Positions 1 through 55,364 of a DNA stretch of 55,364 nt are shown here, in pieces. The position numbers and the translations under genes were made by a program. This stretch comes from Bacillota bacterium (lineage in GTDB: Bacteria; Bacillota; Dethiobacteria; DTU022), in NCBI GenBank assembly GCA_030611385.1, contig JAUWPV010000011.1, positions 1-55,364 on the forward strand. Reading direction: 5' to 3'. The notes below the pieces were generated by a model, which made no database searches, was not told the origin of the DNA, and saw only the letters and a program-made list of their open reading frames with translations. How positions within the stretch are numbered: position 1 is the first letter of the stretch; the number at the start of each line of letters is the position of its first letter.

Positions 1-90
1 AGCGGCCGCCGCTACTTTGAAATGGCCGAATTTGATGCCTGGTTAAATGACCGGCCTAAAGATATTAAAAAGGTTACGCGTATTGGTTAA
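1..90 (+). CDS. C-terminal end of an unidentified protein
   Basis: Frame 1 is open from the window edge to a TAA at 88-90 and gives 29 residues ending in KKVTRIG. Codon use is GC-rich at third positions, like the region after 11.7 kb and unlike the AT-rich genes that follow. The fragment is too short to assign a family. It matters mainly as the last host-like sequence before a composition break. Confidence 0.5.
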   Translation, partial: SGRRYFEMAEFDAWLNDRPKDIKKVTRIG

Positions 91-150
91 GCTGTTAGTT
101 CTAACTGAAATCGTTTTTACACAACATTACGGACTTGATCATCTGCCGAT

Positions 151-1158
151 GTGTTCAGCGCGATAATTGTACTTTTCTTAGCTTATATTTCATATATTGA
201 TAAGATGAGTCTTGTGCTACTCTTAATTGTACAAGTATTGGTTTCCTTCTCTTATGGATTCTTCGATCCAGCTACCAAGGGCATGATACCTCAATTGGTA
301 GAAGAGGATGAACTGACAAAGACTAACTCAAAAGTAGCTACACTTAGGATATTATCCGGAATAGTAGCACCCCTTATTGCAGTATCATTATATACAGCTT
401 ACGGAGTCACAATACTGTTTATCATAAACGGAGTTTCATTCCTGTTGTCGGGTAGCAGTGAGATGTTTATAAGATACAAACATATTGCCAAGGAATCAAA
501 AGAAGGAATCAAAGGTATCATGGAAGACATGGCCGAAGGAGCCAAATTCATCAAGAACAATGAAATCATCAGAAAATTTAGCTTATACTTCTTGGTGGTG
601 TTTGCATTCATACAACCAGTGTTTGGAGTTATACTTCCACTGTTCTATAGGGCCAAACTCAACTATCCGGATACACAGTACGGGATACTTCAAGTTGCAT
701 TATTTGTAGGAGCTTTGTTAGGAAGTATTGCAGTTGGGGTATTTGTTAAAGAAGACAATTTTAAAAAAGCACTGGTTCTTGGTATAACATCAGTAGTAGC
801 AAGTATGTGTATTTTCGCTGGTGTGTTATTACCGGGAGTAGTATCAGCAGTAGGAAATGATAGCATAGGATACTTCATACTTTTCTCAGCGGTTCTGTTC
901 ATACAGTACACTTCAATAATGTTCATAACCATCCCCCTACAGACAGTCATACAGAAGGCCACACCGAACGAATACATGTCCAGGGTTTTCTCCATCGTTG
1001 GACTCATCAGCAAAGGTGGAATGCCACTTGGAGCACTAGTTTACGGACTCATACTGGGAATGATCGAAATTCATACAGCTACAATGATAGCAGCTGCTAT
1101 CATATTGATGATTTCAGTGAGGTTCCTGACAACGTTTAGAAAAGTGAAAGAGTTTTAA
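151..1158 (+). pseudogene. MFS drug exporter, N-terminally truncated
   Basis: The 335 residues match the body of MFS_3/MefA-type multidrug or macrolide exporters. The family motif FFDPATKGMIP lies near residue 38, followed by about nine hydrophobic segments. Family members run to about 400 residues, and here the first two or three membrane helices and the loop motif A are missing. The frame opens just after a TGA at 136-138, and the GTG at 151 has no Shine-Dalgarno sequence. The rest of the frame is intact, so decay is recent or the 5' end was replaced by the junction at 91-150. Transport function is unlikely. Composition is AT-rich like the genes up to about 11.6 kb. Confidence 0.75.
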
Positions 1159-1192
1159 CACATCTTTTGACATATATTTAAAGGAGGATATC

Positions 1193-3754
1193 ATGATATA
1201 CGGATTTGCTACGAAGGAAAACTTAAATTTACCTCAGATAGGTGGAAAAGCAAAGTCCTTGATAGACACAACCAGCGAAGGTTTTAATGTTCCTGAAGGT
1301 TTTGTACTGACTGTGGATTTCTTCAGCGGTTGGCTTGCAGAAGTTAAAAATACTGATGAATGGAATGCATTCCTATCTTCCACTACTAAAGAATCATGTG
1401 ATGTTTTGAAAAACAGAGCAAGTCAAGTGAGGTTCACGACAGAGCAAATAAATGCCTTAAACGAAGAACTTAAAAAACTTACCGGAAACAAAGTATACGC
1501 AGTTCGTTCTTCGTCTCCTGAAGAAGACTTAAAAGATAAAAGTTTTGCAGGTCAATACGAGACTATATTAGGTGTCACAGATATACATCTGGAAAAAGCG
1601 GTTATTGATGCTTTTGTGTCAATGTTAGATACAAGGGTTGTAGAATACAAGAAAATGAACAATATACCTGTAGATAATCCCCGTATAGCAGTAATCATAC
1701 AAAAACAAATCGCATCTGAAGTAAGTGGCGTGGCTTTTTCTCTGAATCCAACCAACAATGCATATGATGAAGTTATGATAAACGCATCATTTGGTCTAGG
1801 TGAAACCATAGTAGCTGGTCAAGTGTCTCCAGATACTTATGTAGTTGATAAAGTTAAAAAAGAAATCATAGAAAAGAAAGTCAATGAAAAAATCATCGGT
1901 TTGTGGCTTAGTGCCGATGGCGGAACCATTGAAAAAAACAATCGAGAGCCTAGAGCCCAAGCACTTAATGATAAACAAATCATCAAAGTTGCACAATTGG
2001 CAGAGGCTTGTGAAAAACACTTTGGCGAACCTATAGACATAGAGTGGGCTATAGAGAAAGATGAGCTGTATCTACTCCAATCCAGACCGATCACAACATA
2101 TCTACCGTTCTTTGAAGAACTGATGACAAAACCTGGCGAGAAAAAGAAATTCTATATTGATCTTATGATTTTGACACAAGGATTTGATGAATCTATGAGT
2201 GTATTAGGTCTTGAACTCTGGACAGACATGCTAGATAAGATCAAAGGGGGTACTATGACCCCTCAGGTTAATGGTACAGCACCGGCGGTACACGGTCGTC
2301 AGTACATAAGTGTAACAGCGTTTCATAAATTAATGGGCAAGAAGAGCGTTGATATAATATTAAACAGTGATGGGAATTTAAAAAAGATTTTCGAAGAAAT
2401 AGATTTGCAAGCCAACTTCCCTGATCATAAACCCGATGGAACAGAACATTTTAAAAGAACGTTTTTCAAAATGATTATGAAGATGTTACCTGTAATATTA
2501 AAATCACTCTTTGCTAACCATGAAGCTGTAATCCGTGATTATAATGAAAGTGCGGATAACATCATAAAAAAAGCAAAAAATTTAAGTAAAGATGATGATT
2601 TTGAACATAATGTGTCTAAAATATTAGAGTTATTATTGACGATTATGAGTACCGTATCACTTATATATGCTGGTATGATCGGGCAAGCTTCAGTGAAGAA
2701 GATGTTTAAAGGTGAAGATATTGAAAAAGAAGTTATTACTCTATCTATGGATCTTGATGGTAACCCAACAAGCGCAATGGGACATCTATTATACAAAATG
2801 GCTTGTTATGATGACTTCAAGAACACATCCTCAAGAGAAGAATTTGTTAAAAAATGTGAAGAGAGAAGTTATGGTGATGCTTTCTTGAAAGATTATGATG
2901 AGTTTATGGACAAGTATTCTGTTCGTGGCATGAAAGAAATTGATGTAGCATCCATGCGGGTTTATGAAGATGTTGGCTTATTATATGACAAACTAGTAGA
3001 CATCAATACTAAAAACAATCAGATCACGACTGTTAAACAAAAAAGAAAAGTAGCTTATGACAAACTTCTGCAAGTTGCAAAGGAAAAAGGAAAAGAAAAG
3101 AAATTCGTAAAAGCTGCTGCTAAATATCAAGCTACATTTGGCTATAGAGAACATCCAAAGTATATAGTGGTTTATATATATGCAATGCTTCATAACATAT
3201 GTCATGAAATGGCTGAAGAATGGGTAAAAGAAGGGCGGCTGGAAGATCCTAGTCAGATTTTTGATCTTCGTGTTGATGAAATATCAAAAGCTCAAAAAGA
3301 TCCGAGTTTTGATATGATGGCTGCCAGGGATAAAAATCTTGAAGGTTACAAGAAAGTAGAAAAAGTTACAATTTGGCCGCTGGTAATAGACAGTCGCGGT
3401 AAGATTTATAAACCAAAGCTGGAAATAAAAGATGGTGATATTGTCGGTGATCCAATTGCTCCAGGAAAGGTAATCGGTAAAGCAAAAGTGCTCAGAAGTC
3501 CTTTTGAAAAACCGCTTAACCCAGGTGAAATTCTTATCGCAAGAGCAACAGAGCCTTCTTGGACACCTATATTTATCAATGCTGCAGGTGTTATTATGGA
3601 AATTGGTGGACCACTTCAACATGGTGGAATTATTGCAAGAGAGTATGGCATACCTTGTGTAAGTGGACTTATTGGAATAATGGACATAGTAAAAGATGGT
3701 GACTTGTTAGAGGTTGATGGTTATAATGGTATTGTGAAAATATTAAAAGAATAA
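1193..3754 (+). CDS. PEP synthase / rifampin phosphotransferase-like enzyme
   Basis: The 853-residue protein has the three-part plan of PEP-synthase-like phosphotransferases. An N-terminal ATP-grasp domain (about 1-310) carries VRSSSPEEDL, SGVAFSLNP and DIEWA..LYLLQSRPIT. A long central domain runs from about 320 to 745. A C-terminal swivelling phosphohistidine domain carries the candidate His810 in LQHGGIIAREYGIP. It lacks the TIM barrel of pyruvate phosphate dikinase. Length and layout are those of rifampin phosphotransferase (about 870 residues), which moves the beta-phosphate of ATP onto its drug by way of the histidine. The usual LSHAAI around the histidine reads LQHGGI here, and the central domain decides the substrate, so the substrate is unknown. 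Start: ATG after AAAGGAGG. Confidence 0.8.
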   Translation: MIYGFATKENLNLPQIGGKAKSLIDTTSEGFNVPEGFVLTVDFFSGWLAEVKNTDEWNAFLSSTTKESCDVLKNRASQVRFTTEQINALNEELKKLTGNKVYAVRSSSPEEDLKDKSFAGQYETILGVTDIHLEKAVIDAFVSMLDTRVVEYKKMNNIPVDNPRIAVIIQKQIASEVSGVAFSLNPTNNAYDEVMINASFGLGETIVAGQVSPDTYVVDKVKKEIIEKKVNEKIIGLWLSADGGTIEKNNREPRAQALNDKQIIKVAQLAEACEKHFGEPIDIEWAIEKDELYLLQSRPITTYLPFFEELMTKPGEKKKFYIDLMILTQGFDESMSVLGLELWTDMLDKIKGGTMTPQVNGTAPAVHGRQYISVTAFHKLMGKKSVDIILNSDGNLKKIFEEIDLQANFPDHKPDGTEHFKRTFFKMIMKMLPVILKSLFANHEAVIRDYNESADNIIKKAKNLSKDDDFEHNVSKILELLLTIMSTVSLIYAGMIGQASVKKMFKGEDIEKEVITLSMDLDGNPTSAMGHLLYKMACYDDFKNTSSREEFVKKCEERSYGDAFLKDYDEFMDKYSVRGMKEIDVASMRVYEDVGLLYDKLVDINTKNNQITTVKQKRKVAYDKLLQVAKEKGKEKKFVKAAAKYQATFGYREHPKYIVVYIYAMLHNICHEMAEEWVKEGRLEDPSQIFDLRVDEISKAQKDPSFDMMAARDKNLEGYKKVEKVTIWPLVIDSRGKIYKPKLEIKDGDIVGDPIAPGKVIGKAKVLRSPFEKPLNPGEILIARATEPSWTPIFINAAGVIMEIGGPLQHGGIIAREYGIPCVSGLIGIMDIVKDGDLLEVDGYNGIVKILKE

Positions 3755-3782
3755 CAAAAAAAGAGATAGGAGATGTGAAATA

Positions 3783-4055
3783 ATGTCAGATAAAAAACAG
3801 TTTACGACTGAACAAGCAAAGGAATACGGTGAAAAACTAGGGGTAGATTGGAAGAAATTTGATGTAGAACAATTCCGGATGGGCATGGATGTAGAACTTG
3901 AACATGGAAATAGGGATCCTCTTACGAATGTGACAAATAATGACCCCTTGACCACAGCTAAGATTGCTTTGGCGCATTTAAATGAATTCCCGGATTACTA
4001 TACCCGCCTTGAAAAGATGGAAGATGAAGCTGAAGAATATTGGAAAAATAAATAG
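3783..4055 (+). CDS. DUF5661 family small protein
   Basis: This is a 90-residue acidic soluble protein with no signal peptide or membrane segment. The C-terminal pattern ALAHLNEFPDYYTRL is what I recognise from DUF5661 proteins, which are often carried on phages and plasmids and have no known function. It starts at ATG 3783, 28 bases after the phosphotransferase stop, behind GGAGATG, and is probably co-transcribed with it. Composition is AT-rich, as in its neighbours. Confidence 0.65.
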   Translation: MSDKKQFTTEQAKEYGEKLGVDWKKFDVEQFRMGMDVELEHGNRDPLTNVTNNDPLTTAKIALAHLNEFPDYYTRLEKMEDEAEEYWKNK

Positions 4056-4199
4056 AATAAAAGTAAACATTTCCATAAATCAGAATAGGAATATCAATGA
4101 CCACTTGAAAAGTATAAAATGTAAAATAGTTGAAACTGATGACTATACTAATCCAATTACTTTCAACTACTTCATAGGGGAATAAGGTGATCACTGAAT

Positions 4200-4646
4200 A
4201 TGGAAGAAAAACTCATTGCTCCCTGTGGGATGAATTGTGGAGTATGCATCAGTTATCTGGCGATGAAAAACGACCTGAACAAGCAGGGGTTTGCCAGGAA
4301 ATACTGCGCCGGCTGCATGCCTCGCGGCAAGAATTGCACCTTCATGAAAAGTCAGTGTGATCTGCTGGGGAAAGGCCTTGTCCGGTTTTGCCATGAATGC
4401 GACGATTTTCCTTGCAGCCGGCTGAAAACCCTCGATAAGCGCTACCGTACCAAATATCATATGAGCATGGTCGAAAACCTCGAATTCATCAAAGAGCATG
4501 GCATGGAGCGGTTCCTGAAAAAGGAAGAGGCAAAGTGGCGCTGCCCAGAATGTGGTGATGTAATAAGCTGCCACAACGGTCTGTGCTTACATTGCGGTGT
4601 GGATAAACTGCGCCAGAAAAAAACGTATCGCTGGGATGAGCAGTAG
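4200..4646 (+). CDS. DUF3795 cysteine-rich protein
   Basis: This 148-residue protein is rich in cysteine pairs: CGMNCGVC near the N-terminus, CAGC, CHECDDFPC in the middle, and a C-terminal zinc-ribbon-like CPEC...CHNGLCLHC. The opening 'APCGMNCGVC' and the 'C..CDDFPC' block are typical of DUF3795, a family of unknown function common in anaerobes and probably metal binding. Start is ATG 4200 after AAGGTGA. Its GC content is clearly higher than that of the genes on either side, so it may have a different origin within the island. Confidence 0.75.
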   Translation: MEEKLIAPCGMNCGVCISYLAMKNDLNKQGFARKYCAGCMPRGKNCTFMKSQCDLLGKGLVRFCHECDDFPCSRLKTLDKRYRTKYHMSMVENLEFIKEHGMERFLKKEEAKWRCPECGDVISCHNGLCLHCGVDKLRQKKTYRWDEQ

Positions 4647-4890
4647 ATTTCACAGACCAAATTAATACTTTAAACTAAGTCACGCAATAAACTATATTAT
4701 CCGTAATAAACAATCATATTCAGGAATACACAATCCTGCTAAGAAAGGGGGAATTATTCTTGATGGGGGCCGTAATTTATTGCAGAATTATACAATTGCG
4801 CGTAAAGAATGAGAGTTTTGAGGGATAGTATATTAGTTTTTATGAAAACGATTTTACTGGAATGTGTAATTGAATAATATTAATTTAGGA
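4647..4890. other. intergenic, no gene recognised
   Basis: This AT-rich spacer lies between the DUF3795 gene and a terminator. A 21-codon open frame at 4763-4828 behind GGGGG is the only coding hint, and it resembles nothing I know. Confidence 0.4.
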
Positions 4891-4932
4891 CCGTCAGTTG
4901 GGGAGAGCTACTCCTTGATTGACGGTTTTTTT
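4891..4932 (+). terminator. Rho-independent terminator
   Basis: A 15-base-pair stem (4891-4905 with 4911-4925) around a 5-base loop is followed by eight Ts. Four of the pairs are G-U on the plus transcript. They would be A-C mismatches on the minus transcript, so the signal works well in only one direction. It lies 90 bases upstream of the PadR gene and either ends readthrough from the island or attenuates that gene. Confidence 0.85.
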
Positions 4933-5024
4933 TATTGATTGACAAGTTATTAAAAGCGGAATATACTATGTTCACAAGGACTATATGCATAAGGAATATA
5001 GCATCACTAATGGGAGGTGACCCA

Positions 5025-5396
5025 GTGATTGAAGAACATGCTTTGTTTTGTAATGGTAAGCATCACAAAATGGAAAGGTTCTTAGAGGTATGTCTGCTGC
5101 TACTCTTATATGATGAAGTAGGCTATGGTTACGGACTTATAGAGAAACTGGTGTTTTTCGGGTTCTCAGAAGACGAACTGAATGTGAGTACATTGTATCG
5201 AACCTTAAGAAAAATGGAAAAGGAAGATTTGGTCACGTCCAATTGGGAAGAAGGCGGTCCAGGGCCAAGGAGAAGGATCTATGAGACAACAGAAAACGGA
5301 AAAAATGGATTGAATCAATGGATACAAATATTGAAGGTTAGAAAATCTCGAATTGAAAAGCTGATAAGCCGGTATGATGATCTTAATATAGTTTAA
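5025..5396 (+). CDS. PadR family transcriptional regulator
   Basis: A 123-residue winged-helix protein. The PadR core begins at MERFLEVCLLLLL and continues through YGYGLIEKL, STLYRTLRKMEKEDLV and the wing GPRRRIYETTENG, with a short C-terminal helix for dimer contacts. I chose GTG 5025 because GGGAGGTGA sits five bases upstream. An upstream TTG (4935) would add 30 residues unlike the family. PadR proteins usually repress neighbouring genes and release on binding a small molecule. The downstream cupin and permease genes are the likely targets. Confidence 0.85.
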   Translation: MIEEHALFCNGKHHKMERFLEVCLLLLLYDEVGYGYGLIEKLVFFGFSEDELNVSTLYRTLRKMEKEDLVTSNWEEGGPGPRRRIYETTENGKNGLNQWIQILKVRKSRIEKLISRYDDLNIV

Positions 5397-5506
5397 ATTG
5401 GAAATTGGAGAATAGGTAGTTAAATCCGTATAATTATGTAAAATAGCGAACCATTTCTTTTCCCCTTGGGAAAAAATTAAAAGCATAGAAAGTGAGGAAA
5501 ATGTAA

Positions 5507-5815
5507 ATGGAGATATTTGATTTGATGAAACTAGAAGCAGAAAGTTATGAGAATAGAAGTGTAAATGTGTTTTTCCAAAATGATTTATTCAAAATACGTG
5601 TGATTGTACTTGAAGCGAACGGGAAGATTCCGGCTTGTCAGATGGATTCGTATGTTATGTTTTACGTTGTCAAGGGTGAGGTGCTTTTACGGAAAAATAA
5701 CGAATCATCCGTCCTTAAAGAAAACCAAGTATTCATCACTGAGCCAGCATTGCTTTCAATGGAAACAATTACAGGAGCAAGGCTTATGGGTGTACAAATC
5801 AAGACGCGAGAATAG
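5507..5815 (+). CDS. Small cupin-domain protein
   Basis: The 102 residues form one short beta-barrel. Residues 20-100 show the cupin rhythm, with IPACQMDSYVMFYVVKGEV as a weak motif 1 and LKENQVFITEP as motif 2. The usual HxH and trailing histidine metal ligands are absent, so metal binding is doubtful and a ligand-sensing role is as likely as catalysis. Start: ATG after GTGAGGAAAATGTAA. It ends 13 bases before the first permease gene and is probably in one operon with it. Confidence 0.65.
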   Translation: MEIFDLMKLEAESYENRSVNVFFQNDLFKIRVIVLEANGKIPACQMDSYVMFYVVKGEVLLRKNNESSVLKENQVFITEPALLSMETITGARLMGVQIKTRE

Positions 5816-5828
5816 GAAGGTGATTTGA

Positions 5829-6308
5829 ATGGCCACTATTATCACTATTTACGGCTTATTGGGTATATGTCTTGTGGCATCATTAATAAAAAGCAGGGAA
5901 AAAACAAAGAAAGCCTTTAAGATTGCAGGGAAGGCGCTATTTAAGACAGCACCCAGTCTCTTGACAGTACTCGGGATTGTAGGATTAACCTTAGGTATCT
6001 TAACGCCAGAGACTATCTCAAGTTTGGTGGGTGCAGAAGCAGGTTTTACAGCGACGATCCTTGCAGCAGTGATCGGTGCGATTACCTTGATTCCTTCATT
6101 GGTAGCCTTTCCCCTTGCGGGCTCGCTTCTGCGCTCTGGTGCTACAGTCATGACAATATCAGCGTTCATTACCACCCTTGTCATGGTTGGGGTAGTGACT
6201 GCTCCTATGGAAATAAAAGCACTCGGAAATAAATTCACACTGCTGCGCAATAGTCTGGGCTTTATTGCGGCTTTAACCATTGCAGGGATTATGGGGGCGC
6301 TATTATAA
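5829..6308 (+). CDS. Half-size permease, first partner (ArsP/YraQ-like)
   Basis: A 159-residue protein with four hydrophobic segments, at about 1-20, 40-65, 75-110 and 115-158. The segment ITLIPSLVAFPLAGSLLRSGA resembles the repeat of COG0701-type permeases (ArsP/YraQ), which export methylated arsenicals or unknown ligands. Family members usually carry two such repeats in one chain of about 300-350 residues. Here each repeat has its own gene, and the stop at 6306-6308 overlaps the start of the next by one base, so the two halves are translationally coupled and probably form a heterodimer. The substrate is not evident. Confidence 0.7.
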   Translation: MATIITIYGLLGICLVASLIKSREKTKKAFKIAGKALFKTAPSLLTVLGIVGLTLGILTPETISSLVGAEAGFTATILAAVIGAITLIPSLVAFPLAGSLLRSGATVMTISAFITTLVMVGVVTAPMEIKALGNKFTLLRNSLGFIAALTIAGIMGALL

Positions 6309-6841
6309 TGGGTCTTCTGAAGAAATTTAAATCCCCTGTCCTCATAGCTTTTGTATTTATTGGTTTAGCAATATGGATGCCGAGTACAGCAACCCGTTCG
6401 TCATTGGTCACACTTGATTACTTCAAAGAGATGGCTCTGATCATACCCCCAGTTTTCATTCTAATGGGATTGATGGAAATCTGGATTCCAAAAGATAAGA
6501 TTCAGAAGTGGCTTGGAAGTGAATCAGGAATGAAGGGTGTAGTGATTTCCTTTGCACTTGGAACATTGCCAACCGGACCTTTGTATGTTGCGTTCCCGAT
6601 GACGGCATCTTTGCTTCGCAAGGGGGCCAGCATAACCAATATGGTTATATTCTTAGGTTCGTGGGCGGCCTTAAAAATACCTCAGCTTATGGTTGAAATT
6701 AAGTTTTTAGGAATCGTATTTACCTCCCTGCGATTTATTTTAACGTTTATTGCATTGGTGTTAGTGGGGACGTTGATGGAGTTTATACTACGCAGAAAAC
6801 CTGATCAGGAGTGGCTTGATAATATTATCGATGAAAGGTAA
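6308..6841 (+). CDS. Half-size permease, second partner (ArsP/YraQ-like)
   Basis: The 177-residue membrane protein complements its upstream neighbour. A hydrophobic N-terminus is followed by EMALIIPPVFILMGLMEIW, a cytoplasmic stretch IPKDKIQKWLG, and the repeat motif LGTLPTGPLYVAFPMTASLLRKGA. The latter mirrors the motif in the first half and is typical of this permease family. The chain ends in a charged tail. ATG 6308 overlaps the previous stop by one base. The two proteins together equal one full-size permease. The ligand is unknown, since the cysteines that ArsP uses for arsenicals are not recognisable. Confidence 0.7.
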   Translation: MGLLKKFKSPVLIAFVFIGLAIWMPSTATRSSLVTLDYFKEMALIIPPVFILMGLMEIWIPKDKIQKWLGSESGMKGVVISFALGTLPTGPLYVAFPMTASLLRKGASITNMVIFLGSWAALKIPQLMVEIKFLGIVFTSLRFILTFIALVLVGTLMEFILRRKPDQEWLDNIIDER

Positions 6842-6899
6842 CAACAACCTAATAAAGCAGAAATGTAAGTTTCTATAGGGTGTTGAATAGGAGGCAACT

Positions 6900-7535
6900 G
6901 TGTCTAATATCATTAAACTAAAAACATTGTTATTAACACCTTTAATAAAATTTGCTGTTAAGCATCCAGGCATCATGGAAACGAAAATATTTATGAAAGC
7001 GATGATCATATTTCCAGCAAAATTAAGCAAAAGCTATGATGCTAAAATTGTTGCAGGCATAAATGATTATGAGATGGCTTTGGATAGTGGTCTGGCTAGA
7101 ATAAATAGTGAACCAGAAATAATTCTTGATTTGTGCACAGGAACTGGTTTTGCAGCATTTAAGATAGCAAAATTATTTCCGGTAGCAATGATTGATGCAG
7201 TGGATCAGAGTAAAGAAATGATAGAGATTGCACGAGAAAAAGCAAAAGTAGATGGAATTCAAAATATCCACTTTAAAAAAGGAAATGCAATAAAATTAGA
7301 ATATGCCGATAATGAATTTGATTTTATCGCCACATCAAATGCACCAATATACTTGTCTGAAGCTGTCCGAGTATTAAGACCAGGCGGATTGATTCTTGTA
7401 GCCTATTCTTTCGGCGGAGATGCATTTGGAAAGGCAAAGAAAATCATTTCTCACTATCTTGAGATGAATGGGCTAAAACTATTGGAAATAAAAAGCATAG
7501 GAAGTGGGGCATATGTTCTTGGAGAAAAAAAGTAA
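6900..7535 (+). CDS. Class I SAM-dependent methyltransferase
   Basis: A 211-residue Rossmann-fold methyltransferase. Motif I is ILDLCTGTGFAA (about 78-89), motif II an acidic residue in IDAVDQS, and motif post-I the GNAIKLEYADNEFDFI segment. RVLRPGGLILV marks the typical motif III. The first 60 residues are hydrophobic and basic and may touch the membrane. GTG 6900 follows AGGAGGC. It lacks the spaced cysteines of arsenite methyltransferase ArsM, so the neighbouring ArsP-like permease does not by itself make this an arsenic gene. The substrate is unknown. It closes the PadR-cupin-permease group. Confidence 0.75.
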   Translation: MSNIIKLKTLLLTPLIKFAVKHPGIMETKIFMKAMIIFPAKLSKSYDAKIVAGINDYEMALDSGLARINSEPEIILDLCTGTGFAAFKIAKLFPVAMIDAVDQSKEMIEIAREKAKVDGIQNIHFKKGNAIKLEYADNEFDFIATSNAPIYLSEAVRVLRPGGLILVAYSFGGDAFGKAKKIISHYLEMNGLKLLEIKSIGSGAYVLGEKK

Positions 7536-8067
7536 CAAGGCTTCACTATTCGAATTAATCGCGCCAATTTATATTTTATTTACAAACCACACCGAAAGTT
7601 AAATATCCTTATATTTTCAATCTGAGGATATACTCTAGGGGTAGCATGTGGAAAATTTCTATTATTGAGTAAAGGTTCAAAATCGGAAAAAGCGAGGGCC
7701 CCTTGATCTATGGGGGGCGTATAAATGTGCGAAATTGGATTATTGCGTGATAATATGAGAACGAACGGAGAAACACACGTAGAGATAGTATGTTTGATGG
7801 AACGTGTAGATAAGAAGTAGAACTGAATGATGCTCGTGAATTATTTATATATCAAGGTTTAGAATTGATAGCCACCTGCGACAGGGATGTATAATGCTCT
7901 CCTGAACATAGGATTTCGCAAAATAACATTGACATGTTCTCGCGTATGTAGGGTTGCACAAATCTTGAAAGACATCAATGATGTCCTCGCGACACATGTG
8001 GAGTGTGTGGTAGGAATACAAAAGACAAAGTAATAGAAATTGTCCAGTTTACAATGTTGTTGTGTTC
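7536..8067. other. Intergenic, no gene recognised
   Basis: These 530 AT-rich bases lie between the methyltransferase and a convergent membrane protein gene. A 31-codon frame at 7725-7820 behind GGGGG is the only open frame with a ribosome site, and it has no recognisable motif. I see no tRNA, repeat or strong terminator. The stretch reads like worn sequence. Confidence 0.4.
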
Positions 8068-8520
8068 TCATCGTCTACGCCATATGTTACGGTTTACTTT
8101 TTTGTTCATTACAATCAGCCCCGCGACAAATGTTATGACACAGATACTTATATATGGAATCATAAGCATTAAACCACCCCAGTCTGCTTGGGTGCCGGTA
8201 TAGCTTGCAGTGTTAATGCTCATTGCAACACCGCTCAAGATATAAGCAACGGGAATCAGTCCAATGATATATATTGAGAGTTCCTTTGCTTTGAGTCCAA
8301 TCAAAATAAAAGTTACGCCTGTTATCCAGTTCGATATGCCGAATGTGCCCAGTAACCGTAATTGATCAGCTGCGGCGTTAGTTAAATCCAGTCCTGCAAT
8401 ATTGAATGCTGCATGCTCTAATAGAACGGTGTGCATAAAGCCGCGGAATAAGTCTATACATCCCAGCATAATGAGTACGATCCATACAAATTTCGGCGCT
8501 TGCTTTTTGAGTTTATCCAT
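8068..8520 (-). CDS. Four-helix integral membrane protein
   Basis: A 150-residue protein with four predicted membrane helices, at about 12-32, 55-78, 85-108 and 118-140, short loops and a basic tail (NKKVNRNIWRRR). I do not recognise the family; it may be a small DUF of unknown function. The start MDKLKKQ was chosen because GGGGAGG lies six bases upstream. A start five codons further up would fall on that site. It may be translationally coupled to the small gene upstream, whose stop codon lies within the same ribosome site region. Confidence 0.6.
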   Translation of the reverse strand: MDKLKKQAPKFVWIVLIMLGCIDLFRGFMHTVLLEHAAFNIAGLDLTNAAADQLRLLGTFGISNWITGVTFILIGLKAKELSIYIIGLIPVAYILSGVAMSINTASYTGTQADWGGLMLMIPYISICVITFVAGLIVMNKKVNRNIWRRR

Positions 8521-8521
8521 T

Positions 8522-8671
8522 TTAAACCTCCCCATATATATTATTTATTACCAGCAACAGTACCAACATGATGATGCAAAGCACAACCCATATATAATTT
8601 TCCGCTGCTCCTGGTCGGACAGATCGATGTCGATTAGGATCTTTATATAGAGGAAAACAAGAATTATTCAT
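8522..8671 (-). CDS. Possible 49-residue single-span membrane protein
   Basis: This short frame begins MNNSCFPLYKDP, has a basic stretch to about residue 25, then one strong hydrophobic helix (IWVVLCIIMLVLLLVI) and ends NNIYGEV. Its stop overlaps the leader of the downstream membrane protein, so GGGGAGG lies within its last codons, an arrangement typical of coupled gene pairs. It has no clear ribosome site of its own, which is the main reason for doubt. Confidence 0.4.
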   Translation of the reverse strand: MNNSCFPLYKDPNRHRSVRPGAAENYIWVVLCIIMLVLLLVINNIYGEV

Positions 8672-8898
8672 AGGAACATTGTCCCGAGGGTGTATAATAA
8701 TATGGGTAGAATTGCTACGATGCATTCGTTTTTTTAAAAATATAAATTGATGGCGAGTATTTACAACATTCTGTTAGTGCAAATAGATGATTGCTTGTTA
8801 CATAATATCTTATAATAAAGCGCGTGCTAGGAGCAAATGTTCTTCGTTTTTACAAGTACTTAGGTATTACAGAAATAGTTAAATAAAAGGAGATTTAT

Positions 8899-10053
8899 AT
8901 GAGCAAAGTATTTGTTTCAAATTGTGAATCCTATGATTTGGAAAAAGTAAAAACTGTTATTCAGCATTCCATTGATGAATTAGGTGGCTGGGGAAAATAT
9001 ATTGAGAAAAATCAGAAAGTATTACTTAAGGTTAATCTGATTGGACCTAAAAAGGCCGAAAAAGCAGCAACGACTCATCCTGAATTTATACGAGCCGTGG
9101 GGCAACTCATCAAAGAATTTGGTGCAAATGTTTATATAGGAGATAGTTCGGGCGGTGCGATAGCAGGAATGGCTCCAACTAAGAAAAGTTTTGTGGTAGC
9201 AGGCATTAAAAAAGTAGCCGATGAAGAAGCTTTTACTATTATTAACTTTGATGAAGTAGGGCCTGTAAAAAAGGAAATTGAAGGAAATTACTCAAAAGAA
9301 CTTTATATAACAAAAGCGCTAGGGGAAATGGATGTTGTCATTAATCTTCCTAAAATGAAAACTCACTCAATGAGTGTTTATACTGGTGCTATTAAAAATC
9401 TCTTTGGTGCGATACCAGGGCTTAGAAAAGCAAAATATCATAAGGATGGACCGAATCCACTGATTTTTGGTGAGTTTTTAGCAGACATACATAAGGCAAT
9501 AGACAACATGCCTTTGCACATCATGGATGGTATTGTTTCAATGCAAGGTGAAGGTCCGACAGCTGGCCGAACATACCCCGCCAGAAAAGTACTTATTTCT
9601 GAAGATCCTCTAGCGCTTGATAGAATAGCTATTGAAATGATGGGTATTGATCCAGAAAGAGTAACTATTTTAAGAGCTAGTATAAATAGGAATATTGGAG
9701 TTTGGGAAAGAACTTCAATAGATGTTCTGGGAGATGCCTCAAAACTTAAGAATTACACGTTGCCAAAACGTTACCGAAAAAATAAGTCCACTGATTATGA
9801 TAAAATAAAGGGTGTTATTGATTTCTTAAAAGCTGTACCTATTGTAAATCAAAAAAAATGCGTTCAGTGTAATTCCTGTGTGGACGGGTGTCCTGTAGAA
9901 GCCATTGATAGAGAGACAAAGTTTATCGATTATGATAAATGCATCGATTGCTTATGCTGTCACGAATTGTGTATGAATGAAGCGGTGGAACTTAAATCTC
10001 AAAAGAAACTTGTTAATGTGATTAGAGCGATATCAAGTATATTCTATAAATAA
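8899..10053 (+). CDS. DUF362 protein with two [4Fe-4S] ferredoxin motifs
   Basis: The 384-residue protein has the DUF362 domain at about 1-300, recognisable from KVLLKVNLIG, GDSSGG, VVINLPKMKTHSMSVYTGAIKNLFGAIPG and IMDGIVSMQGEGP. A bacterial ferredoxin module follows at about 315-370 with CVQCNSCVDGCP and CIDCLCCHELC, the pattern for two [4Fe-4S] clusters. DUF362-ferredoxin proteins are common in anaerobes, and their reaction is not established. It is soluble and has no signal peptide. ATG 8899 sits after AAAGGAGA. The gene is AT-rich and stands alone. Confidence 0.85.
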   Translation: MSKVFVSNCESYDLEKVKTVIQHSIDELGGWGKYIEKNQKVLLKVNLIGPKKAEKAATTHPEFIRAVGQLIKEFGANVYIGDSSGGAIAGMAPTKKSFVVAGIKKVADEEAFTIINFDEVGPVKKEIEGNYSKELYITKALGEMDVVINLPKMKTHSMSVYTGAIKNLFGAIPGLRKAKYHKDGPNPLIFGEFLADIHKAIDNMPLHIMDGIVSMQGEGPTAGRTYPARKVLISEDPLALDRIAIEMMGIDPERVTILRASINRNIGVWERTSIDVLGDASKLKNYTLPKRYRKNKSTDYDKIKGVIDFLKAVPIVNQKKCVQCNSCVDGCPVEAIDRETKFIDYDKCIDCLCCHELCMNEAVELKSQKKLVNVIRAISSIFYK

Positions 10054-10188
10054 AAGAGTGAAGATAAATCAAGGGCGTAATCTAAGTAACTTATTGATCA
10101 TTTTATGTCTGGACCAACACTCAACACACCTAGAGAGCGTAGTTCTGTTCGAAAGAAAACACCGGTAAATAATAAAGGAGAGAGTAAT

Positions 10189-10356
10189 ATGTCAAATGTG
10201 CCAAAGACGACTATTGAAAAAATGAAAGAGATTATAGAAGAAAAAAAGAAGAAAAGCGCACAACAAGGTATTCCAGAAGAGAAAGCAGCATGGAAAATTG
10301 GCGGATTGCGTAAAGCATTCAATAATACAAAGCGTGGCGGAGTAACCGATAAATAA
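10189..10356 (+). CDS. Small lysine-rich protein
   Basis: The 55 residues form a very charged amphipathic helix (KMKEIIEEKKKK) and a basic C-terminal part ending KRGGVTDK. ATG 10189 was chosen for AAAGGAGAG eight bases upstream. The frame extends further up, but without a ribosome site. I do not recognise the family. A nucleic-acid or small regulatory role is possible but unproven. It lies between the DUF362 gene and the glycosyltransferase. Confidence 0.5.
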   Translation: MSNVPKTTIEKMKEIIEEKKKKSAQQGIPEEKAAWKIGGLRKAFNNTKRGGVTDK

Positions 10357-10403
10357 ATCTAAAGTAATTAATGATTGATTTTGCGTCGGAAGGGGATGAT
10401 CGA

Positions 10404-11651
10404 ATGCAAAAGGTTAAAAGTATTAAAGTTGGAATCGGTTTTGCGACTGGGAGAAAGAGTTTTCAAAAAGTACTGAGAACCAACATATACAACTGGAAAG
10501 AATCCGGATTGGTGGAAAACAAAAGAGTCAGTTTAAATCTTTTTGTAGCATATGATCTTAATTATAATAAAACCATAATGACGGATTACACCAATGTACA
10601 CTCAGAACTAGTTGATCTGATTAATAGTAGCAAATTTATTGGAAGCATCGCTATTAAAGAAGAAATTGATTATTTAATTCGAGAAAACGTCATCGCTATT
10701 GATAAAGCTCGTATGATTTTTGGCAGTGGGTATGCAGCCAGGCGAAATGCTGTACTCTATAATGCAATAAAGCAAAAGATGGATTATCTGCTTTTTCTTG
10801 ATGACGACGAATACCCGATGGCAGTGACCAATTCGCGCAAAGGCACAATTTGGGGAGGCCAGCATATTCTATTAAACCATCTTGGATGTATCGCTCAAGC
10901 GGACATCACCCACGGACATCACTGTGGATATATATCTCCAATTCCTTATATTGATTTTAATGACACGATGACTGAAGCGGATTTCCGCTCTTTCATAGAA
11001 GCTATCAGCAATGACATCATCAACTGGGATACCTTGAAAACCGTTATGAAGAACGGAGGAGTAACCTATGCTGATACAAATATATTGACCACCGATGATG
11101 CTCTAGAGGTGGAGGAAACTAACCATACCAAATTCATATCAGGTGCTAATCTATGTATCAACCTTACCGATCCTCGTCGTATTTTCCCATTTTATAATCC
11201 GCCTGGTGCTAGAGGTGAGGATACTTTTTTAAGTACCTGCCTAAGCGAACGTAAGGTTTTACGTGTGCCATGCTATACATTTCATGACGGATTTTCAACC
11301 TATAATCACCTTTTGCACGGTGTTCTCCCAATCCGATTGAAGTTTATCAAAACTGATAATGGGCAGATTACCGCTCGCTTTTACAAGGCCTGCCTAGGTT
11401 GGATTCGTTATAAGCCATTGCTTCTCTATATCACACAGCCGGATTGTTACAGTGAAAAGATTGAAGAGATGCGGGAACAGCTTAAAGAGACATTGCCTAA
11501 AATCTGCGCTTATTTTGGGCAACCTGATTTTATTAAGATCTCAGCTGAATTGGAGAAATATCATAAAAATGTCGAAAACCATTATCGGGAATTCCTTGAA
11601 ATAAAAAGTATTTGGGCAACAATCATGGAACACTTTGCGCATAATCGATAA
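10404..11651 (+). CDS. GT-A-like glycosyltransferase
   Basis: A 415-residue soluble protein. Near residue 130 it carries LLFLDDDEYPM, a hydrophobic strand ending in an acidic DXD-like motif as in GT-A glycosyltransferases. Further on are SGANLCINL and GARGEDTFLS, where the ED of GED would act as catalytic base as in GT2-type enzymes. The start chosen is ATG 10404 behind GGAAGGGG. A longer frame from 10371 has no site. Donor and acceptor cannot be read from the sequence. It is the last AT-leaning gene before the composition change near 11.7 kb. Confidence 0.6.
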   Translation: MQKVKSIKVGIGFATGRKSFQKVLRTNIYNWKESGLVENKRVSLNLFVAYDLNYNKTIMTDYTNVHSELVDLINSSKFIGSIAIKEEIDYLIRENVIAIDKARMIFGSGYAARRNAVLYNAIKQKMDYLLFLDDDEYPMAVTNSRKGTIWGGQHILLNHLGCIAQADITHGHHCGYISPIPYIDFNDTMTEADFRSFIEAISNDIINWDTLKTVMKNGGVTYADTNILTTDDALEVEETNHTKFISGANLCINLTDPRRIFPFYNPPGARGEDTFLSTCLSERKVLRVPCYTFHDGFSTYNHLLHGVLPIRLKFIKTDNGQITARFYKACLGWIRYKPLLLYITQPDCYSEKIEEMREQLKETLPKICAYFGQPDFIKISAELEKYHKNVENHYREFLEIKSIWATIMEHFAHNR

Positions 11652-11727
11652 GTATAGAGCAGGAATTTCCGGTTCATTTGTAGAAGTATGCTTCCCCTTG
11701 AAAAAGGCGGGGAAAAGGAGAAAATAA

Positions 11728-13092
11728 ATGGAACAGATCCCTCGAGAATCAACCGGGGCAGGGAAAGTGTCATTAGGCATTAAAATTGGGTATGGGATTG
11801 GTGATATTGGCAGCAATTTTTTTATCGTTGTTACCGGATTTTTTCTACTCTTTTTCCTAACGGATATTGTCGGAGTAGCACCGGCTCTGGCCGGGCTGAT
11901 TCTCTTATTCCCCAAACTGTGGGATGTAATTTCCGATCCGATCATGGGTGCTATCTCGGACAGGACCAGGTCGCGGTGGGGACGCCGGCGACCCTATCTA
12001 CTTTACGGAGCGATACCTTTTGGGCTGACATTTTATTTCATGTTTGTAGCCCCCGGTTATGAATCCGAGCTGGCTCGGGCCATGCATGTGGGGCTGATGT
12101 TCGCCCTGGGCTGTACGGCCTTTACAGTGATTAACGTACCTTATTCGAGTATGGTCGCCGAGATGTCCGATGATTACAATGAACGGATGTCGATCACCTC
12201 TTTTCGGATGATTTTCGCCTGTGTGGGCGTTCTGCTGGCGGGGGCGCTGGTAATGCCGCTGGTTAGCATCGGCGGAGAAGGGGCAACCGGTTTTCGTTTT
12301 ATGGGTATGATCCTCGGCGGCGCGATTACACTGATCTGCCTGATCTGCTTCTGGAGCACAGGCAAGGCGAAGACCCTGCCGCGCATGAGCAGCATGCCAC
12401 CCCTTAAGGAACAGATCCAGATCGCCTTGAAGAACTATCCCTTCATGATGCTAATGACCGTCTATGCTTTGCAGTCAGTGGGAATGGGAGTATTGATGGC
12501 CGGGCTGATCTACTATATCAAGCACGTAATGAAAATGCCGGAGGCGGCGATGTCTATCGTCTTGCCGATCCTCTTTGTTACGGCCATTGTCTTCATGCCG
12601 GTTTGGGTTAAAGTGGGCGTCAAATTGGGAAAAATTAAGGCATACCGGATCGGCATGCTAATTCTCACAGCGATGCTCGTATCCATATTTTTCATCACTT
12701 CATCGCAAGTGATTTTGTTCTATGTGCTATTGTTTATCCTCGGAATAGGCTTCTCCAGCTTTCAGCTGTTTCCCTTTTCTATGCTTCCCGACACCATTGA
12801 GTACGATCAAATGAAATCGGGCTTGAGGCGTGAAGGAATATTTTCCGGAATCTGGACCGCGGGCCAGAAGCTGGCCTATTCCGTCGGTCCGAGTGTCGTC
12901 GGTTTCGCGCTTGCTCTTTCCGGTTTTACCACAGGCGAGATCCAGCCCGAGAGCGTTGTAACGGGGATACGTATAGTTTTCTGCCTTTTTCCGGCATTTG
13001 CCTTACTGCTTAGTTTTCTCCCCTTCGCCCGGTATGATTTGACCGAGGAACGGTTTAAAGAGATCAAGAAAATCATAAACGGGGCCGGATAA
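11728..13092 (+). CDS. GPH-family sugar/cation symporter (MelB-like)
   Basis: The 454 residues form about 12 membrane helices. The glycoside-pentoside-hexuronide family motifs are clear: YGIGDIGSN near residue 20, the helix II signature KLWDVISDPIMGAISDRTRSRWGRRRPYLL (first 20 residues near 62-81), NVPYSSMVAEM near 133, and DTIEYDQMKSGLRREGIFSG near 354. The latter matches the GPH loop around helix XI. These carriers bring in sugars or glycosides with Na+ or H+. The partner sugar cannot be told, and no glycosidase lies next to it. ATG follows AAAAGGAG. A terminator lies 40 bases downstream. It is the first gene with the GC-rich codon use of the rest of the window. Confidence 0.85.
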   Translation: MEQIPRESTGAGKVSLGIKIGYGIGDIGSNFFIVVTGFFLLFFLTDIVGVAPALAGLILLFPKLWDVISDPIMGAISDRTRSRWGRRRPYLLYGAIPFGLTFYFMFVAPGYESELARAMHVGLMFALGCTAFTVINVPYSSMVAEMSDDYNERMSITSFRMIFACVGVLLAGALVMPLVSIGGEGATGFRFMGMILGGAITLICLICFWSTGKAKTLPRMSSMPPLKEQIQIALKNYPFMMLMTVYALQSVGMGVLMAGLIYYIKHVMKMPEAAMSIVLPILFVTAIVFMPVWVKVGVKLGKIKAYRIGMLILTAMLVSIFFITSSQVILFYVLLFILGIGFSSFQLFPFSMLPDTIEYDQMKSGLRREGIFSGIWTAGQKLAYSVGPSVVGFALALSGFTTGEIQPESVVTGIRIVFCLFPAFALLLSFLPFARYDLTEERFKEIKKIINGAG

Positions 13093-13132
13093 ATAATACA
13101 CAGTAAAAAGATTAAAGAATAATACACATAAA

Positions 13133-13174
13133 AAGGGTTCTGGGATTATTTTCTAACTCCAGAACCCTTCTTTT
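13133..13174. terminator. Bidirectional terminator between GPH gene and tRNA array
   Basis: The 11-bp stem 13133-13143/13159-13169 (AAGGGTTCTGG with its complement) is followed by CTTTTA on the plus strand and by a run of As (Ts on the minus strand) on the other side. It can stop both the symporter transcript and the tRNA transcript coming from the right. Confidence 0.85.
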
Positions 13175-13176
13175 AC

Positions 13177-13252
13177 TGGTGAGCCATTCAGGGTTCGAAC
13201 CTGAGACACCCTGATTAAAAGTCAGGTGCTCTACCAACTGAGCTAATGGCCC
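13177..13252 (-). tRNA. tRNA-Lys (TTT)
   Basis: A complete cloverleaf on the minus strand: acceptor GGGCCAT/ATGGCTC with one G-U pair, D-loop AGCTCAGTTGGTAGAGC, anticodon loop CTTTTAA with anticodon TTT, T-arm GGTTCGAACCC, discriminator A and an encoded CCA. Third in the Thr-Tyr-Lys array. Confidence 0.97.
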
Positions 13253-13257
13253 TTAAG

Positions 13258-13343
13258 TGGTGGAGAGGACTGGATTCGAACCAGTGAAGGCGCTGCCAGC
13301 AGATTTACAGTCTGCCCCCTTTGGCCAACTTGGGTACCTCTCC
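13258..13343 (-). tRNA. tRNA-Tyr (GTA)
   Basis: An 86-base class II tRNA on the minus strand with acceptor GGAGAGG/CCTCTCC, anticodon loop CTGTAAA (anticodon GTA), a long variable arm, T-arm GGTTCGAATCC and encoded CCA. Five bases separate it from tRNA-Lys. Confidence 0.97.
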
Positions 13344-13353
13344 ACATTTCTAC

Positions 13354-13428
13354 TGGAGCCGACGGTGGGATTCGAACCCGCAACCTGCTGATTACAAATC
13401 AGCTGCTCTTCCGTTGAGCTACGTCGGC
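13354..13428 (-). tRNA. tRNA-Thr (TGT)
   Basis: A 75-base cloverleaf on the minus strand: acceptor GCCGACG/CGTCGGC, anticodon loop TTTGTAA (anticodon TGT), T-arm GGGTTCGAATCCC and encoded CCA. It is transcribed first in the array, with its promoter 30 bases upstream. Confidence 0.97.
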
Positions 13429-13457
13429 CGAACAATTCCGGCCCCTAAAGCATTAAC

Positions 13458-13486
13458 AGTATAGCTCATATTATAAAAGACGTCAA
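13458..13486 (-). promoter_or_regulatory. Promoter of the Thr-Tyr-Lys tRNA array
   Basis: On the minus strand TTGACG (13486-13481), a 17-base spacer and TATACT (13463-13458) form a strong sigma-A promoter. Transcription should start about 23 bases before tRNA-Thr. Confidence 0.85.
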
Positions 13487-13520
13487 CACAACGAGAGCAA
13501 GAATTTTGTACTATGGATGT

Positions 13521-13550
13521 TTGCCCTACTGTTGTAAATTGTGGTATTAT
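13521..13550 (+). promoter_or_regulatory. Promoter of the kor operon, near-copy of the lat promoter
   Basis: TTGCCC (13521-13526), an 18-base spacer and TATTAT (13545-13550). The spacer and flank (GTTGtAAATTGTGgTATTATTGC) are almost identical to the promoter at 16556-16585. The untranslated leader to korD is about 220 bases and includes a 27-codon frame at 13652-13735 of unknown meaning. Confidence 0.65.
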
Positions 13551-13779
13551 TGCACCACCAAAACAGTAAATTTATATCTTTCGATCATTTATCCTGAACG
13601 AAAGCAGCGTGGGTTAAACCGGTCCTGGCGATGAAAGGAATAACGAATAAAATGAATACCAGAGTAGCTGATAGGATGAGTATCATCCGCCATTGTTACA
13701 AGGTTCCGGCCGATACTGATTATATATTGACTTAAAAAAAGATTAAGCGTAGCAGGAATTAAAGGGAGAGGGATATCAT

Positions 13780-13992
13780 TTGAATGACAAACAGGGCAGT
13801 TGGACCCTTAAAAAAGATCGTTGTAAAAATTGCAACATTTGTATCAGTTTTTGCCCTGCCGGCTCTCTTGTGATCGATGAAGACGGCTTTCCGCGACAGT
13901 CGGAGGAAATAAAATGCCGTCAGTGCGGTTTGTGTGAGCGGTGGTGCCCTGATTTTGCAATAGAGGTGGGAGGTGTTTTTGGTGCAAAGTGA
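13780..13992 (+). CDS. korD: 2-oxoacid:ferredoxin oxidoreductase, delta (ferredoxin) subunit
   Basis: The 70 residues carry two [4Fe-4S] motifs, CKNCNICISFCP and CRQCGLCERWCP. They fit the small electron-transfer subunit of the 2-oxoglutarate/2-oxoacid:ferredoxin oxidoreductase complex. It starts at TTG 13780 behind AAAGGGAGAGGG; the ATG two bases further on is out of frame. It is the first gene of korDABC, and its end overlaps the start of korA. The complex oxidises a 2-oxoacid with CoA to an acyl-CoA, CO2 and reduced ferredoxin in the cytoplasm. Confidence 0.88.
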   Translation: MNDKQGSWTLKKDRCKNCNICISFCPAGSLVIDEDGFPRQSEEIKCRQCGLCERWCPDFAIEVGGVFGAK

Positions 13993-15112
13993 AGTAAAAT
14001 TTATATCGGGAAATGAGGCCTGTGCTGAAGGAGCTTTTTATGCCCAGGCCCGTTTTTATGCCGGCTACCCGATTACACCTTCTTCAGAGATAGCCCAGAT
14101 TGCTTCTGAAAGATTACCCACCCTTGGAGGCTGTTATGTACAGATGGAGGATGAAATAGCCAGCATAGCCGCCATTATCGGCGCATCCTGCTGCGGGGTG
14201 AAATCATTTACCGCAACCAGCGGACCGGGGTTTTCGCTGATGCAGGAAAACCTGGGTGTAGCTATTATGGGTGAGGTTCCCTGTGTGATAATAAATGTAC
14301 AGCGCTCCGGCCCCAGCACCGGCCTGGCCACAAGCCCGGCCCAGGCTGATATCATGCAGTGCCGTTGGGGAACTCATGGCGATCATGCTATCATTGCCCT
14401 TACACCTTCAAGCGTTCAGGAATGTTACGAGCTGACAATAAGGGCTTTTAACCTGTCGGAAAAATACCGTTCTCCGGTTGTTATTCTTTCCGACAAAACC
14501 GTGGCCCAGATGCGCGAAAAAGTTATATTGTTTACCCCTGGGGAAGTCGAACTGCTTGAACGCAAGAAGCCTACCGGTTCTCCCGGGGAATATCTCTCTT
14601 TTCGGCCGGACGACGATGGAATTCCGCCAATGGCCTCGTTCGGGGACCCGCACCTGCTGCGTATAACCAGCTCAACGCATAACGAGCAGGGGTTTACTGA
14701 TGACGATCCGTCGAACGCCTTCACACTTATTCGCAGGCTTTACGACAAGATAGAAGACAATGCAGACGACATAACACAGATTAAAACCTATTTCATGGAA
14801 GATGCCGAAACAACTTTTATCACTTTTGGCATTACCGCCCGAGCCGCACTTAATGCTGTGCACAAGCTGAGAGAAGAAGGTAATAAGGTGGGGCTGATCA
14901 ACCTTTTGACCATGTGGCCGTTTCCGGCCTGTAAGATAAAAGAAGCTGTCGCGAACTGCCGGAGCCTGCTGGTCCCGGAGATGAATCTCGGCCAATTGGT
15001 CAGGGAAGTCGAGCGCGCCTGCTGCGCTAAAGAAGTGCACAGCTACACCAAGAGCAATGGTAAAAATATCTTTCCCGGGGAAATTATTCAAGCCTGGAGG
15101 GATTCTCTATGA
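13982..15112 (+). CDS. korA: 2-oxoacid:ferredoxin oxidoreductase, alpha subunit
   Basis: A 376-residue alpha subunit. The pyrimidine-binding domain begins SGNEACAEGAFYAQARFYAGYPITPSSE (first 20 residues near 8-27) and includes TATSGPGFSLM. The region around residue 275 onward (TTFITFGITARAA, LLTMWPFP) is the transketolase C-terminal-like domain. The chosen start is GTG 13982, eight bases after GGGAGG. TTG 13979 is possible, and GTG 13973 overlaps the site itself. It overlaps korD by 11 bases and korB by 4, so the subunits are translationally coupled. The substrate cannot be fixed: 2-oxoglutarate by annotation habit, but 2-oxoadipate or a branched 2-oxoacid are options. Confidence 0.9.
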   Translation: MQSEVKFISGNEACAEGAFYAQARFYAGYPITPSSEIAQIASERLPTLGGCYVQMEDEIASIAAIIGASCCGVKSFTATSGPGFSLMQENLGVAIMGEVPCVIINVQRSGPSTGLATSPAQADIMQCRWGTHGDHAIIALTPSSVQECYELTIRAFNLSEKYRSPVVILSDKTVAQMREKVILFTPGEVELLERKKPTGSPGEYLSFRPDDDGIPPMASFGDPHLLRITSSTHNEQGFTDDDPSNAFTLIRRLYDKIEDNADDITQIKTYFMEDAETTFITFGITARAALNAVHKLREEGNKVGLINLLTMWPFPACKIKEAVANCRSLLVPEMNLGQLVREVERACCAKEVHSYTKSNGKNIFPGEIIQAWRDSL

Positions 15113-15936
15113 TAGTTGCAGTAACAGATTACCTGCGTCAGGATAAGCTGCCCCACCTCTGGTGCGGAGGCTGTAGTCATGGTGTGGTGGTGGGTGCTGT
15201 AGCGAGAGTCCTGGCCGGATTGGGGATTCCTGTCGATAAGACTGTAATTACTACAGGTATTGGCTGTTTCGGCAAGGCGGACGACTATTTTGCCACCCAT
15301 GCTTTGCATGGCACGCATGGCCGGGCGTTGGCTTTTGCCAGCGGGGTCAAAGCAGTCAGCGATGATCTGACCGTGCTTGCCCTGATGGGAGACGGCGATG
15401 CCGCTACGATTGGAGGTAACCACCTGATCCATGCGGCAAGGAGAAACATGGATATCACAGCTATTGTATCCAACAACAACAACTACGGAATGACCGGTGG
15501 GCAGTACTCTGCTACAACCCCGAGTGGTAAGAAAACATCGACATCGCGCTACGGAAACCCTGAGACTGACTTTGATCTCTGTTCCCTGGTTGTTGGGGCA
15601 GGAGGGGGCTTTGTGGCCCGGACCACCCCGTTTCATGTAAGGGCAATGGAGAAGCTGATTGCCGAAGCCATTAGTTATCGTGGTTTTTCGTTTGTGGAGG
15701 TAGTATCATGCTGCCCGACCTATTACGGTCGCTACAACCGTGAGGGAGGTGCGGTTGCTATGGTGGCATCGATTAAGGAGAGGGCTATGAGTAAAGAAAA
15801 GTTCAATCTGCTGCCTTTGGAAGCGAAGCCGGGCTATTTCCCCATGGGCAAATTACATCTAGAAGAAAAAATTGATTTTAACACCCGTTACCGAGAAGTT
15901 CAGCAGAAGGCTCAGGACAGCCACCGGGAATCATAG
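15109..15936 (+). CDS. korB: 2-oxoacid:ferredoxin oxidoreductase, beta (TPP-binding) subunit
   Basis: The 275-residue catalytic subunit. LWCGGCSHGVVVGA near residue 20 and CFGKADDYF match the family's conserved cysteine region. LMGDGDAATIGGNHL near 94 with SNNNNYGMTGGQ near 120 is the thiamine diphosphate site (GDGD...NNNYGMTGGQ). ATG 15109 overlaps the korA stop in ATGA. The protein is cytoplasmic and acts with KorA, KorC and KorD. Nothing is missing from the active-site motifs. Confidence 0.92.
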   Translation: MIVAVTDYLRQDKLPHLWCGGCSHGVVVGAVARVLAGLGIPVDKTVITTGIGCFGKADDYFATHALHGTHGRALAFASGVKAVSDDLTVLALMGDGDAATIGGNHLIHAARRNMDITAIVSNNNNYGMTGGQYSATTPSGKKTSTSRYGNPETDFDLCSLVVGAGGGFVARTTPFHVRAMEKLIAEAISYRGFSFVEVVSCCPTYYGRYNREGGAVAMVASIKERAMSKEKFNLLPLEAKPGYFPMGKLHLEEKIDFNTRYREVQQKAQDSHRES

Positions 15937-15950
15937 GAGGGATCGCCTTA

Positions 15951-16508
15951 ATGTGTAAAAAAGATTGGCAGGTTATACTGGCCGGTGAAGGTGGCCAGGG
16001 GCTGGTATTTATCGGCGCCCTACTTGGCGAAGCGGCAATTGTGGACGGGAAAAATGCCTCCCAATCAGCTTCTTATACCATTGCTTCCAGGGGTGGTTTC
16101 ACCAAGGCCGATGTGGTGATCAGCGACGAAGAAATCAGTTTTCCGGAAGTTACGGAACCTGACGTGGTGCTGGCTCTATCGGCCGGCTCTCTCGAAAGAT
16201 ACTGCGATACCCTGACGCCCAAAAGCCTGCTCCTATATGACTCAACCCTGGAAGGAGGAACAGCAGGTAAAAACCGGATTCCTTTACCCTTTAACGAAAC
16301 GGTCAGAAATGCGGCCGCCGAAGGGCGAAAAGTACCCCTGAACCTGGTCGGACTTGGAGCAGTGCTCGGAATGGCCAAAATAGTCGCCTGGGACGCCGTC
16401 AGGAAAGTCTTGGAAAACAGATTTTCTTCACTCGAGGTGGTGCAGGCGAACTGGGACGCCCTTCAGTCTGGGGCAGCCCTGGTAAAAGACATAAAAATCG
16501 AGGATTAA
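15951..16508 (+). CDS. korC: 2-oxoacid:ferredoxin oxidoreductase, gamma subunit
   Basis: A 185-residue gamma-subunit domain that opens VILAGEGGQGLVFIGALLGEAA, followed by SQSASYTIASRGGFTKADVVIS. Both are hallmarks of the POR_gamma fold that docks the CoA end. ATG 15951 lies after GGAGGGAT, 14 bases past korB. It closes the four-gene kor operon. The lat gene follows with its own promoter after 136 bases. Confidence 0.9.
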   Translation: MCKKDWQVILAGEGGQGLVFIGALLGEAAIVDGKNASQSASYTIASRGGFTKADVVISDEEISFPEVTEPDVVLALSAGSLERYCDTLTPKSLLLYDSTLEGGTAGKNRIPLPFNETVRNAAAEGRKVPLNLVGLGAVLGMAKIVAWDAVRKVLENRFSSLEVVQANWDALQSGAALVKDIKIED

Positions 16509-16555
16509 GCTATATGTGAACAGCCCCGGGTCGGGCATAGTAAATCCGCTTATAC

Positions 16556-16585
16556 TTGACCTGCGGTTGAAAATTGTGATATTAT
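16556..16585 (+). promoter_or_regulatory. Promoter of lat
   Basis: TTGACC (16556-16561), an 18-base spacer and TATTAT (16580-16585). The sequence from the spacer through the -10 (GTTGaAAATTGTGaTATTATTGC) matches the kor promoter at all but two of 23 positions, which suggests one shared control. Confidence 0.75.
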
Positions 16586-16644
16586 TGCCGCGCAAAATAA
16601 GTTATTTCCGGGCTTATAAAATAATCCAAGGAGGGTTCGTAATC

Positions 16645-18018
16645 ATGGCTCAGGTTTCCTGGTCTGTTGCACCGGAAGAGGTTCTTCCGTCCATAGCGAA
16701 GTATATGCTCCGAGATGGTTTTGACATTGTCATCGACATGGAGAAATCACAAGGAAGCAGAATAATTAACATGCTTGACGGAAAAGAATGGCTTGATTTC
16801 TATACATTTTTTGCATCATCTCCTTTTGGAATGAATCACCCAAAGCTTGTCAATGACGAATTTAAGGAAAAAATATTTCGGGCAGCCATCAACAAAGTCG
16901 CAAATTCCGATATCTATACTCTTGAAATGGCTGAATTTGTAAAGACCTTCGCTGAAGTTGCCATTCCTGAATCACATCGTCACCACCTTTTTTTTATAGA
17001 TTACGGAACACTTGCTGTTGAGAATGCTCTTAAAGCCGCTATGGATTGGAAAGTAAGGAAAAATATCCAGGAAGGTCGTGTCATCTGTCATGGTGGTGAT
17101 TCTACTTTCGGCACAAAGGTGATTCACTTTACGGAATCTTTCCATGGCCGGTCAGGATATACACTTTCAATGACCAACACGGCGGATCCCAATAAATATC
17201 TTTACTTCCCGAAGTTTGAGTGGCCGCGTATCTTGAACCCGAAAATCACTTTCCCCCTCGAAGATCATCTAGATCACGTCAAAGAAGCCGAGGTCTTGTC
17301 TATAAAACAGATCAAGAACGCCATTGCCAAAGATCCTCACGGTCATTGCGCCATTATCATTGAGACCATTCAGGGTGAGGGTGGTGACAATCATTTCCGG
17401 ACCGAGTTTTTCAAGGAGCTTCGCCAGATATGCGACGAGTCGGAATTACTTCTCATTTTTGACGAAGTTCAGTGCGGAATGGGAATTACGGGCAAAATGT
17501 GGGCATGGGAGAATCACGGAGTTGCGCCCGATATCTTTGTATTTGGTAAGAAATCTCAGATATGTGGTATCGCTGCCTCCAAGAGAATTGACGAAGTGGC
17601 GCAAAATACCTGGGTTGTTCCAAGCCGTAACAATTCCACCTGGGGTGGCAACCTGGTTGACATGGTCAGGGCGACTAGATACCTGGAAATATTCCGTGAC
17701 GATAAGATCCTGGATTATGTTTCTAATACAGCCGGACCGGTTCTTATGCAAGGACTTATGGAGATTCAGAATGAATTCTCCGACTTTGTCTTCAATGCAC
17801 ACGGAAAAGGTCTTATGAGCGCCTTCGACTTGAAATGCAAGGAAACGAGGGATAAGGTTCTGAAAAAATGCTGGGAAAAGCATATGCTAGTTATCCCTTG
17901 CGGAACGAAAACCATCCGTTTCCGGCCAGCTCTCAACGTACCTGTATCTGATCTCGAAGAAGGACTTGATATCACCCGCTGGGCCTTGAAGCAGGTTAGT
18001 TCAAGTTCCTGCTGTTGA
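16645..18018 (+). CDS. lat: L-lysine 6-aminotransferase
   Basis: The 457-residue PLP enzyme of class III aminotransferases matches lysine 6-transaminase. Marks include FYTFFASSPFGMNHPKL near residue 50, FIDYGTLAVENALKAAMDW near 115, IIETIQGEGGDNHF near 240, LLIFDEVQCGMG near 270 and FGKKSQICGI near 300, where the first lysine of KK is the likely Schiff-base lysine. It removes the epsilon-amino group of lysine to 2-oxoglutarate, giving aminoadipate semialdehyde (piperideine-6-carboxylate). I chose ATG 16645 because AAGGAGGG precedes it. The open frame runs 43 codons further up through the promoter. A strong terminator follows. Confidence 0.9.
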   Translation: MAQVSWSVAPEEVLPSIAKYMLRDGFDIVIDMEKSQGSRIINMLDGKEWLDFYTFFASSPFGMNHPKLVNDEFKEKIFRAAINKVANSDIYTLEMAEFVKTFAEVAIPESHRHHLFFIDYGTLAVENALKAAMDWKVRKNIQEGRVICHGGDSTFGTKVIHFTESFHGRSGYTLSMTNTADPNKYLYFPKFEWPRILNPKITFPLEDHLDHVKEAEVLSIKQIKNAIAKDPHGHCAIIIETIQGEGGDNHFRTEFFKELRQICDESELLLIFDEVQCGMGITGKMWAWENHGVAPDIFVFGKKSQICGIAASKRIDEVAQNTWVVPSRNNSTWGGNLVDMVRATRYLEIFRDDKILDYVSNTAGPVLMQGLMEIQNEFSDFVFNAHGKGLMSAFDLKCKETRDKVLKKCWEKHMLVIPCGTKTIRFRPALNVPVSDLEEGLDITRWALKQVSSSSCC

Positions 18019-18047
18019 TTTTTTACCGTGAACAGAAAATTGATTTT

Positions 18048-18072
18048 AAAGGGCGCAAAAAGCGCCCTTTTT
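18048..18072 (+). terminator. Terminator of lat
   Basis: A nine-pair stem AAAGGGCGC/GCGCCCTTT around an A5 loop, ending in TTTTT. Confidence 0.93.
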
Positions 18073-18100
18073 GCATCAGGAAAAGCTTTTGAGCTATAAT
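18071..18100 (+). promoter_or_regulatory. Promoter of the methylthioadenosine salvage operon
   Basis: TTGCAT (18071-18076), an 18-base spacer and a perfect TATAAT (18095-18100). The -35 overlaps the T-run of the lat terminator. Transcription should start near 18107. Confidence 0.75.
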
Positions 18101-18106
18101 TAATAT

Positions 18107-18243
18107 GGACGCGGGAATGGCCCTTCGGAGAGATCCACTAGATCGAGAATTGCAACAGGTATTTTCTATTTATCTCGCGAAGTTATTATGGCTAATAAAG
18201 CGTTTTACTCTGGCGTTATGATAAATAAAGGGGAGGTTTATTT
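18107..18243 (+). promoter_or_regulatory. Long 5' leader of mtnP with possible fold
   Basis: The 137-base untranslated leader is longer than most in this window. CGCGGGA (18110-18116) can pair with TCTCGCG (18173-18179), and TTATTA-TGGC-TAATAA forms a second hairpin at 18183-18198. It lacks the conserved cores of the known SAM riboswitches. Function is unproven. Confidence 0.3.
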
Positions 18244-19038
18244 GTGTCAGATCTTAAAGTTGCCATTATCGGGGGAACAGGAGTCTATAACCAATCTCTT
18301 TTAGAAAATGAACATGAAATAAATGTTGATACAAGGTTTGGTACAGTAAAAATGATGCAGGGTGAGTATAGCGGAAGAAAGGTATTTTTTTTAGCGCGTC
18401 ACGGAGGTGGCCATGCGGTGCCGCCGCACCTGGTCAATTACAGGGCCAATATCGCGGCGCTGAAAAAACTTGATGTAAATGCGATTATTGCCACAGCCGC
18501 TGTCGGGACTCTGAGGGAATCGATGCCACCGGGCAGTAGAGTCGTAATCGACCAGTTTATTGATTTCACGAAGAACCGCACCTTGACTTTTTATGAGGGG
18601 AAGGAGGGCTTTGTCGTACACTCCGATTTTACCGAGCCCTACTGCCCGGAGGTCAGGGCGGCTATTTTCAGGGCCGGAGCTTCACTTAAGCTGGGATTGG
18701 TTGACGGGGGCTGTTATGTCTGCGCCGAAGGTCCCCGTTTTGAAACCCCGGCTGAGATTCAGATGATTGATAAGTGGGGCGGTGATCTGGTGGGGATGAC
18801 CAATGTTCCCGAAGTGGTGTTGGCCCGGGAAGCGGGCCTCTGTTATGCAACTATTGCCCTGCCGGCTAATTATGCGGCTGGTATAGCGGTTACACCTTTA
18901 ACACATGAAGAAGTTCTGAAAGAGATGGAAAGGGGCAAACCCAATTTAGACCGATTGCTCGCGGCCTGTATCGAAACGATCAAACCAGAGCATAAATGCA
19001 GCTGCCGGGAAGCCGGTAAATTCTGGCCCAAGGGGTAA
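18244..19038 (+). CDS. mtnP: Methylthioinosine/methylthioadenosine phosphorylase
   Basis: A 264-residue PNP/MTAP-family trimeric phosphorylase. IIGGTGVY near residue 8, RHGGGH near 53 (phosphate site), NYRANIAALK near 65, ATAAVGTL near 84, and CAEGPRFETPAEI with MTNVPEVVLAREAGLCYA are all present. The purine-pocket position is Asn209 (NYAAG). Adenine-specific human-type MTAPs have aspartate (TDYD) there, whereas asparagine favours 6-oxopurines. With the MTA deaminase two genes down, this suggests phosphorolysis of methylthioinosine to hypoxanthine and methylthioribose-1-phosphate. GTG 18244 follows GGGGAGG. mtnA starts 9 bases downstream. Confidence 0.85.
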   Translation: MSDLKVAIIGGTGVYNQSLLENEHEINVDTRFGTVKMMQGEYSGRKVFFLARHGGGHAVPPHLVNYRANIAALKKLDVNAIIATAAVGTLRESMPPGSRVVIDQFIDFTKNRTLTFYEGKEGFVVHSDFTEPYCPEVRAAIFRAGASLKLGLVDGGCYVCAEGPRFETPAEIQMIDKWGGDLVGMTNVPEVVLAREAGLCYATIALPANYAAGIAVTPLTHEEVLKEMERGKPNLDRLLAACIETIKPEHKCSCREAGKFWPKG

Positions 19039-19046
19039 GTTCAAAA

Positions 19047-20102
19047 ATGAAGAAAAATGAACTGCCGACTTTGTATTGGAAGAAGGGCCAACTGCATCTT
19101 TTAGATCAGCGACTGCTGCCCCAAAAAATTGAATATCGCCTGTGCAGTTCTTACCCGGAAGTTATCGCTTCAATTCGCGAAATGGTGGTGCGCGGCGCTC
19201 CGGCAATCGGCATCAGTGCCGCTTTTGGTATGGCTCTTGCCGCCCGTGAGGCTCTGATAAAAGGATATAATGCAGTCGAGATGCGTGAGTACCTGCAGGA
19301 CGCAGGTGCATTACTGGGCCAGGCGCGCCCGACTGCAGTAAACCTGCCCTGGGCTATTGCCAGGGCAGAAAAATGGCTTAGAGGGCACCTGGATGCCTCT
19401 GAAGGGGATATCGTCGAGGGTTTGGAGCAGCTTGCTCTGCTGATCCATGAAGAAGATCTGGCTAACAACCGTTTGATCGGTAAAAAAGGGTCAGATCTGC
19501 TTCCACGGAAAGGGTCTGTGTTGACCCACTGCAACGCCGGGTCTCTGGCCACCGGTGGTTACGGAACCGCTCTCGGGGTGATTCGGGCAGCGGTGGAACA
19601 GGGTAAAGATATTCATGTTTATGTTGATGAAACCAGGCCCCTACTGCAGGGGGCTCGGATTACAGCTTTTGAGTTGGAGCATGAGGGTATTGCAGCAACC
19701 CTGGTTACCGATAACTGTGCGGGGCATTTGATGGCTACAGGTAGGGTCGATCTGGTTGTCGTCGGGGCCGATCGTATCGCCGGTAACGGCGATGTCGCCA
19801 ATAAAATCGGGACTTATGTGCTGGCCGTGCTTGCCCAGTATCACAAGATCCCCTTTTACGTGGCTGCGCCATTATCAACGGTTGATCTGGCGATCGCTGC
19901 GGGAAAAGATATTATAATTGAAGAGCGCAGCAGCAGTGAGGTAACTCATCTTAACGGCCGGTGCATGGCTCCGGAGGACATGAAGGCTTTTAACCCGGCT
20001 TTTGATATTACACCGGCGAAGCTGATCACCGCTATCATCACAGAAAAGGGTGTGCTTCGCCAACCGGACCGGCAAAAAGTAATGGGGCTTTTTGATCTGT
20101 AG
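19047..20102 (+). CDS. mtnA: S-methyl-5-thioribose-1-phosphate isomerase
   Basis: The 351-residue protein of the eIF2B-like isomerase family. REMVVRGAPAIGISAAFGMA near residue 45 binds substrate. THCNAGSLATGGYGTALGV near 158 holds the catalytic cysteine. VGADRIAGNGDVANKIGT near 235 holds the catalytic aspartate. It turns methylthioribose-1-phosphate into methylthioribulose-1-phosphate. It lies between the phosphorylase and the deaminase with short spacers. The later oxygen-dependent salvage enzymes (MtnB, MtnW, MtnD) are not in this window, which fits an anaerobe that handles the ketose phosphate in another way. Confidence 0.93.
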   Translation: MKKNELPTLYWKKGQLHLLDQRLLPQKIEYRLCSSYPEVIASIREMVVRGAPAIGISAAFGMALAAREALIKGYNAVEMREYLQDAGALLGQARPTAVNLPWAIARAEKWLRGHLDASEGDIVEGLEQLALLIHEEDLANNRLIGKKGSDLLPRKGSVLTHCNAGSLATGGYGTALGVIRAAVEQGKDIHVYVDETRPLLQGARITAFELEHEGIAATLVTDNCAGHLMATGRVDLVVVGADRIAGNGDVANKIGTYVLAVLAQYHKIPFYVAAPLSTVDLAIAAGKDIIIEERSSSEVTHLNGRCMAPEDMKAFNPAFDITPAKLITAIITEKGVLRQPDRQKVMGLFDL

Positions 20103-20116
20103 AGGAGGTTTCCGGA

Positions 20117-21439
20117 TTGGCCAAAATATTAATCAGGGGTGCACTTTTGGTTCCGGTTGATGAGAAAAGGCCTGACTGTTTTTATGGAGATGTTTTGATT
20201 GCCGATAATCGAATCGCCGCAATTGCCGAACGCCCGGATACACTGGAAGAGAGTAGAGCGGACCAGGTCATCAAAGGAGAAAAATTGATAATTACGCCTG
20301 GTCTGGTCAACACCCACGGTCATGCGGCGATGACTCTTTTTCGCAGCTATGCCGATGATATGCCGCTTAAGGATTGGCTGGAGCGAAAAATATGGCCGAT
20401 CGAAGAACATCTGACCGGTGACGATATTTACTGGGGAACCATGCTGGCCATTGCCGAAATGCTCAAAGGGGGCACCACGACCTTTGCAGACATGTATTTT
20501 TTCATGGAAAGCGTCGCCGAAGCAGTAGCAGAAAGTGGCATCAGGGCAGTTCTTTCAAGGGGCTTGATCGGTTTCGGCGATTCTGCTGAAAAAGGGCTTA
20601 AAGAAACTTCGGCCTTTATCGATAACTGGCATGGAGCGGAGGGGGGCCGAATTAATGTTACCCTCGGACCACACGCTCCCTATACCTGCCCGCCGGCTTT
20701 TTTGAAAAAAGTAATCGCCATGGCCGGTAAAACGGATCGCCCACTGCAGATTCATTTGTCGGAAACAAAGAGTGAAGTAGAAGACAGTATGCGGGAACAT
20801 AACAAAAGTCCAATTGAACTGGTTTATGATCTCGGCTTATTTGATCATAAAGTTACCGCAGCCCACTGTGTGCATGTCAGCGATCACGATATTGCGTTGA
20901 TGGCGGGAAAAAATGTGGCTGTAGCCCATAATCCCGGCAGTAACCTCAAGTTGGGCAGTGGCATAGCGCCGATCGCCAAAATGCTGCAAAGCGGAATTAA
21001 GGTTGGTATCGGTACAGATGGAGCTTCCAGTAACAATAATCTGGACATGATTGAGGAGATGCGCCTGGCCGCCTTGCTGGCTAAAGGGGTTGCAATGGAT
21101 CCCACCCTGGTTAACGCCAGGACGGCTTTGCAAATGGCGACTGCGCTGGGGGCAGAGGCGCTCTTTCTGGAGAATACCGGTATGCTCAGAGAGGGTTGTC
21201 AGGCCGATTTGATTGGGTTGAAGTACGATCGTCCTCACCTGACCCCCCTGCACGACCCGCTTGCCCATCTGGTCTATGCTGCGGCCGCAGCCGATGTTGA
21301 TCTGGTTATGGTTGACGGTAGACTGCTGCTTGAGCGAGGAGAATTGAAGACTTTGGACGAAGAGAAGATCATGGCGGAAGCAGGACGCTGTGCCGGAAGA
21401 CTGGTTAAAGCGAAAAAAGAAAAAGAAGGAGAAGTATGA
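20117..21439 (+). CDS. mtaD: 5'-methylthioadenosine/S-adenosylhomocysteine deaminase
   Basis: A 440-residue amidohydrolase. TPGLVNTHGHAAMTLFRSYAD (HxH motif near residue 65), HLSETKSEVED near 215, AAHCVHVSDHD near 250 and GTDGASSNNNLDM near 300 supply the metal and catalytic groups as in TrzF/MtaD enzymes. It deaminates methylthioadenosine, SAH or adenosine to the inosine form. TTG 20117 follows AGAGGAGGTTT. Its stop overlaps the surE start in ATGA. Its place beside an Asn-type phosphorylase supports a deaminate-first salvage route. Confidence 0.9.
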   Translation: MAKILIRGALLVPVDEKRPDCFYGDVLIADNRIAAIAERPDTLEESRADQVIKGEKLIITPGLVNTHGHAAMTLFRSYADDMPLKDWLERKIWPIEEHLTGDDIYWGTMLAIAEMLKGGTTTFADMYFFMESVAEAVAESGIRAVLSRGLIGFGDSAEKGLKETSAFIDNWHGAEGGRINVTLGPHAPYTCPPAFLKKVIAMAGKTDRPLQIHLSETKSEVEDSMREHNKSPIELVYDLGLFDHKVTAAHCVHVSDHDIALMAGKNVAVAHNPGSNLKLGSGIAPIAKMLQSGIKVGIGTDGASSNNNLDMIEEMRLAALLAKGVAMDPTLVNARTALQMATALGAEALFLENTGMLREGCQADLIGLKYDRPHLTPLHDPLAHLVYAAAAADVDLVMVDGRLLLERGELKTLDEEKIMAEAGRCAGRLVKAKKEKEGEV

Positions 21440-22236
21440 AAGATCTTCACATTCTGATAACCAATGATGACGGTATTCATGCCGCTGGCATTCAACATCT
21501 CAGCCAGACTTTATTCGAAAATGGCGGTTGCAAAATTACCATTGTCGCACCCGATCGGGAGCGCAGCGCCGTCGGCCATGCTATTACCATGCACCGGCCA
21601 CTGCGGGTAGAAAAAGTTGAATTTCTGCATAACCCTGCACTGACGGGCTGGGCGGTGACTGGAACGCCCTCAGACTGTGTCAAACTGGCGGTGGAAGCGA
21701 TTCTTGAAGAGAAACCCGATCTGGTCATATCGGGAATCAATCATGGCAGTAACCTGGGTACCGATGTACTCTATTCGGGGACTGTTTCTGCAGCTGTGGA
21801 AGGTCTGATCATGGGTATTCCCGCGATCGCGGTTTCACTGACCGAGCGTGGAGAAAGCAGCTGTTATCAGTTTGCTGCCGGTTTTATTTGCCGGCTGATC
21901 CCAGTCCTGCTGACGAGCAGTGTTTTACCGTCAACCCTGATCAATATAAATGTTCCCCGGGCTGTTGAAAAGATAAAGGGAGTGCGGGTAACCAGCCTGG
22001 GCAGCCGGCGCTATCGCAATATTTTTGATAAACGGATTGATCCGCGCGGCATGCTCTATTACTGGCTGGCCGGCGAGCTGGTTGAAGATGATCCGGAGGA
22101 TGAAGACAGTGACACAAGGGCAATCCGTGATGGCTATATCTCGGTGACACCGATTCACTTTTCTCTGACCGATCGAGCGGCAATGGCCGACCTGAGCAAA
22201 GTAGTCGCAGCAGTACCGCTTTCTACTCAAAGATAA
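21436..22236 (+). CDS. surE: 5'/3'-nucleotidase SurE
   Basis: A 266-residue SurE protein. ILITNDDGIHAAGI at residues 6-19 carries the metal-binding DD, and APDRERSAVGHAIT, GTPSDCV and VISGINHGSNLGTDVLYSGTVSAA complete the active site. It dephosphorylates nucleoside monophosphates with a divalent metal. ATG 21436 overlaps the mtaD stop by four bases, so it is in the salvage operon and may recycle the nucleoside or purine products. Confidence 0.95.
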   Translation: MKDLHILITNDDGIHAAGIQHLSQTLFENGGCKITIVAPDRERSAVGHAITMHRPLRVEKVEFLHNPALTGWAVTGTPSDCVKLAVEAILEEKPDLVISGINHGSNLGTDVLYSGTVSAAVEGLIMGIPAIAVSLTERGESSCYQFAAGFICRLIPVLLTSSVLPSTLININVPRAVEKIKGVRVTSLGSRRYRNIFDKRIDPRGMLYYWLAGELVEDDPEDEDSDTRAIRDGYISVTPIHFSLTDRAAMADLSKVVAAVPLSTQR

Positions 22237-22266
22237 TATATAATGTTTTTAGAGGAGGAAGCTCCC

Positions 22267-23697
22267 ATGATTTTAATGGAACCCGCCGGAGATAATTGCT
22301 ACCGAATTGCCCGCCAGGGTAAGATGAAAGCCTCGGTCCTGGTTTATCTTAGCAAGGAGCTTTTTCGTTCTTTTCAGGAAGAACAGTCTCTCCAGCAATT
22401 AATGGATGCCGCCTCTCTTCACGGGGTGATCGATCCGGTAATCGGCATGCCCGATATTCATATCGGTTTTGGCCTGCCGATCGGCGGAGTTATGGCCATG
22501 GAAGCATCGGAAGGGTTGGTTTCCGCAGGAGCTGTGGGCATGGATATAAACTGCGGGGTACGACTGTTGAGTACTAATATTACGGCTACCGGGCTTGATA
22601 TGGCAATCCTGCGAATGCTGATTCGGGCTATTGAAGAAAGGGTGCCCAGTGGAGTCGGTCGGAAGAGCAGACATGCCCACCTGATTGAAAAACATTTTAC
22701 CGACCTGCTACACCGCGGAGCGCCTTTTTTAGTTGAACTGGGCTTTGGCCGACCCGCTGACCTGGAATCGATCGAAGACCGGGGTTATCTACCCGGCGCA
22801 GATATTAATGTCGTCAGCAGCAAGGCGGTTAATCGTGGTTTACAACTCTCGACAATCGGCGGTGGAAATCACTTTATCGAACTGGGCTTTGTCGAAGAGA
22901 TTTTTGATCAGCAGGCGGCCGAACTGTTTGGCCTGCGCAAGGGCAAACTGAGCGTGTTGATTCATACCGGCAGCCGTGGTTTCGGGCACCAGGTCTGCAC
23001 CGATTATTCGGCAGAGATGAAGAAGGCAGCGTCGAAGTTTCGACTTGATCTTCCATCGGCGGGCCTGGCTTCGGTTCCGATCGCTTCGCAAGAAGGTAAA
23101 AATTATCTGGCGGCGATGACCTGCGCCAGCAATTTTGCCTTCTGTAACCGCCAGTGGGTTACTGATGACGTGCGCAAAGCCTTCAGCGCTGTTCTGGGAG
23201 GCTGTGACAGCGATTACGACCTCGGTCTGGTCTATGATGTCGCCCATAATACTGCTCGCTTTGAGGAGATCGGTGGCAAAATGATGCTGATCCATCGCAA
23301 GGGCGCAACCAGGGCCCTGCCGCCAGGTCATCCGGCCAATCCGGAAAAATACAGGGCTTCGGGGCACCCGGTTTTGATACCGGGTAGCATGGGCAGTGCG
23401 TCATATGTGATTAAAGCCGAACCGGGAGTGGATAAAATCTATAATTCGGTCAACCACGGCGCGGGACGGGTGCTTTCACGCACAGCAGCAAAACGCGAAA
23501 TAAGTGTCGAACAACTTAAGGATAGACTCGCCGGTGTGATCGTCTCCGGACGAAGTTATAAAGCTTACCTCGATGAGGCGCCCCAGGCTTATAAAAATAT
23601 TGAACAAGTAGTCGATACTTTTACCGAGATCGGTTTGAGCCGTAAAGTGGCCAGACTCATACCACTGGCGGTAATTAAAGGAGAAGGAAACGATTAA
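22267..23697 (+). CDS. rtcB: RtcB-type RNA ligase
   Basis: A 476-residue RtcB family protein. GMPDIHIGFGLPIGGVMA near residue 60 and GMDINCGVRLL (Asp/Cys metal site) are followed by GGGNHFIELGF near 200 and LIHTGSRGFGHQV near 232, which supply histidine ligands. YDVAHNTAR and HRKGATRALPPG come later, and VNHGAGRVLSRTAAK holds the guanylated histidine region. It joins RNA 2',3'-cyclic phosphate or 3'-phosphate to 5'-OH ends with GTP and Mn2+. I chose ATG 22267, six bases after GAGGAGGAA, over ATG 22243, which would precede that site. No archease gene is adjacent. The RNA target is unknown. Confidence 0.9.
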   Translation: MILMEPAGDNCYRIARQGKMKASVLVYLSKELFRSFQEEQSLQQLMDAASLHGVIDPVIGMPDIHIGFGLPIGGVMAMEASEGLVSAGAVGMDINCGVRLLSTNITATGLDMAILRMLIRAIEERVPSGVGRKSRHAHLIEKHFTDLLHRGAPFLVELGFGRPADLESIEDRGYLPGADINVVSSKAVNRGLQLSTIGGGNHFIELGFVEEIFDQQAAELFGLRKGKLSVLIHTGSRGFGHQVCTDYSAEMKKAASKFRLDLPSAGLASVPIASQEGKNYLAAMTCASNFAFCNRQWVTDDVRKAFSAVLGGCDSDYDLGLVYDVAHNTARFEEIGGKMMLIHRKGATRALPPGHPANPEKYRASGHPVLIPGSMGSASYVIKAEPGVDKIYNSVNHGAGRVLSRTAAKREISVEQLKDRLAGVIVSGRSYKAYLDEAPQAYKNIEQVVDTFTEIGLSRKVARLIPLAVIKGEGND

Positions 23698-23741
23698 AAG
23701 AATAACGATCAGCGCAACCTGAATATCGGGAGGGGTCTGAG

Positions 23742-23911
23742 ATGCTTTACTTAAGCGCAGATAATTTGCTGGAAGCGGTAACTTCTGAAGAGGTGATGGA
23801 TGCTATAGAGCAGGTTTACGCTCTTGAACTGGCCGGGGCTTATGTCATGCCGCCGCGGAGCTGATTTATAAAAACGCTCGTGAAAAAGATATCGGCACGG
23901 TTCTCAGTTGA
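23742..23911 (+). pseudogene. Ornithine cyclodeaminase/mu-crystallin gene with its middle deleted
   Basis: After GGGAGGGG, ATG 23742 opens a frame MLYLSADNLLEAV..EVMDAIEQVYAL..VMPPRS that matches the first 40 residues of this family and stops at 23862-23864. In the next frame, bases 23857-23911 read AELIYKNAREKDIGTVLS and a stop, which is the C-terminal end of the same family (usual length about 320-330). About 270 codons are missing and the two ends are fused out of frame. The gene cannot give an enzyme. GCCGCG around 23851-23858 could be the microhomology used. Confidence 0.8.
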
Positions 23912-23933
23912 TTCGGATAAAAGGAGAATACTG

Positions 23934-24668
23934 ATGAATAAACAGCCGCTCAGCATTTTTAAAGACGTGATCGGACCGGTTATGCGCGGCCCATCAAGTT
24001 CACACACGGCGGCATCCGTGAGAATCGGCCAACTGGTCAGGCAATTCATGCAGGGTAAATGCAGATCTTACAGTGTTGAATTTGAAACAAAAGGTTCTCT
24101 GGCGACGACTTACAGCAGCCAGGGTTCAGATATCGGCCTGGTTGGCGGTCTGCCGGGCACTCTGCTGGCAGCAGCCGATGAGCTGGCTTTGAGTGATCAT
24201 ACTGGTCTTGAAGGGCTCCTTGCGGCGGGCCTGATCGGTGTATTGATTGCATCACAGAGCACTTTTGCCGCTGAAGAATGTGGCTGTCAGGCTGAATGCG
24301 GATCCGGCCCAGCTATGACTGCTGCCGCCCTGGTGCAGATAGCCGGGGGCACTGTGCAGCAGGCTCCGGACGCAGCTGCAATTGCTTTACAGAATATCAT
24401 GGGGCTGGTTTGTGATCCTGTAGCCAACCGTGTCGAGGTACCCTGTCTCGGGAAAAATGTGTTGGCTGGAATGAATGCGATCGCCTCGGCCGATATGACT
24501 CTGGCCGGTTACGATCCGGTTATTCCTTTAGATGAAACCATTGCTGCTTTTGACCAGGTTGGCAGAATGCTCCCGGCAGAGCTGCGCTGTACCGGGAAAG
24601 CCGGATTTTCGACAACTCCGACGTCACAAGCTCTGGCAAATCGATTGAACCGGGGACTGCCCCACTGA
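23934..24668 (+). CDS. L-serine dehydratase beta/alpha chimera, centre missing
   Basis: The 244 residues begin like the beta domain of iron-sulfur serine dehydratase (VIGPVMRGPSSSHTAASVRIG, residues 12-32). Near residues 70-75 they pass straight into the alpha domain at LPGTLLAAADEL. The three cluster cysteines of the alpha domain are there: C118 (GCQAEC), C160 (LVCDPV) and C171 (EVPC). A complete enzyme has about 450-520 residues, so the end of beta and the start of alpha, including catalytic parts, are gone, yet the frame is open. It could be a deletion relic or a short variant of unknown activity. ATG 23934 follows AAAGGAGA. Confidence 0.65.
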   Translation: MNKQPLSIFKDVIGPVMRGPSSSHTAASVRIGQLVRQFMQGKCRSYSVEFETKGSLATTYSSQGSDIGLVGGLPGTLLAAADELALSDHTGLEGLLAAGLIGVLIASQSTFAAEECGCQAECGSGPAMTAAALVQIAGGTVQQAPDAAAIALQNIMGLVCDPVANRVEVPCLGKNVLAGMNAIASADMTLAGYDPVIPLDETIAAFDQVGRMLPAELRCTGKAGFSTTPTSQALANRLNRGLPH

Positions 24669-24717
24669 AACCATTTTTATAGGCGAAGTTTAAATCTGAA
24701 AAGCGGAGGAATAATGA

Positions 24718-26877
24718 ATGGATAACATTATCGAAAAGATGCGCGCTTCACGACGAGTTTTAGCCGAATACAGCTATAAACCGGCTTTGATTGAAAAAGG
24801 TTATTCCGGGCAGACTCTCCATATTAACCTTTCGGACAACACAATCAAACCGAAAACAGTCACTCAGCAGATGAAGGATATCTTTATCGGCGGCAAGGGT
24901 TTCGGACTCTGGTATCTCTGGAATGCTGTCAAGGCGGATACAAAGTGGAATGATCCGGAAAACGAAATTGTTATTTCCTCGGGACCGATCGGGGGAATTA
25001 CCCAGTACCCCGGTTCCGGTAAATCGCTGGTAGTTACTATTTCACCGCTGACCAACTCGGTTATGGACAGCAATGTTGGAGGCTATTTCGGCCCTTACCT
25101 GAAATTTTCCGGTTGGGATGCCCTGGAGATTCAGGGCAAAGCCGATAAAGATGTGGTTGTATTTATCGACGGTGACAAGGGTAAGGTAACAATAGAAGAA
25201 ATCACTATCGATACTGCGGCCAGCCACCTGGTTAGCAAACAGCTTACTGAACTGCTCGCTGAATCGGAAAAAGATAAGAAAAATATTTCGATTGTTTCCT
25301 CAGGGTGTGGTGGTGATCATACCCGTATCGGTATTTTAAATTTCTCTTTCTACGATCTCAGACGAAAAGCGGCGCGGTTGAAACAGGCCGGACGCGGTGG
25401 AATCGGCACAGTTTTCAGGGATAAGAAAGTAGCCGCTCTGGCTGTTAAATACTCAAGCCTGAGCGGACGCAGCAATAACCCTGCCGATCCGGAGGCAATT
25501 ACCCGGGCCGGAGTGAAGATCACCCGTGAAATCAACAAGTTTGACGATGAACAGTTTCGGATGCGCCAGATCGGGACGGCAAACCTGATGACACCGATGA
25601 ACGATTATGATTTGCTGCCTGTTCACAACTTTAAATATGGCTCCCATCCTGATGCGGTCAAAATATCCTCTGAAGTTATGCGCAGCCGTTTTACCCAGAA
25701 CATGCCGGATGCTTGTTGGGTTGGTTGTGCGCTTTCCTGCTGTAAGGCTGTTGATGATTTCGAATTGAAAACAGGCCCATTCAAGGGAGAGAAGGTGTTG
25801 GTTGACGGTCCTGAATACGAGAACGCCGCCGGCCTCGGTTCAAACTGTGGCATTTTCGATGTCGACTATATTCTCGAAGCTAATTTCTACTGTGACACAT
25901 ATGGCATCGATACTATTTCAACCGGCACGCTGATCGCTTTCATCATGGAGTGCTACGAAAACGGTATTATTAATAAAGAGAATACCGGGGGGCTTGAGCT
26001 CAACTTTGGAAACGCCGATGCCGCTATGGAGCTCATTCATCAGATGGGCCAAGGTCGTGGCTTCGGTAAGATCGCCGGGCTGGGTGTACGCAGGATAAAA
26101 AAAATCTTTGCTGAAGATTACGGCGCTGATCCGGCTTTTCTGCAGGATATCGGCATGGAAAACAAGGGTCTGGAGTACTCGCAGTACCAGGCGAAGGAAT
26201 CTCTGGCCCAACAGGGTGGTTTTGCTTTAGCCAATAAGGGTCCGCAGCACGATGAAGCTTGGTTGATCTTCATGGATATGATCAATAACCAGCTACCCAC
26301 GTTTGAGAAAAAGGCGGAAGCGCTGTACTATTTTCCGATGTTCAGAACATGGTTTGGTTTGCAGGGGCTTTGTAAGCTGCCCTGGAATGACATTATTCCT
26401 GAAGGAAACTCACAGACTGACAGTCCGGAAAAAATACCGGAGCATGTTCAGAACTACGTTGACATCTTTAATGCAGTAACCGGTAAAAATATTGACAAAG
26501 CTGAAATGATTCGCCAGTCTGAGCGGGTTTATAATTTCCAGCGGGTCTTTAACCTGCGTTTGGGTTTCGGAATCAGGGAGCACGATGCCGCACCGTATAG
26601 GGCTCTAGGACCGGTTACCGAAGAAGAGTACGAATCACGCGCCGAAAGGTACGACCGACAGTTGAAAGAAGATGTCGGAATCGACCCTGCGGGGATGAGT
26701 ACAGCTGAAAAAGTGAAAGCGATGCGCAAATACAGGGAAGGACGTTACAAAACCCTGATCGATGTTGTTTACGAGCGCAGAGGCTGGACTAGTAATGGTG
26801 TGCCGAAGCTCGAAAGTCTGCAAAAACTGGGTATAGATTTTCCCGAAGTTATTGAAGTGGTCAAAAAGAATCTTTAA
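24718..26877 (+). CDS. Aldehyde:ferredoxin oxidoreductase (tungsten-type)
   Basis: A 719-residue AOR-family protein. The N-terminal pterin domain (about 28-240) has IFIGGKGFGLWYLW, SGPIGG and QAGRGGIGTVFRDKKVAAL. Domains 2-3 follow with the cluster cysteines in CWVGCALSCC (C334, C338, C342) and a later LCKLPW. The first three cysteines are spaced C-x3-C-x3-C instead of the C-x2-C-x3-C of classical AOR, and the chain is about 100 residues longer than archaeal AOR (605). It interconverts aldehydes and carboxylic acids with ferredoxin through a tungsto-bispterin and a [4Fe-4S] cluster. The substrate is unknown. A MoaD/ThiS gene follows 27 bases on. ATG 24718 is next to GGAGGAATA. Confidence 0.88.
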   Translation: MDNIIEKMRASRRVLAEYSYKPALIEKGYSGQTLHINLSDNTIKPKTVTQQMKDIFIGGKGFGLWYLWNAVKADTKWNDPENEIVISSGPIGGITQYPGSGKSLVVTISPLTNSVMDSNVGGYFGPYLKFSGWDALEIQGKADKDVVVFIDGDKGKVTIEEITIDTAASHLVSKQLTELLAESEKDKKNISIVSSGCGGDHTRIGILNFSFYDLRRKAARLKQAGRGGIGTVFRDKKVAALAVKYSSLSGRSNNPADPEAITRAGVKITREINKFDDEQFRMRQIGTANLMTPMNDYDLLPVHNFKYGSHPDAVKISSEVMRSRFTQNMPDACWVGCALSCCKAVDDFELKTGPFKGEKVLVDGPEYENAAGLGSNCGIFDVDYILEANFYCDTYGIDTISTGTLIAFIMECYENGIINKENTGGLELNFGNADAAMELIHQMGQGRGFGKIAGLGVRRIKKIFAEDYGADPAFLQDIGMENKGLEYSQYQAKESLAQQGGFALANKGPQHDEAWLIFMDMINNQLPTFEKKAEALYYFPMFRTWFGLQGLCKLPWNDIIPEGNSQTDSPEKIPEHVQNYVDIFNAVTGKNIDKAEMIRQSERVYNFQRVFNLRLGFGIREHDAAPYRALGPVTEEEYESRAERYDRQLKEDVGIDPAGMSTAEKVKAMRKYREGRYKTLIDVVYERRGWTSNGVPKLESLQKLGIDFPEVIEVVKKNL

Positions 26878-26904
26878 TTGCTAACAGAAAGGTTGCCGGC
26901 GATT

Positions 26905-27102
26905 ATGGTTGAAGTGAACGGGATCAGCGTAAATTGGGAAGAAGGCCTGACTGTAGAGAAATTGTTAAAACAGATGAACTATACATTCCCCAAGATAGTA
27001 GTCAGGGTTAACGGGAATATAGTCGATAAAAAGTATTGGGCTGAATACTACGTTACCGATCAGAGTGTAGTGCAGGCTCACCACCTGATTGCCGGAGGGT
27101 AG
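26905..27102 (+). CDS. MoaD/ThiS-like sulfur carrier protein
   Basis: The 65-residue beta-grasp protein opens MVEVNGISVNWEEGLTVEKLL and ends in the free Gly-Gly (HLIAGG) that is thiocarboxylated in ThiS/MoaD proteins. ATG 26905 is chosen because it begins the conserved fold. The upstream GAAAGG is 14 bases away, so TTG 26893 is an alternative. Its position right after the AOR gene suggests it supplies sulfur for the tungsten pterin cofactor, with a role in thiamine synthesis as the alternative. Confidence 0.8.
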   Translation: MVEVNGISVNWEEGLTVEKLLKQMNYTFPKIVVRVNGNIVDKKYWAEYYVTDQSVVQAHHLIAGG

Positions 27103-27291
27103 GCGTGATTTGGATTATTGTTAACATAAATTAACATGCCGAATCAGAGGATAAAACTGGTTAATAACGAATAAAATAATTTGTGGTGCAAGGATTATTG
27201 ATCAAACAACTCACGACCTTCTATAATGTTCAGCCGGAAAGTTTGCCGGTTCGGCTCAGCGAATATTGCAGTGAATTTGCAGTGGGTACCG

Positions 27292-27320
27292 TTGACAGTA
27301 GTATCTAAATGAAATAAAAT
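27292..27320 (+). promoter_or_regulatory. Promoter of tRNA-Trp
   Basis: TTGACA (27292-27297), a 17-base spacer and TAAAAT (27315-27320). The expected start lies about 4 bases before the tRNA. Confidence 0.85.
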
Positions 27321-27330
27321 AAACTACCAG

Positions 27331-27406
<76 letters not shown>

Positions 27407-27414
27407 CTGTATAC

Positions 27415-27449
27415 AACGCGATGCTTCTTTCGTTCGCAGCATCGCGTTT
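27415..27449 (+). terminator. Hairpin after tRNA-Trp
   Basis: An 11-pair stem AACGCGATGCT/AGCATCGCGTT (27415-27425 with 27438-27448) around a 12-base loop, followed only by TTTC. It is a likely terminator or processing hairpin with a weak T-run. Confidence 0.65.
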
Positions 27450-27482
27450 CAGTATGATCAGGCACTTCATCACTAAGGCGCC

Positions 27483-27590
27483 AACATCGCAAAGCTCAAG
27501 AACAAAGATATTCAAAGAATCGAGAACTGGATGAATAATTACCCAAGAAGAATTCACGGTTACCGAAGCGCTAACGACATGGCAGCATAA
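27483..27590 (+). pseudogene. C-terminal remnant of an IS30-like transposase
   Basis: Between a TAA at 27474-27476 and a TAA at 27588-27590 the frame reads NIAKLKNKDIQRIENWMNNY then PRRIHGYRSAND. The pattern 'INxxPRxxxGYxSA' closes many IS30-type transposases. The remaining 300 or so residues and the left inverted repeat are absent. An old insertion next to the tRNA gene has been almost erased. Confidence 0.55.
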
Positions 27591-27662
27591 TCAGAGGATG
27601 TCATATATTGTAAGGCAATTAAACTTGCAATCTTCCAAATAAAATTAAATAATAAAAAAGTA

Positions 27663-27691
27663 TTGACAAATCAAAATAGATGATCAATAAT
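27663..27691 (+). promoter_or_regulatory. Strong promoter ahead of a non-coding segment
   Basis: TTGACA (27663-27668), a 17-base spacer and AATAAT (27686-27691). No credible gene starts within 700 bases downstream, so it points to an RNA transcript starting near 27698. Confidence 0.7.
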
Positions 27692-27697
27692 GTCTTC

Positions 27698-28042
27698 ACC
27701 AGGTTCCGAGAGACTGGCTGGCGAACCAGATTCAGTTCGCGGGGAAAGCTGGAGTGGAGGAAGGGCTAACTGGAATCCGTGTAAGGATAGTCCCCAAGAC
27801 TGAGTCGCTGAAAGAATCGGTACCCGAAAGACCTTAGGGTCGGGAAGTGCCGGAACTCGCAGCACAGAAGATTAGTAGCTACCTGGAGGTTGAGGGGATA
27901 CCATCCGGAGGTGATGGTGGAAGCTCAGCTGCAGATGGGGCAGCGAAGAAATTCCGGTGGCAAGTTAAAAGGCCTGTTGGAACCTGGTTTGTTGTGTACT
28001 TTTATTTCCTTGATCAAGTTGACATTGGCGAATAGTCAATGC
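27698..28042 (+). ncRNA. Putative structured non-coding RNA, family not recognised
   Basis: These 345 purine-rich bases follow a consensus promoter and have no credible reading frame. Local stems can be drawn: GCGAAC/GTTCGC (27721-27726 with 27735-27740); GGGG/CCCC (27741-27744 with 27792-27795) enclosing ATCC/GGAT; a nested hairpin GGTAC/GTGCC (27819-27823 with 27847-27851) holding CC/GG and GACC-TTAG-GGTC; ACCATC/GATGGT (27900-27905 with 27913-27918); and GCTGC/GCAGC (27928-27932 with 27940-27944). It lacks the cores of tmRNA, RNase P, 6S and SRP RNA. A group II intron 5' fragment is a serious alternative. Transcription may continue to the hairpins at 28120-28190. Confidence 0.5.
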
Positions 28043-28119
28043 TATAAATATTTGGGGTAACCACTTTTTACAAATCATTTTACCTAAAGCCGCGTGGAAA
28101 ACATAGAGTTGATATATGT

Positions 28120-28190
28120 GAAGGCACCGCCTGTCATATCAGGGGTGCTTCTGTTCAAATGAGCCCGATTTCGGAAAAACGGGTTTGTTT
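28120..28190 (+). terminator. Two successive hairpins, second with T-rich tail
   Basis: The first stem is GAAG-CACC/GGTGCTTC (28120-28128 with 28144-28151, one bulged G). The second is AGCCCG/CGGGTT (28162-28167 with 28180-28185), followed by TGTTTG. They are plausible 3' ends for the RNA that starts near 27698. Confidence 0.45.
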
Positions 28191-28400
28191 GTGGATCCCC
28201 ATTCTTCACTCCCCCAGGAGGAACCAGGTTACGTAAGGATCAGCTGCATCGGCCGGAACATTACATCCATGATTACCAGCAATCAACCCTGCATCTCTGC
28301 TGAAGCCCATGCTTGCTTCAGCATTACTCGCGATATCCACAAAACAACGCGGAGAAGATTATTATACATATTAATGATCAACCGCATGCTTGATCACTAC

Positions 28401-28429
28401 TTGCATAAAATAATGCGTTCAGATAGAAT
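28401..28429 (+). promoter_or_regulatory. Promoter of proC
   Basis: TTGCAT (28401-28406), a 17-base spacer and TAGAAT (28424-28429), 36 bases before the proC start. Between 28191 and 28400 I see no gene on either strand. Confidence 0.7.
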
Positions 28430-28464
28430 ACTGCCTGAGATCTAGTAGAGGAGAGTGTGGTAAA

Positions 28465-29277
28465 GTGGAAAAAGAAGCAATCGGTATAATTGGCTGTGGC
28501 GCAATGGGATCAGCTCTCGCCAAAGGAATGACTAAAACAGGGGGTCTTGAGCCGGTAGCACTGTTTCTCTTTGATTTAAGCAAAACGAGGCAGCAACAGC
28601 TGGTCACAGAGTTAAATAGCAATTCCGCAGAACGTCTCGCTGATTTCATACCGCTGTGCCGGTACATATTTATCGCGGTAAAACCTCAGGATACCGAGGG
28701 GTTGCTTTATACGATAAAGAACCTGGTTCAACCCGATCAAATTATCGTTTCGATAGCAGCAGGTATCACGATCAGTTTCATTGAGAGCTGTCTCCCTTCC
28801 GGCACTAAGATTATTCGTTTAATGCCGAATACTCCCTGCTTGATTGGTGAAGGAGCAATAGTGATCAGTACAGGCGAAGCTGTCACTGAAGATGAACGCA
28901 GGAAAGTCGAAAAACTCCTTAAACCGCTCGGCCTGACCATCCGCCTTCCTGAGTCACTGATGGATGCTGCAACCGGTTTAAGCGGAACGGGGCCTGCCTA
29001 TGTATATCTATTTATTGAAACGATGATTGATGCTGGCGTATCCGTTGGGATCAGACGTGATGTTGCTTCCAAGCTTGTAATTCAGAATGTTATTGGAGCC
29101 GCCCGTATGTTGGAAAATAGCTCTCAGCACCCTGCTGAACTGCGTAATCTAGTAACCTCACCTGCGGGAACTACCAGTTCTGCCCTGCTGATCCTGGAAG
29201 AATCAGGGTTTAGAAGCTGCCTGTTAAAATCAATTCGGGAAGCGACCAGGCGATCAGAAGAACTGCGCTTAGGCTAG
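28465..29277 (+). CDS. proC: Pyrroline-5-carboxylate reductase
   Basis: The 270-residue protein has an N-terminal Rossmann domain (IGIIGCGAMGSALAKGM at 6-22, binding NAD(P)H; AVKPQD near 72; IVSIAAGI near 95) and the family core RLMPNTPCLIGEGA near 115. LSGTGPAYVYLFIE near 172 and the signature ELRNLVTSPAGTTSSAL near 228 follow. It makes proline from pyrroline-5-carboxylate. GTG 28465 follows GAGGAG ten bases up. The nearby OCD-family relic (23742) would have been another proline or ornithine enzyme, though the distance argues against an operon. Confidence 0.95.
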   Translation: MEKEAIGIIGCGAMGSALAKGMTKTGGLEPVALFLFDLSKTRQQQLVTELNSNSAERLADFIPLCRYIFIAVKPQDTEGLLYTIKNLVQPDQIIVSIAAGITISFIESCLPSGTKIIRLMPNTPCLIGEGAIVISTGEAVTEDERRKVEKLLKPLGLTIRLPESLMDAATGLSGTGPAYVYLFIETMIDAGVSVGIRRDVASKLVIQNVIGAARMLENSSQHPAELRNLVTSPAGTTSSALLILEESGFRSCLLKSIREATRRSEELRLG

Positions 29278-29305
29278 ATAAGACTATTGATAGGATGAAA
29301 TATAA

Positions 29306-30259
29306 ATGAAAAAAGAATTTTATTGCGCTGTTGATATCGGCGGAACAAAAATATTGTTGTTTTTAATTGATAACAACGGTCAGGTTGTATTCAGGGAAAA
29401 GATTGCCACTCCTAAACCTGAACATCCGGAAATCATTGTTGAAAAAGTAGTTTTATTACTTAAAAAAGCTTTAATAACTTTAAATTTAAACGAAACTGAA
29501 CTTCGCAGCGGAGTGGGAATATGCATAGCTGGTTTCGTAGATCACCGCTGCGGGGTAGTACACCAGTCTCCAAATCTGCACTGGCATAATCCTGTTCCCC
29601 TGAGAGATCTTATGACAGAAGCCCTCGCCTGCCCCGTATTGCTGGAAAATGATGCAAATGCGGCCGTATTAGGCGAAGTTTACTACGGGGCTGCAATCGG
29701 TCATCGTGATGTTATCTATGTAACGATCAGTACCGGTATTGGTGGAGGACTATTTCTCGATGGCCGACTCTATCGGGGCTCTACAGGTTTTGCCGGCGAA
29801 ATTGGTCACATCAAACCCTTTGGCAAGGATAGAACCTGTCAATGCGGCGGCTGTGATTGTCTCGAGGCCTGGACTTCCGGGAGTGCAATAGCCCGTAGCG
29901 CCGCTTCATTATGGGAATCAGCTGAAATTAACGGACAAAAGATTACCACATCATGGGTTTTTGAACAGGCCAGAGCCGGAAACACACGGGCAGCCGCGAT
30001 CATCGAACATGCTATCGAAAATACCGGCAAGGGTTTGGCCAACCTGGTTACCCTTTTAAACCCTTCCTGTATTGTAATTGGTGGAGGTGTGGTTGCCGGG
30101 CAATCTGATTATTTAAAACAGATTGGCGAATGGATCAGGATTGAAGCGATCAGACCTTCTGTAGAGATAACTCCATTAATAATTGTTCCCGCAAAACTTG
30201 AGCCTGAAGCGGGCATCTGGGGTATCTATGCAATAATGACTGAACAAGTGGTGGAATAG
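29306..30259 (+). CDS. ROK family sugar kinase (glucokinase-like)
   Basis: The 317-residue ROK protein has the ATP motif AVDIGGTKILLFLID at 8-22, LENDANAAVLGE near 114, STGIGGGLFLDGRLYRG near 140, the glucose-contact GEIGHIKP, and the zinc motif CQCGGCDCLE near 175, which normally reads CxCGxxGCxE. With no DNA-binding domain it is a kinase and not a repressor. It probably phosphorylates glucose or a related hexose. ATG 29306 lies 29 bases after proC and leads directly into the DedA gene, four bases on. Confidence 0.88.
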   Translation: MKKEFYCAVDIGGTKILLFLIDNNGQVVFREKIATPKPEHPEIIVEKVVLLLKKALITLNLNETELRSGVGICIAGFVDHRCGVVHQSPNLHWHNPVPLRDLMTEALACPVLLENDANAAVLGEVYYGAAIGHRDVIYVTISTGIGGGLFLDGRLYRGSTGFAGEIGHIKPFGKDRTCQCGGCDCLEAWTSGSAIARSAASLWESAEINGQKITTSWVFEQARAGNTRAAAIIEHAIENTGKGLANLVTLLNPSCIVIGGGVVAGQSDYLKQIGEWIRIEAIRPSVEITPLIIVPAKLEPEAGIWGIYAIMTEQVVE

Positions 30260-30262
30260 TCG

Positions 30263-30982
30263 ATGGAAAATGTCGAACCATTAGAGTATGTATATGAAAT
30301 GATCGAGCTGCTCGTAGCAAAATACGGGGCGCTGGGAATTGCCGCGGCGATGTTTGCAGAGAGCGCCGGGGTTCCTTTTGTTTCAATGATCGTCATTTTG
30401 ACTGCCGGAACCTTGATTTTAGGAGGCAGCGTCTCGTTTTGGTCGATATTTCTCGCCTCAACAATCGGGATTACTCTTGGCAGCATCTTCAGTTATTTAA
30501 TGGGTTGGTTTGGCAGTAAGGTAGGAAGAGTAGTTAGAAACAGCTATTATAATAATACCGCTAATATAAATAATATATCCAGGCCGCATCGTTCAAAAAT
30601 TATCGGTTTATGGAATAAATATGGCAGTTTTTCAATTTTTCTTGGCCAGCTGTGGGGTTTTACCCGTACATTCATATCTTTCCCGGCCGGGGCAATGCAT
30701 ATGAATATTTACCTGTTTATAGCCTATACTTTCCTTGGTGGAGCAATATTCAGCCTGGCTACTATCGGGTTTAGTTTAGCGCTGACCAGCACGATGGGGT
30801 TTACTATAAAAATATTAAAAGCTTTAGCAGTTCTTTCACCCTGGTTGTTAGCCATACCGATTCTTATTGTTGTGACTGTTATTTGTTTCTTTTTATTCCG
30901 AAAAAGGAAGTTGAATTTACAAAGTTTACAAATATATTGGAGCAAATTAAAGGTCAGGATTACAAAAAAAATATATAGTTAG
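30263..30982 (+). CDS. DedA family membrane protein
   Basis: The 239-residue protein has about five membrane helices. ESAGVPFVS near residue 33 fits the entry motif E..G.P.P, and GQLWGFTRTFISFPAGAMHMN near 130 corresponds to the DedA signature G...P..R...S..AG...M. DedA proteins are thought to move undecaprenyl phosphate or other lipids and support membrane homeostasis. A long basic tail follows the last helix (FRKRKLNLQ to KKIYS). ATG 30263 overlaps the T-rich end of the ROK gene by a 3-base gap, so co-transcription is likely. Confidence 0.85.
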   Translation: MENVEPLEYVYEMIELLVAKYGALGIAAAMFAESAGVPFVSMIVILTAGTLILGGSVSFWSIFLASTIGITLGSIFSYLMGWFGSKVGRVVRNSYYNNTANINNISRPHRSKIIGLWNKYGSFSIFLGQLWGFTRTFISFPAGAMHMNIYLFIAYTFLGGAIFSLATIGFSLALTSTMGFTIKILKALAVLSPWLLAIPILIVVTVICFFLFRKRKLNLQSLQIYWSKLKVRITKKIYS

Positions 30983-31047
30983 ATTTGACTGGAACAATCG
31001 GAAAGATTATGATGTTGTGAAGAGATAATTTGCAGGGGATATTATTC

Positions 31048-31296
31048 ATGGGGAAAGCAAAATTCAGACTAAAAGTCTACAATGAGCGCTGCAAAGATTG
31101 CGGGATCTGCTTTGAATTCTGCCCGAAAGAAAATTTGCGGCCCAGCGCCGATGGAAGCCCGGAAATGATCGATCCTGATGCATGCACAGGTTGTAAATTG
31201 TGTGAATATTTGTGTCCTGATTTTGCGATACAGGTTCAAAAAGATGAACCCGCAGATCAACCGGATCATGGATCTGCAAAAATTAAACTTGATTAA
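31048..31296 (+). CDS. Two-[4Fe-4S] ferredoxin, KorD-like
   Basis: The 82 residues carry CKDCGICFEFCP and CTGCKLCEYLCP, then an acidic tail. The layout, including DFAIQV after the second motif, closely follows KorD at 13780. It starts at ATG 31048 after AGGGGAT. No other Kor subunit lies nearby, so it may be an orphan ferredoxin or a spare delta subunit that pairs with the distant Kor or AOR enzymes. The gene ends before a strong terminator. Confidence 0.85.
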   Translation: MGKAKFRLKVYNERCKDCGICFEFCPKENLRPSADGSPEMIDPDACTGCKLCEYLCPDFAIQVQKDEPADQPDHGSAKIKLD

Positions 31297-31350
31297 CTGT
31301 CCCGCATCGCGTAAAATATTGATTTCAAACTGTAAGCGCTAGCGCTGACT

Positions 31351-31375
31351 ACACCTTCTTGAGAAGGTGTTTTTT
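31351..31375 (+). terminator. Terminator of the ferredoxin gene
   Basis: ACACCTTC/GAAGGTGT with a TTGA tetraloop (31351-31358 with 31363-31370), then TTTTT. A perfect 12-base palindrome AGCGCTAGCGCT stands just upstream (31336-31347). Confidence 0.92.
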
Positions 31376-31383
31376 GATATAAT
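31375..31383 (+). promoter_or_regulatory. Extended -10 promoter of the miaB-mutS cluster
   Basis: TGATATAAT matches the extended -10 (TGnTATAAT) and follows directly on the terminator. No clear -35 lies at 17 bases. Transcription should start near 31390, 16 bases before the miaB start. Confidence 0.6.
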
Positions 31384-31405
31384 GATGACAGAAAGGAGGA
31401 TTATT

Positions 31406-32785
31406 TTGAATCCTGAAATTACAGAAATGCTCAAGGTAGCAGGTCGTTTTGGTGAAGGCAAACGATTTTTAATGATCACTCTTGGCTGTCAGATGAATGA
31501 ACATGATTCGGAAGTTATTGCTGCGATACTGAAATACATCGGCTACAGCACTGCCCTGACACCTGAAGATGCGGATTTAATTATCATAAACACCTGCGCC
31601 GTGCGTAAAAAGCCCGAAGATAAGGTTGCTTCATTGCTCGGCAAATATGCCTCCTTAAAAAATAGAAAAAAGGATCTGATCATTGCAGTCGGTGGATGCA
31701 TGACCCAGCAAGAAGATGCTGCAAATTATATTAAAGAGCGTTTCCACTACGTAGATCTTGTATTTGGCACGCATGCCCTGCCTCGTCTACCCAAACTCCT
31801 TGAAGAGGCCGGAGGACAGAAAAAGGGGATTATTGTTGATATTGAAGAGACTTATAGCAGCCGGGAAGGACTTCCGGTCGCTCATAGCAATCACTTTAAA
31901 GCCTGGCTGCCGGTTATTTATGGTTGTAACAATTTCTGTTCTTATTGTGTCGTCCCTTATGTGCGTGGCCGCGAACACAGCCGGTCCTTTGAAGAGGTTG
32001 TTTCTGAAGCGCGATCTCTGGCCCGGCGTGGTTATGTCGAGCTCACCCTTTTAGGGCAAAACGTTAATTCATATGGTCATGATTTGCCTGGTAATTATAC
32101 TTTTGCCGATCTGCTTACAGAACTGAACCAGGTTGACGGTCTCGAACGGATTCGCTTTATGACTTCACATCCCAAAGACCTTTCAATGAAGCTGATCGAA
32201 GCTGTGCGCCAGGGTGATAAGATCTGCGAACATTTTCATCTGCCGGTCCAGTCAGGCAGTAATCGCATCCTTGATAAAATGAACCGCCATTACAGCCGTG
32301 AACATTATTTGGAACTGGTCGAAGCCATTAAGGGGGCTGTGTCTGGTGTATCCATAACCTCTGATATTATCGTCGGATTCCCGGGGGAGGATGAGGAAGA
32401 CTTATCAGAAACAGCAGACCTTTTGGAAAGAGCCCGTTTTGATAGCGCTTTTTCGTTCATCTATTCACCACGAAATAAAACAGCGGCAGCAGAGTTGAAA
32501 GATAATCTGACTTATCAGCAGAAAGAAATCCGGCTGCAGCATTTAAATGAAATCCAGCATCGTATCAGCAAAGAAATAAACAACCAGATGGCCAATCGAT
32601 CATTTGAACTTCTGGTGGAAGGTCCCAGCAAAAGCAACCCGGATGTGCAAACGGGCCGTACCAGGACCAACAAACTGGTTCACTTTACCGGTTCAGATCG
32701 TCTGGTGGGCAAGCTTGTGCAGGTAAAAATAACTGATGTGCGCACCTGGAATCTGATCGGCAAACTGGAAGGAGAACTTAATTGA
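31406..32785 (+). CDS. miaB: tRNA-2-methylthio-N6-dimethylallyladenosine synthase
   Basis: A 459-residue MiaB. The N-terminal UPF0004 domain has cluster cysteines in LGCQMN (C28), INTCAVR and GGCMTQ, the radical SAM domain has CNNFCSYC near residue 172, and a TRAM domain occupies about 390-459. It adds a methylthio group to i6A37 in tRNAs. TTG 31406 was chosen for AAAGGAGG six bases upstream. The longer frame would begin before the likely transcription start. Its stop overlaps the mutS start. It opens the cluster miaB-mutS-mutL-miaA-hfq-hflX. Confidence 0.95.
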   Translation: MNPEITEMLKVAGRFGEGKRFLMITLGCQMNEHDSEVIAAILKYIGYSTALTPEDADLIIINTCAVRKKPEDKVASLLGKYASLKNRKKDLIIAVGGCMTQQEDAANYIKERFHYVDLVFGTHALPRLPKLLEEAGGQKKGIIVDIEETYSSREGLPVAHSNHFKAWLPVIYGCNNFCSYCVVPYVRGREHSRSFEEVVSEARSLARRGYVELTLLGQNVNSYGHDLPGNYTFADLLTELNQVDGLERIRFMTSHPKDLSMKLIEAVRQGDKICEHFHLPVQSGSNRILDKMNRHYSREHYLELVEAIKGAVSGVSITSDIIVGFPGEDEEDLSETADLLERARFDSAFSFIYSPRNKTAAAELKDNLTYQQKEIRLQHLNEIQHRISKEINNQMANRSFELLVEGPSKSNPDVQTGRTRTNKLVHFTGSDRLVGKLVQVKITDVRTWNLIGKLEGELN

Positions 32786-35406
32786 ATCGTAACAGCCCAA
32801 TGATGGAACAATATAAGGCGATCAAGGAAAAGCATCCTGATAAACTGCTGATGTTCCAGGTGGGCGATTTCTACGAACTGTTCTATGAAGATGCCGGGCT
32901 GGCCGCACGAGAGATGGAAATTGCCCTTACTTCCAGGGATGCGGGAAGTGAAAACCCAATCCCCTTGGCCGGAGTGCCGATCCATGCGGCAGAAACCTAT
33001 CTGAATAAATTGCTAAGTAAAGGATACAAGGTGGTAATCTGTGACCAGGTTGAAGAAGCTACTCCGGCTAAGGGTCTTGTTCGCCGGGCCATTACTCGGA
33101 TCCTGACTCCCGGGACTATCACCGACCCCACTATGCTTGAAGAGGGCCGAAATAATTACCTGGCGGTTCTGATCAATCAGGAAGAGAGTTATTATGGATT
33201 GGCCGCTATCGATGTGTCAACCGGCGGTTTTCAGGTAACCGAGCAAAAAGGAGAGGGTTCCTGGGATGTTATTGCCGATGAATTGCGCCGCCGACAGCCT
33301 TCTGAAATGCTCTGCAGTTCACCGGAAGCAGAACAGCTTTGCCGCAAGCTCAATCACTATCAGAGTGGCCTGATCGGTCAACTTTCTTATATTCCTGATG
33401 CAATTGAATCGAAAAAAATGATTAATAGACAGTGGGGCGAAGAGACCTGGCAAACGCTGAACCTGGAGAGTCACCCTTTGGCTGCCGCTGCCGTTGGTGC
33501 GGCTCTGACCTACCTACAGCTGCTGCAGCTTCCTGCTGACGGTAATAACTTTCATCACCTTGAATTATACTTTAACAACCGCAGTATGGTTATAGATACT
33601 ATCACCAGCCGCAACCTGGAAGTGACACAATCCAATCGCGAAGGCGTTAAAGAGGGCAGCCTGCTCGGTTTGCTCGACCGCTGTATGACCGGTATGGGTA
33701 AAAGACTACTCAGGCGCTGGCTGGAACAGCCGCTGATCACTCAGTACAAGATTGAAGAGAGGTTGGATGCTTTAGAAGAGCTTCTCCGCAAACCACTGCA
33801 AAGGAGAGATCTGCGGAAGAAACTGCAGGACATATTTGACTTGGAACGCTTTTGCAGTAGATTATCGTATCAAAGAGTAAATGCCCGCGATCTGGTAATG
33901 CTGAAAAAAACTCTCCGCCAACTAGATCCGATTAAAAAGATGCTTATCGATCTGGAACCGGTTTTGTTGAAGGAAATCGGTAATCGATTGCCTTCATTTG
34001 AACATCTGATTGAAGAGATTGAAAAAGCACTGGTTGATGATCCTCCACTGGCGTTGAAAGAGGGAGGACTTTTTAAAGCAGGTTACAACGATGAGGTCGA
34101 TAATCTGAAAGATATTTCTAAAAAGGGTAATAATCTGCTGCTTGATTTTGAAAAGAACGAACGCTTACGTAGCGGTATTAAATCACTAAGGGTCGGCTAT
34201 AATCGAAATTTTGGTTATTATATCGAGGTAACCAAAAAAAATCTTGAACTTGTTCCACCGGAATATCATCGAAAGCAAACCCTGGTCAATGCCGAACGCT
34301 ATACCACGGAAGAACTGCATCAAATGGAGGTGCAAATAACCGGAGCCCGCGACAAGTTGACTGTTTTGGAATACAGTCTTTTTGAAGACCTGCGTAATAC
34401 TGTCAGCGCCTACGCAAAAGATTTATTAGCTGCCGCCAGTGAACTGGCTTGCATTGACTGCATCCAGAGTTTGGCTGAAACTGCTGAAAGGAATAATTAC
34501 TGTCGACCCCAATTTACCGGAAACCGGGTAATGCTGATCAAACAGGCTCGCCACCCGGTTGTCGAACAGCTGGCTTTTGAAAGATTTGTGCCTAATGATA
34601 TTAGCATGGACCGCAACCACTACCTACTGGTGATTACCGGCCCGAACATGGCCGGTAAAAGTACCTATATTCGCAGTGCAGCCCTGATTGCCATAATGGC
34701 TCAAATGGGCAGTTTCGTACCGGCAATGAAGGCCGAATTGCCGATTCTGGATCGCATATTTGCCCGGATTGGGGCCAGTGATGATCTTAGTCGCGGTCAC
34801 AGTACCTTTATGGTGGAAATGCAGGAGACTGCTGCTATTCTAAAAGAGGCTACCCCCGATAGTTTGATAATCCTCGATGAAATCGGCCGGGGAACCAGCA
34901 CATATGACGGCATGAGTATTGCCAGAAGTGTTTTGGAGTATATTGATCGCAAAATTAAAGCTAAAACACTTTTTTCGACGCACTTCCATGAACTGACCAA
35001 TCTGGAAGGAGAACTACCCGGTGTTAAGAATTATACGATGGCCGTTAAAGAAAAAAACAGGCAGGTCATCTTTTTGAGGCAGGTTGTCCCAGGCCGCTCA
35101 GATAAAAGCTACGGTATCAATGTAGCCCGCCTGGCCGGAGTGCCCCTTGAAGTGTTGATCCGGGCTGAAACAATTCTTGCTGAATTAGAGATAGCCGCCT
35201 CAACTGCAATAGAACATCAGTTAAGCTTATTGCCCATGGTTGCCGAACCTGTTTTCGACCACCATTATGAGTTGGCAGTAGTGGAACAGTTAAAAGAGCT
35301 CGATCTGGATCGTAGTACACCGCTGGAAACCATGCAAAAGCTATATGAATTGCAAAAATTGCTGTTAGATCACGGGCGAATTAATGAAGAAGAGGAAAAC
35401 AATTAA
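32782..35406 (+). CDS. mutS: DNA mismatch repair protein MutS
   Basis: An 874-residue MutS. Domain I has the mismatch-reading FQVGDFYELF (Phe-x-Glu) near residue 25. The core and clamp domains follow. The ATPase has GPNMAGKST (Walker A, near 620), LIILDEIGRGTSTYDG (Walker B) and STHFHEL. It recognises base mismatches and small loops and recruits MutL. The start, ATTG/TTG 32782, overlaps the end of miaB by four bases, and mutL follows after two bases. Confidence 0.97.
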   Translation: MNRNSPMMEQYKAIKEKHPDKLLMFQVGDFYELFYEDAGLAAREMEIALTSRDAGSENPIPLAGVPIHAAETYLNKLLSKGYKVVICDQVEEATPAKGLVRRAITRILTPGTITDPTMLEEGRNNYLAVLINQEESYYGLAAIDVSTGGFQVTEQKGEGSWDVIADELRRRQPSEMLCSSPEAEQLCRKLNHYQSGLIGQLSYIPDAIESKKMINRQWGEETWQTLNLESHPLAAAAVGAALTYLQLLQLPADGNNFHHLELYFNNRSMVIDTITSRNLEVTQSNREGVKEGSLLGLLDRCMTGMGKRLLRRWLEQPLITQYKIEERLDALEELLRKPLQRRDLRKKLQDIFDLERFCSRLSYQRVNARDLVMLKKTLRQLDPIKKMLIDLEPVLLKEIGNRLPSFEHLIEEIEKALVDDPPLALKEGGLFKAGYNDEVDNLKDISKKGNNLLLDFEKNERLRSGIKSLRVGYNRNFGYYIEVTKKNLELVPPEYHRKQTLVNAERYTTEELHQMEVQITGARDKLTVLEYSLFEDLRNTVSAYAKDLLAAASELACIDCIQSLAETAERNNYCRPQFTGNRVMLIKQARHPVVEQLAFERFVPNDISMDRNHYLLVITGPNMAGKSTYIRSAALIAIMAQMGSFVPAMKAELPILDRIFARIGASDDLSRGHSTFMVEMQETAAILKEATPDSLIILDEIGRGTSTYDGMSIARSVLEYIDRKIKAKTLFSTHFHELTNLEGELPGVKNYTMAVKEKNRQVIFLRQVVPGRSDKSYGINVARLAGVPLEVLIRAETILAELEIAASTAIEHQLSLLPMVAEPVFDHHYELAVVEQLKELDLDRSTPLETMQKLYELQKLLLDHGRINEEEENN

Positions 35407-35408
35407 AT

Positions 35409-37175
35409 ATGGGAATTAAAGTACTGGATAAAAATACTGCTGAACAAATTGCTGCCGGAGAAGTTATTGAAAACCCGGCTTCGGTAGTCAAGGAACTGGT
35501 TGAAAATGCTCTGGATGCCGGAGCCACAAGAATAGATGTTGAGATCAGCGGCGGCGGAAAGAACTCGATCATTGTTACCGATAACGGCAGTGGCCTAGCA
35601 ACAGCAGAGCTACCGCTGGCCTTTAAACGCTTTGCAACCAGCAAGCTGTCGATTCTTGGTGATCTTTATAGCCTCACCAGTTTAGGTTTCCGGGGAGAAG
35701 CCCTGCCCAGTATTGCTGCTATAGCCAGAGTATCGCTTACTACGAAAACTGATCGGACACTCTCTGGATCCCGAATAAGCCTGGCTGGTGGAGAAATACT
35801 GAAGCAGGAGGAGGTAGGAGCCCCTCCGGGAACACGGGTTGAAGTAACTGATCTATTTTACAATACGCCTGGACGTTTAAAGTTTCTGCGTGCCGATGCA
35901 GTTGAGTCAACACGAATCAGTACCCTGATCTCTGAACTCTCCCTTTCAAACTCAGCGGTAGCTTTTAGTCTAAAAAGCGGCACAAGGATGCTTTTCAATT
36001 CATCCGGCGACGGTGTGCTGCTTCATGTAATCGCTTCTCTGTATGGTAACAACAACACAGAATCGATGCTGAATCTTAATCACACAGACAATCAGTCAGG
36101 CTGTCGAATAAATGGATTCATTTCAACACCTCATCTGACCAGATCATCAAGGCGCTGGATTACCATGATTATAAACGGGCGGCTGATCAAAAACCCACTG
36201 ATGGTCAGCGCTCTGGAAAGAGGTTACGGCGATCTTTTACCGAGGCAGAGGCACCCCATCGCAGTTCTACACCTCTCGGTTCCACCGGATCGCCTAGATG
36301 TTAATGTTCACCCGGCCAAGCAGGAAATACGTTTTCAGGAACCGGAAACGATAAAAACTCTGATTTATAAGTCAGTTAAAATGACTCTACAGAACAAATA
36401 TCAGCTTCCGGAATGGCCGCAAAGCGCTACTGCTATGGACGGACACTATCGGTATCGCCATGGCCGACCCGACAGCTGGAAAGAGAACAATTTATTTGAT
36501 CAACAGATCCAATTTGATCCGCTACCGTCGGATTATCGGAATATCTGCCTGGAATCTGAAGAGGAAACGGCTTATGGGGAAAGAACCACAACAGAGGGTT
36601 GCCGCCTGATCGGTCAGTATTTACAGAGTTACCTGGTAGTCGAGAAAAACGATCAATTATTACTGATTGATCAGCACGCTGCACACGAAAGAGTGATCTA
36701 CAATCAACTAAAAAATAGTGAGCAATCAACTGATCGCGAACACGGCTCACAGCTGACTGTAGCCTTAGTCATCGATCTGCCTACAGCCTGGCGCAACCGG
36801 ATGGCTAAATTGCTGCCCCTGCTTAAAGAATCAGGTTTTGACCTGGAGGCAATCGGTGAAGATAGTTATGCAGTCAGATCGGTACCCTTTTTGCTTCGCG
36901 GGGATGTCGATAGCGCTCAACTCTACGATTTATTAGAAGACCTGTTTACGTCCAATGATCATTCGAAAAGCGATTACCGGGAGGCAATTAGAAAAACATT
37001 GGCCTGCCACCGCTCAATCAAAGCAAAACAACCGCTTTCAAGGGTCGAGATGGAAAGATTGTTGTGGGATTGGGATAGAACTCCCGAGGCGCAGCTTTGT
37101 CCGCACGGCAGGCCCACGGTGATCAGTTTTAACCGGTCACAGCTTGAAAAGAGTTTTCATCGTAAGGGGAGTTGA
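35409..37175 (+). CDS. mutL: DNA mismatch repair protein MutL
   Basis: The 588-residue MutL has an N-terminal GHKL ATPase: ENPASVVKELVENALDAGA at about 20-38, DNGSG near 58 and GFRGEALPSI near 93. The C-terminal nuclease domain has DQHAAHERVIYN at 421-432, ACHRSIKA and CPHGRP. The consensus nuclease motif is DQHA-x2-E-x4-E. Here the last Glu is Asn432, while the catalytic-type D421, H423 and E427 are kept. Nicking activity is therefore likely but perhaps altered. It shares the operon with mutS (2 bases) and miaA (3 bases). Confidence 0.95.
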   Translation: MGIKVLDKNTAEQIAAGEVIENPASVVKELVENALDAGATRIDVEISGGGKNSIIVTDNGSGLATAELPLAFKRFATSKLSILGDLYSLTSLGFRGEALPSIAAIARVSLTTKTDRTLSGSRISLAGGEILKQEEVGAPPGTRVEVTDLFYNTPGRLKFLRADAVESTRISTLISELSLSNSAVAFSLKSGTRMLFNSSGDGVLLHVIASLYGNNNTESMLNLNHTDNQSGCRINGFISTPHLTRSSRRWITMIINGRLIKNPLMVSALERGYGDLLPRQRHPIAVLHLSVPPDRLDVNVHPAKQEIRFQEPETIKTLIYKSVKMTLQNKYQLPEWPQSATAMDGHYRYRHGRPDSWKENNLFDQQIQFDPLPSDYRNICLESEEETAYGERTTTEGCRLIGQYLQSYLVVEKNDQLLLIDQHAAHERVIYNQLKNSEQSTDREHGSQLTVALVIDLPTAWRNRMAKLLPLLKESGFDLEAIGEDSYAVRSVPFLLRGDVDSAQLYDLLEDLFTSNDHSKSDYREAIRKTLACHRSIKAKQPLSRVEMERLLWDWDRTPEAQLCPHGRPTVISFNRSQLEKSFHRKGS

Positions 37176-37178
37176 ACG

Positions 37179-38159
37179 ATGAAAACAGACACTGACAGAA
37201 GCAAAATACCGCTACTGGTGCTGGTAGGCCCGACGGCTGTCGGCAAATCAGAGCTTGCCATAAAGGTGGCGCGGCAGCTCAAAACTGATATCATCAGCGC
37301 CGATTCAGCACAAATTTACCGCCACCTTGATATCGGCACGGCAAAACCTTCTCCTGAAGAACAAAAGACAGTTAAACACCACCTGATCGATCTTGTTGAA
37401 CCAGATCAGTATTACAGCGTGGCTGACTACCAGAAGAGCGCTGTCAGAACCATTAAAGAGCTTTGGCAGGAAGGAAAACTACCCTTTCTGGTTGGTGGAA
37501 CCGGGCTCTATATCAAGGCTGTTACCGATAGTTATGCGTTCGGACCGAAAGGGGCCAGCCGGGAATTAAGAGCGGCTTATGAAGAGATGGCCTCTTCTGA
37601 GGGGCTTGATAAGCTATATGACAGATTAAGAGCAATCGACCCTGACACTGCGGGTAGAATCCATCCGCATGATCAGCGGCGTATTATCAGGGCACTGGAA
37701 GTCTATACCCTTGAAGGAAAACCCATTTCCGAGCAGGTTACACAGACAGGCCGGGAAGTTTCTCCATATAAAACAGTGATATTTGGAATTAATATGGAAA
37801 GGGATTTGCTCTATAGTAGAATAGAAGAAAGGGTTGATGACATGATTAAACAAGGTTTTATAGAAGAGGTTCAGAGCCTCTGTGAAGACGGTTATGATGA
37901 TCATACGCCCGGTATGCAGGTTCTTGGTTATAAACAGCTGCTGACATACTTAAAAGGGAATACGAGCTTGGAAGAAACTGTAATAGAGATTAAAAAACAG
38001 ACCCGTAATTTGGCCAAGCGACAGCTGACCTGGTTCCGTCGTGAAAGTAATCTAGAATGGATTACCAGTACCGATCAATTATCGTTTGACAGCATCACAG
38101 AAAATATTTGCATTAAAGTAAAGGATATAATGCCCTCACGGGCGAATACTAACTCCTGA
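37179..38159 (+). CDS. miaA: tRNA dimethylallyltransferase
   Basis: The 326-residue MiaA has the P-loop GPTAVGKSELA at 15-25, SADSAQIYRHLDIGTAKPS near 40, HHLIDLVEP near 67, GGTGLYIKA near 106 and KRQLTWFRRE near 284. It adds the dimethylallyl group to A37 of tRNAs reading UNN codons, the substrate that MiaB then thiomethylates. ATG 37179 follows GGGGAG, three bases after mutL. Confidence 0.96.
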   Translation: MKTDTDRSKIPLLVLVGPTAVGKSELAIKVARQLKTDIISADSAQIYRHLDIGTAKPSPEEQKTVKHHLIDLVEPDQYYSVADYQKSAVRTIKELWQEGKLPFLVGGTGLYIKAVTDSYAFGPKGASRELRAAYEEMASSEGLDKLYDRLRAIDPDTAGRIHPHDQRRIIRALEVYTLEGKPISEQVTQTGREVSPYKTVIFGINMERDLLYSRIEERVDDMIKQGFIEEVQSLCEDGYDDHTPGMQVLGYKQLLTYLKGNTSLEETVIEIKKQTRNLAKRQLTWFRRESNLEWITSTDQLSFDSITENICIKVKDIMPSRANTNS

Positions 38160-38188
38160 AAGTAACTGAGGCGAAGGGAGCCTAATAG

Positions 38189-38458
38189 ATGAGAGGTACA
38201 ATCAATTTACAGGACGCATTTCTTAACCAGGCACGCAAGGAAAATATGTTGACCACCGTATTCCTTGTAAACGGCTATCAGATTAAAGGGATTGTGCGCA
38301 GTTTTGATAATTTTACCCTGATGCTGGAAGTTGAAGGAAAACAACAGCTTGTTTACAAACATGCTGTGTCAACAATAATACCGGTGCGTAATCTCAACTT
38401 GAGGGCTATGGAAGAGGAATCTACCAATGATGAAACTTCCATACCGATTGAAGAATAA
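38189..38458 (+). CDS. hfq: RNA chaperone Hfq
   Basis: The 89-residue Sm-like protein: Sm1 ([34 protein letters not shown] in part) and the Sm2 signature YKHAVSTI near residue 57, then an acidic tail of about 20 residues. It binds A/U-rich RNA as a hexamer. Its place after miaA is the conserved one. ATG 38189 follows GAAGGGAG. A terminator follows, so hflX is probably separately or partly transcribed. Confidence 0.96.
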
Positions 38459-38481
38459 GTTCACTATTCAATGACTGATTA

Positions 38482-38510
38482 AAAGACACTTGGTGCGAGT
38501 GTCTTTTTTT
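38482..38510 (+). terminator. Terminator between hfq and hflX
   Basis: AAAGACACT/AGTGTCTTT (38482-38490 with 38498-38506) with a 7-base loop, continuing into TTTT. Confidence 0.93.
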
Positions 38511-38552
38511 CGCGTATTTATCATGAGTAAATCGATTTAAGAAAGGCTATTG

Positions 38553-39842
38553 ATGCAAAATCAGGAAAAAGCCATTCTTGTTGGACTCAATCTGGGAAAA
38601 CATGATCAAGAAATAGAACGTTCAATGGACGAATTGACCCTGCTGGCCGATACCGCCGGTGCTGTCGTTCTCGATCAGTTAGTCCAGAGGAGGCAATTTC
38701 CGGATAGAGCCTACTATATCGGTAAAGGAAAAACCGAAGAATTATCAGCGCTGGTTCAAATGCGTGAAGCCGACCTGGTGATCTTTAATGATGAACTCTC
38801 CCCGTCGCAGATTCGTAACATTGACAAAATAATTGAAGTTAAAGTCATTGACCGTACTGCCCTGATCCTCGATATCTTTGCCCAACGCGCCTTATCAAAG
38901 GAAGGTAAACTGCAGGTGGAACTGGCCCAGCTTCATTATCTGCTGCCGCGGTTGATTGGATTAGGCAACCAGCTATCCCGCCTCGGAGGAGGTATCGGAA
39001 CAAGGGGTCCCGGGGAAACCCAGCTGGAAGTTGACCGACGGGTAATCCGCCGTAAAATCGGTGGACTCAGGCAGGAGATCAACCTATTAAGAAAACAGCG
39101 TTTACTGCACCGGCAGCACCGCAAACGTAATCGCTGCTTGGTAATCAGTTTGGTTGGCTATACCAATGCCGGTAAGTCAACCCTGCTTAATGCCCTGACT
39201 GGCGCGGATCTCTATACAGAAGATAAGCTGTTTGCCACACTCGACCCGATGGTACGGCGCGGTCTGATCAATGGCGGTAAAGAGGTTTTATTTACCGATA
39301 CCGTTGGCTTTATTGAAAAACTGCCTAAACAGTTAATTGCAGCTTTTAAAGCCACCCTGGAAGAAATTGCGGATGCTGATATTCTGCTTCATATTGTTGA
39401 TTTGAGCCATCCTGACTATCTCAATCAGATCAAAGTAGTCCGCGAACATCTGGCTGGAATTGATCCCGATTACTATTTACGTGAACTACTCGCCTTTAAC
39501 AAGATTGATAAAGGCGGCGATAACTGCGAGAGGATCTTTCTGAATCGTGAATTTCCGGCAGCCATGTACATATCTGCTTTGAATCATGAAGGATTACCAG
39601 GTTTAAAAGAAACAATCGCCGCTTTCATCAAAAAGCGGCGTTGTCAGCTTAAATTCTATTTACCCTATAGTGCGGGAAAGCAATTGGCGGAGCTACAGGA
39701 TCTGGGTGATCTGCAAAGTATAGAATACCGAACGGATTGTATTGAGATTACTGCGGTTGTCGATCCTGAAATGGCCTCGAAACTCAGGCGCTTTACTTCC
39801 CCTATTCAAAAGGCAGAAGATAATCAATCAACGCACCAATAA
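38553..39842 (+). CDS. hflX: GTPase HflX
   Basis: A 429-residue HflX. The N-terminal ATP-binding domain (about 1-175) includes GKGKTEELS and FNDELSPSQIRN, and the glycine-rich GGGIGTRGPGETQLE leads into the GTPase. G1 is GYTNAGKST near residue 203, G3 DTVGFIEKLP near 248 and G4 NKID near 315. It splits stalled 70S ribosomes and associates with the 50S subunit. ATG 38553 was chosen over TTG 38550; GAAAGG lies seven bases upstream. It converges with lexA, six bases apart. Confidence 0.95.
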   Translation: MQNQEKAILVGLNLGKHDQEIERSMDELTLLADTAGAVVLDQLVQRRQFPDRAYYIGKGKTEELSALVQMREADLVIFNDELSPSQIRNIDKIIEVKVIDRTALILDIFAQRALSKEGKLQVELAQLHYLLPRLIGLGNQLSRLGGGIGTRGPGETQLEVDRRVIRRKIGGLRQEINLLRKQRLLHRQHRKRNRCLVISLVGYTNAGKSTLLNALTGADLYTEDKLFATLDPMVRRGLINGGKEVLFTDTVGFIEKLPKQLIAAFKATLEEIADADILLHIVDLSHPDYLNQIKVVREHLAGIDPDYYLRELLAFNKIDKGGDNCERIFLNREFPAAMYISALNHEGLPGLKETIAAFIKKRRCQLKFYLPYSAGKQLAELQDLGDLQSIEYRTDCIEITAVVDPEMASKLRRFTSPIQKAEDNQSTHQ

Positions 39843-39848
39843 GCCGAA

Positions 39849-40457
39849 CTAAACCTTACGGAACAAACCAATAACCTTGCCCAGGATTTCAATTTCATTA
39901 ACCAGAATCGGATCAAAAGCCTCATTTTCAGGTTGGAGGCGATAACTGTCTATTTCACGGAAAAACCTTTTGATAGTAGCTTCGTCTTCAAGTAGGGCAG
40001 CGACGATATCACCGTTATCGGCAGTATTTTGCTGTCGGATGATCACGTAGTCTCCATCCTGAATACCGGCTCCGACCATGCTTTCTCCGGATACTTTCAG
40101 AACAAAACAACCTTCACCGGCATATAAATGATCAGGAACCGGAAAATAGCCTTCTCTGTTTTCCTCAGCGAGAATTGGTTTTCCGGCGGCAATTCTTCCG
40201 ACAAGAGGGGCAAATACACATTTCATGTCCGGAACGCCTTCAGTGTTTATGAGCAGCTTGATAGCACGTGGCTTGGTTGCCATTCTTGATATGTAACCTT
40301 TATTTTCGAGAATTTTAAGATAAGTGTGAACGGTTGCCGTTGAACTGATGCCGAGAGCTTTTCCAATTTCCCGAACCGATGGAGGGTAATTACAGCGAGC
40401 CACTTCCTGTTCAATAAATTTCAAAACTCTTTTTTGTTTCTCAGTTAACGCCTTCAA
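39849..40457 (-). CDS. lexA: SOS repressor LexA
   Basis: The 202-residue LexA has an N-terminal winged-helix domain (1-65; YPPSVREIGKALGISSTATVHTYL, helix-turn-helix at about 28-48), a cleavage site Ala91-Gly92 in RIAAGKP, and the S24 peptidase dyad Ser126 (SGESM) and Lys163 (ATIKRF). RecA on single-stranded DNA triggers self-cleavage. A palindromic operator overlaps its own promoter (40514-40529), so it is autoregulated. The recA gene would be expected near rny, beyond the right edge. TTG 40457 follows AAAGGGTGA. Confidence 0.96.
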   Translation of the reverse strand: MKALTEKQKRVLKFIEQEVARCNYPPSVREIGKALGISSTATVHTYLKILENKGYISRMATKPRAIKLLINTEGVPDMKCVFAPLVGRIAAGKPILAEENREGYFPVPDHLYAGEGCFVLKVSGESMVGAGIQDGDYVIIRQQNTADNGDIVAALLEDEATIKRFFREIDSYRLQPENEAFDPILVNEIEILGKVIGLFRKV

Positions 40458-40489
40458 ATAATCACCCTTTCATCAACATCATTTAAGTA

Positions 40490-40529
40490 ATTATAACATA
40501 CTTTTATTTAATGGCAAACTATTGTTTGC
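40490..40529 (-). promoter_or_regulatory. lexA promoter with overlapping SOS-box-like operator
   Basis: On the minus strand TTGCCA (40517-40512), a 16-base spacer and TATAAT (40495-40490). GCAAACTATTGTTTGC (40514-40529) is a perfect 16-base palindrome of the CAAAC-N4-GTTTG type and covers part of the -35, as expected for LexA self-repression. Confidence 0.75.
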
Positions 40530-40578
40530 TTAATTTTTTAAAATTCATTATTTAAATTGTATTTCTGTTCACTTAAAA

Positions 40579-42126
40579 TTACTGGTAACCATTAATTTTA
40601 AGAAGTTTGTTTAAACCATTCAGGTACGCTATGACACTGGCTTCAATAATATCAGTGCTGGTACCGCGTCCGGTTATAGTTCTATCCTGATAAGACATCT
40701 TAACCTGCACTTCGCCGAGAGCATCGCGCCCCTGGGTAACAGCGTTTATACTGTAATTCTCCAAACCGATATTTAAACCGGTTATTTTATTAATTGCATT
40801 ATAGGCGGCATCAATTGGCCCTGAACCGACCGCGACCTCTTCAATAGTGCTCTCATCATCTTTGATTAGACGGATAATTGCCGCCGGGATACTTTTACTA
40901 CCACTGACTGTTTGCAGGTAATCAAGTTTGTATCTGGGTTCTGTAAAAGAGAGATGATCGAGAATAAGAGCCTCAAGATCTTCAGGATACACTTCATTTT
41001 TTTTGTCAGCCAGACTGACAAAATGTTCGTAAATTATTTCGAGCTCGTCAGTATTCAGTGAAAAACCCAGCTTGTTTAACTGATCTAGAACGGCATGTCT
41101 TCCTGAACGGGCTGTGAGGCAGATCTGGGCCGCCGTGCCGCCAATCAATTCAGCATCGATAATCTCGTATGTTTCTTTGTTCTTCAATATACCGTCCTGG
41201 TGAACACCGGATGAATGAGCGAAAGCATTTAAACCAACTACAGCCTTATTGACCGGAACAGAGATGCGGGTCAGTTTACTGACCAGGCGGCTGGTTCGAT
41301 ATATTTCAGAGAAATTCAGATCGGTGTGATAGGGAAAATAGTTTTGCCTGATACGCAGAGCAACAGCAATTTCTTCAAGAGCGGCATTTCCAGCTCGTTC
41401 ACCGATGCCGTTGATATTGCACTCGATCTGGCGAGCGCCGGATTTTACAGCTTCCAAAGAATTTGCCACTGCCAGGCCGAGATCGTTATGGCAGTGGACA
41501 CTGAGAATAACTTTGTCCAGACCTTCAACATTTTCTCTCAGACGCCTGATCAAAGCCCCGAATTCTTCAGGAATTGCGTAACCGACAGTATCCGGAATAT
41601 TGATTACCGAAGCTCCAGCCTTGATCACAGCTTCAAGCAGTTCATAGAGATATTCTTCTCTGGCCCTGCTGGCATCTTCGGGTGAATACTCAACATCCTC
41701 AGTATATCGGCGGGCATATTTAACTGCCTCGACACCCTGTTCAAGTAGCAGGGCAGGATCCTTTTTTAACTTATGCTGCATATGGATATCCGAAGCGCCC
41801 AGAAAAACATGCAGGCGCGGGCGCTCAGATTCCCTGATTGCTTCCCAGGCGGCATCAATATCGCTCTGAACTGCCCGAGCCAGAGCACAGATGATTGGAC
41901 CCTTGACCTGTCTGGAAATGCCCTGGACAGCTCTCATTTCGCCTGGAGAAGATATTGGGAAACCAGCTTCGATAATATCAACATTAAGGCGGGCAAGCTG
42001 ACGGGCCACTTCGAGCTTCTCCTCGTAGTTGAGGCGAGCGCCGGGGGTCTGTTCCCCATCACGTAGTGTGCTGTCAAATAAATATATTTTTTCGGGTGTC
42101 GCGGTTTTAATAGTTTCTTGATTCAC
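40579..42126 (-). CDS. leuA: 2-isopropylmalate synthase
   Basis: A 515-residue LeuA. The TIM barrel opens FDSTLRDGEQTPGARL near residue 17, with the catalytic Arg-Asp and metal residues, and VSVHCHNDLGLAVANSLEAV near 200 supplies two histidines. The C-terminal regulatory domain (about 390-510) usually binds leucine. It condenses acetyl-CoA with 2-oxoisovalerate. I chose GTG 42126, which has GGAGGG seven bases up. The open frame beyond it runs back through the T-box terminator. Expression should depend on uncharged tRNA-Leu through that leader. No other leu gene is in the window. Confidence 0.95.
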   Translation of the reverse strand: MNQETIKTATPEKIYLFDSTLRDGEQTPGARLNYEEKLEVARQLARLNVDIIEAGFPISSPGEMRAVQGISRQVKGPIICALARAVQSDIDAAWEAIRESERPRLHVFLGASDIHMQHKLKKDPALLLEQGVEAVKYARRYTEDVEYSPEDASRAREEYLYELLEAVIKAGASVINIPDTVGYAIPEEFGALIRRLRENVEGLDKVILSVHCHNDLGLAVANSLEAVKSGARQIECNINGIGERAGNAALEEIAVALRIRQNYFPYHTDLNFSEIYRTSRLVSKLTRISVPVNKAVVGLNAFAHSSGVHQDGILKNKETYEIIDAELIGGTAAQICLTARSGRHAVLDQLNKLGFSLNTDELEIIYEHFVSLADKKNEVYPEDLEALILDHLSFTEPRYKLDYLQTVSGSKSIPAAIIRLIKDDESTIEEVAVGSGPIDAAYNAINKITGLNIGLENYSINAVTQGRDALGEVQVKMSYQDRTITGRGTSTDIIEASVIAYLNGLNKLLKINGYQ

Positions 42127-42182
42127 TAATAATCCCTCCAATTCAGATCTGTTAAAGCTGGGAGTGGGGGAGGAGACCTCAA

Positions 42183-42432
42183 TAAAAAAACCTTCGTCCA
42201 AGAGACGAAAGCTTATTTTCGCGGTACCACTCTTCTTGGTGGCACAACTTCTACCACCCACTCTTTAAGATAACGGAAGCATCCGGTCAGGCCTAATTTT
42301 GGTTGTTATGCACCAATTTCGGTTGACGGCTAACGGAGGAGTTCACAAACCTTGTTATACTGCTTTTCACCGGGCGGCAGTTCTCTAAAATAACTTAGCA
42401 TGTTACTGGTTCCGCTCATCGCCTTGTTATAT
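42183..42432 (-). promoter_or_regulatory. T-box leader with Leu (CTC) specifier ahead of leuA
   Basis: Read on the minus strand, the leader starts GGCGATGAGCGG, has the stem I distal motifs AGAGA and GGTGAAAAGC, and a specifier loop GTGAACTC whose CTC (complement of 42339-42341) is a leucine codon. The T-box AAGAGTGGTACCGCG (42234-42220) is the antiterminator strand that pairs with the tRNA CCA end. The terminator CTTTCGTC/GACGAAG with seven Ts lies at 42210-42184. Uncharged tRNA-Leu should stabilise the antiterminator and allow leuA transcription. Confidence 0.93.
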
Positions 42433-42450
42433 ATAAAATACGTGAAGCCA

Positions 42451-42479
42451 AGCTTACCGAAAAACAAACTAAATGTCAA
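42451..42479 (-). promoter_or_regulatory. Probable promoter of the leuA leader
   Basis: On the minus strand TTGACA (42479-42474), a 17-base spacer and TAAGCT (42456-42451), just before the first T-box stem. The -10 matches only in part. Confidence 0.45.
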
Positions 42480-42637
42480 GGGACATATTAAGGAATATAT
42501 GTAATTAAACTCTACATGTTCCGATCAACGGTATTTAATATGAGTATAGAGAGCCGCAATTACTTGACAACTTACGACCGATCATTCAGAATATAGATAT
42601 AATTCCGGAATAATCCGCTTAATTCACAGTCTAGTAA

Positions 42638-43552
42638 ATGGCAATATGTGGGTGGCGTGAGATGTGCAAACAAAAAAGAATACCATCAGCACTGAATAGC
42701 TATGAGCAGATTGCCCTGCTTAAACAGCCTAACCAAAAAGCGCCTACGGGCTTACGAAATCTATGCATAATCAGCCTGATGCTTAAAACAGGTTTACGGG
42801 TCAGTGAAATGCTCAACCTGAAACATAATAATCTGGATTCGGAGAATGGTACGGTTTATATAAACGAAAGTGGGGCGGCGCGAGGACGCACCCTTATAAT
42901 CGCTCAGGCAGAATTGGAATTGTTAACTAAATGGCGTCATATCAGGCCGCAGAGCAGTATCTATTTATTTTCAACGTTGAATGGAGGCCGCCTGAAAGAC
43001 CGTTATATCCGGGAAATGATCAAAAGACTGGCCTTTAAGGCTGGAATAAATAAAGATGTTCATCCATACGTGCTGCGCTATACATTTGCTGTCGATTTTA
43101 TGAAAGAGACCGGGAATATAGAGCGTCTGCAGGGAGCGCTCGGTCATAGAGACCCTGGGGCAACAAAGGCTTATCTGAAATTTTTTTTCGAAGATTATCA
43201 CGAACCGATTACTGATGATGCGCCGATCAGTCGCAGTGGAACTCCGGTTTTAGAAGAAGAACAAAAATGTTTTGCAGACTTTACGAAGGCAGCAGGATCA
43301 CCTAAAGAAATATGTAAAGAGGAACAGAAGGTGAATAACACAAACGCCAATACTACCGGTTACGTTCAGAGTGCTGAAGCAGACGAAAAGCTATCGATAA
43401 CAGTTGTTGCCGAAAACAGTGTTCCGAAACATAATAGAATTCCGGCAATAAAATGCAGCCGTTGCGATTATATAATACGCTACCAGGGTGATTGCCCGCA
43501 ATGCGGAGTTTCATTTGTAACCATTTTAAGGCATTGGGGAAGAAATATCTGA
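42638..43552 (+). CDS. Tyrosine recombinase-like protein with C-terminal zinc ribbon
   Basis: The 304-residue protein has a phage-integrase catalytic domain at about 20-185: Arg54 (GLRVSEML), Arg147 (VLRYTFA), His170 (LGHRDPGATKAYL) and the nucleophile Tyr179. The catalytic histidine expected three residues before Arg147 is Tyr144. There is no full N-terminal core-binding domain. After a linker of about 80 residues, a zinc ribbon with C273, C276, C286 and C289 ends the chain. That combination is unusual. It may be a chromosomal recombinase or a DNA-binding relic; no attachment site is obvious. ATG 42638 or ATG 42662 could be the start, both with weak sites. Confidence 0.7.
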   Translation: MAICGWREMCKQKRIPSALNSYEQIALLKQPNQKAPTGLRNLCIISLMLKTGLRVSEMLNLKHNNLDSENGTVYINESGAARGRTLIIAQAELELLTKWRHIRPQSSIYLFSTLNGGRLKDRYIREMIKRLAFKAGINKDVHPYVLRYTFAVDFMKETGNIERLQGALGHRDPGATKAYLKFFFEDYHEPITDDAPISRSGTPVLEEEQKCFADFTKAAGSPKEICKEEQKVNNTNANTTGYVQSAEADEKLSITVVAENSVPKHNRIPAIKCSRCDYIIRYQGDCPQCGVSFVTILRHWGRNI

Positions 43553-43609
43553 GTAGAGAGGACCAGCAAATTATATTTTAAGTCCATTATTAACTTCCGA
43601 TAATACATC

Positions 43610-43646
43610 TTATGTAAACTAAGAGATCTAAAAGGATTATGTAAAC
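43610..43646 (+). repeat. Pair of 10-base direct repeats TTATGTAAAC
   Basis: TTATGTAAAC occurs at 43610-43619 and 43637-43646, 27 bases apart, in a non-coding gap. Such spaced copies resemble transposase-binding sites at the end of IS21-type elements, but no transposase remains nearby. Confidence 0.45.
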
Positions 43647-43736
43647 GGCCAACCTCCTCCCGATTCATTAAAGATAACGATTTGGCAGGTTAGAAGTAGT
43701 TGATCGGTTTTTGTTTGTGTTTGATCTATTAATAAC

Positions 43737-43745
43737 TGATATAAT
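43737..43745 (+). promoter_or_regulatory. Extended -10 element before the lipoprotein gene
   Basis: TGATATAAT is a perfect extended -10. No good -35 lies at the usual distance. The start would be near 43752. Confidence 0.45.
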
Positions 43746-43788
43746 CAGTAAAGAACTTTTGAAATAATGAAAGCGCAGGTAAATTTAC

Positions 43789-44670
43789 TTGAGTAGAAAG
43801 TTAATCTTTGCTGTGATTGTCCTCCTCTCTGCCGCTGTTTTAATAATGACCTCCTGTCGAGACGACAGTCTTCAACAAACCCACGACTCTGAAAATGAAT
43901 ACACTGCTATGGACAAAGTTCAGCAGATTGAAGATGATGCAACCCACAGCCCTGACAATGATAAATCTAAAACTTCGGTATTACCGCGTATCGGTATTTA
44001 CGCTGGTAGTGGAAGTTGGGACGTGAATGTAGAAGCCCTGCAGCATTTTTTAGATCAATATGGTTTTGAATGGACATTATTCGATGAACAGGCTATTGAA
44101 ACAGTTGATTTGACTGAACAGTTTGAGATCATTTGGTTTCCTGGTGGATTTGCCGGTGATTATAAATATTCGGTCACCAGCCACGCAAACATTCGTTCTT
44201 TTATTGAAAATGGCGGCTCATATATCGGCAGCTGCGCCGGTGCTTACTATGCCTCTGACATCATGTGCTGGCTTGGCAGTGATGATGATTATCCCCTGAA
44301 CCTCTTTGACGGCAAAGGAATCGGCCCCCTGGCCGGCCTGATTACCTGGGGTGAGATTGCCTCTTTTAACCTCGCGGAAGGCCATCCCGCCAATAGTGGT
44401 TTCGAAAGTCATATTGAAATGTACTACTTCGACGGCCCATATTTCGAACCATATAATAGCGACACCATTGAAGTACTGGCACGTTACAGCGCAAATCAAG
44501 AACCGGCTGTTATCGCCGGGCGCTTCGTAAGCGGTAAATACTTATTGCTGGGCCCTCATCCCGAGCTTGGCGGTTGTACTCCGGATTCACCGGATTTCAG
44601 AGTGGACGGCCAAGAAGGTGCTCAATGGCCGTGGCTCTATTCCATTCTGTGCTGGTTTATTCTTTGGTAA
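43789..44670 (+). CDS. Lipoprotein with BPL_N / glutamine amidotransferase-like domain
   Basis: A 293-residue exported lipoprotein. The signal peptide has a basic start SRKL, a hydrophobic core and the lipobox MTSC (Cys23). An acidic linker reaches about residue 60. The domain that follows has the class I GATase-like fold of biotin-protein-ligase N-terminal (BPL_N) domains: IWFPGGFAGDY near 118, the nucleophile elbow YIGSCAGAYY with a cysteine near 146, and LLLGPHPE near 263 with a histidine. The substrate is unknown. TTG 43789 is a weak start with only GCAGGT upstream. A CapA-like gene follows. Confidence 0.75.
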   Translation: MSRKLIFAVIVLLSAAVLIMTSCRDDSLQQTHDSENEYTAMDKVQQIEDDATHSPDNDKSKTSVLPRIGIYAGSGSWDVNVEALQHFLDQYGFEWTLFDEQAIETVDLTEQFEIIWFPGGFAGDYKYSVTSHANIRSFIENGGSYIGSCAGAYYASDIMCWLGSDDDYPLNLFDGKGIGPLAGLITWGEIASFNLAEGHPANSGFESHIEMYYFDGPYFEPYNSDTIEVLARYSANQEPAVIAGRFVSGKYLLLGPHPELGGCTPDSPDFRVDGQEGAQWPWLYSILCWFILW

Positions 44671-44732
44671 GAAACATGCTAATACGCTATGTTATAATTA
44701 ATGCAGTAAACCGAAAGGGATGGTGAGCAGGA

Positions 44733-46052
44733 GTGCGTCGCATTTTATTTATTGCAACATTTATAGCTCTGCTAGTCTTCGCATTTTTTATCGGCACGAA
44801 AACAGAAGTTATTTTTCCTCTGAATACCCTTTTTAATCGAACAGCAGCCGGAACAATCGATGAAAGTGATCCCGGAGATGCCGAACCGTATCCTGAGGAA
44901 GAACCAGAACCGGATCTGCGCACCGTCAACGTCGTGATTGTTGGTAATATATTTCCGCATTTACCCCAGATTGAACAGGCTTATGTCGAAGAGGGCCTTT
45001 ACGATTTCAGACCCAGCTTTGAGATTATCGCTCCGCTCTTGCAGGCGGCAGATCTGGCCATTGGCGACTTGGAAACATCCCAGGCCGGTCCAGATATTTC
45101 TTTCATCGGCTACAGCGGCTACAGCGGTTTCCCCTGTTTCAACACCCCGCAGGAGTTATCTGTTGCTCTCCAGGAGGCCGGTATAGATATACTTACCCTT
45201 GCCAATAATCATGCCCTGGATCGAGGGCTTGACGGGTTGATGGTTACGCTGGATCATCTTCGCCGTATTGGGATAAGGACCTTTGGCGCTTATAAAAGCC
45301 AGGAGGAGCGTGATATACCCCTGATTGTCGAGCGCGATGGTATCAAAATCGCTTTAATCGGTTACACCTTCAGCACGAACGGTATTCCCGTTCCCGAAGG
45401 ACATGAATACTGTGTTAACTTTACTCCGGGATTTGAAGATATAACCCCAATCATTGCCGATATTGAAACAGCCAGAAATAATGGGGCTGACCTTGTTGCT
45501 ATTTTCACCCACTGGGGTGATGCTGAGTACGCTGCCGAACCACAGCCCCAATATCTGCGCCAGGTAGCAGCGGAGTTGGCTTCCGTCGGGGCAGATCTGA
45601 TCATCGGCGGCCATGCCAAATTTGTCCAACCGATTGAGTGGTTCTTTAATGAAAGGGAAGACGGAACAGAAAGAACTACACTGGCTATCTACGCCCAGGG
45701 AACCTTTCTTTCAAACCAGCATTATCCAAATAACCCATCTCCTCATGTTGAATATGGTCTTATCCTGGATCTGGATCTTACAAAAAATATGGATAGCGGT
45801 GAGGCCTGGATAAGCGGAGTCGATTACGAGATAACCTGGGTACACCGCTTATGGCGCCATCGAATCCTGCCTCTTTCAGCTGTTTTTGCCGGATCCCCTC
45901 AAGAATATAATTTAACTGAGAGCAAAGTAGAAGAACTGAAAACCTGGCATCAGCGAACTATTGATAATGCCGAAGCGTACGGTTATTCTGTCGCAAAAGC
46001 AAGGGCCCTGGAGATTTCAGAATCTCTTTTTGACAAAGCACACAGCAATTAA
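44733..46052 (+). CDS. CapA-family (PGA_cap) calcineurin-like phosphoesterase
   Basis: The 439-residue protein has an N-terminal membrane anchor (residues 3-21), an acidic proline-rich spacer (near 43-60), then a PGA_cap metallophosphoesterase domain. GDLETSQAG near 110, LANNHALDRG near 157, FTHWGDAEY near 255 and GADLIIGGHAKFVQPIEW near 285 supply the metal-binding Asp, Asn and His residues. CapA proteins take part in poly-gamma-glutamate export or anchoring, but many relatives have unknown roles and no capB/capC lie here. GTG 44733 has GCAGGA just upstream. It is probably an envelope protein. Confidence 0.85.
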   Translation: MRRILFIATFIALLVFAFFIGTKTEVIFPLNTLFNRTAAGTIDESDPGDAEPYPEEEPEPDLRTVNVVIVGNIFPHLPQIEQAYVEEGLYDFRPSFEIIAPLLQAADLAIGDLETSQAGPDISFIGYSGYSGFPCFNTPQELSVALQEAGIDILTLANNHALDRGLDGLMVTLDHLRRIGIRTFGAYKSQEERDIPLIVERDGIKIALIGYTFSTNGIPVPEGHEYCVNFTPGFEDITPIIADIETARNNGADLVAIFTHWGDAEYAAEPQPQYLRQVAAELASVGADLIIGGHAKFVQPIEWFFNEREDGTERTTLAIYAQGTFLSNQHYPNNPSPHVEYGLILDLDLTKNMDSGEAWISGVDYEITWVHRLWRHRILPLSAVFAGSPQEYNLTESKVEELKTWHQRTIDNAEAYGYSVAKARALEISESLFDKAHSN

Positions 46053-46077
46053 AGAATAAAAGGAGTGGAAATACGCT

Positions 46078-47298
46078 TTGAAGATTGGCTTTTTTACTGA
46101 TAGTTTTCGTCCTTATACCAGTGGTGTTGTCAGATCGATCGAACTCTTTTCTCGTGAATTCACCGCCCGCGGTCATGAAGTATATATATTTGGCCCGGAC
46201 TACCCCCTTTTGCACCCACCCAAGGAAGAAGGAGTCTTTCGTTTTATCTCTTTACCGGCGCCGACAATGCCCGATTTTTCTATACCGATACCAATTTCTG
46301 TCCGACTGGGTCCGACTATTAAACGGCTCGGCCTTGATGTAATTCATGTTCACTCACCGTTCTTTTTAGGCAGCCTGGGCGCAAGAGCGGCCAGGCGTTA
46401 CCGGTTGCCTTTGATCTTCACATTTCATACTCTTTATGATCAGTACGTTCATTACTTTCCGATTGCCGAAAAAACCTCTAAAAAGATCGTGCAGACGATC
46501 GGACGTGAATTTTGTAACCGCTGTAACATGGTTGTTGCCCCTTCACAGCTTGTTGTCAATTATCTGCAGCGAATTGGCGTCGAAGCGCCAATTGTCAATA
46601 TTCCCACTGGCATTGACCTTGCAGAATTTAGAGATCTTGATAATAACTGGCTCAAGAAGAACTGTGGGCTAAAAGAGGAAGATAAAGTATTACTGTTTGT
46701 CGGGAGGTTGGGTAAGGAAAAGAATGTTGCCTTCCTGATGAAATCATTTAATGCCGTACATCACCAATTTCCATCAACTCGCCTGGTCCTGGTTGGCAAA
46801 GGCCCCCAGGAAAACTACCTGCACCAACTCTGCAGACAGCTGGGCCTTGAAAATAAGGTCGTTTTTACGGGCGTACTCTCACGTCAAAAAATCGTTCACT
46901 GTTATGCCAGTGCCGACTTATTTGTCTTTCCGTCGGTAACTGAGACTCAGGGCCTGGTGATCGGCGAAGCAAAGGCAGCCGGCCTCCCGGTTGTCGCTAT
47001 TCGCGCTTTCGGACCGGCAGAAATGGTTGCACACGGCGAGGATGGATTATTAACCGAACCATCCCTCTCGTCTTTCACAGACGCTATAATGCAGTTGCTG
47101 CAGAATAAACAGCTTTATGACAGCATGCGTATACAGGCTTTAATAAATGCCCCGCGTATTTCTTCTTCTAATTGTGCTGAAATGATGCTTGAAGTATATC
47201 AGGATCTGCTTGATGAGCAAGTATGTGCTTCACGCAAAAGGAATCCTTACCTGAAGAAATTACTAAAACCGAATAAAAGGAGTAACCGCTTATTCTAG
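46078..47298 (+). CDS. GT4 glycosyltransferase (glycolipid synthase-like)
   Basis: The 406-residue GT-B enzyme has an N-terminal acceptor domain IGFFTDSFRPYTSGVVRSI at 3-21, VIHVHSPFFLG near 90 and TFHTLYDQYVHYFP near 120. The C-terminal donor domain has FVGRLGKEKN near 205, LVGKGPQE near 238, and the GT4 EX7E motif ETQGLVIGEAKAAGLPVV near 285. It resembles diacylglycerol glucosyltransferases that build membrane glycolipids, and PimB-like mannosyltransferases are an alternative. TTG 46078 lies after AAAGGAGTGG. It completes an envelope-type trio with the two preceding genes. Confidence 0.85.
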   Translation: MKIGFFTDSFRPYTSGVVRSIELFSREFTARGHEVYIFGPDYPLLHPPKEEGVFRFISLPAPTMPDFSIPIPISVRLGPTIKRLGLDVIHVHSPFFLGSLGARAARRYRLPLIFTFHTLYDQYVHYFPIAEKTSKKIVQTIGREFCNRCNMVVAPSQLVVNYLQRIGVEAPIVNIPTGIDLAEFRDLDNNWLKKNCGLKEEDKVLLFVGRLGKEKNVAFLMKSFNAVHHQFPSTRLVLVGKGPQENYLHQLCRQLGLENKVVFTGVLSRQKIVHCYASADLFVFPSVTETQGLVIGEAKAAGLPVVAIRAFGPAEMVAHGEDGLLTEPSLSSFTDAIMQLLQNKQLYDSMRIQALINAPRISSSNCAEMMLEVYQDLLDEQVCASRKRNPYLKKLLKPNKRSNRLF

Positions 47299-47340
47299 GG
47301 TGGTTTGCCCAATTATACCCGCTGTATGCTGCTCAAAGGC

Positions 47341-47369
47341 TTGCTAACATCAAGCAATTTGAGTATAAT
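47341..47369 (+). promoter_or_regulatory. Promoter of tRNA-Gln
   Basis: TTGCTA (47341-47346), a 17-base spacer and TATAAT (47364-47369), eleven bases before the tRNA. Confidence 0.85.
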
Positions 47370-47379
47370 CTAATAGAGA

Positions 47380-47453
47380 TGCGGGATGGTGTAGCGGTAG
47401 CACGGGTGCCTCTGGAGCATCAAGCCTAGGTTCGATCCCTAGTCCCGCAGCCA
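47380..47453 (+). tRNA. tRNA-Gln (CTG)
   Basis: A cloverleaf with acceptor TGCGGGA/TCCCGCA, D-arm TGGTGTAGCGGTAGCA, anticodon loop CTCTGGA (anticodon CTG), T-arm GGTTCGATCCC, discriminator G and encoded CCA. The opening U-A pair is typical of tRNA-Gln. It faces gltX, which ends 41 bases away. Confidence 0.95.
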
Positions 47454-47493
47454 GTTATTTAAAATCTCCGATCATATAATCACCGGATAGATT

Positions 47494-48948
47494 CTAGAAC
47501 AAGGCTAAACGATGATCAACGTAAGCTGCCGCTCTCTCTAACCTTTCAACAGTTCTCTCCCGTCCGAGTAAAGCCATAATCTCAAATAGCCCCGGGCCAC
47601 CGGTTCGTCCGGTTATAGCCAGGCGGGTTGGAGCGATCAGACTGCCGGCAGATATTTCGAGATTCTCACTCAATGAATGGTATTTCATTTCAGTTGTTTC
47701 CATGTCAAAAGGCTCAAGTTTACGCAGCGCTTCAGCCATGGTACGCATCAATTCAGCTGCTCCCTCTTTGGTAAAGTGTTTTTTATCTCCTTTTTCGTCA
47801 TAATCGTAATTGTCCCGATAAAAGTAAGTTGATACATCAGCCAGTTCGAGCATGGTTTTGGCTCTTTCGCGTACTGTAGCAATAACTTTCTTTAAATAAT
47901 CACACTCCGGAACAGTAAGCTCGTTGTCGATAAGCCCTTTCTTTTCAAAAAAAGGACGAGCGGCTTCAACCAGTTTGTCAAGGTTATATTCGCGAATGTA
48001 ATGACTGTTCATCCAGGCTAATTTGTCGGTATCATAGATAGCGGCAGTTTTATTAACTTTCTGCAGGCTGAACTTGCTGACTAGATCCGCCAGTGAAAAT
48101 AGCTCCTCTTCTCCGCCGGGTGACCAACCAAGCAGGGCCATATAATTGATCAGGGCCTCCGGAAGAAAACCTTCTGTTCGAAATTCTTCAACGGCAGTAG
48201 CGCCATGCCTTTTACTCAGCTTGCTGCGGTCGGGAGCGAGGATCATCGGAACGTGAGCAAAACGCGGTAATCTGGAACCCAGCGCTAAAGCACACAGTTG
48301 TTGACGCGGTGTATTGGATAGATGTTCTTCAGCGCGAATAATGTCGGTTATCTCCATTTGCAAGTCATCGACAACGCTGGCAAAGTTATACGTTGGTAGG
48401 CCGTTAGATTTAATAATGATAAAATCATCGATACCAGAGTTCTCAAAAGAAACCGCTCCCCGGATTTCATCTTTGACTACCGTGACTCCCTGGTCCGGTG
48501 TCAGCAGCCTGGTTACCGCTTTCTTCCCGGCCTTAATAAAAATATTTACCTCTTCCAAGGTCAGGTTTCGACAGGTGCCGGGATATAAATAGGTCCGGTT
48601 TTCAGTACGGGCCGTTTCACGATCGGTTGCAAGATCTTCGATACTACAATAGCAGTGATAAGCTTTTTTTTCTGAAATCAGTTTTTCAGCTGCACGGTTA
48701 TACTTATGCAATCTTTTTGACTGGTAATAAGGCCCTTCATCCCAATTCAACCCCAACCAGCGCATCGAGGCAATCAGTTTATCAATATAATCTGAACGCG
48801 AGCGTTCAAGATCGGTGTCGTCAATCCGCAGGACAAATGTTCCGCCGACAGATCGCACGTAAAGATAATTAAACAAAGCGGTTCGGGCGCCGCCGATATG
48901 AAGTTCCCCGGTGGGACTGGGGGCAAATCGTACTTTGATACCGGACAC
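47494..48948 (-). CDS. gltX: Glutamyl-tRNA synthetase
   Basis: A 484-residue class I synthetase with the HIGH motif as HIGG in FAPSPTGELHIGGAR (residues 8-22), the KMSKS motif as KLSKR near 247, and the discriminating-type anticodon-binding helical domain behind it. It charges tRNA-Glu. In bacteria with GatCAB a non-discriminating form also charges tRNA-Gln, and the tRNA-Gln(CTG) gene right across the terminus is suggestive but not decisive. GTG 48948 follows AGGGGAG. The gene comes last in a minus-strand run after the sodium pump genes. Confidence 0.95.
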   Translation of the reverse strand: MSGIKVRFAPSPTGELHIGGARTALFNYLYVRSVGGTFVLRIDDTDLERSRSDYIDKLIASMRWLGLNWDEGPYYQSKRLHKYNRAAEKLISEKKAYHCYCSIEDLATDRETARTENRTYLYPGTCRNLTLEEVNIFIKAGKKAVTRLLTPDQGVTVVKDEIRGAVSFENSGIDDFIIIKSNGLPTYNFASVVDDLQMEITDIIRAEEHLSNTPRQQLCALALGSRLPRFAHVPMILAPDRSKLSKRHGATAVEEFRTEGFLPEALINYMALLGWSPGGEEELFSLADLVSKFSLQKVNKTAAIYDTDKLAWMNSHYIREYNLDKLVEAARPFFEKKGLIDNELTVPECDYLKKVIATVRERAKTMLELADVSTYFYRDNYDYDEKGDKKHFTKEGAAELMRTMAEALRKLEPFDMETTEMKYHSLSENLEISAGSLIAPTRLAITGRTGGPGLFEIMALLGRERTVERLERAAAYVDHRLALF

Positions 48949-48966
48949 TAAGACACCGCTCCCCTG

Positions 48967-50100
48967 TTAACTCAGAATTGACAGCAGAATACCGGCTGCG
49001 ATCGCCGAACCGATTACTCCAGCTACATTAGGTCCCATAGCGTGCATCAACAGGTAGTTGTTTGGATTCTCTTCTTTACCTACTGTTTGGGATACACGGG
49101 CTGCCATCGGTACAGCTGATACTCCGGCTGAACCGATCAGCGGATTGATTTTACCTTTTGTAATTACATAAAGAAGCTTACCCATCAAGACACCGCCTGC
49201 CGTTCCGAAAGAGAAGGCAGTTAAACCGAGTAAAATTATCTTGATTGTATCCGGAGTTAAAAAATATGCTGCTGTTGCCTTAGCGCCAACTGTCAACCCC
49301 AGGAATATAACGACGATATTATTTAACTCGTTTTGGGCCGCTTTACTTAATCGCTCGGTTACGCCGGTTTCCCGGATTAGATTACCAAACATGAGCATCC
49401 CTAATAAAGGCAATGCCGCTGGTAGTAAAAGCCCGGTGAGAACGATGACGATAATCGGGAAAATAATTTTTTCGGTCTTAGAAACGGGTCTAAGCTGCTC
49501 CATAACAACCTGGCGTTCTTTTTTACTGGTCAACAGCCGCATGATCGGCGGTTGTATGATTGGTACCAGAGCCATATAAGAGTAAGCGGCAATAGCAATG
49601 GAACCGAGCAGTTCTGGTGCAAGACGGTTGGCCAGGAATATGGCTGTCGGTCCATCTGCCCCGCCTATTATACCGATTGCCCCGGATTGCTGCGGTGTAA
49701 AACCAAGGAAAAAAGCGCCTATAAAAGTAAGAAAAATACCTATTTGAGCCGCTGCCCCTAGTAACAACGTTACCGGGTTTGCAATCAGCGGTCCAAAATC
49801 AGTCATTGCGCCGATACCTAGAAATATCAGGGGTGGATAAATACCCAGTTCAAGGCCAAGCGATAAATAGTAGAGCAAACCGCCAAGTTGACCATCTATT
49901 GCAACCTGCATCAGGTTGCCCAGGGGTAAGTTAACCAGGAGGATACCAAAACTAATCGGAACTAAAAGTAGCGGTTCGTATTTTTTTGCGATTCCAAGGT
50001 AAAGCAGCACAAAGGCAATTGTAATCATAATTATTTCATTGACATGCAAATTATAAAAACCGGTACCCTGAAAAAATTCTAAAAGCATCTCCAACATCAC
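48967..50100 (-). CDS. Na+-translocating decarboxylase, beta subunit
   Basis: A 377-residue polytopic membrane protein of the OadB/GcdB/MmdB family with about ten helices. The signature [10 protein letters not shown] at 146-155 contains the essential membrane aspartate (Asp149). It couples decarboxylation of carboxybiotin to outward Na+ pumping, as the beta subunit of oxaloacetate, methylmalonyl-CoA or glutaconyl-CoA decarboxylase. GTG 50100 follows AAAGGGG. The biotin protein and gamma subunit genes lie just upstream, but no carboxyltransferase alpha subunit is in the window. Confidence 0.92.
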
Positions 50101-50140
50101 GGTTCGACCCCTTTCAGATCTGCGGTGGGAGTTCTTTTAA

Positions 50141-50560
50141 TTATGACAGTATGATCAAGGGGTCACCGCTGTTGACCGTATCACCCTTTTTGGCCAATAC
50201 CTGTGTAACAGTGCCTGCCCGCGGAGATGTCAGTTCGTTTTCCATTTTCATTGCTTCCAAGATCAAGAGAACAGCGCCATCCTTGACTGTATCACCCTCC
50301 GTAACCTTAACCTCAATTATTAAACCAGGCATTGGGGCTTTAACATCAAAACTACCCTCTATTGAAGGTGCAGGGGTTTGGCTCGGCAGGTTAGCAGCAG
50401 GTATATTTTTCTGAAGCGGTAATTGACCGGAGCTGGTTGCGGCTGCTCGTTCACTTGGTTTATCAGCAGCACCAAATGAATTTTGTTTTAGTTCTTTTGC
50501 GATTTCTTCTACCTGAACAGTATAAGGTTGACCATCAACAGTTACTTTAAATGTTTTCAC
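50141..50560 (-). CDS. Biotin carboxyl carrier subunit of the Na+ pump
   Basis: The 139 residues have a short N-terminal strand region (KTFKVTVDGQPYTVQVEE), a Pro/Ala-rich linker (about 50-72) and a C-terminal biotinyl domain with EAMKMEN. Lys105 is the biotin attachment site. It shuttles the carboxyl group from the carboxyltransferase to the membrane beta subunit. Its start overlaps the end of the gamma-subunit gene by 14 bases, so the two are coupled. Confidence 0.92.
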   Translation of the reverse strand: MKTFKVTVDGQPYTVQVEEIAKELKQNSFGAADKPSERAAATSSGQLPLQKNIPAANLPSQTPAPSIEGSFDVKAPMPGLIIEVKVTEGDTVKDGAVLLILEAMKMENELTSPRAGTVTQVLAKKGDTVNSGDPLIILS

Positions 50561-50945
50561 GCTGTTTCTTCCTCCTAATATTTACTAACTCCGATTTGTT
50601 TTCAAGCAGCATTTTTCGACCGTTTACCTGCCACTTACTGGCGCTGCCATTACCTGAAGATTGAACCTCAATATTAATTCTGCCTGATCTGATATAGGCA
50701 TTTTCACCCTGCATATATTGATAAACAGCAGCGGTAATTGCAACAGCTGTACGCCGATTTAAGCCCTCATTAAATATCTCCGAAGAATCAATTCCGGCAG
50801 TTGCTTTGTTGGCAGCAGATCTAACGACTGTTCTATTAAAGATAAGATTAAATAACTCGAGTATACCGTAAAGAACAAATAACGTGAGCAAAACCACTGA
50901 AAAGCCGATTACGAGGACTTGAGCTGCAAATTCGAATTTATCCAT
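50547..50945 (-). CDS. OadG-like gamma subunit of the Na+ pump
   Basis: A 132-residue protein with one N-terminal membrane helix (FAAQVLVIGFSVVLLTLFVLY), followed by a soluble tail of moderate charge. Size and plan fit the OadG/MmdD chain that assembles the sodium pump. The start ATG 50945 follows GGGGAGG at 12 bases; an upstream ATG (50972) lies before that site. It comes first in the run gamma, biotin carrier, beta, gltX. Confidence 0.75.
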   Translation of the reverse strand: MDKFEFAAQVLVIGFSVVLLTLFVLYGILELFNLIFNRTVVRSAANKATAGIDSSEIFNEGLNRRTAVAITAAVYQYMQGENAYIRSGRINIEVQSSGNGSASKWQVNGRKMLLENKSELVNIRRKKQRENI

Positions 50946-51038
50946 AGCGCTGTTTATCCTCCCCAAAAACATATAATTGATTCTATCACTTTATCCAACT
51001 TGTGAAAAGGTGTGGCTTTAACTTAAAATCAACAAACT

Positions 51039-51863
51039 TTACTGTGGGATCAATTTTTTCATTTGCTGCAGGTAGCAGATTGGAATTGCCTGACGACGGG
51101 AATAATTGGTTTTATTATTGCTATCTCCGTGGAAATCTGACCCTCCTGTAATGATCAGTGCGTGCTCTTTCGCCACTTCCTGGTAGTGCTTGATTAAAGA
51201 AGGGCTGTGATCAGGATGGAATACCTCAATGCCTTTTAATCCCATTACAAGCAATCTTTCAATAACCTGCTTACCGATATATCCGGGATGGGCGATAACC
51301 GGTATAGCCTCTGCTTCGGCCAGTAAACCCATAGCCTGTTTAATTGTAAAAGTCCGGCGGGGCACAAATGCTGGCCGATTCCTCTGCAGGTACAATGAAA
51401 AAGCCTGATTCAGGCTGTGCACATACTTCTTTTTTAACATCAGACGCGCCAGATGCATCCTGCCCGGGGCAGCATCGCGAGCTTCGGCAGTCACTTCCTC
51501 TGGTTTGATTCTAAAACCATAGCTTTTCAGCTTTTCAACCATGACCTCCATCCGGGCAAACCGTTCTTTCTGTAAATCCTCCAGCATTTCATATAAATGA
51601 TCTCGCTTTTGTGGATAATAACCAAGGATATGGATATCCACATTATCCTCCACTGCACTTATCTCTACGCCCGGGAGTAATTCAATTCCATACTGATCAG
51701 CTGCACAAGCGGCCTCGGGCAGGCCGTTAATGGTATCATGATCGGTTAATCCAATCGCGGCAAGTCCTGCTCCGGCCATTATTTTAACTACTTCGAGTGG
51801 GCTGAAAAGACCGTCTGAAGCATTGCTGTGTACATGAAAATCTACCAGTTTAACATTATCCAT
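51039..51863 (-). CDS. PHP-domain phosphoesterase (TrpH/YciV-like)
   Basis: The 274-residue PHP protein has DFHVHSNASDG at 7-17, GLTDHDTINGLPEA near 41, GVEISAVE near 65, HILGY, AHPGYIG near 198 and a terminal GGSDFHGD near 243. Together these form the trinuclear metal site of the family. Relatives remove 3'-phosphates from nucleotides or trim RNA 5' ends. ATG 51863 was chosen for AAAGGTG five bases up; the longer frame would start inside the terminator of spoVS. The target is inferred from the family only. Confidence 0.85.
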   Translation of the reverse strand: MDNVKLVDFHVHSNASDGLFSPLEVVKIMAGAGLAAIGLTDHDTINGLPEAACAADQYGIELLPGVEISAVEDNVDIHILGYYPQKRDHLYEMLEDLQKERFARMEVMVEKLKSYGFRIKPEEVTAEARDAAPGRMHLARLMLKKKYVHSLNQAFSLYLQRNRPAFVPRRTFTIKQAMGLLAEAEAIPVIAHPGYIGKQVIERLLVMGLKGIEVFHPDHSPSLIKHYQEVAKEHALIITGGSDFHGDSNNKTNYSRRQAIPICYLQQMKKLIPQ

Positions 51864-51879
51864 AGCTGCACCTTTACAG

Positions 51880-51922
51880 AAAAACACCCTCTCCAGATAA
51901 GTATAACCGATCAAGAGGGCGT
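51880..51922 (-). terminator. Terminator after spoVS
   Basis: On the minus strand ACGCCCTCT/AGAGGGTGT (51922-51914 with 51892-51884) with one G-U pair, followed by TTTTT. It separates spoVS from the PHP gene. Confidence 0.8.
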
Positions 51923-51954
51923 TTTAAGCTTTTTGTTTTGCTTATATATTTCTT

Positions 51955-52215
51955 TTAACGTGGTTCGATAATCAGTTTGATAGCCGTTCGTTTTTCACCC
52001 TCGATTTCTATATCCGTAAAGGCAGGAATGCAGATTAAATCCATACCACCCGGAGCGACGAAACCACGGGCTATAGCCACCGCTTTCACGGCTTGATTAA
52101 GGGCTCCCGCTCCTACTGTTTGAATTTCTGCTTTCCCTCTTTCCCTGAGCACTCCTGCAAGAGCGCCGGCTACGGAATTGGGATTGGATTTTGATGAGAC
52201 TCTCAAAATGTCCAT
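51955..52215 (-). CDS. spoVS: Stage V sporulation protein S
   Basis: An 86-residue Alba-like small protein beginning MDILRVSSKSNPNSVAGALAG, with the conserved AEIQTVGAGALNQAVKAVAIARG and DLICIPAFTDI blocks typical of SpoVS, split here into short parts. It influences asymmetric septation and coat formation in spore formers. ATG 52215 follows AAAGGAGG. A sigma-H-type promoter stands 30-60 bases upstream. Confidence 0.95.
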   Translation of the reverse strand: MDILRVSSKSNPNSVAGALAGVLRERGKAEIQTVGAGALNQAVKAVAIARGFVAPGGMDLICIPAFTDIEIEGEKRTAIKLIIEPR

Positions 52216-52247
52216 TGTGGTTTGCCTCCTTTGCGGAATTAACTAAT

Positions 52248-52276
52248 TTATTCGTCTTTAAAAACAATATTCCTGC
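52248..52276 (-). promoter_or_regulatory. Sigma-H-type promoter of spoVS
   Basis: On the minus strand GCAGGAATA (52276-52268), an 11-base spacer and GACGAATAA (52256-52248). These match the sigma-H elements RnAGGAwww and RnnGAATww at every stated position. In Bacillus subtilis spoVS is under sigma-H. Confidence 0.7.
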
Positions 52277-52308
52277 CAGAATTTTATGAATAATTCGAAA
52301 TACCAAAA

Positions 52309-53094
52309 CTAGATAATGTCGAAGATCCGTTCAATCGATTCAGCTTTACCGTCTGCCTCATTTATCTCAACAACAACTGCGTTAAAGACCATTCTGCCAT
52401 CCGATATACTTAGTTTGTGTGGTAGTTGAGTAATAAATCTTTTTAAAGGGCCACTTTTATCGACTCCCAATATAGCATCGTAGAGGCCGACCATACCGAT
52501 GTCAGTTATGTATGCTGTTTTTTGTGGAAGAATCCTTTGGTCGGCAGTTTGAACATGACTGTGCGTACCGATAACAGCGCTTACCTGGCCATCCAGATAC
52601 CAACCAAGAGCCTGCTTTTCAGATGTTGCCTCGGCGTGAAAATCAACAATAACGATAGGGGCCTTACTCTTCAGGCTAACCAATTCCCTGTCGGCACTAC
52701 GAAAAGGACAATCTGCTGGTCTCATAAAAACCCTGCCAATTAAATTTAGAACTGCAATTTTCTTTTTTCCCTTGTTTTTTTCGATAATAATTGAACCTTT
52801 CCCGGGAGTTGTTTCTGCAGGATAATTAGCCGGCCTGATCATTCTCGGTTCGCGATCGATAAAATTAAATATATCTTTTTGATCCCAGATATGGTTACCG
52901 CCTGTTATTACATCGATACCCATTGCTCTCAGTTCAATAAATACTTTTTCGGTTATTCCGGCGCCGCCTGCAGAATTCTCGCCGTTGGCACAAATAAAAT
53001 CGAAGTGTTCCTTTTTTTTCAATTCCGGTAGATAATTTTGCAAACACTTCCTGCCTGCTTTACCAACAATGTCTCCGATGAACAAAATGCGCAT
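52309..53094 (-). CDS. ymdB: YmdB-family 2',3'-cyclic phosphodiesterase
   Basis: The 261-residue metallophosphoesterase has FIGDIVGKAGR at 5-15, ANGENSAGGAGIT near 36, GGNHIWDQKD near 64, DFHAEATSEK near 150 and GTHSHVQTAD near 176. All dinuclear metal ligands are present. YmdB hydrolyses 2',3'-cAMP and affects biofilm and sporulation decisions in Bacillus. The neighbours rny and spoVS are the expected ones. ATG 53094 has only a weak ribosome site. Confidence 0.93.
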   Translation of the reverse strand: MRILFIGDIVGKAGRKCLQNYLPELKKKEHFDFICANGENSAGGAGITEKVFIELRAMGIDVITGGNHIWDQKDIFNFIDREPRMIRPANYPAETTPGKGSIIIEKNKGKKKIAVLNLIGRVFMRPADCPFRSADRELVSLKSKAPIVIVDFHAEATSEKQALGWYLDGQVSAVIGTHSHVQTADQRILPQKTAYITDIGMVGLYDAILGVDKSGPLKRFITQLPHKLSISDGRMVFNAVVVEINEADGKAESIERIFDII

Positions 53095-53257
53095 CTTTGC
53101 CGCTCCATTTCTATTGCAGAAGTATAATACAGATCACCGTAAGGGGTAATTTTTATCATACATCCTGCTATGTATCGTTATTGGCTCTCACTGTCGGACT
53201 GCACTGAAGTCTATAACAGGTTTCTGTTATTTATCGAATTATTCCTGCCGAATCAAA

Positions 53258-53282
53258 AAAAGTGCCCATGCAGGGCACTTTT
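53258..53282. terminator. Bidirectional terminator after rny
   Basis: A perfect ten-pair stem AAAAGTGCCC/GGGCACTTTT (53258-53267 with 53273-53282). It is preceded by more As on the plus strand, which are Ts for the rny transcript. Confidence 0.9.
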
Positions 53283-53323
53283 CCGCTTGCTTTATGATTT
53301 AATAACATCTTATGTGATATTTT

Positions 53324-54859
53324 CTATTTGGCGTAATCTACCGCCCGCGTTTCCCTGATCACCGTGACCTTTATCTGTCCGGGATATTCCAGTTCGCTTT
53401 CTATTTTTTTAACAATATCTCGCGCCACCTGGATTGCGGAGTAATCATCAATCCGGTCAGGTTTAACCATTATCCTGATTTCACGTCCGGCATGTATAGC
53501 GTAAGCTTTTTCTACACCGTCAAATGAGTCGGCAATATTCTCCAACTTCTCTAACCGTTTTATATATGTCTCTAAGCTTTCGCGCCTTGCTCCCGGACGA
53601 ACAGCCGATATAGCATCGGCTGACTGAATTAAAACCGCCTCCAAAGTATTAAATTCTGTATCACCGTGGTGGGCGGCAATAGCATTAACTATTGCCGGAG
53701 TCTCGTTATGCCTTTTGGCAGATTCCGCACCAATTTGGACATGTGAACCTTCAGTTTCATGGTCAATCGCTTTTCCGATATCGTGAAGTAATCCGGCTCG
53801 TTTGGCAAATGTAATGTCGAGGCCCAATTCTGCGGCCATAATTCCTGCCAGATGGGCTACTTCGATCGAATGCTGTAAAACATTCTGACCATAACTCGTT
53901 CTGAAGCGAAGCTTGCCAAGCAAAATTACCAGTTCAGGATGCAGACCATGAACTCTTGATTCAAAAGCAGCGCGTTCGCCTTCCTCCTTGATCCGCACCT
54001 CAACTTCTTTGCGGGTTTTTTCAACTACCTCTTCTATTCTGGCTGGGTGAATTCGCCCATCACTGATCAATTTTTCCAGCGACAGGCGGGCTATCTCACG
54101 CCTGATCGGATCAAAACCAGATATGATTACTGCTTCGGGTGTATCATCGATGATCAGATCAATGCCCGTAAGTGTTTCGAGTGCCCTTATATTGCGGCCC
54201 TCACGGCCGATAATTCTTCCTTTCATCTCGTCATTGGGCAGGGAAACAACTGATACTGTTGACTCTGTTACATGATCGGCTGCACAACGTTGTATGGCAA
54301 GCGTTACAATCTCGCGGGCCTTTTTCTCCCCTTCAGCCTTGGCCTGATTTTCGATATCCTTGACCATGACCTGCATTTCGTGATCTATTTCGTTTCTTAC
54401 TCGCTGCAGCAATAGTTCTTTTGCCTCTTCCGAGTTCATGCCGGACACTCTTTCCAACTCGACTAGCTGCTGCTGCTGTAATTGATCCAACCTTTCTTTG
54501 AAAGCCTTGTTTTCCGCTTCCTTACGTCGAAGGTCTTCCTCTTTATTCTCAATATTATTAATTTTTCGATCGAGGCCTTCTTCTTTTTGAATCAACCGCC
54601 GCTCCAGTCGCTGCAGTTCAGAACGTCGCTCTCTGCCTTCTCTATCCAGTTCGTTTCTAAGTCTGAGTGCCTCTTCTTTCGCTTCAAGCTGTTTTTCTCT
54701 TTTGATAGCGACCGCTTCACGATTGGCTTCTTCAAGAATTTTTTTGGCTGCAGTTTCAGCAGAAGAGATCTTGGCTTCAGCAATCACTTTACGGATAATA
54801 AAGCCGATTCCGGAGCCTACAATCAGGGCAGCAAAGATCAATATTAAGTTTTCTGACAT
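53324..54859 (-). CDS. rny: Ribonuclease Y
   Basis: The 511-residue RNase Y has an N-terminal membrane anchor (3-22), a long charged coiled coil (about 30-190), a KH domain ([19 protein letters not shown] near 210) and an HD domain (HDIGKA and HHGDTE from about 355 to 405) with the metal-binding HD pair. It starts decay of many mRNAs and sits at the membrane. ATG 54859 was chosen for GGAGGT seven bases upstream over the GTG at 54868. The transcript begins about 220 bases upstream and has a structured leader. It leads into ymdB. Confidence 0.95.
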
Positions 54860-54915
54860 AATGTTCACCTCCGTTTAATATAGTTATTGATTAGCATTAG
54901 TTCGTTCAATAAAAT

Positions 54916-55057
54916 AAGCTGTGTCCAGGACACAGCTTAAAGAGAAAGTTCAGGAAAAGGATAGAGCAACCCCTTCACCTATAAGATTATATATTTTTTA
55001 ATCTATCCGCAGTGCCTTCTGGCACCAAGGGTTCTCTTGTCCGTTATGAACTGAACT
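54916..55057 (-). promoter_or_regulatory. Structured rny leader ending in a terminator-like hairpin
   Basis: On the minus strand AGTTCAG (55057-55051) pairs with CTGAACT (54953-54947) and closes a domain. Inside, AGAG with CTCT and AACCCTT with AAGGGGTT extend the rod (55037-55027 with 54975-54963). GTGCC-AGAA-GGCAC (55025-55012) and an AGATTA/TAATCT hairpin form two arms. Eight bases after the domain comes AAGCTGTGTC-CAG-GACACAGCTT (54938-54916), followed by ATTTTATT. Layout suggests an aptamer plus expression platform. I cannot match it to a known riboswitch. Confidence 0.5.
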
Positions 55058-55084
55058 ATAAATGATTATATAAATCCTCTTTTA

Positions 55085-55113
55085 ATTTTAGCCTGTAAAT
55101 AATATTATGTCAA
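55085..55113 (-). promoter_or_regulatory. Promoter of rny
   Basis: On the minus strand TTGACA (55113-55108), a 17-base spacer and TAAAAT (55090-55085). An insertion sequence starts within about 10 bases upstream of the -35. Confidence 0.85.
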
Positions 55114-55123
55114 GAAGACGCGA

Positions 55124-55188
55124 TCACTCACTTATAATCTTACTAAAGGGGTACCGGCTCACTCACGACGAAATCTTACCGAGGGGTT
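55124..55188 (+). repeat. Two tandem imperfect repeats at the IS left end
   Basis: TCACTCAC-n-AATCTTAC followed by an A/G-rich tail to GGGGT occurs at 55124-55152 and again at 55159-55188, 35 bases apart. Their position just before a transposase gene suggests the terminal repeat and an internal transposase-binding copy. Confidence 0.7.
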
Positions 55189-55193
55189 GTGAA

Positions 55194-55364
55194 ATGGCCA
55201 TGTCAAAACAAAGTCGTCGTGAGTATTTAAACAATATGCGTCAACGGTACCGGAAAGCAGTTTCACGAACTGAGAAAACAAATATCATTGATGAGGTAGT
55301 CACACTATTGGCATACCATCGCAAGCATGCTATTACGGTTTTAAATCAAGCGCCTGTATCGCTT
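55194..55364 (+). CDS. Transposase, N-terminal part (runs off the window)
   Basis: From ATG 55194 (or ATG 55200) the frame is open to the edge for 57 codons. MSKQSRREYLNNMRQRYRKA and later GRxHAI-type text YHRKHAITVLN fit the N-terminal helix-turn-helix of integrase-core transposases that begin 'SRKEYLxxxRxRYxxA...GYxRKxAIRxLN'. The DDE domain would lie outside. The family is not certain (IS481-like or unclassified). GAGGGGTTGTG supplies the ribosome site. Confidence 0.7.
   Translation, partial: MAMSKQSRREYLNNMRQRYRKAVSRTEKTNIIDEVVTLLAYHRKHAITVLNQAPVSL

Follow-up and report, generated by a model that had tools for sequence, protein, structure and literature searches.

RNase Y is a main decay-initiating nuclease of Firmicutes, and to our knowledge the setting of its level is known in detail only for Bacillus subtilis. 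The 5′ UTR element of enterobacterial rne constitutes the Rfam family rne5. In B. subtilis, the enzyme controls its own synthesis, with cuts in a 164-nt UTR and over the initial ~100 nt of the rny ORF that are followed by RNase J1 (PMC10303841). This is a precedent for feedback through a leader that an earlier, sequence-only reading of the present locus did not know of. RNase Y prefers AU-rich unpaired RNA and G/A dinucleotides (PMC11780869), and in B. subtilis it turns over attenuator leaders in general, many of which accumulate when the enzyme is depleted (PMC3542257).

The leader that precedes rny in the window, which is the whole stretch of 55,364 nucleotides analysed from a Bacillota bacterium (contig JAUWPV010000011.1), is a new cis-regulatory RNA, quite probably an attenuator, that is absent from Rfam. 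Nothing in Rfam scored above the gathering threshold with the window leader, for which a relaxed threshold gave chance-level matches only, and no family exceeded the gathering threshold at 19 related loci. A search of open-access papers yielded no description of an rny attenuator. The rny leader is not a T-box; the only T-box leader in the window (127 bits) lies at 42198-42428 on the minus strand, ahead of an ORF (40579-42261) whose sequence reads as 2-isopropylmalate/homocitrate-synthase-like.

The rny locus and the leader fold

The rny leader is encoded on the minus strand and is read from position 55113 down to rny (Table 1). A promoter, a multi-arm fold and a terminator-like hairpin, which the sequence-only reading had placed in the order of a regulated leader, are all present, with the promoter near consensus and the hairpin T-tailed. 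The coding sequence is preceded by a Shine-Dalgarno sequence (GGAGGTG, ~54872-54866) and likely starts at ATG 54859, GTG 54868 also being possible. No leader-peptide ORF is evident, since the window leader, as read from the sequence, contains no AUG before the terminator. On the plus strand, an ORF at 55107-55364 diverges from rny and runs off the contig end; it resembles the start of a transposase with a probable ATG near 55201, and a Pfam search gave no match. The first ATG of this ORF overlaps the −35 of the rny promoter, and at its place relatives carry a co-directional gene that is recX-like by eye.

Table 1. Features of the rny locus and its leader in window coordinates
Feature	Position	Strand	Description
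Promoter	55085..55113	−	−35 TTGACA 55113-55108, 17-nt spacer, −10 TAAAAT 55090-55085; 11/12 consensus match
P0 5′ strand, GUUCAG (antiterminator strand)	55051..55056	−	Complementary to 54928-54923; conserved, partly covarying
P0-P1 linker, UUCAUAACGGAC	55039..55050	−	Conserved UUCAUAAC in alignment
P1 5′ strand, AAGAGAA	55032..55038	−	Consensus fold; pairs with 54946-54940
P2 hairpin, GGUGCC-AGAA-GGCACU	55011..55026	−	Pairs 55026-55021/55016-55011
J2/3, AU-rich, near-invariant GGAUAGAUuAAAA	54981..55010	−	Alignment conservation; candidate RNase Y cleavage site
P3 hairpin, AGGUGAAGG...CCUUUUCCU	54952..54980	−	Pairs 54980-54972/54960-54952
P1 3′ strand, UUCUCUU	54940..54946	−	One base from terminator
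Terminator hairpin, AAGCUGUGUC-CUG-GACACAGCUU	54916..54938 (within the 25-nt span 54939..54915)	−	T-rich tail 54915-54907; 99% paired across leaders
P0 3′ strand, CUGGAC	54923..54928	−	Terminator loop and start of terminator 3′ arm
rny (RNase Y)	53324..54868	−	Pfam RNase_Y_N 3e-62, KH_1, HD
ymdB, 3′ of rny	52309..53094	−	Pfam YmdB 8e-109
spoVS, downstream	51955..52215	−	Pfam SpoVS 3e-38

The leader (54906-55080, minus strand) folds with a free energy of −51.0 kcal/mol, a z-score of −3.4 relative to shuffled sequences. This unconstrained minimum is the structure drawn in the sequence-only reading, with an outer helix AGTTCAG/CTGAACT, a rod continuing through AGAG/CTCT and AACCCTT/AAGGGGTT, and two arms; it is, however, a window-specific alternative that lacks conservation. 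Relatives show the 7-bp outer helix only weakly, with 13 of 200 permutations equally good, and in almost every relative the AACCC of the rod is replaced by AAGCC or a similar sequence. The conserved P1/P2/P3 fold comes to −50.7 kcal/mol in the window, and because the two folds lie 0.3 kcal/mol apart, energy cannot choose between them, whereas comparison can.

Conservation and covariation among relatives

The rny gene was present in 58 of 60 relatives. Within the window's own family (f1), all upstream regions long enough to be read share one series of elements, which has drifted in the remoter genera: TTGACATAAY..TAMAAT; GUUCAGUUCAUAACYGA; AAGAGAAAG; GGUGCC..GGCACU; GGAUAGAUWAAAA; ..AAGGG..CCCUU..; CUUUCUCUU; and AAGCUGUGUCCUGGACACAGCUU. 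The promoter elements TTGACATAAY.. and TAMAAT are retained in nearly all complete f1 leaders and are similar in the sister families f5 and f6. A covariance model (R1) built from 21 f1 leaders matched upstream of rny in 39 of the 43 f1 genomes; in the four that were missed, either no rny was found (G064, G035) or rny or the leader was cut by a contig end (G032, G012). The R1 search found no leader at genes other than rny in 71 order-level genomes, and across 299 genomes of the phylum it matched the family only, plus one marginal 56-nt match (G294, E 0.006).

P1 (AAGAGAAAG/CUUUCUCUU) closes a three-way junction with P2 (GGUGCC/GGCACU) and P3. Over 38 leaders, 94.0% of the cells in P1-P3 and the terminator were paired versus 47-56% in slid controls, 65 cells showed both-side changes versus 22.4 in shuffles, and the covariation score was 0.229 versus 0.147 in shuffled alignments (0/500), the alignment behind these figures being fitted to the covariance model and thus biased toward the structure, while the same pairs were seen in MAFFT alignments. 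P2 was 96% paired over the 38 leaders, with both-side changes in four of its six pairs, and all seven modelled pairs of P3 changed on both sides somewhere in f1. That a conserved structured leader stands ahead of rny can be regarded as almost certain.

The f5 leaders gave no strong R1 score, yet they follow the same plan: CUUAAAAUAGAUUUGACCAU .. UGCC..GGCA .. AUGGCCAUUUCUAUUUU, then AAGCUGU..ACAGCUUAUUUUU. A second model (R2), built from f5 leaders alone, retrieved the f1 leaders of G022 (5e-6), G024, G009, G011, G010 and G016, all upstream of rny, which makes it very likely that the f1 and f5 leaders are homologous. The same model retrieved an f3 leader upstream of rny (G037, E 3e-7). Sixteen leaders of f6, which belongs to the same class, carry P1 AUAAAGAG/CUCUUUAU, P2 GGCY/RGCC, P3 AUCUUUUACUGG/CCAGUUAAGAU and a terminator UAGCUGUGUG-CCC-GCACAGCUA. 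The sister families keep the architecture with a different sequence, and an intrinsic terminator lies between promoter and coding sequence in f1, f5 and f6. All 61 of the R1/R2 matches compared lay upstream of rny, 60 at 33-109 nt from the rny match and one at 325.

The P0 helix and the terminator

In three families, and with different sequences in each, the terminator loop and 3′ arm can pair with a strand immediately 5′ of P1. The resulting helix (P0) and the terminator cross, and one excludes the other. In f1, GUUCAG pairs with CUGRAC, as a perfect 6-bp helix in 23 of 27 core leaders; the pairing is retained in L006 (GUCUG/CAGAC). A compensated variant is also seen in L030 (GUUCCG/CGGAAC). 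The f6 strands GUGUGGG(U) and (A)CCCRCAC change jointly among variants (L195, GGGU/ACCC; L198, GUGCGUU/AACGCAU; L202, GUGCGGA/UCCGCAC). Pairing in f5 is seen in L070, L073, L077, L064 and others, which make up only about half of the f5 leaders.

For all 68 leaders, the 26 nt preceding P1 were paired with the terminator loop/3′ arm and the best helix was scored, giving 13.78 for a leader's own strands, 12.65 for partners permuted within families (0/200) and 10.43 for dinucleotide-shuffled sequences (0/100). By family, the comparison of own with permuted partners gave 0/200 in f1, 1/200 in f5 and 0/200 in f6, and the identical test placed 26 nt further upstream revealed no P0-type pairing (132/200). 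Column covariation of P0 alone was positive and modest (score 22/500 in f6, 50/500 in f1). When the two states were enforced, the energy of P0 minus that of the terminator averaged −0.7 kcal/mol in f6, +2.6 in f1 and +3.9 in f5, the two states being close to equal in f6 and f1. In the window the terminated state is favoured over P0 by about 7-8 kcal/mol, which implies default termination there unless P0 is stabilised or wins kinetically.

An alternative helix exclusive with the terminator has been kept in evolution, more weakly in f5, and this exclusivity argues that the leader is quite probably a transcription attenuator operating through P0, as judged from the sequences. Extension of P1 into the terminator base (CUUAAAA/UUUUAAG) was rejected as the switch; it is plausible in f5 and basal f1 and absent from core f1, the window included. 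Comparison among leaders bears out the leader itself, P1, P2, P3, the terminator and the predicted exclusivity of P0 and terminator. The conserved promoter, the covarying domain and the terminator, together with an antiterminator that had gone unseen, support the sequence-only claim that RNase Y has a regulated leader. Conservation upstream of rny, suggested then as a check, is provided by the 39 f1 genomes, and the match to a known family that would have refuted the claim did not appear. The term riboswitch-like suits the terminator/antiterminator architecture; a ligand would be hypothetical, and the absence of a family-independent core and a linkage exclusive to rny argue against a metabolite. 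Overall, the observation is confirmed, and its extent is larger than had been reported.

Control of RNase Y supply

In the proposed mechanism, RNA polymerase would start at the strong promoter and produce a leader of ~170 nt in which the P1-closed P2/P3 junction domain sits between the two P0 strands. If P1 holds, the P0 strands would be near each other and P0 would take the terminator loop and 3′ arm, permitting read-through into rny. With the domain cut, disrupted or left unstabilised, the terminator would form and only a short RNA would be made. The topology suggests that the P1-P3 domain may bring the P0 strands together and so favour read-through, while termination in vivo, the direction of control and the signal are what we infer. 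If the signal is RNase Y activity, excess enzyme would cut the nascent leader in its AU-rich J2/3, with loss of P0 and an end to rny transcription.

Such RNase Y feedback is the tentatively favoured reading of the signal, held at slightly less than even confidence, because rny is the only gene served, because the 5′ UTR of B. subtilis rny is cleaved by RNase Y itself (PMC10303841), because many attenuator leaders accumulate on RNase Y depletion (PMC3542257), and because the composition of J2/3, rich in A and U and in f1 also bearing G/A, matches the preference of RNase Y (PMC11780869). The families f5 and f6 lack the G/A-containing GAUAGAU, so a common cleavage site across families is unsupported; as a universal RNase Y motif GAUAGAU was rejected, k-mer enrichment over diverse rny leaders not having singled it out. 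RNase Y is membrane-bound in B. subtilis, which makes it uncertain whether the nascent leader would be cut fast enough. The best explanation, for and against which confidence is evenly balanced, is an rny attenuator leader with RNase Y activity as its most likely signal. A broader proposal is that of an ancient attenuator that senses RNase Y activity directly, a nuclease-operated switch in which cutting of the leader flips P0 to the terminator, with the terminator-bearing rny leaders of Firmicutes as relatives or analogues; this is speculative and somewhat unlikely.

Ribosomal-protein leaders drift fast in sequence and keep their architecture as they co-evolve with their protein. The fast drift and kept architecture of the rny leader would fit a co-evolving partner as well, and the attenuator could answer to another protein (a Y-complex homologue, another RNA-binding protein or the ribosome) or to RNase Y binding without cutting; the enzyme carries a KH domain. 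No candidate binding motif is common to the families, however, and control of this kind is considered unlikely. A metabolite- or ion-binding riboswitch domain, with its ligand setting termination, would account for the aptamer-like three-way junction, for a J2/3 that is single-stranded and conserved inside f1, and for the terminator/antiterminator layout. Against it, J2/3 is wholly different among f1, f5 and f6, so that the high conservation of core nucleotides across distant carriers is confined to f1; no other gene is served in the order-level genomes or, bar the one short marginal match, in those of the phylum; and RNase Y does not act in a metabolite pathway. With a core not conserved between families and a single gene served, a riboswitch appears less likely than RNase Y feedback, and improbable in itself. 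A passive leader, with a constant partial terminator and a 5′ stabilising structure but no regulation, would be consistent with the almost invariant terminator sequence and promoter of f1 and with its imperfect T-tract, but across the families the two P0 strands have both changed and stayed complementary, and the idea is very unlikely. That the terminated RNA is a stand-alone trans-acting small RNA with rny merely the next gene, as its own promoter and terminator and its ~170 nt might suggest, is likewise very unlikely, as it is always directly upstream of rny and never elsewhere, no promoter-like site is seen by eye between terminator and rny, and the obvious candidate, 6S RNA, was rejected with its locus elsewhere in the genome (G000 C28:77440-77619).

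Terminator-bearing rny leaders recur beyond these families. Among 77 rny leaders of diverse named Firmicutes, from which f1 members were excluded, an intrinsic terminator lay between the predicted promoter and rny in 26, versus 1.6 in shuffles, although some promoters may be mis-called. Compared with the 2-3% of Bacillus genes that are attenuated (PMC3542257), rny stands out. CUCGGU-type terminator stems recur in rny leaders of several classes. In Desulfotomaculia-type leaders (L090, L091, L093), GGGAGAAAAUAGAAU pairs with AUUCUAUUUUCU as a long P1 abutting an ACCGAG/CUCGGU terminator; no P0 was found in them by eye, and they are perhaps the same RNA. Clostridial leaders L113, L122 and L135 share GAGUAAUCCUGCACUGCCRAGUGCGUU..AUCAUAGA and a CCGGGCAGUUU(U)GCUCGG terminator. 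Another conserved leader, specific to its lineage, is that of Clostridium L105, L108, L112, L120 and L133, with AAAUACUGGUUUA..CAUA followed further on by GACACCU/GGCACCU. In Lachnospiraceae-type leaders (L131, L136, L139, L144, L148, L150) the conserved 5′ UTR is a different one, with UUAAGUGUUGUA..UACAAUGAAAAUUAAAUAAGGAGGUGCUCCUGU and no terminator.

Collectively, a class-wide covarying attenuator and terminator-bearing leaders in a third of the sample point to premature termination as a widespread means of setting RNase Y supply. In this class the supply is probably set by an RNA on/off switch that appears in none of the libraries and papers searched. As a compact RNA the rny leader lends itself to testing, and it offers a Gram-positive parallel to RNase E feedback. 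As is probable here, RNase Y synthesis in B. subtilis is controlled via the 5′ leader of its own mRNA, but the account of that system mentions neither a terminator or antiterminator nor a class-wide fold (PMC10303841). The enterobacterial rne 5′ UTR element, through which RNase E is autoregulated, is likewise a cis element conserved before the gene of the principal decay endonuclease; it works by promoting mRNA cleavage and not through a terminator, and it has no sequence or Rfam match to the rny leader (PMC10989929, PMC10303841). Riboswitch and T-box attenuators likewise combine a leader domain with a mutually exclusive antiterminator and intrinsic terminator, whereas the rny leader has no conserved ligand core or T-box sequence and a single target, rny. 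L20/infC-type ribosomal-protein leaders, with a different gene and structure, are also structured and exert autogenous control by terminating transcription prematurely, and RNase Y itself acts on the infC leader (PMC3542257).
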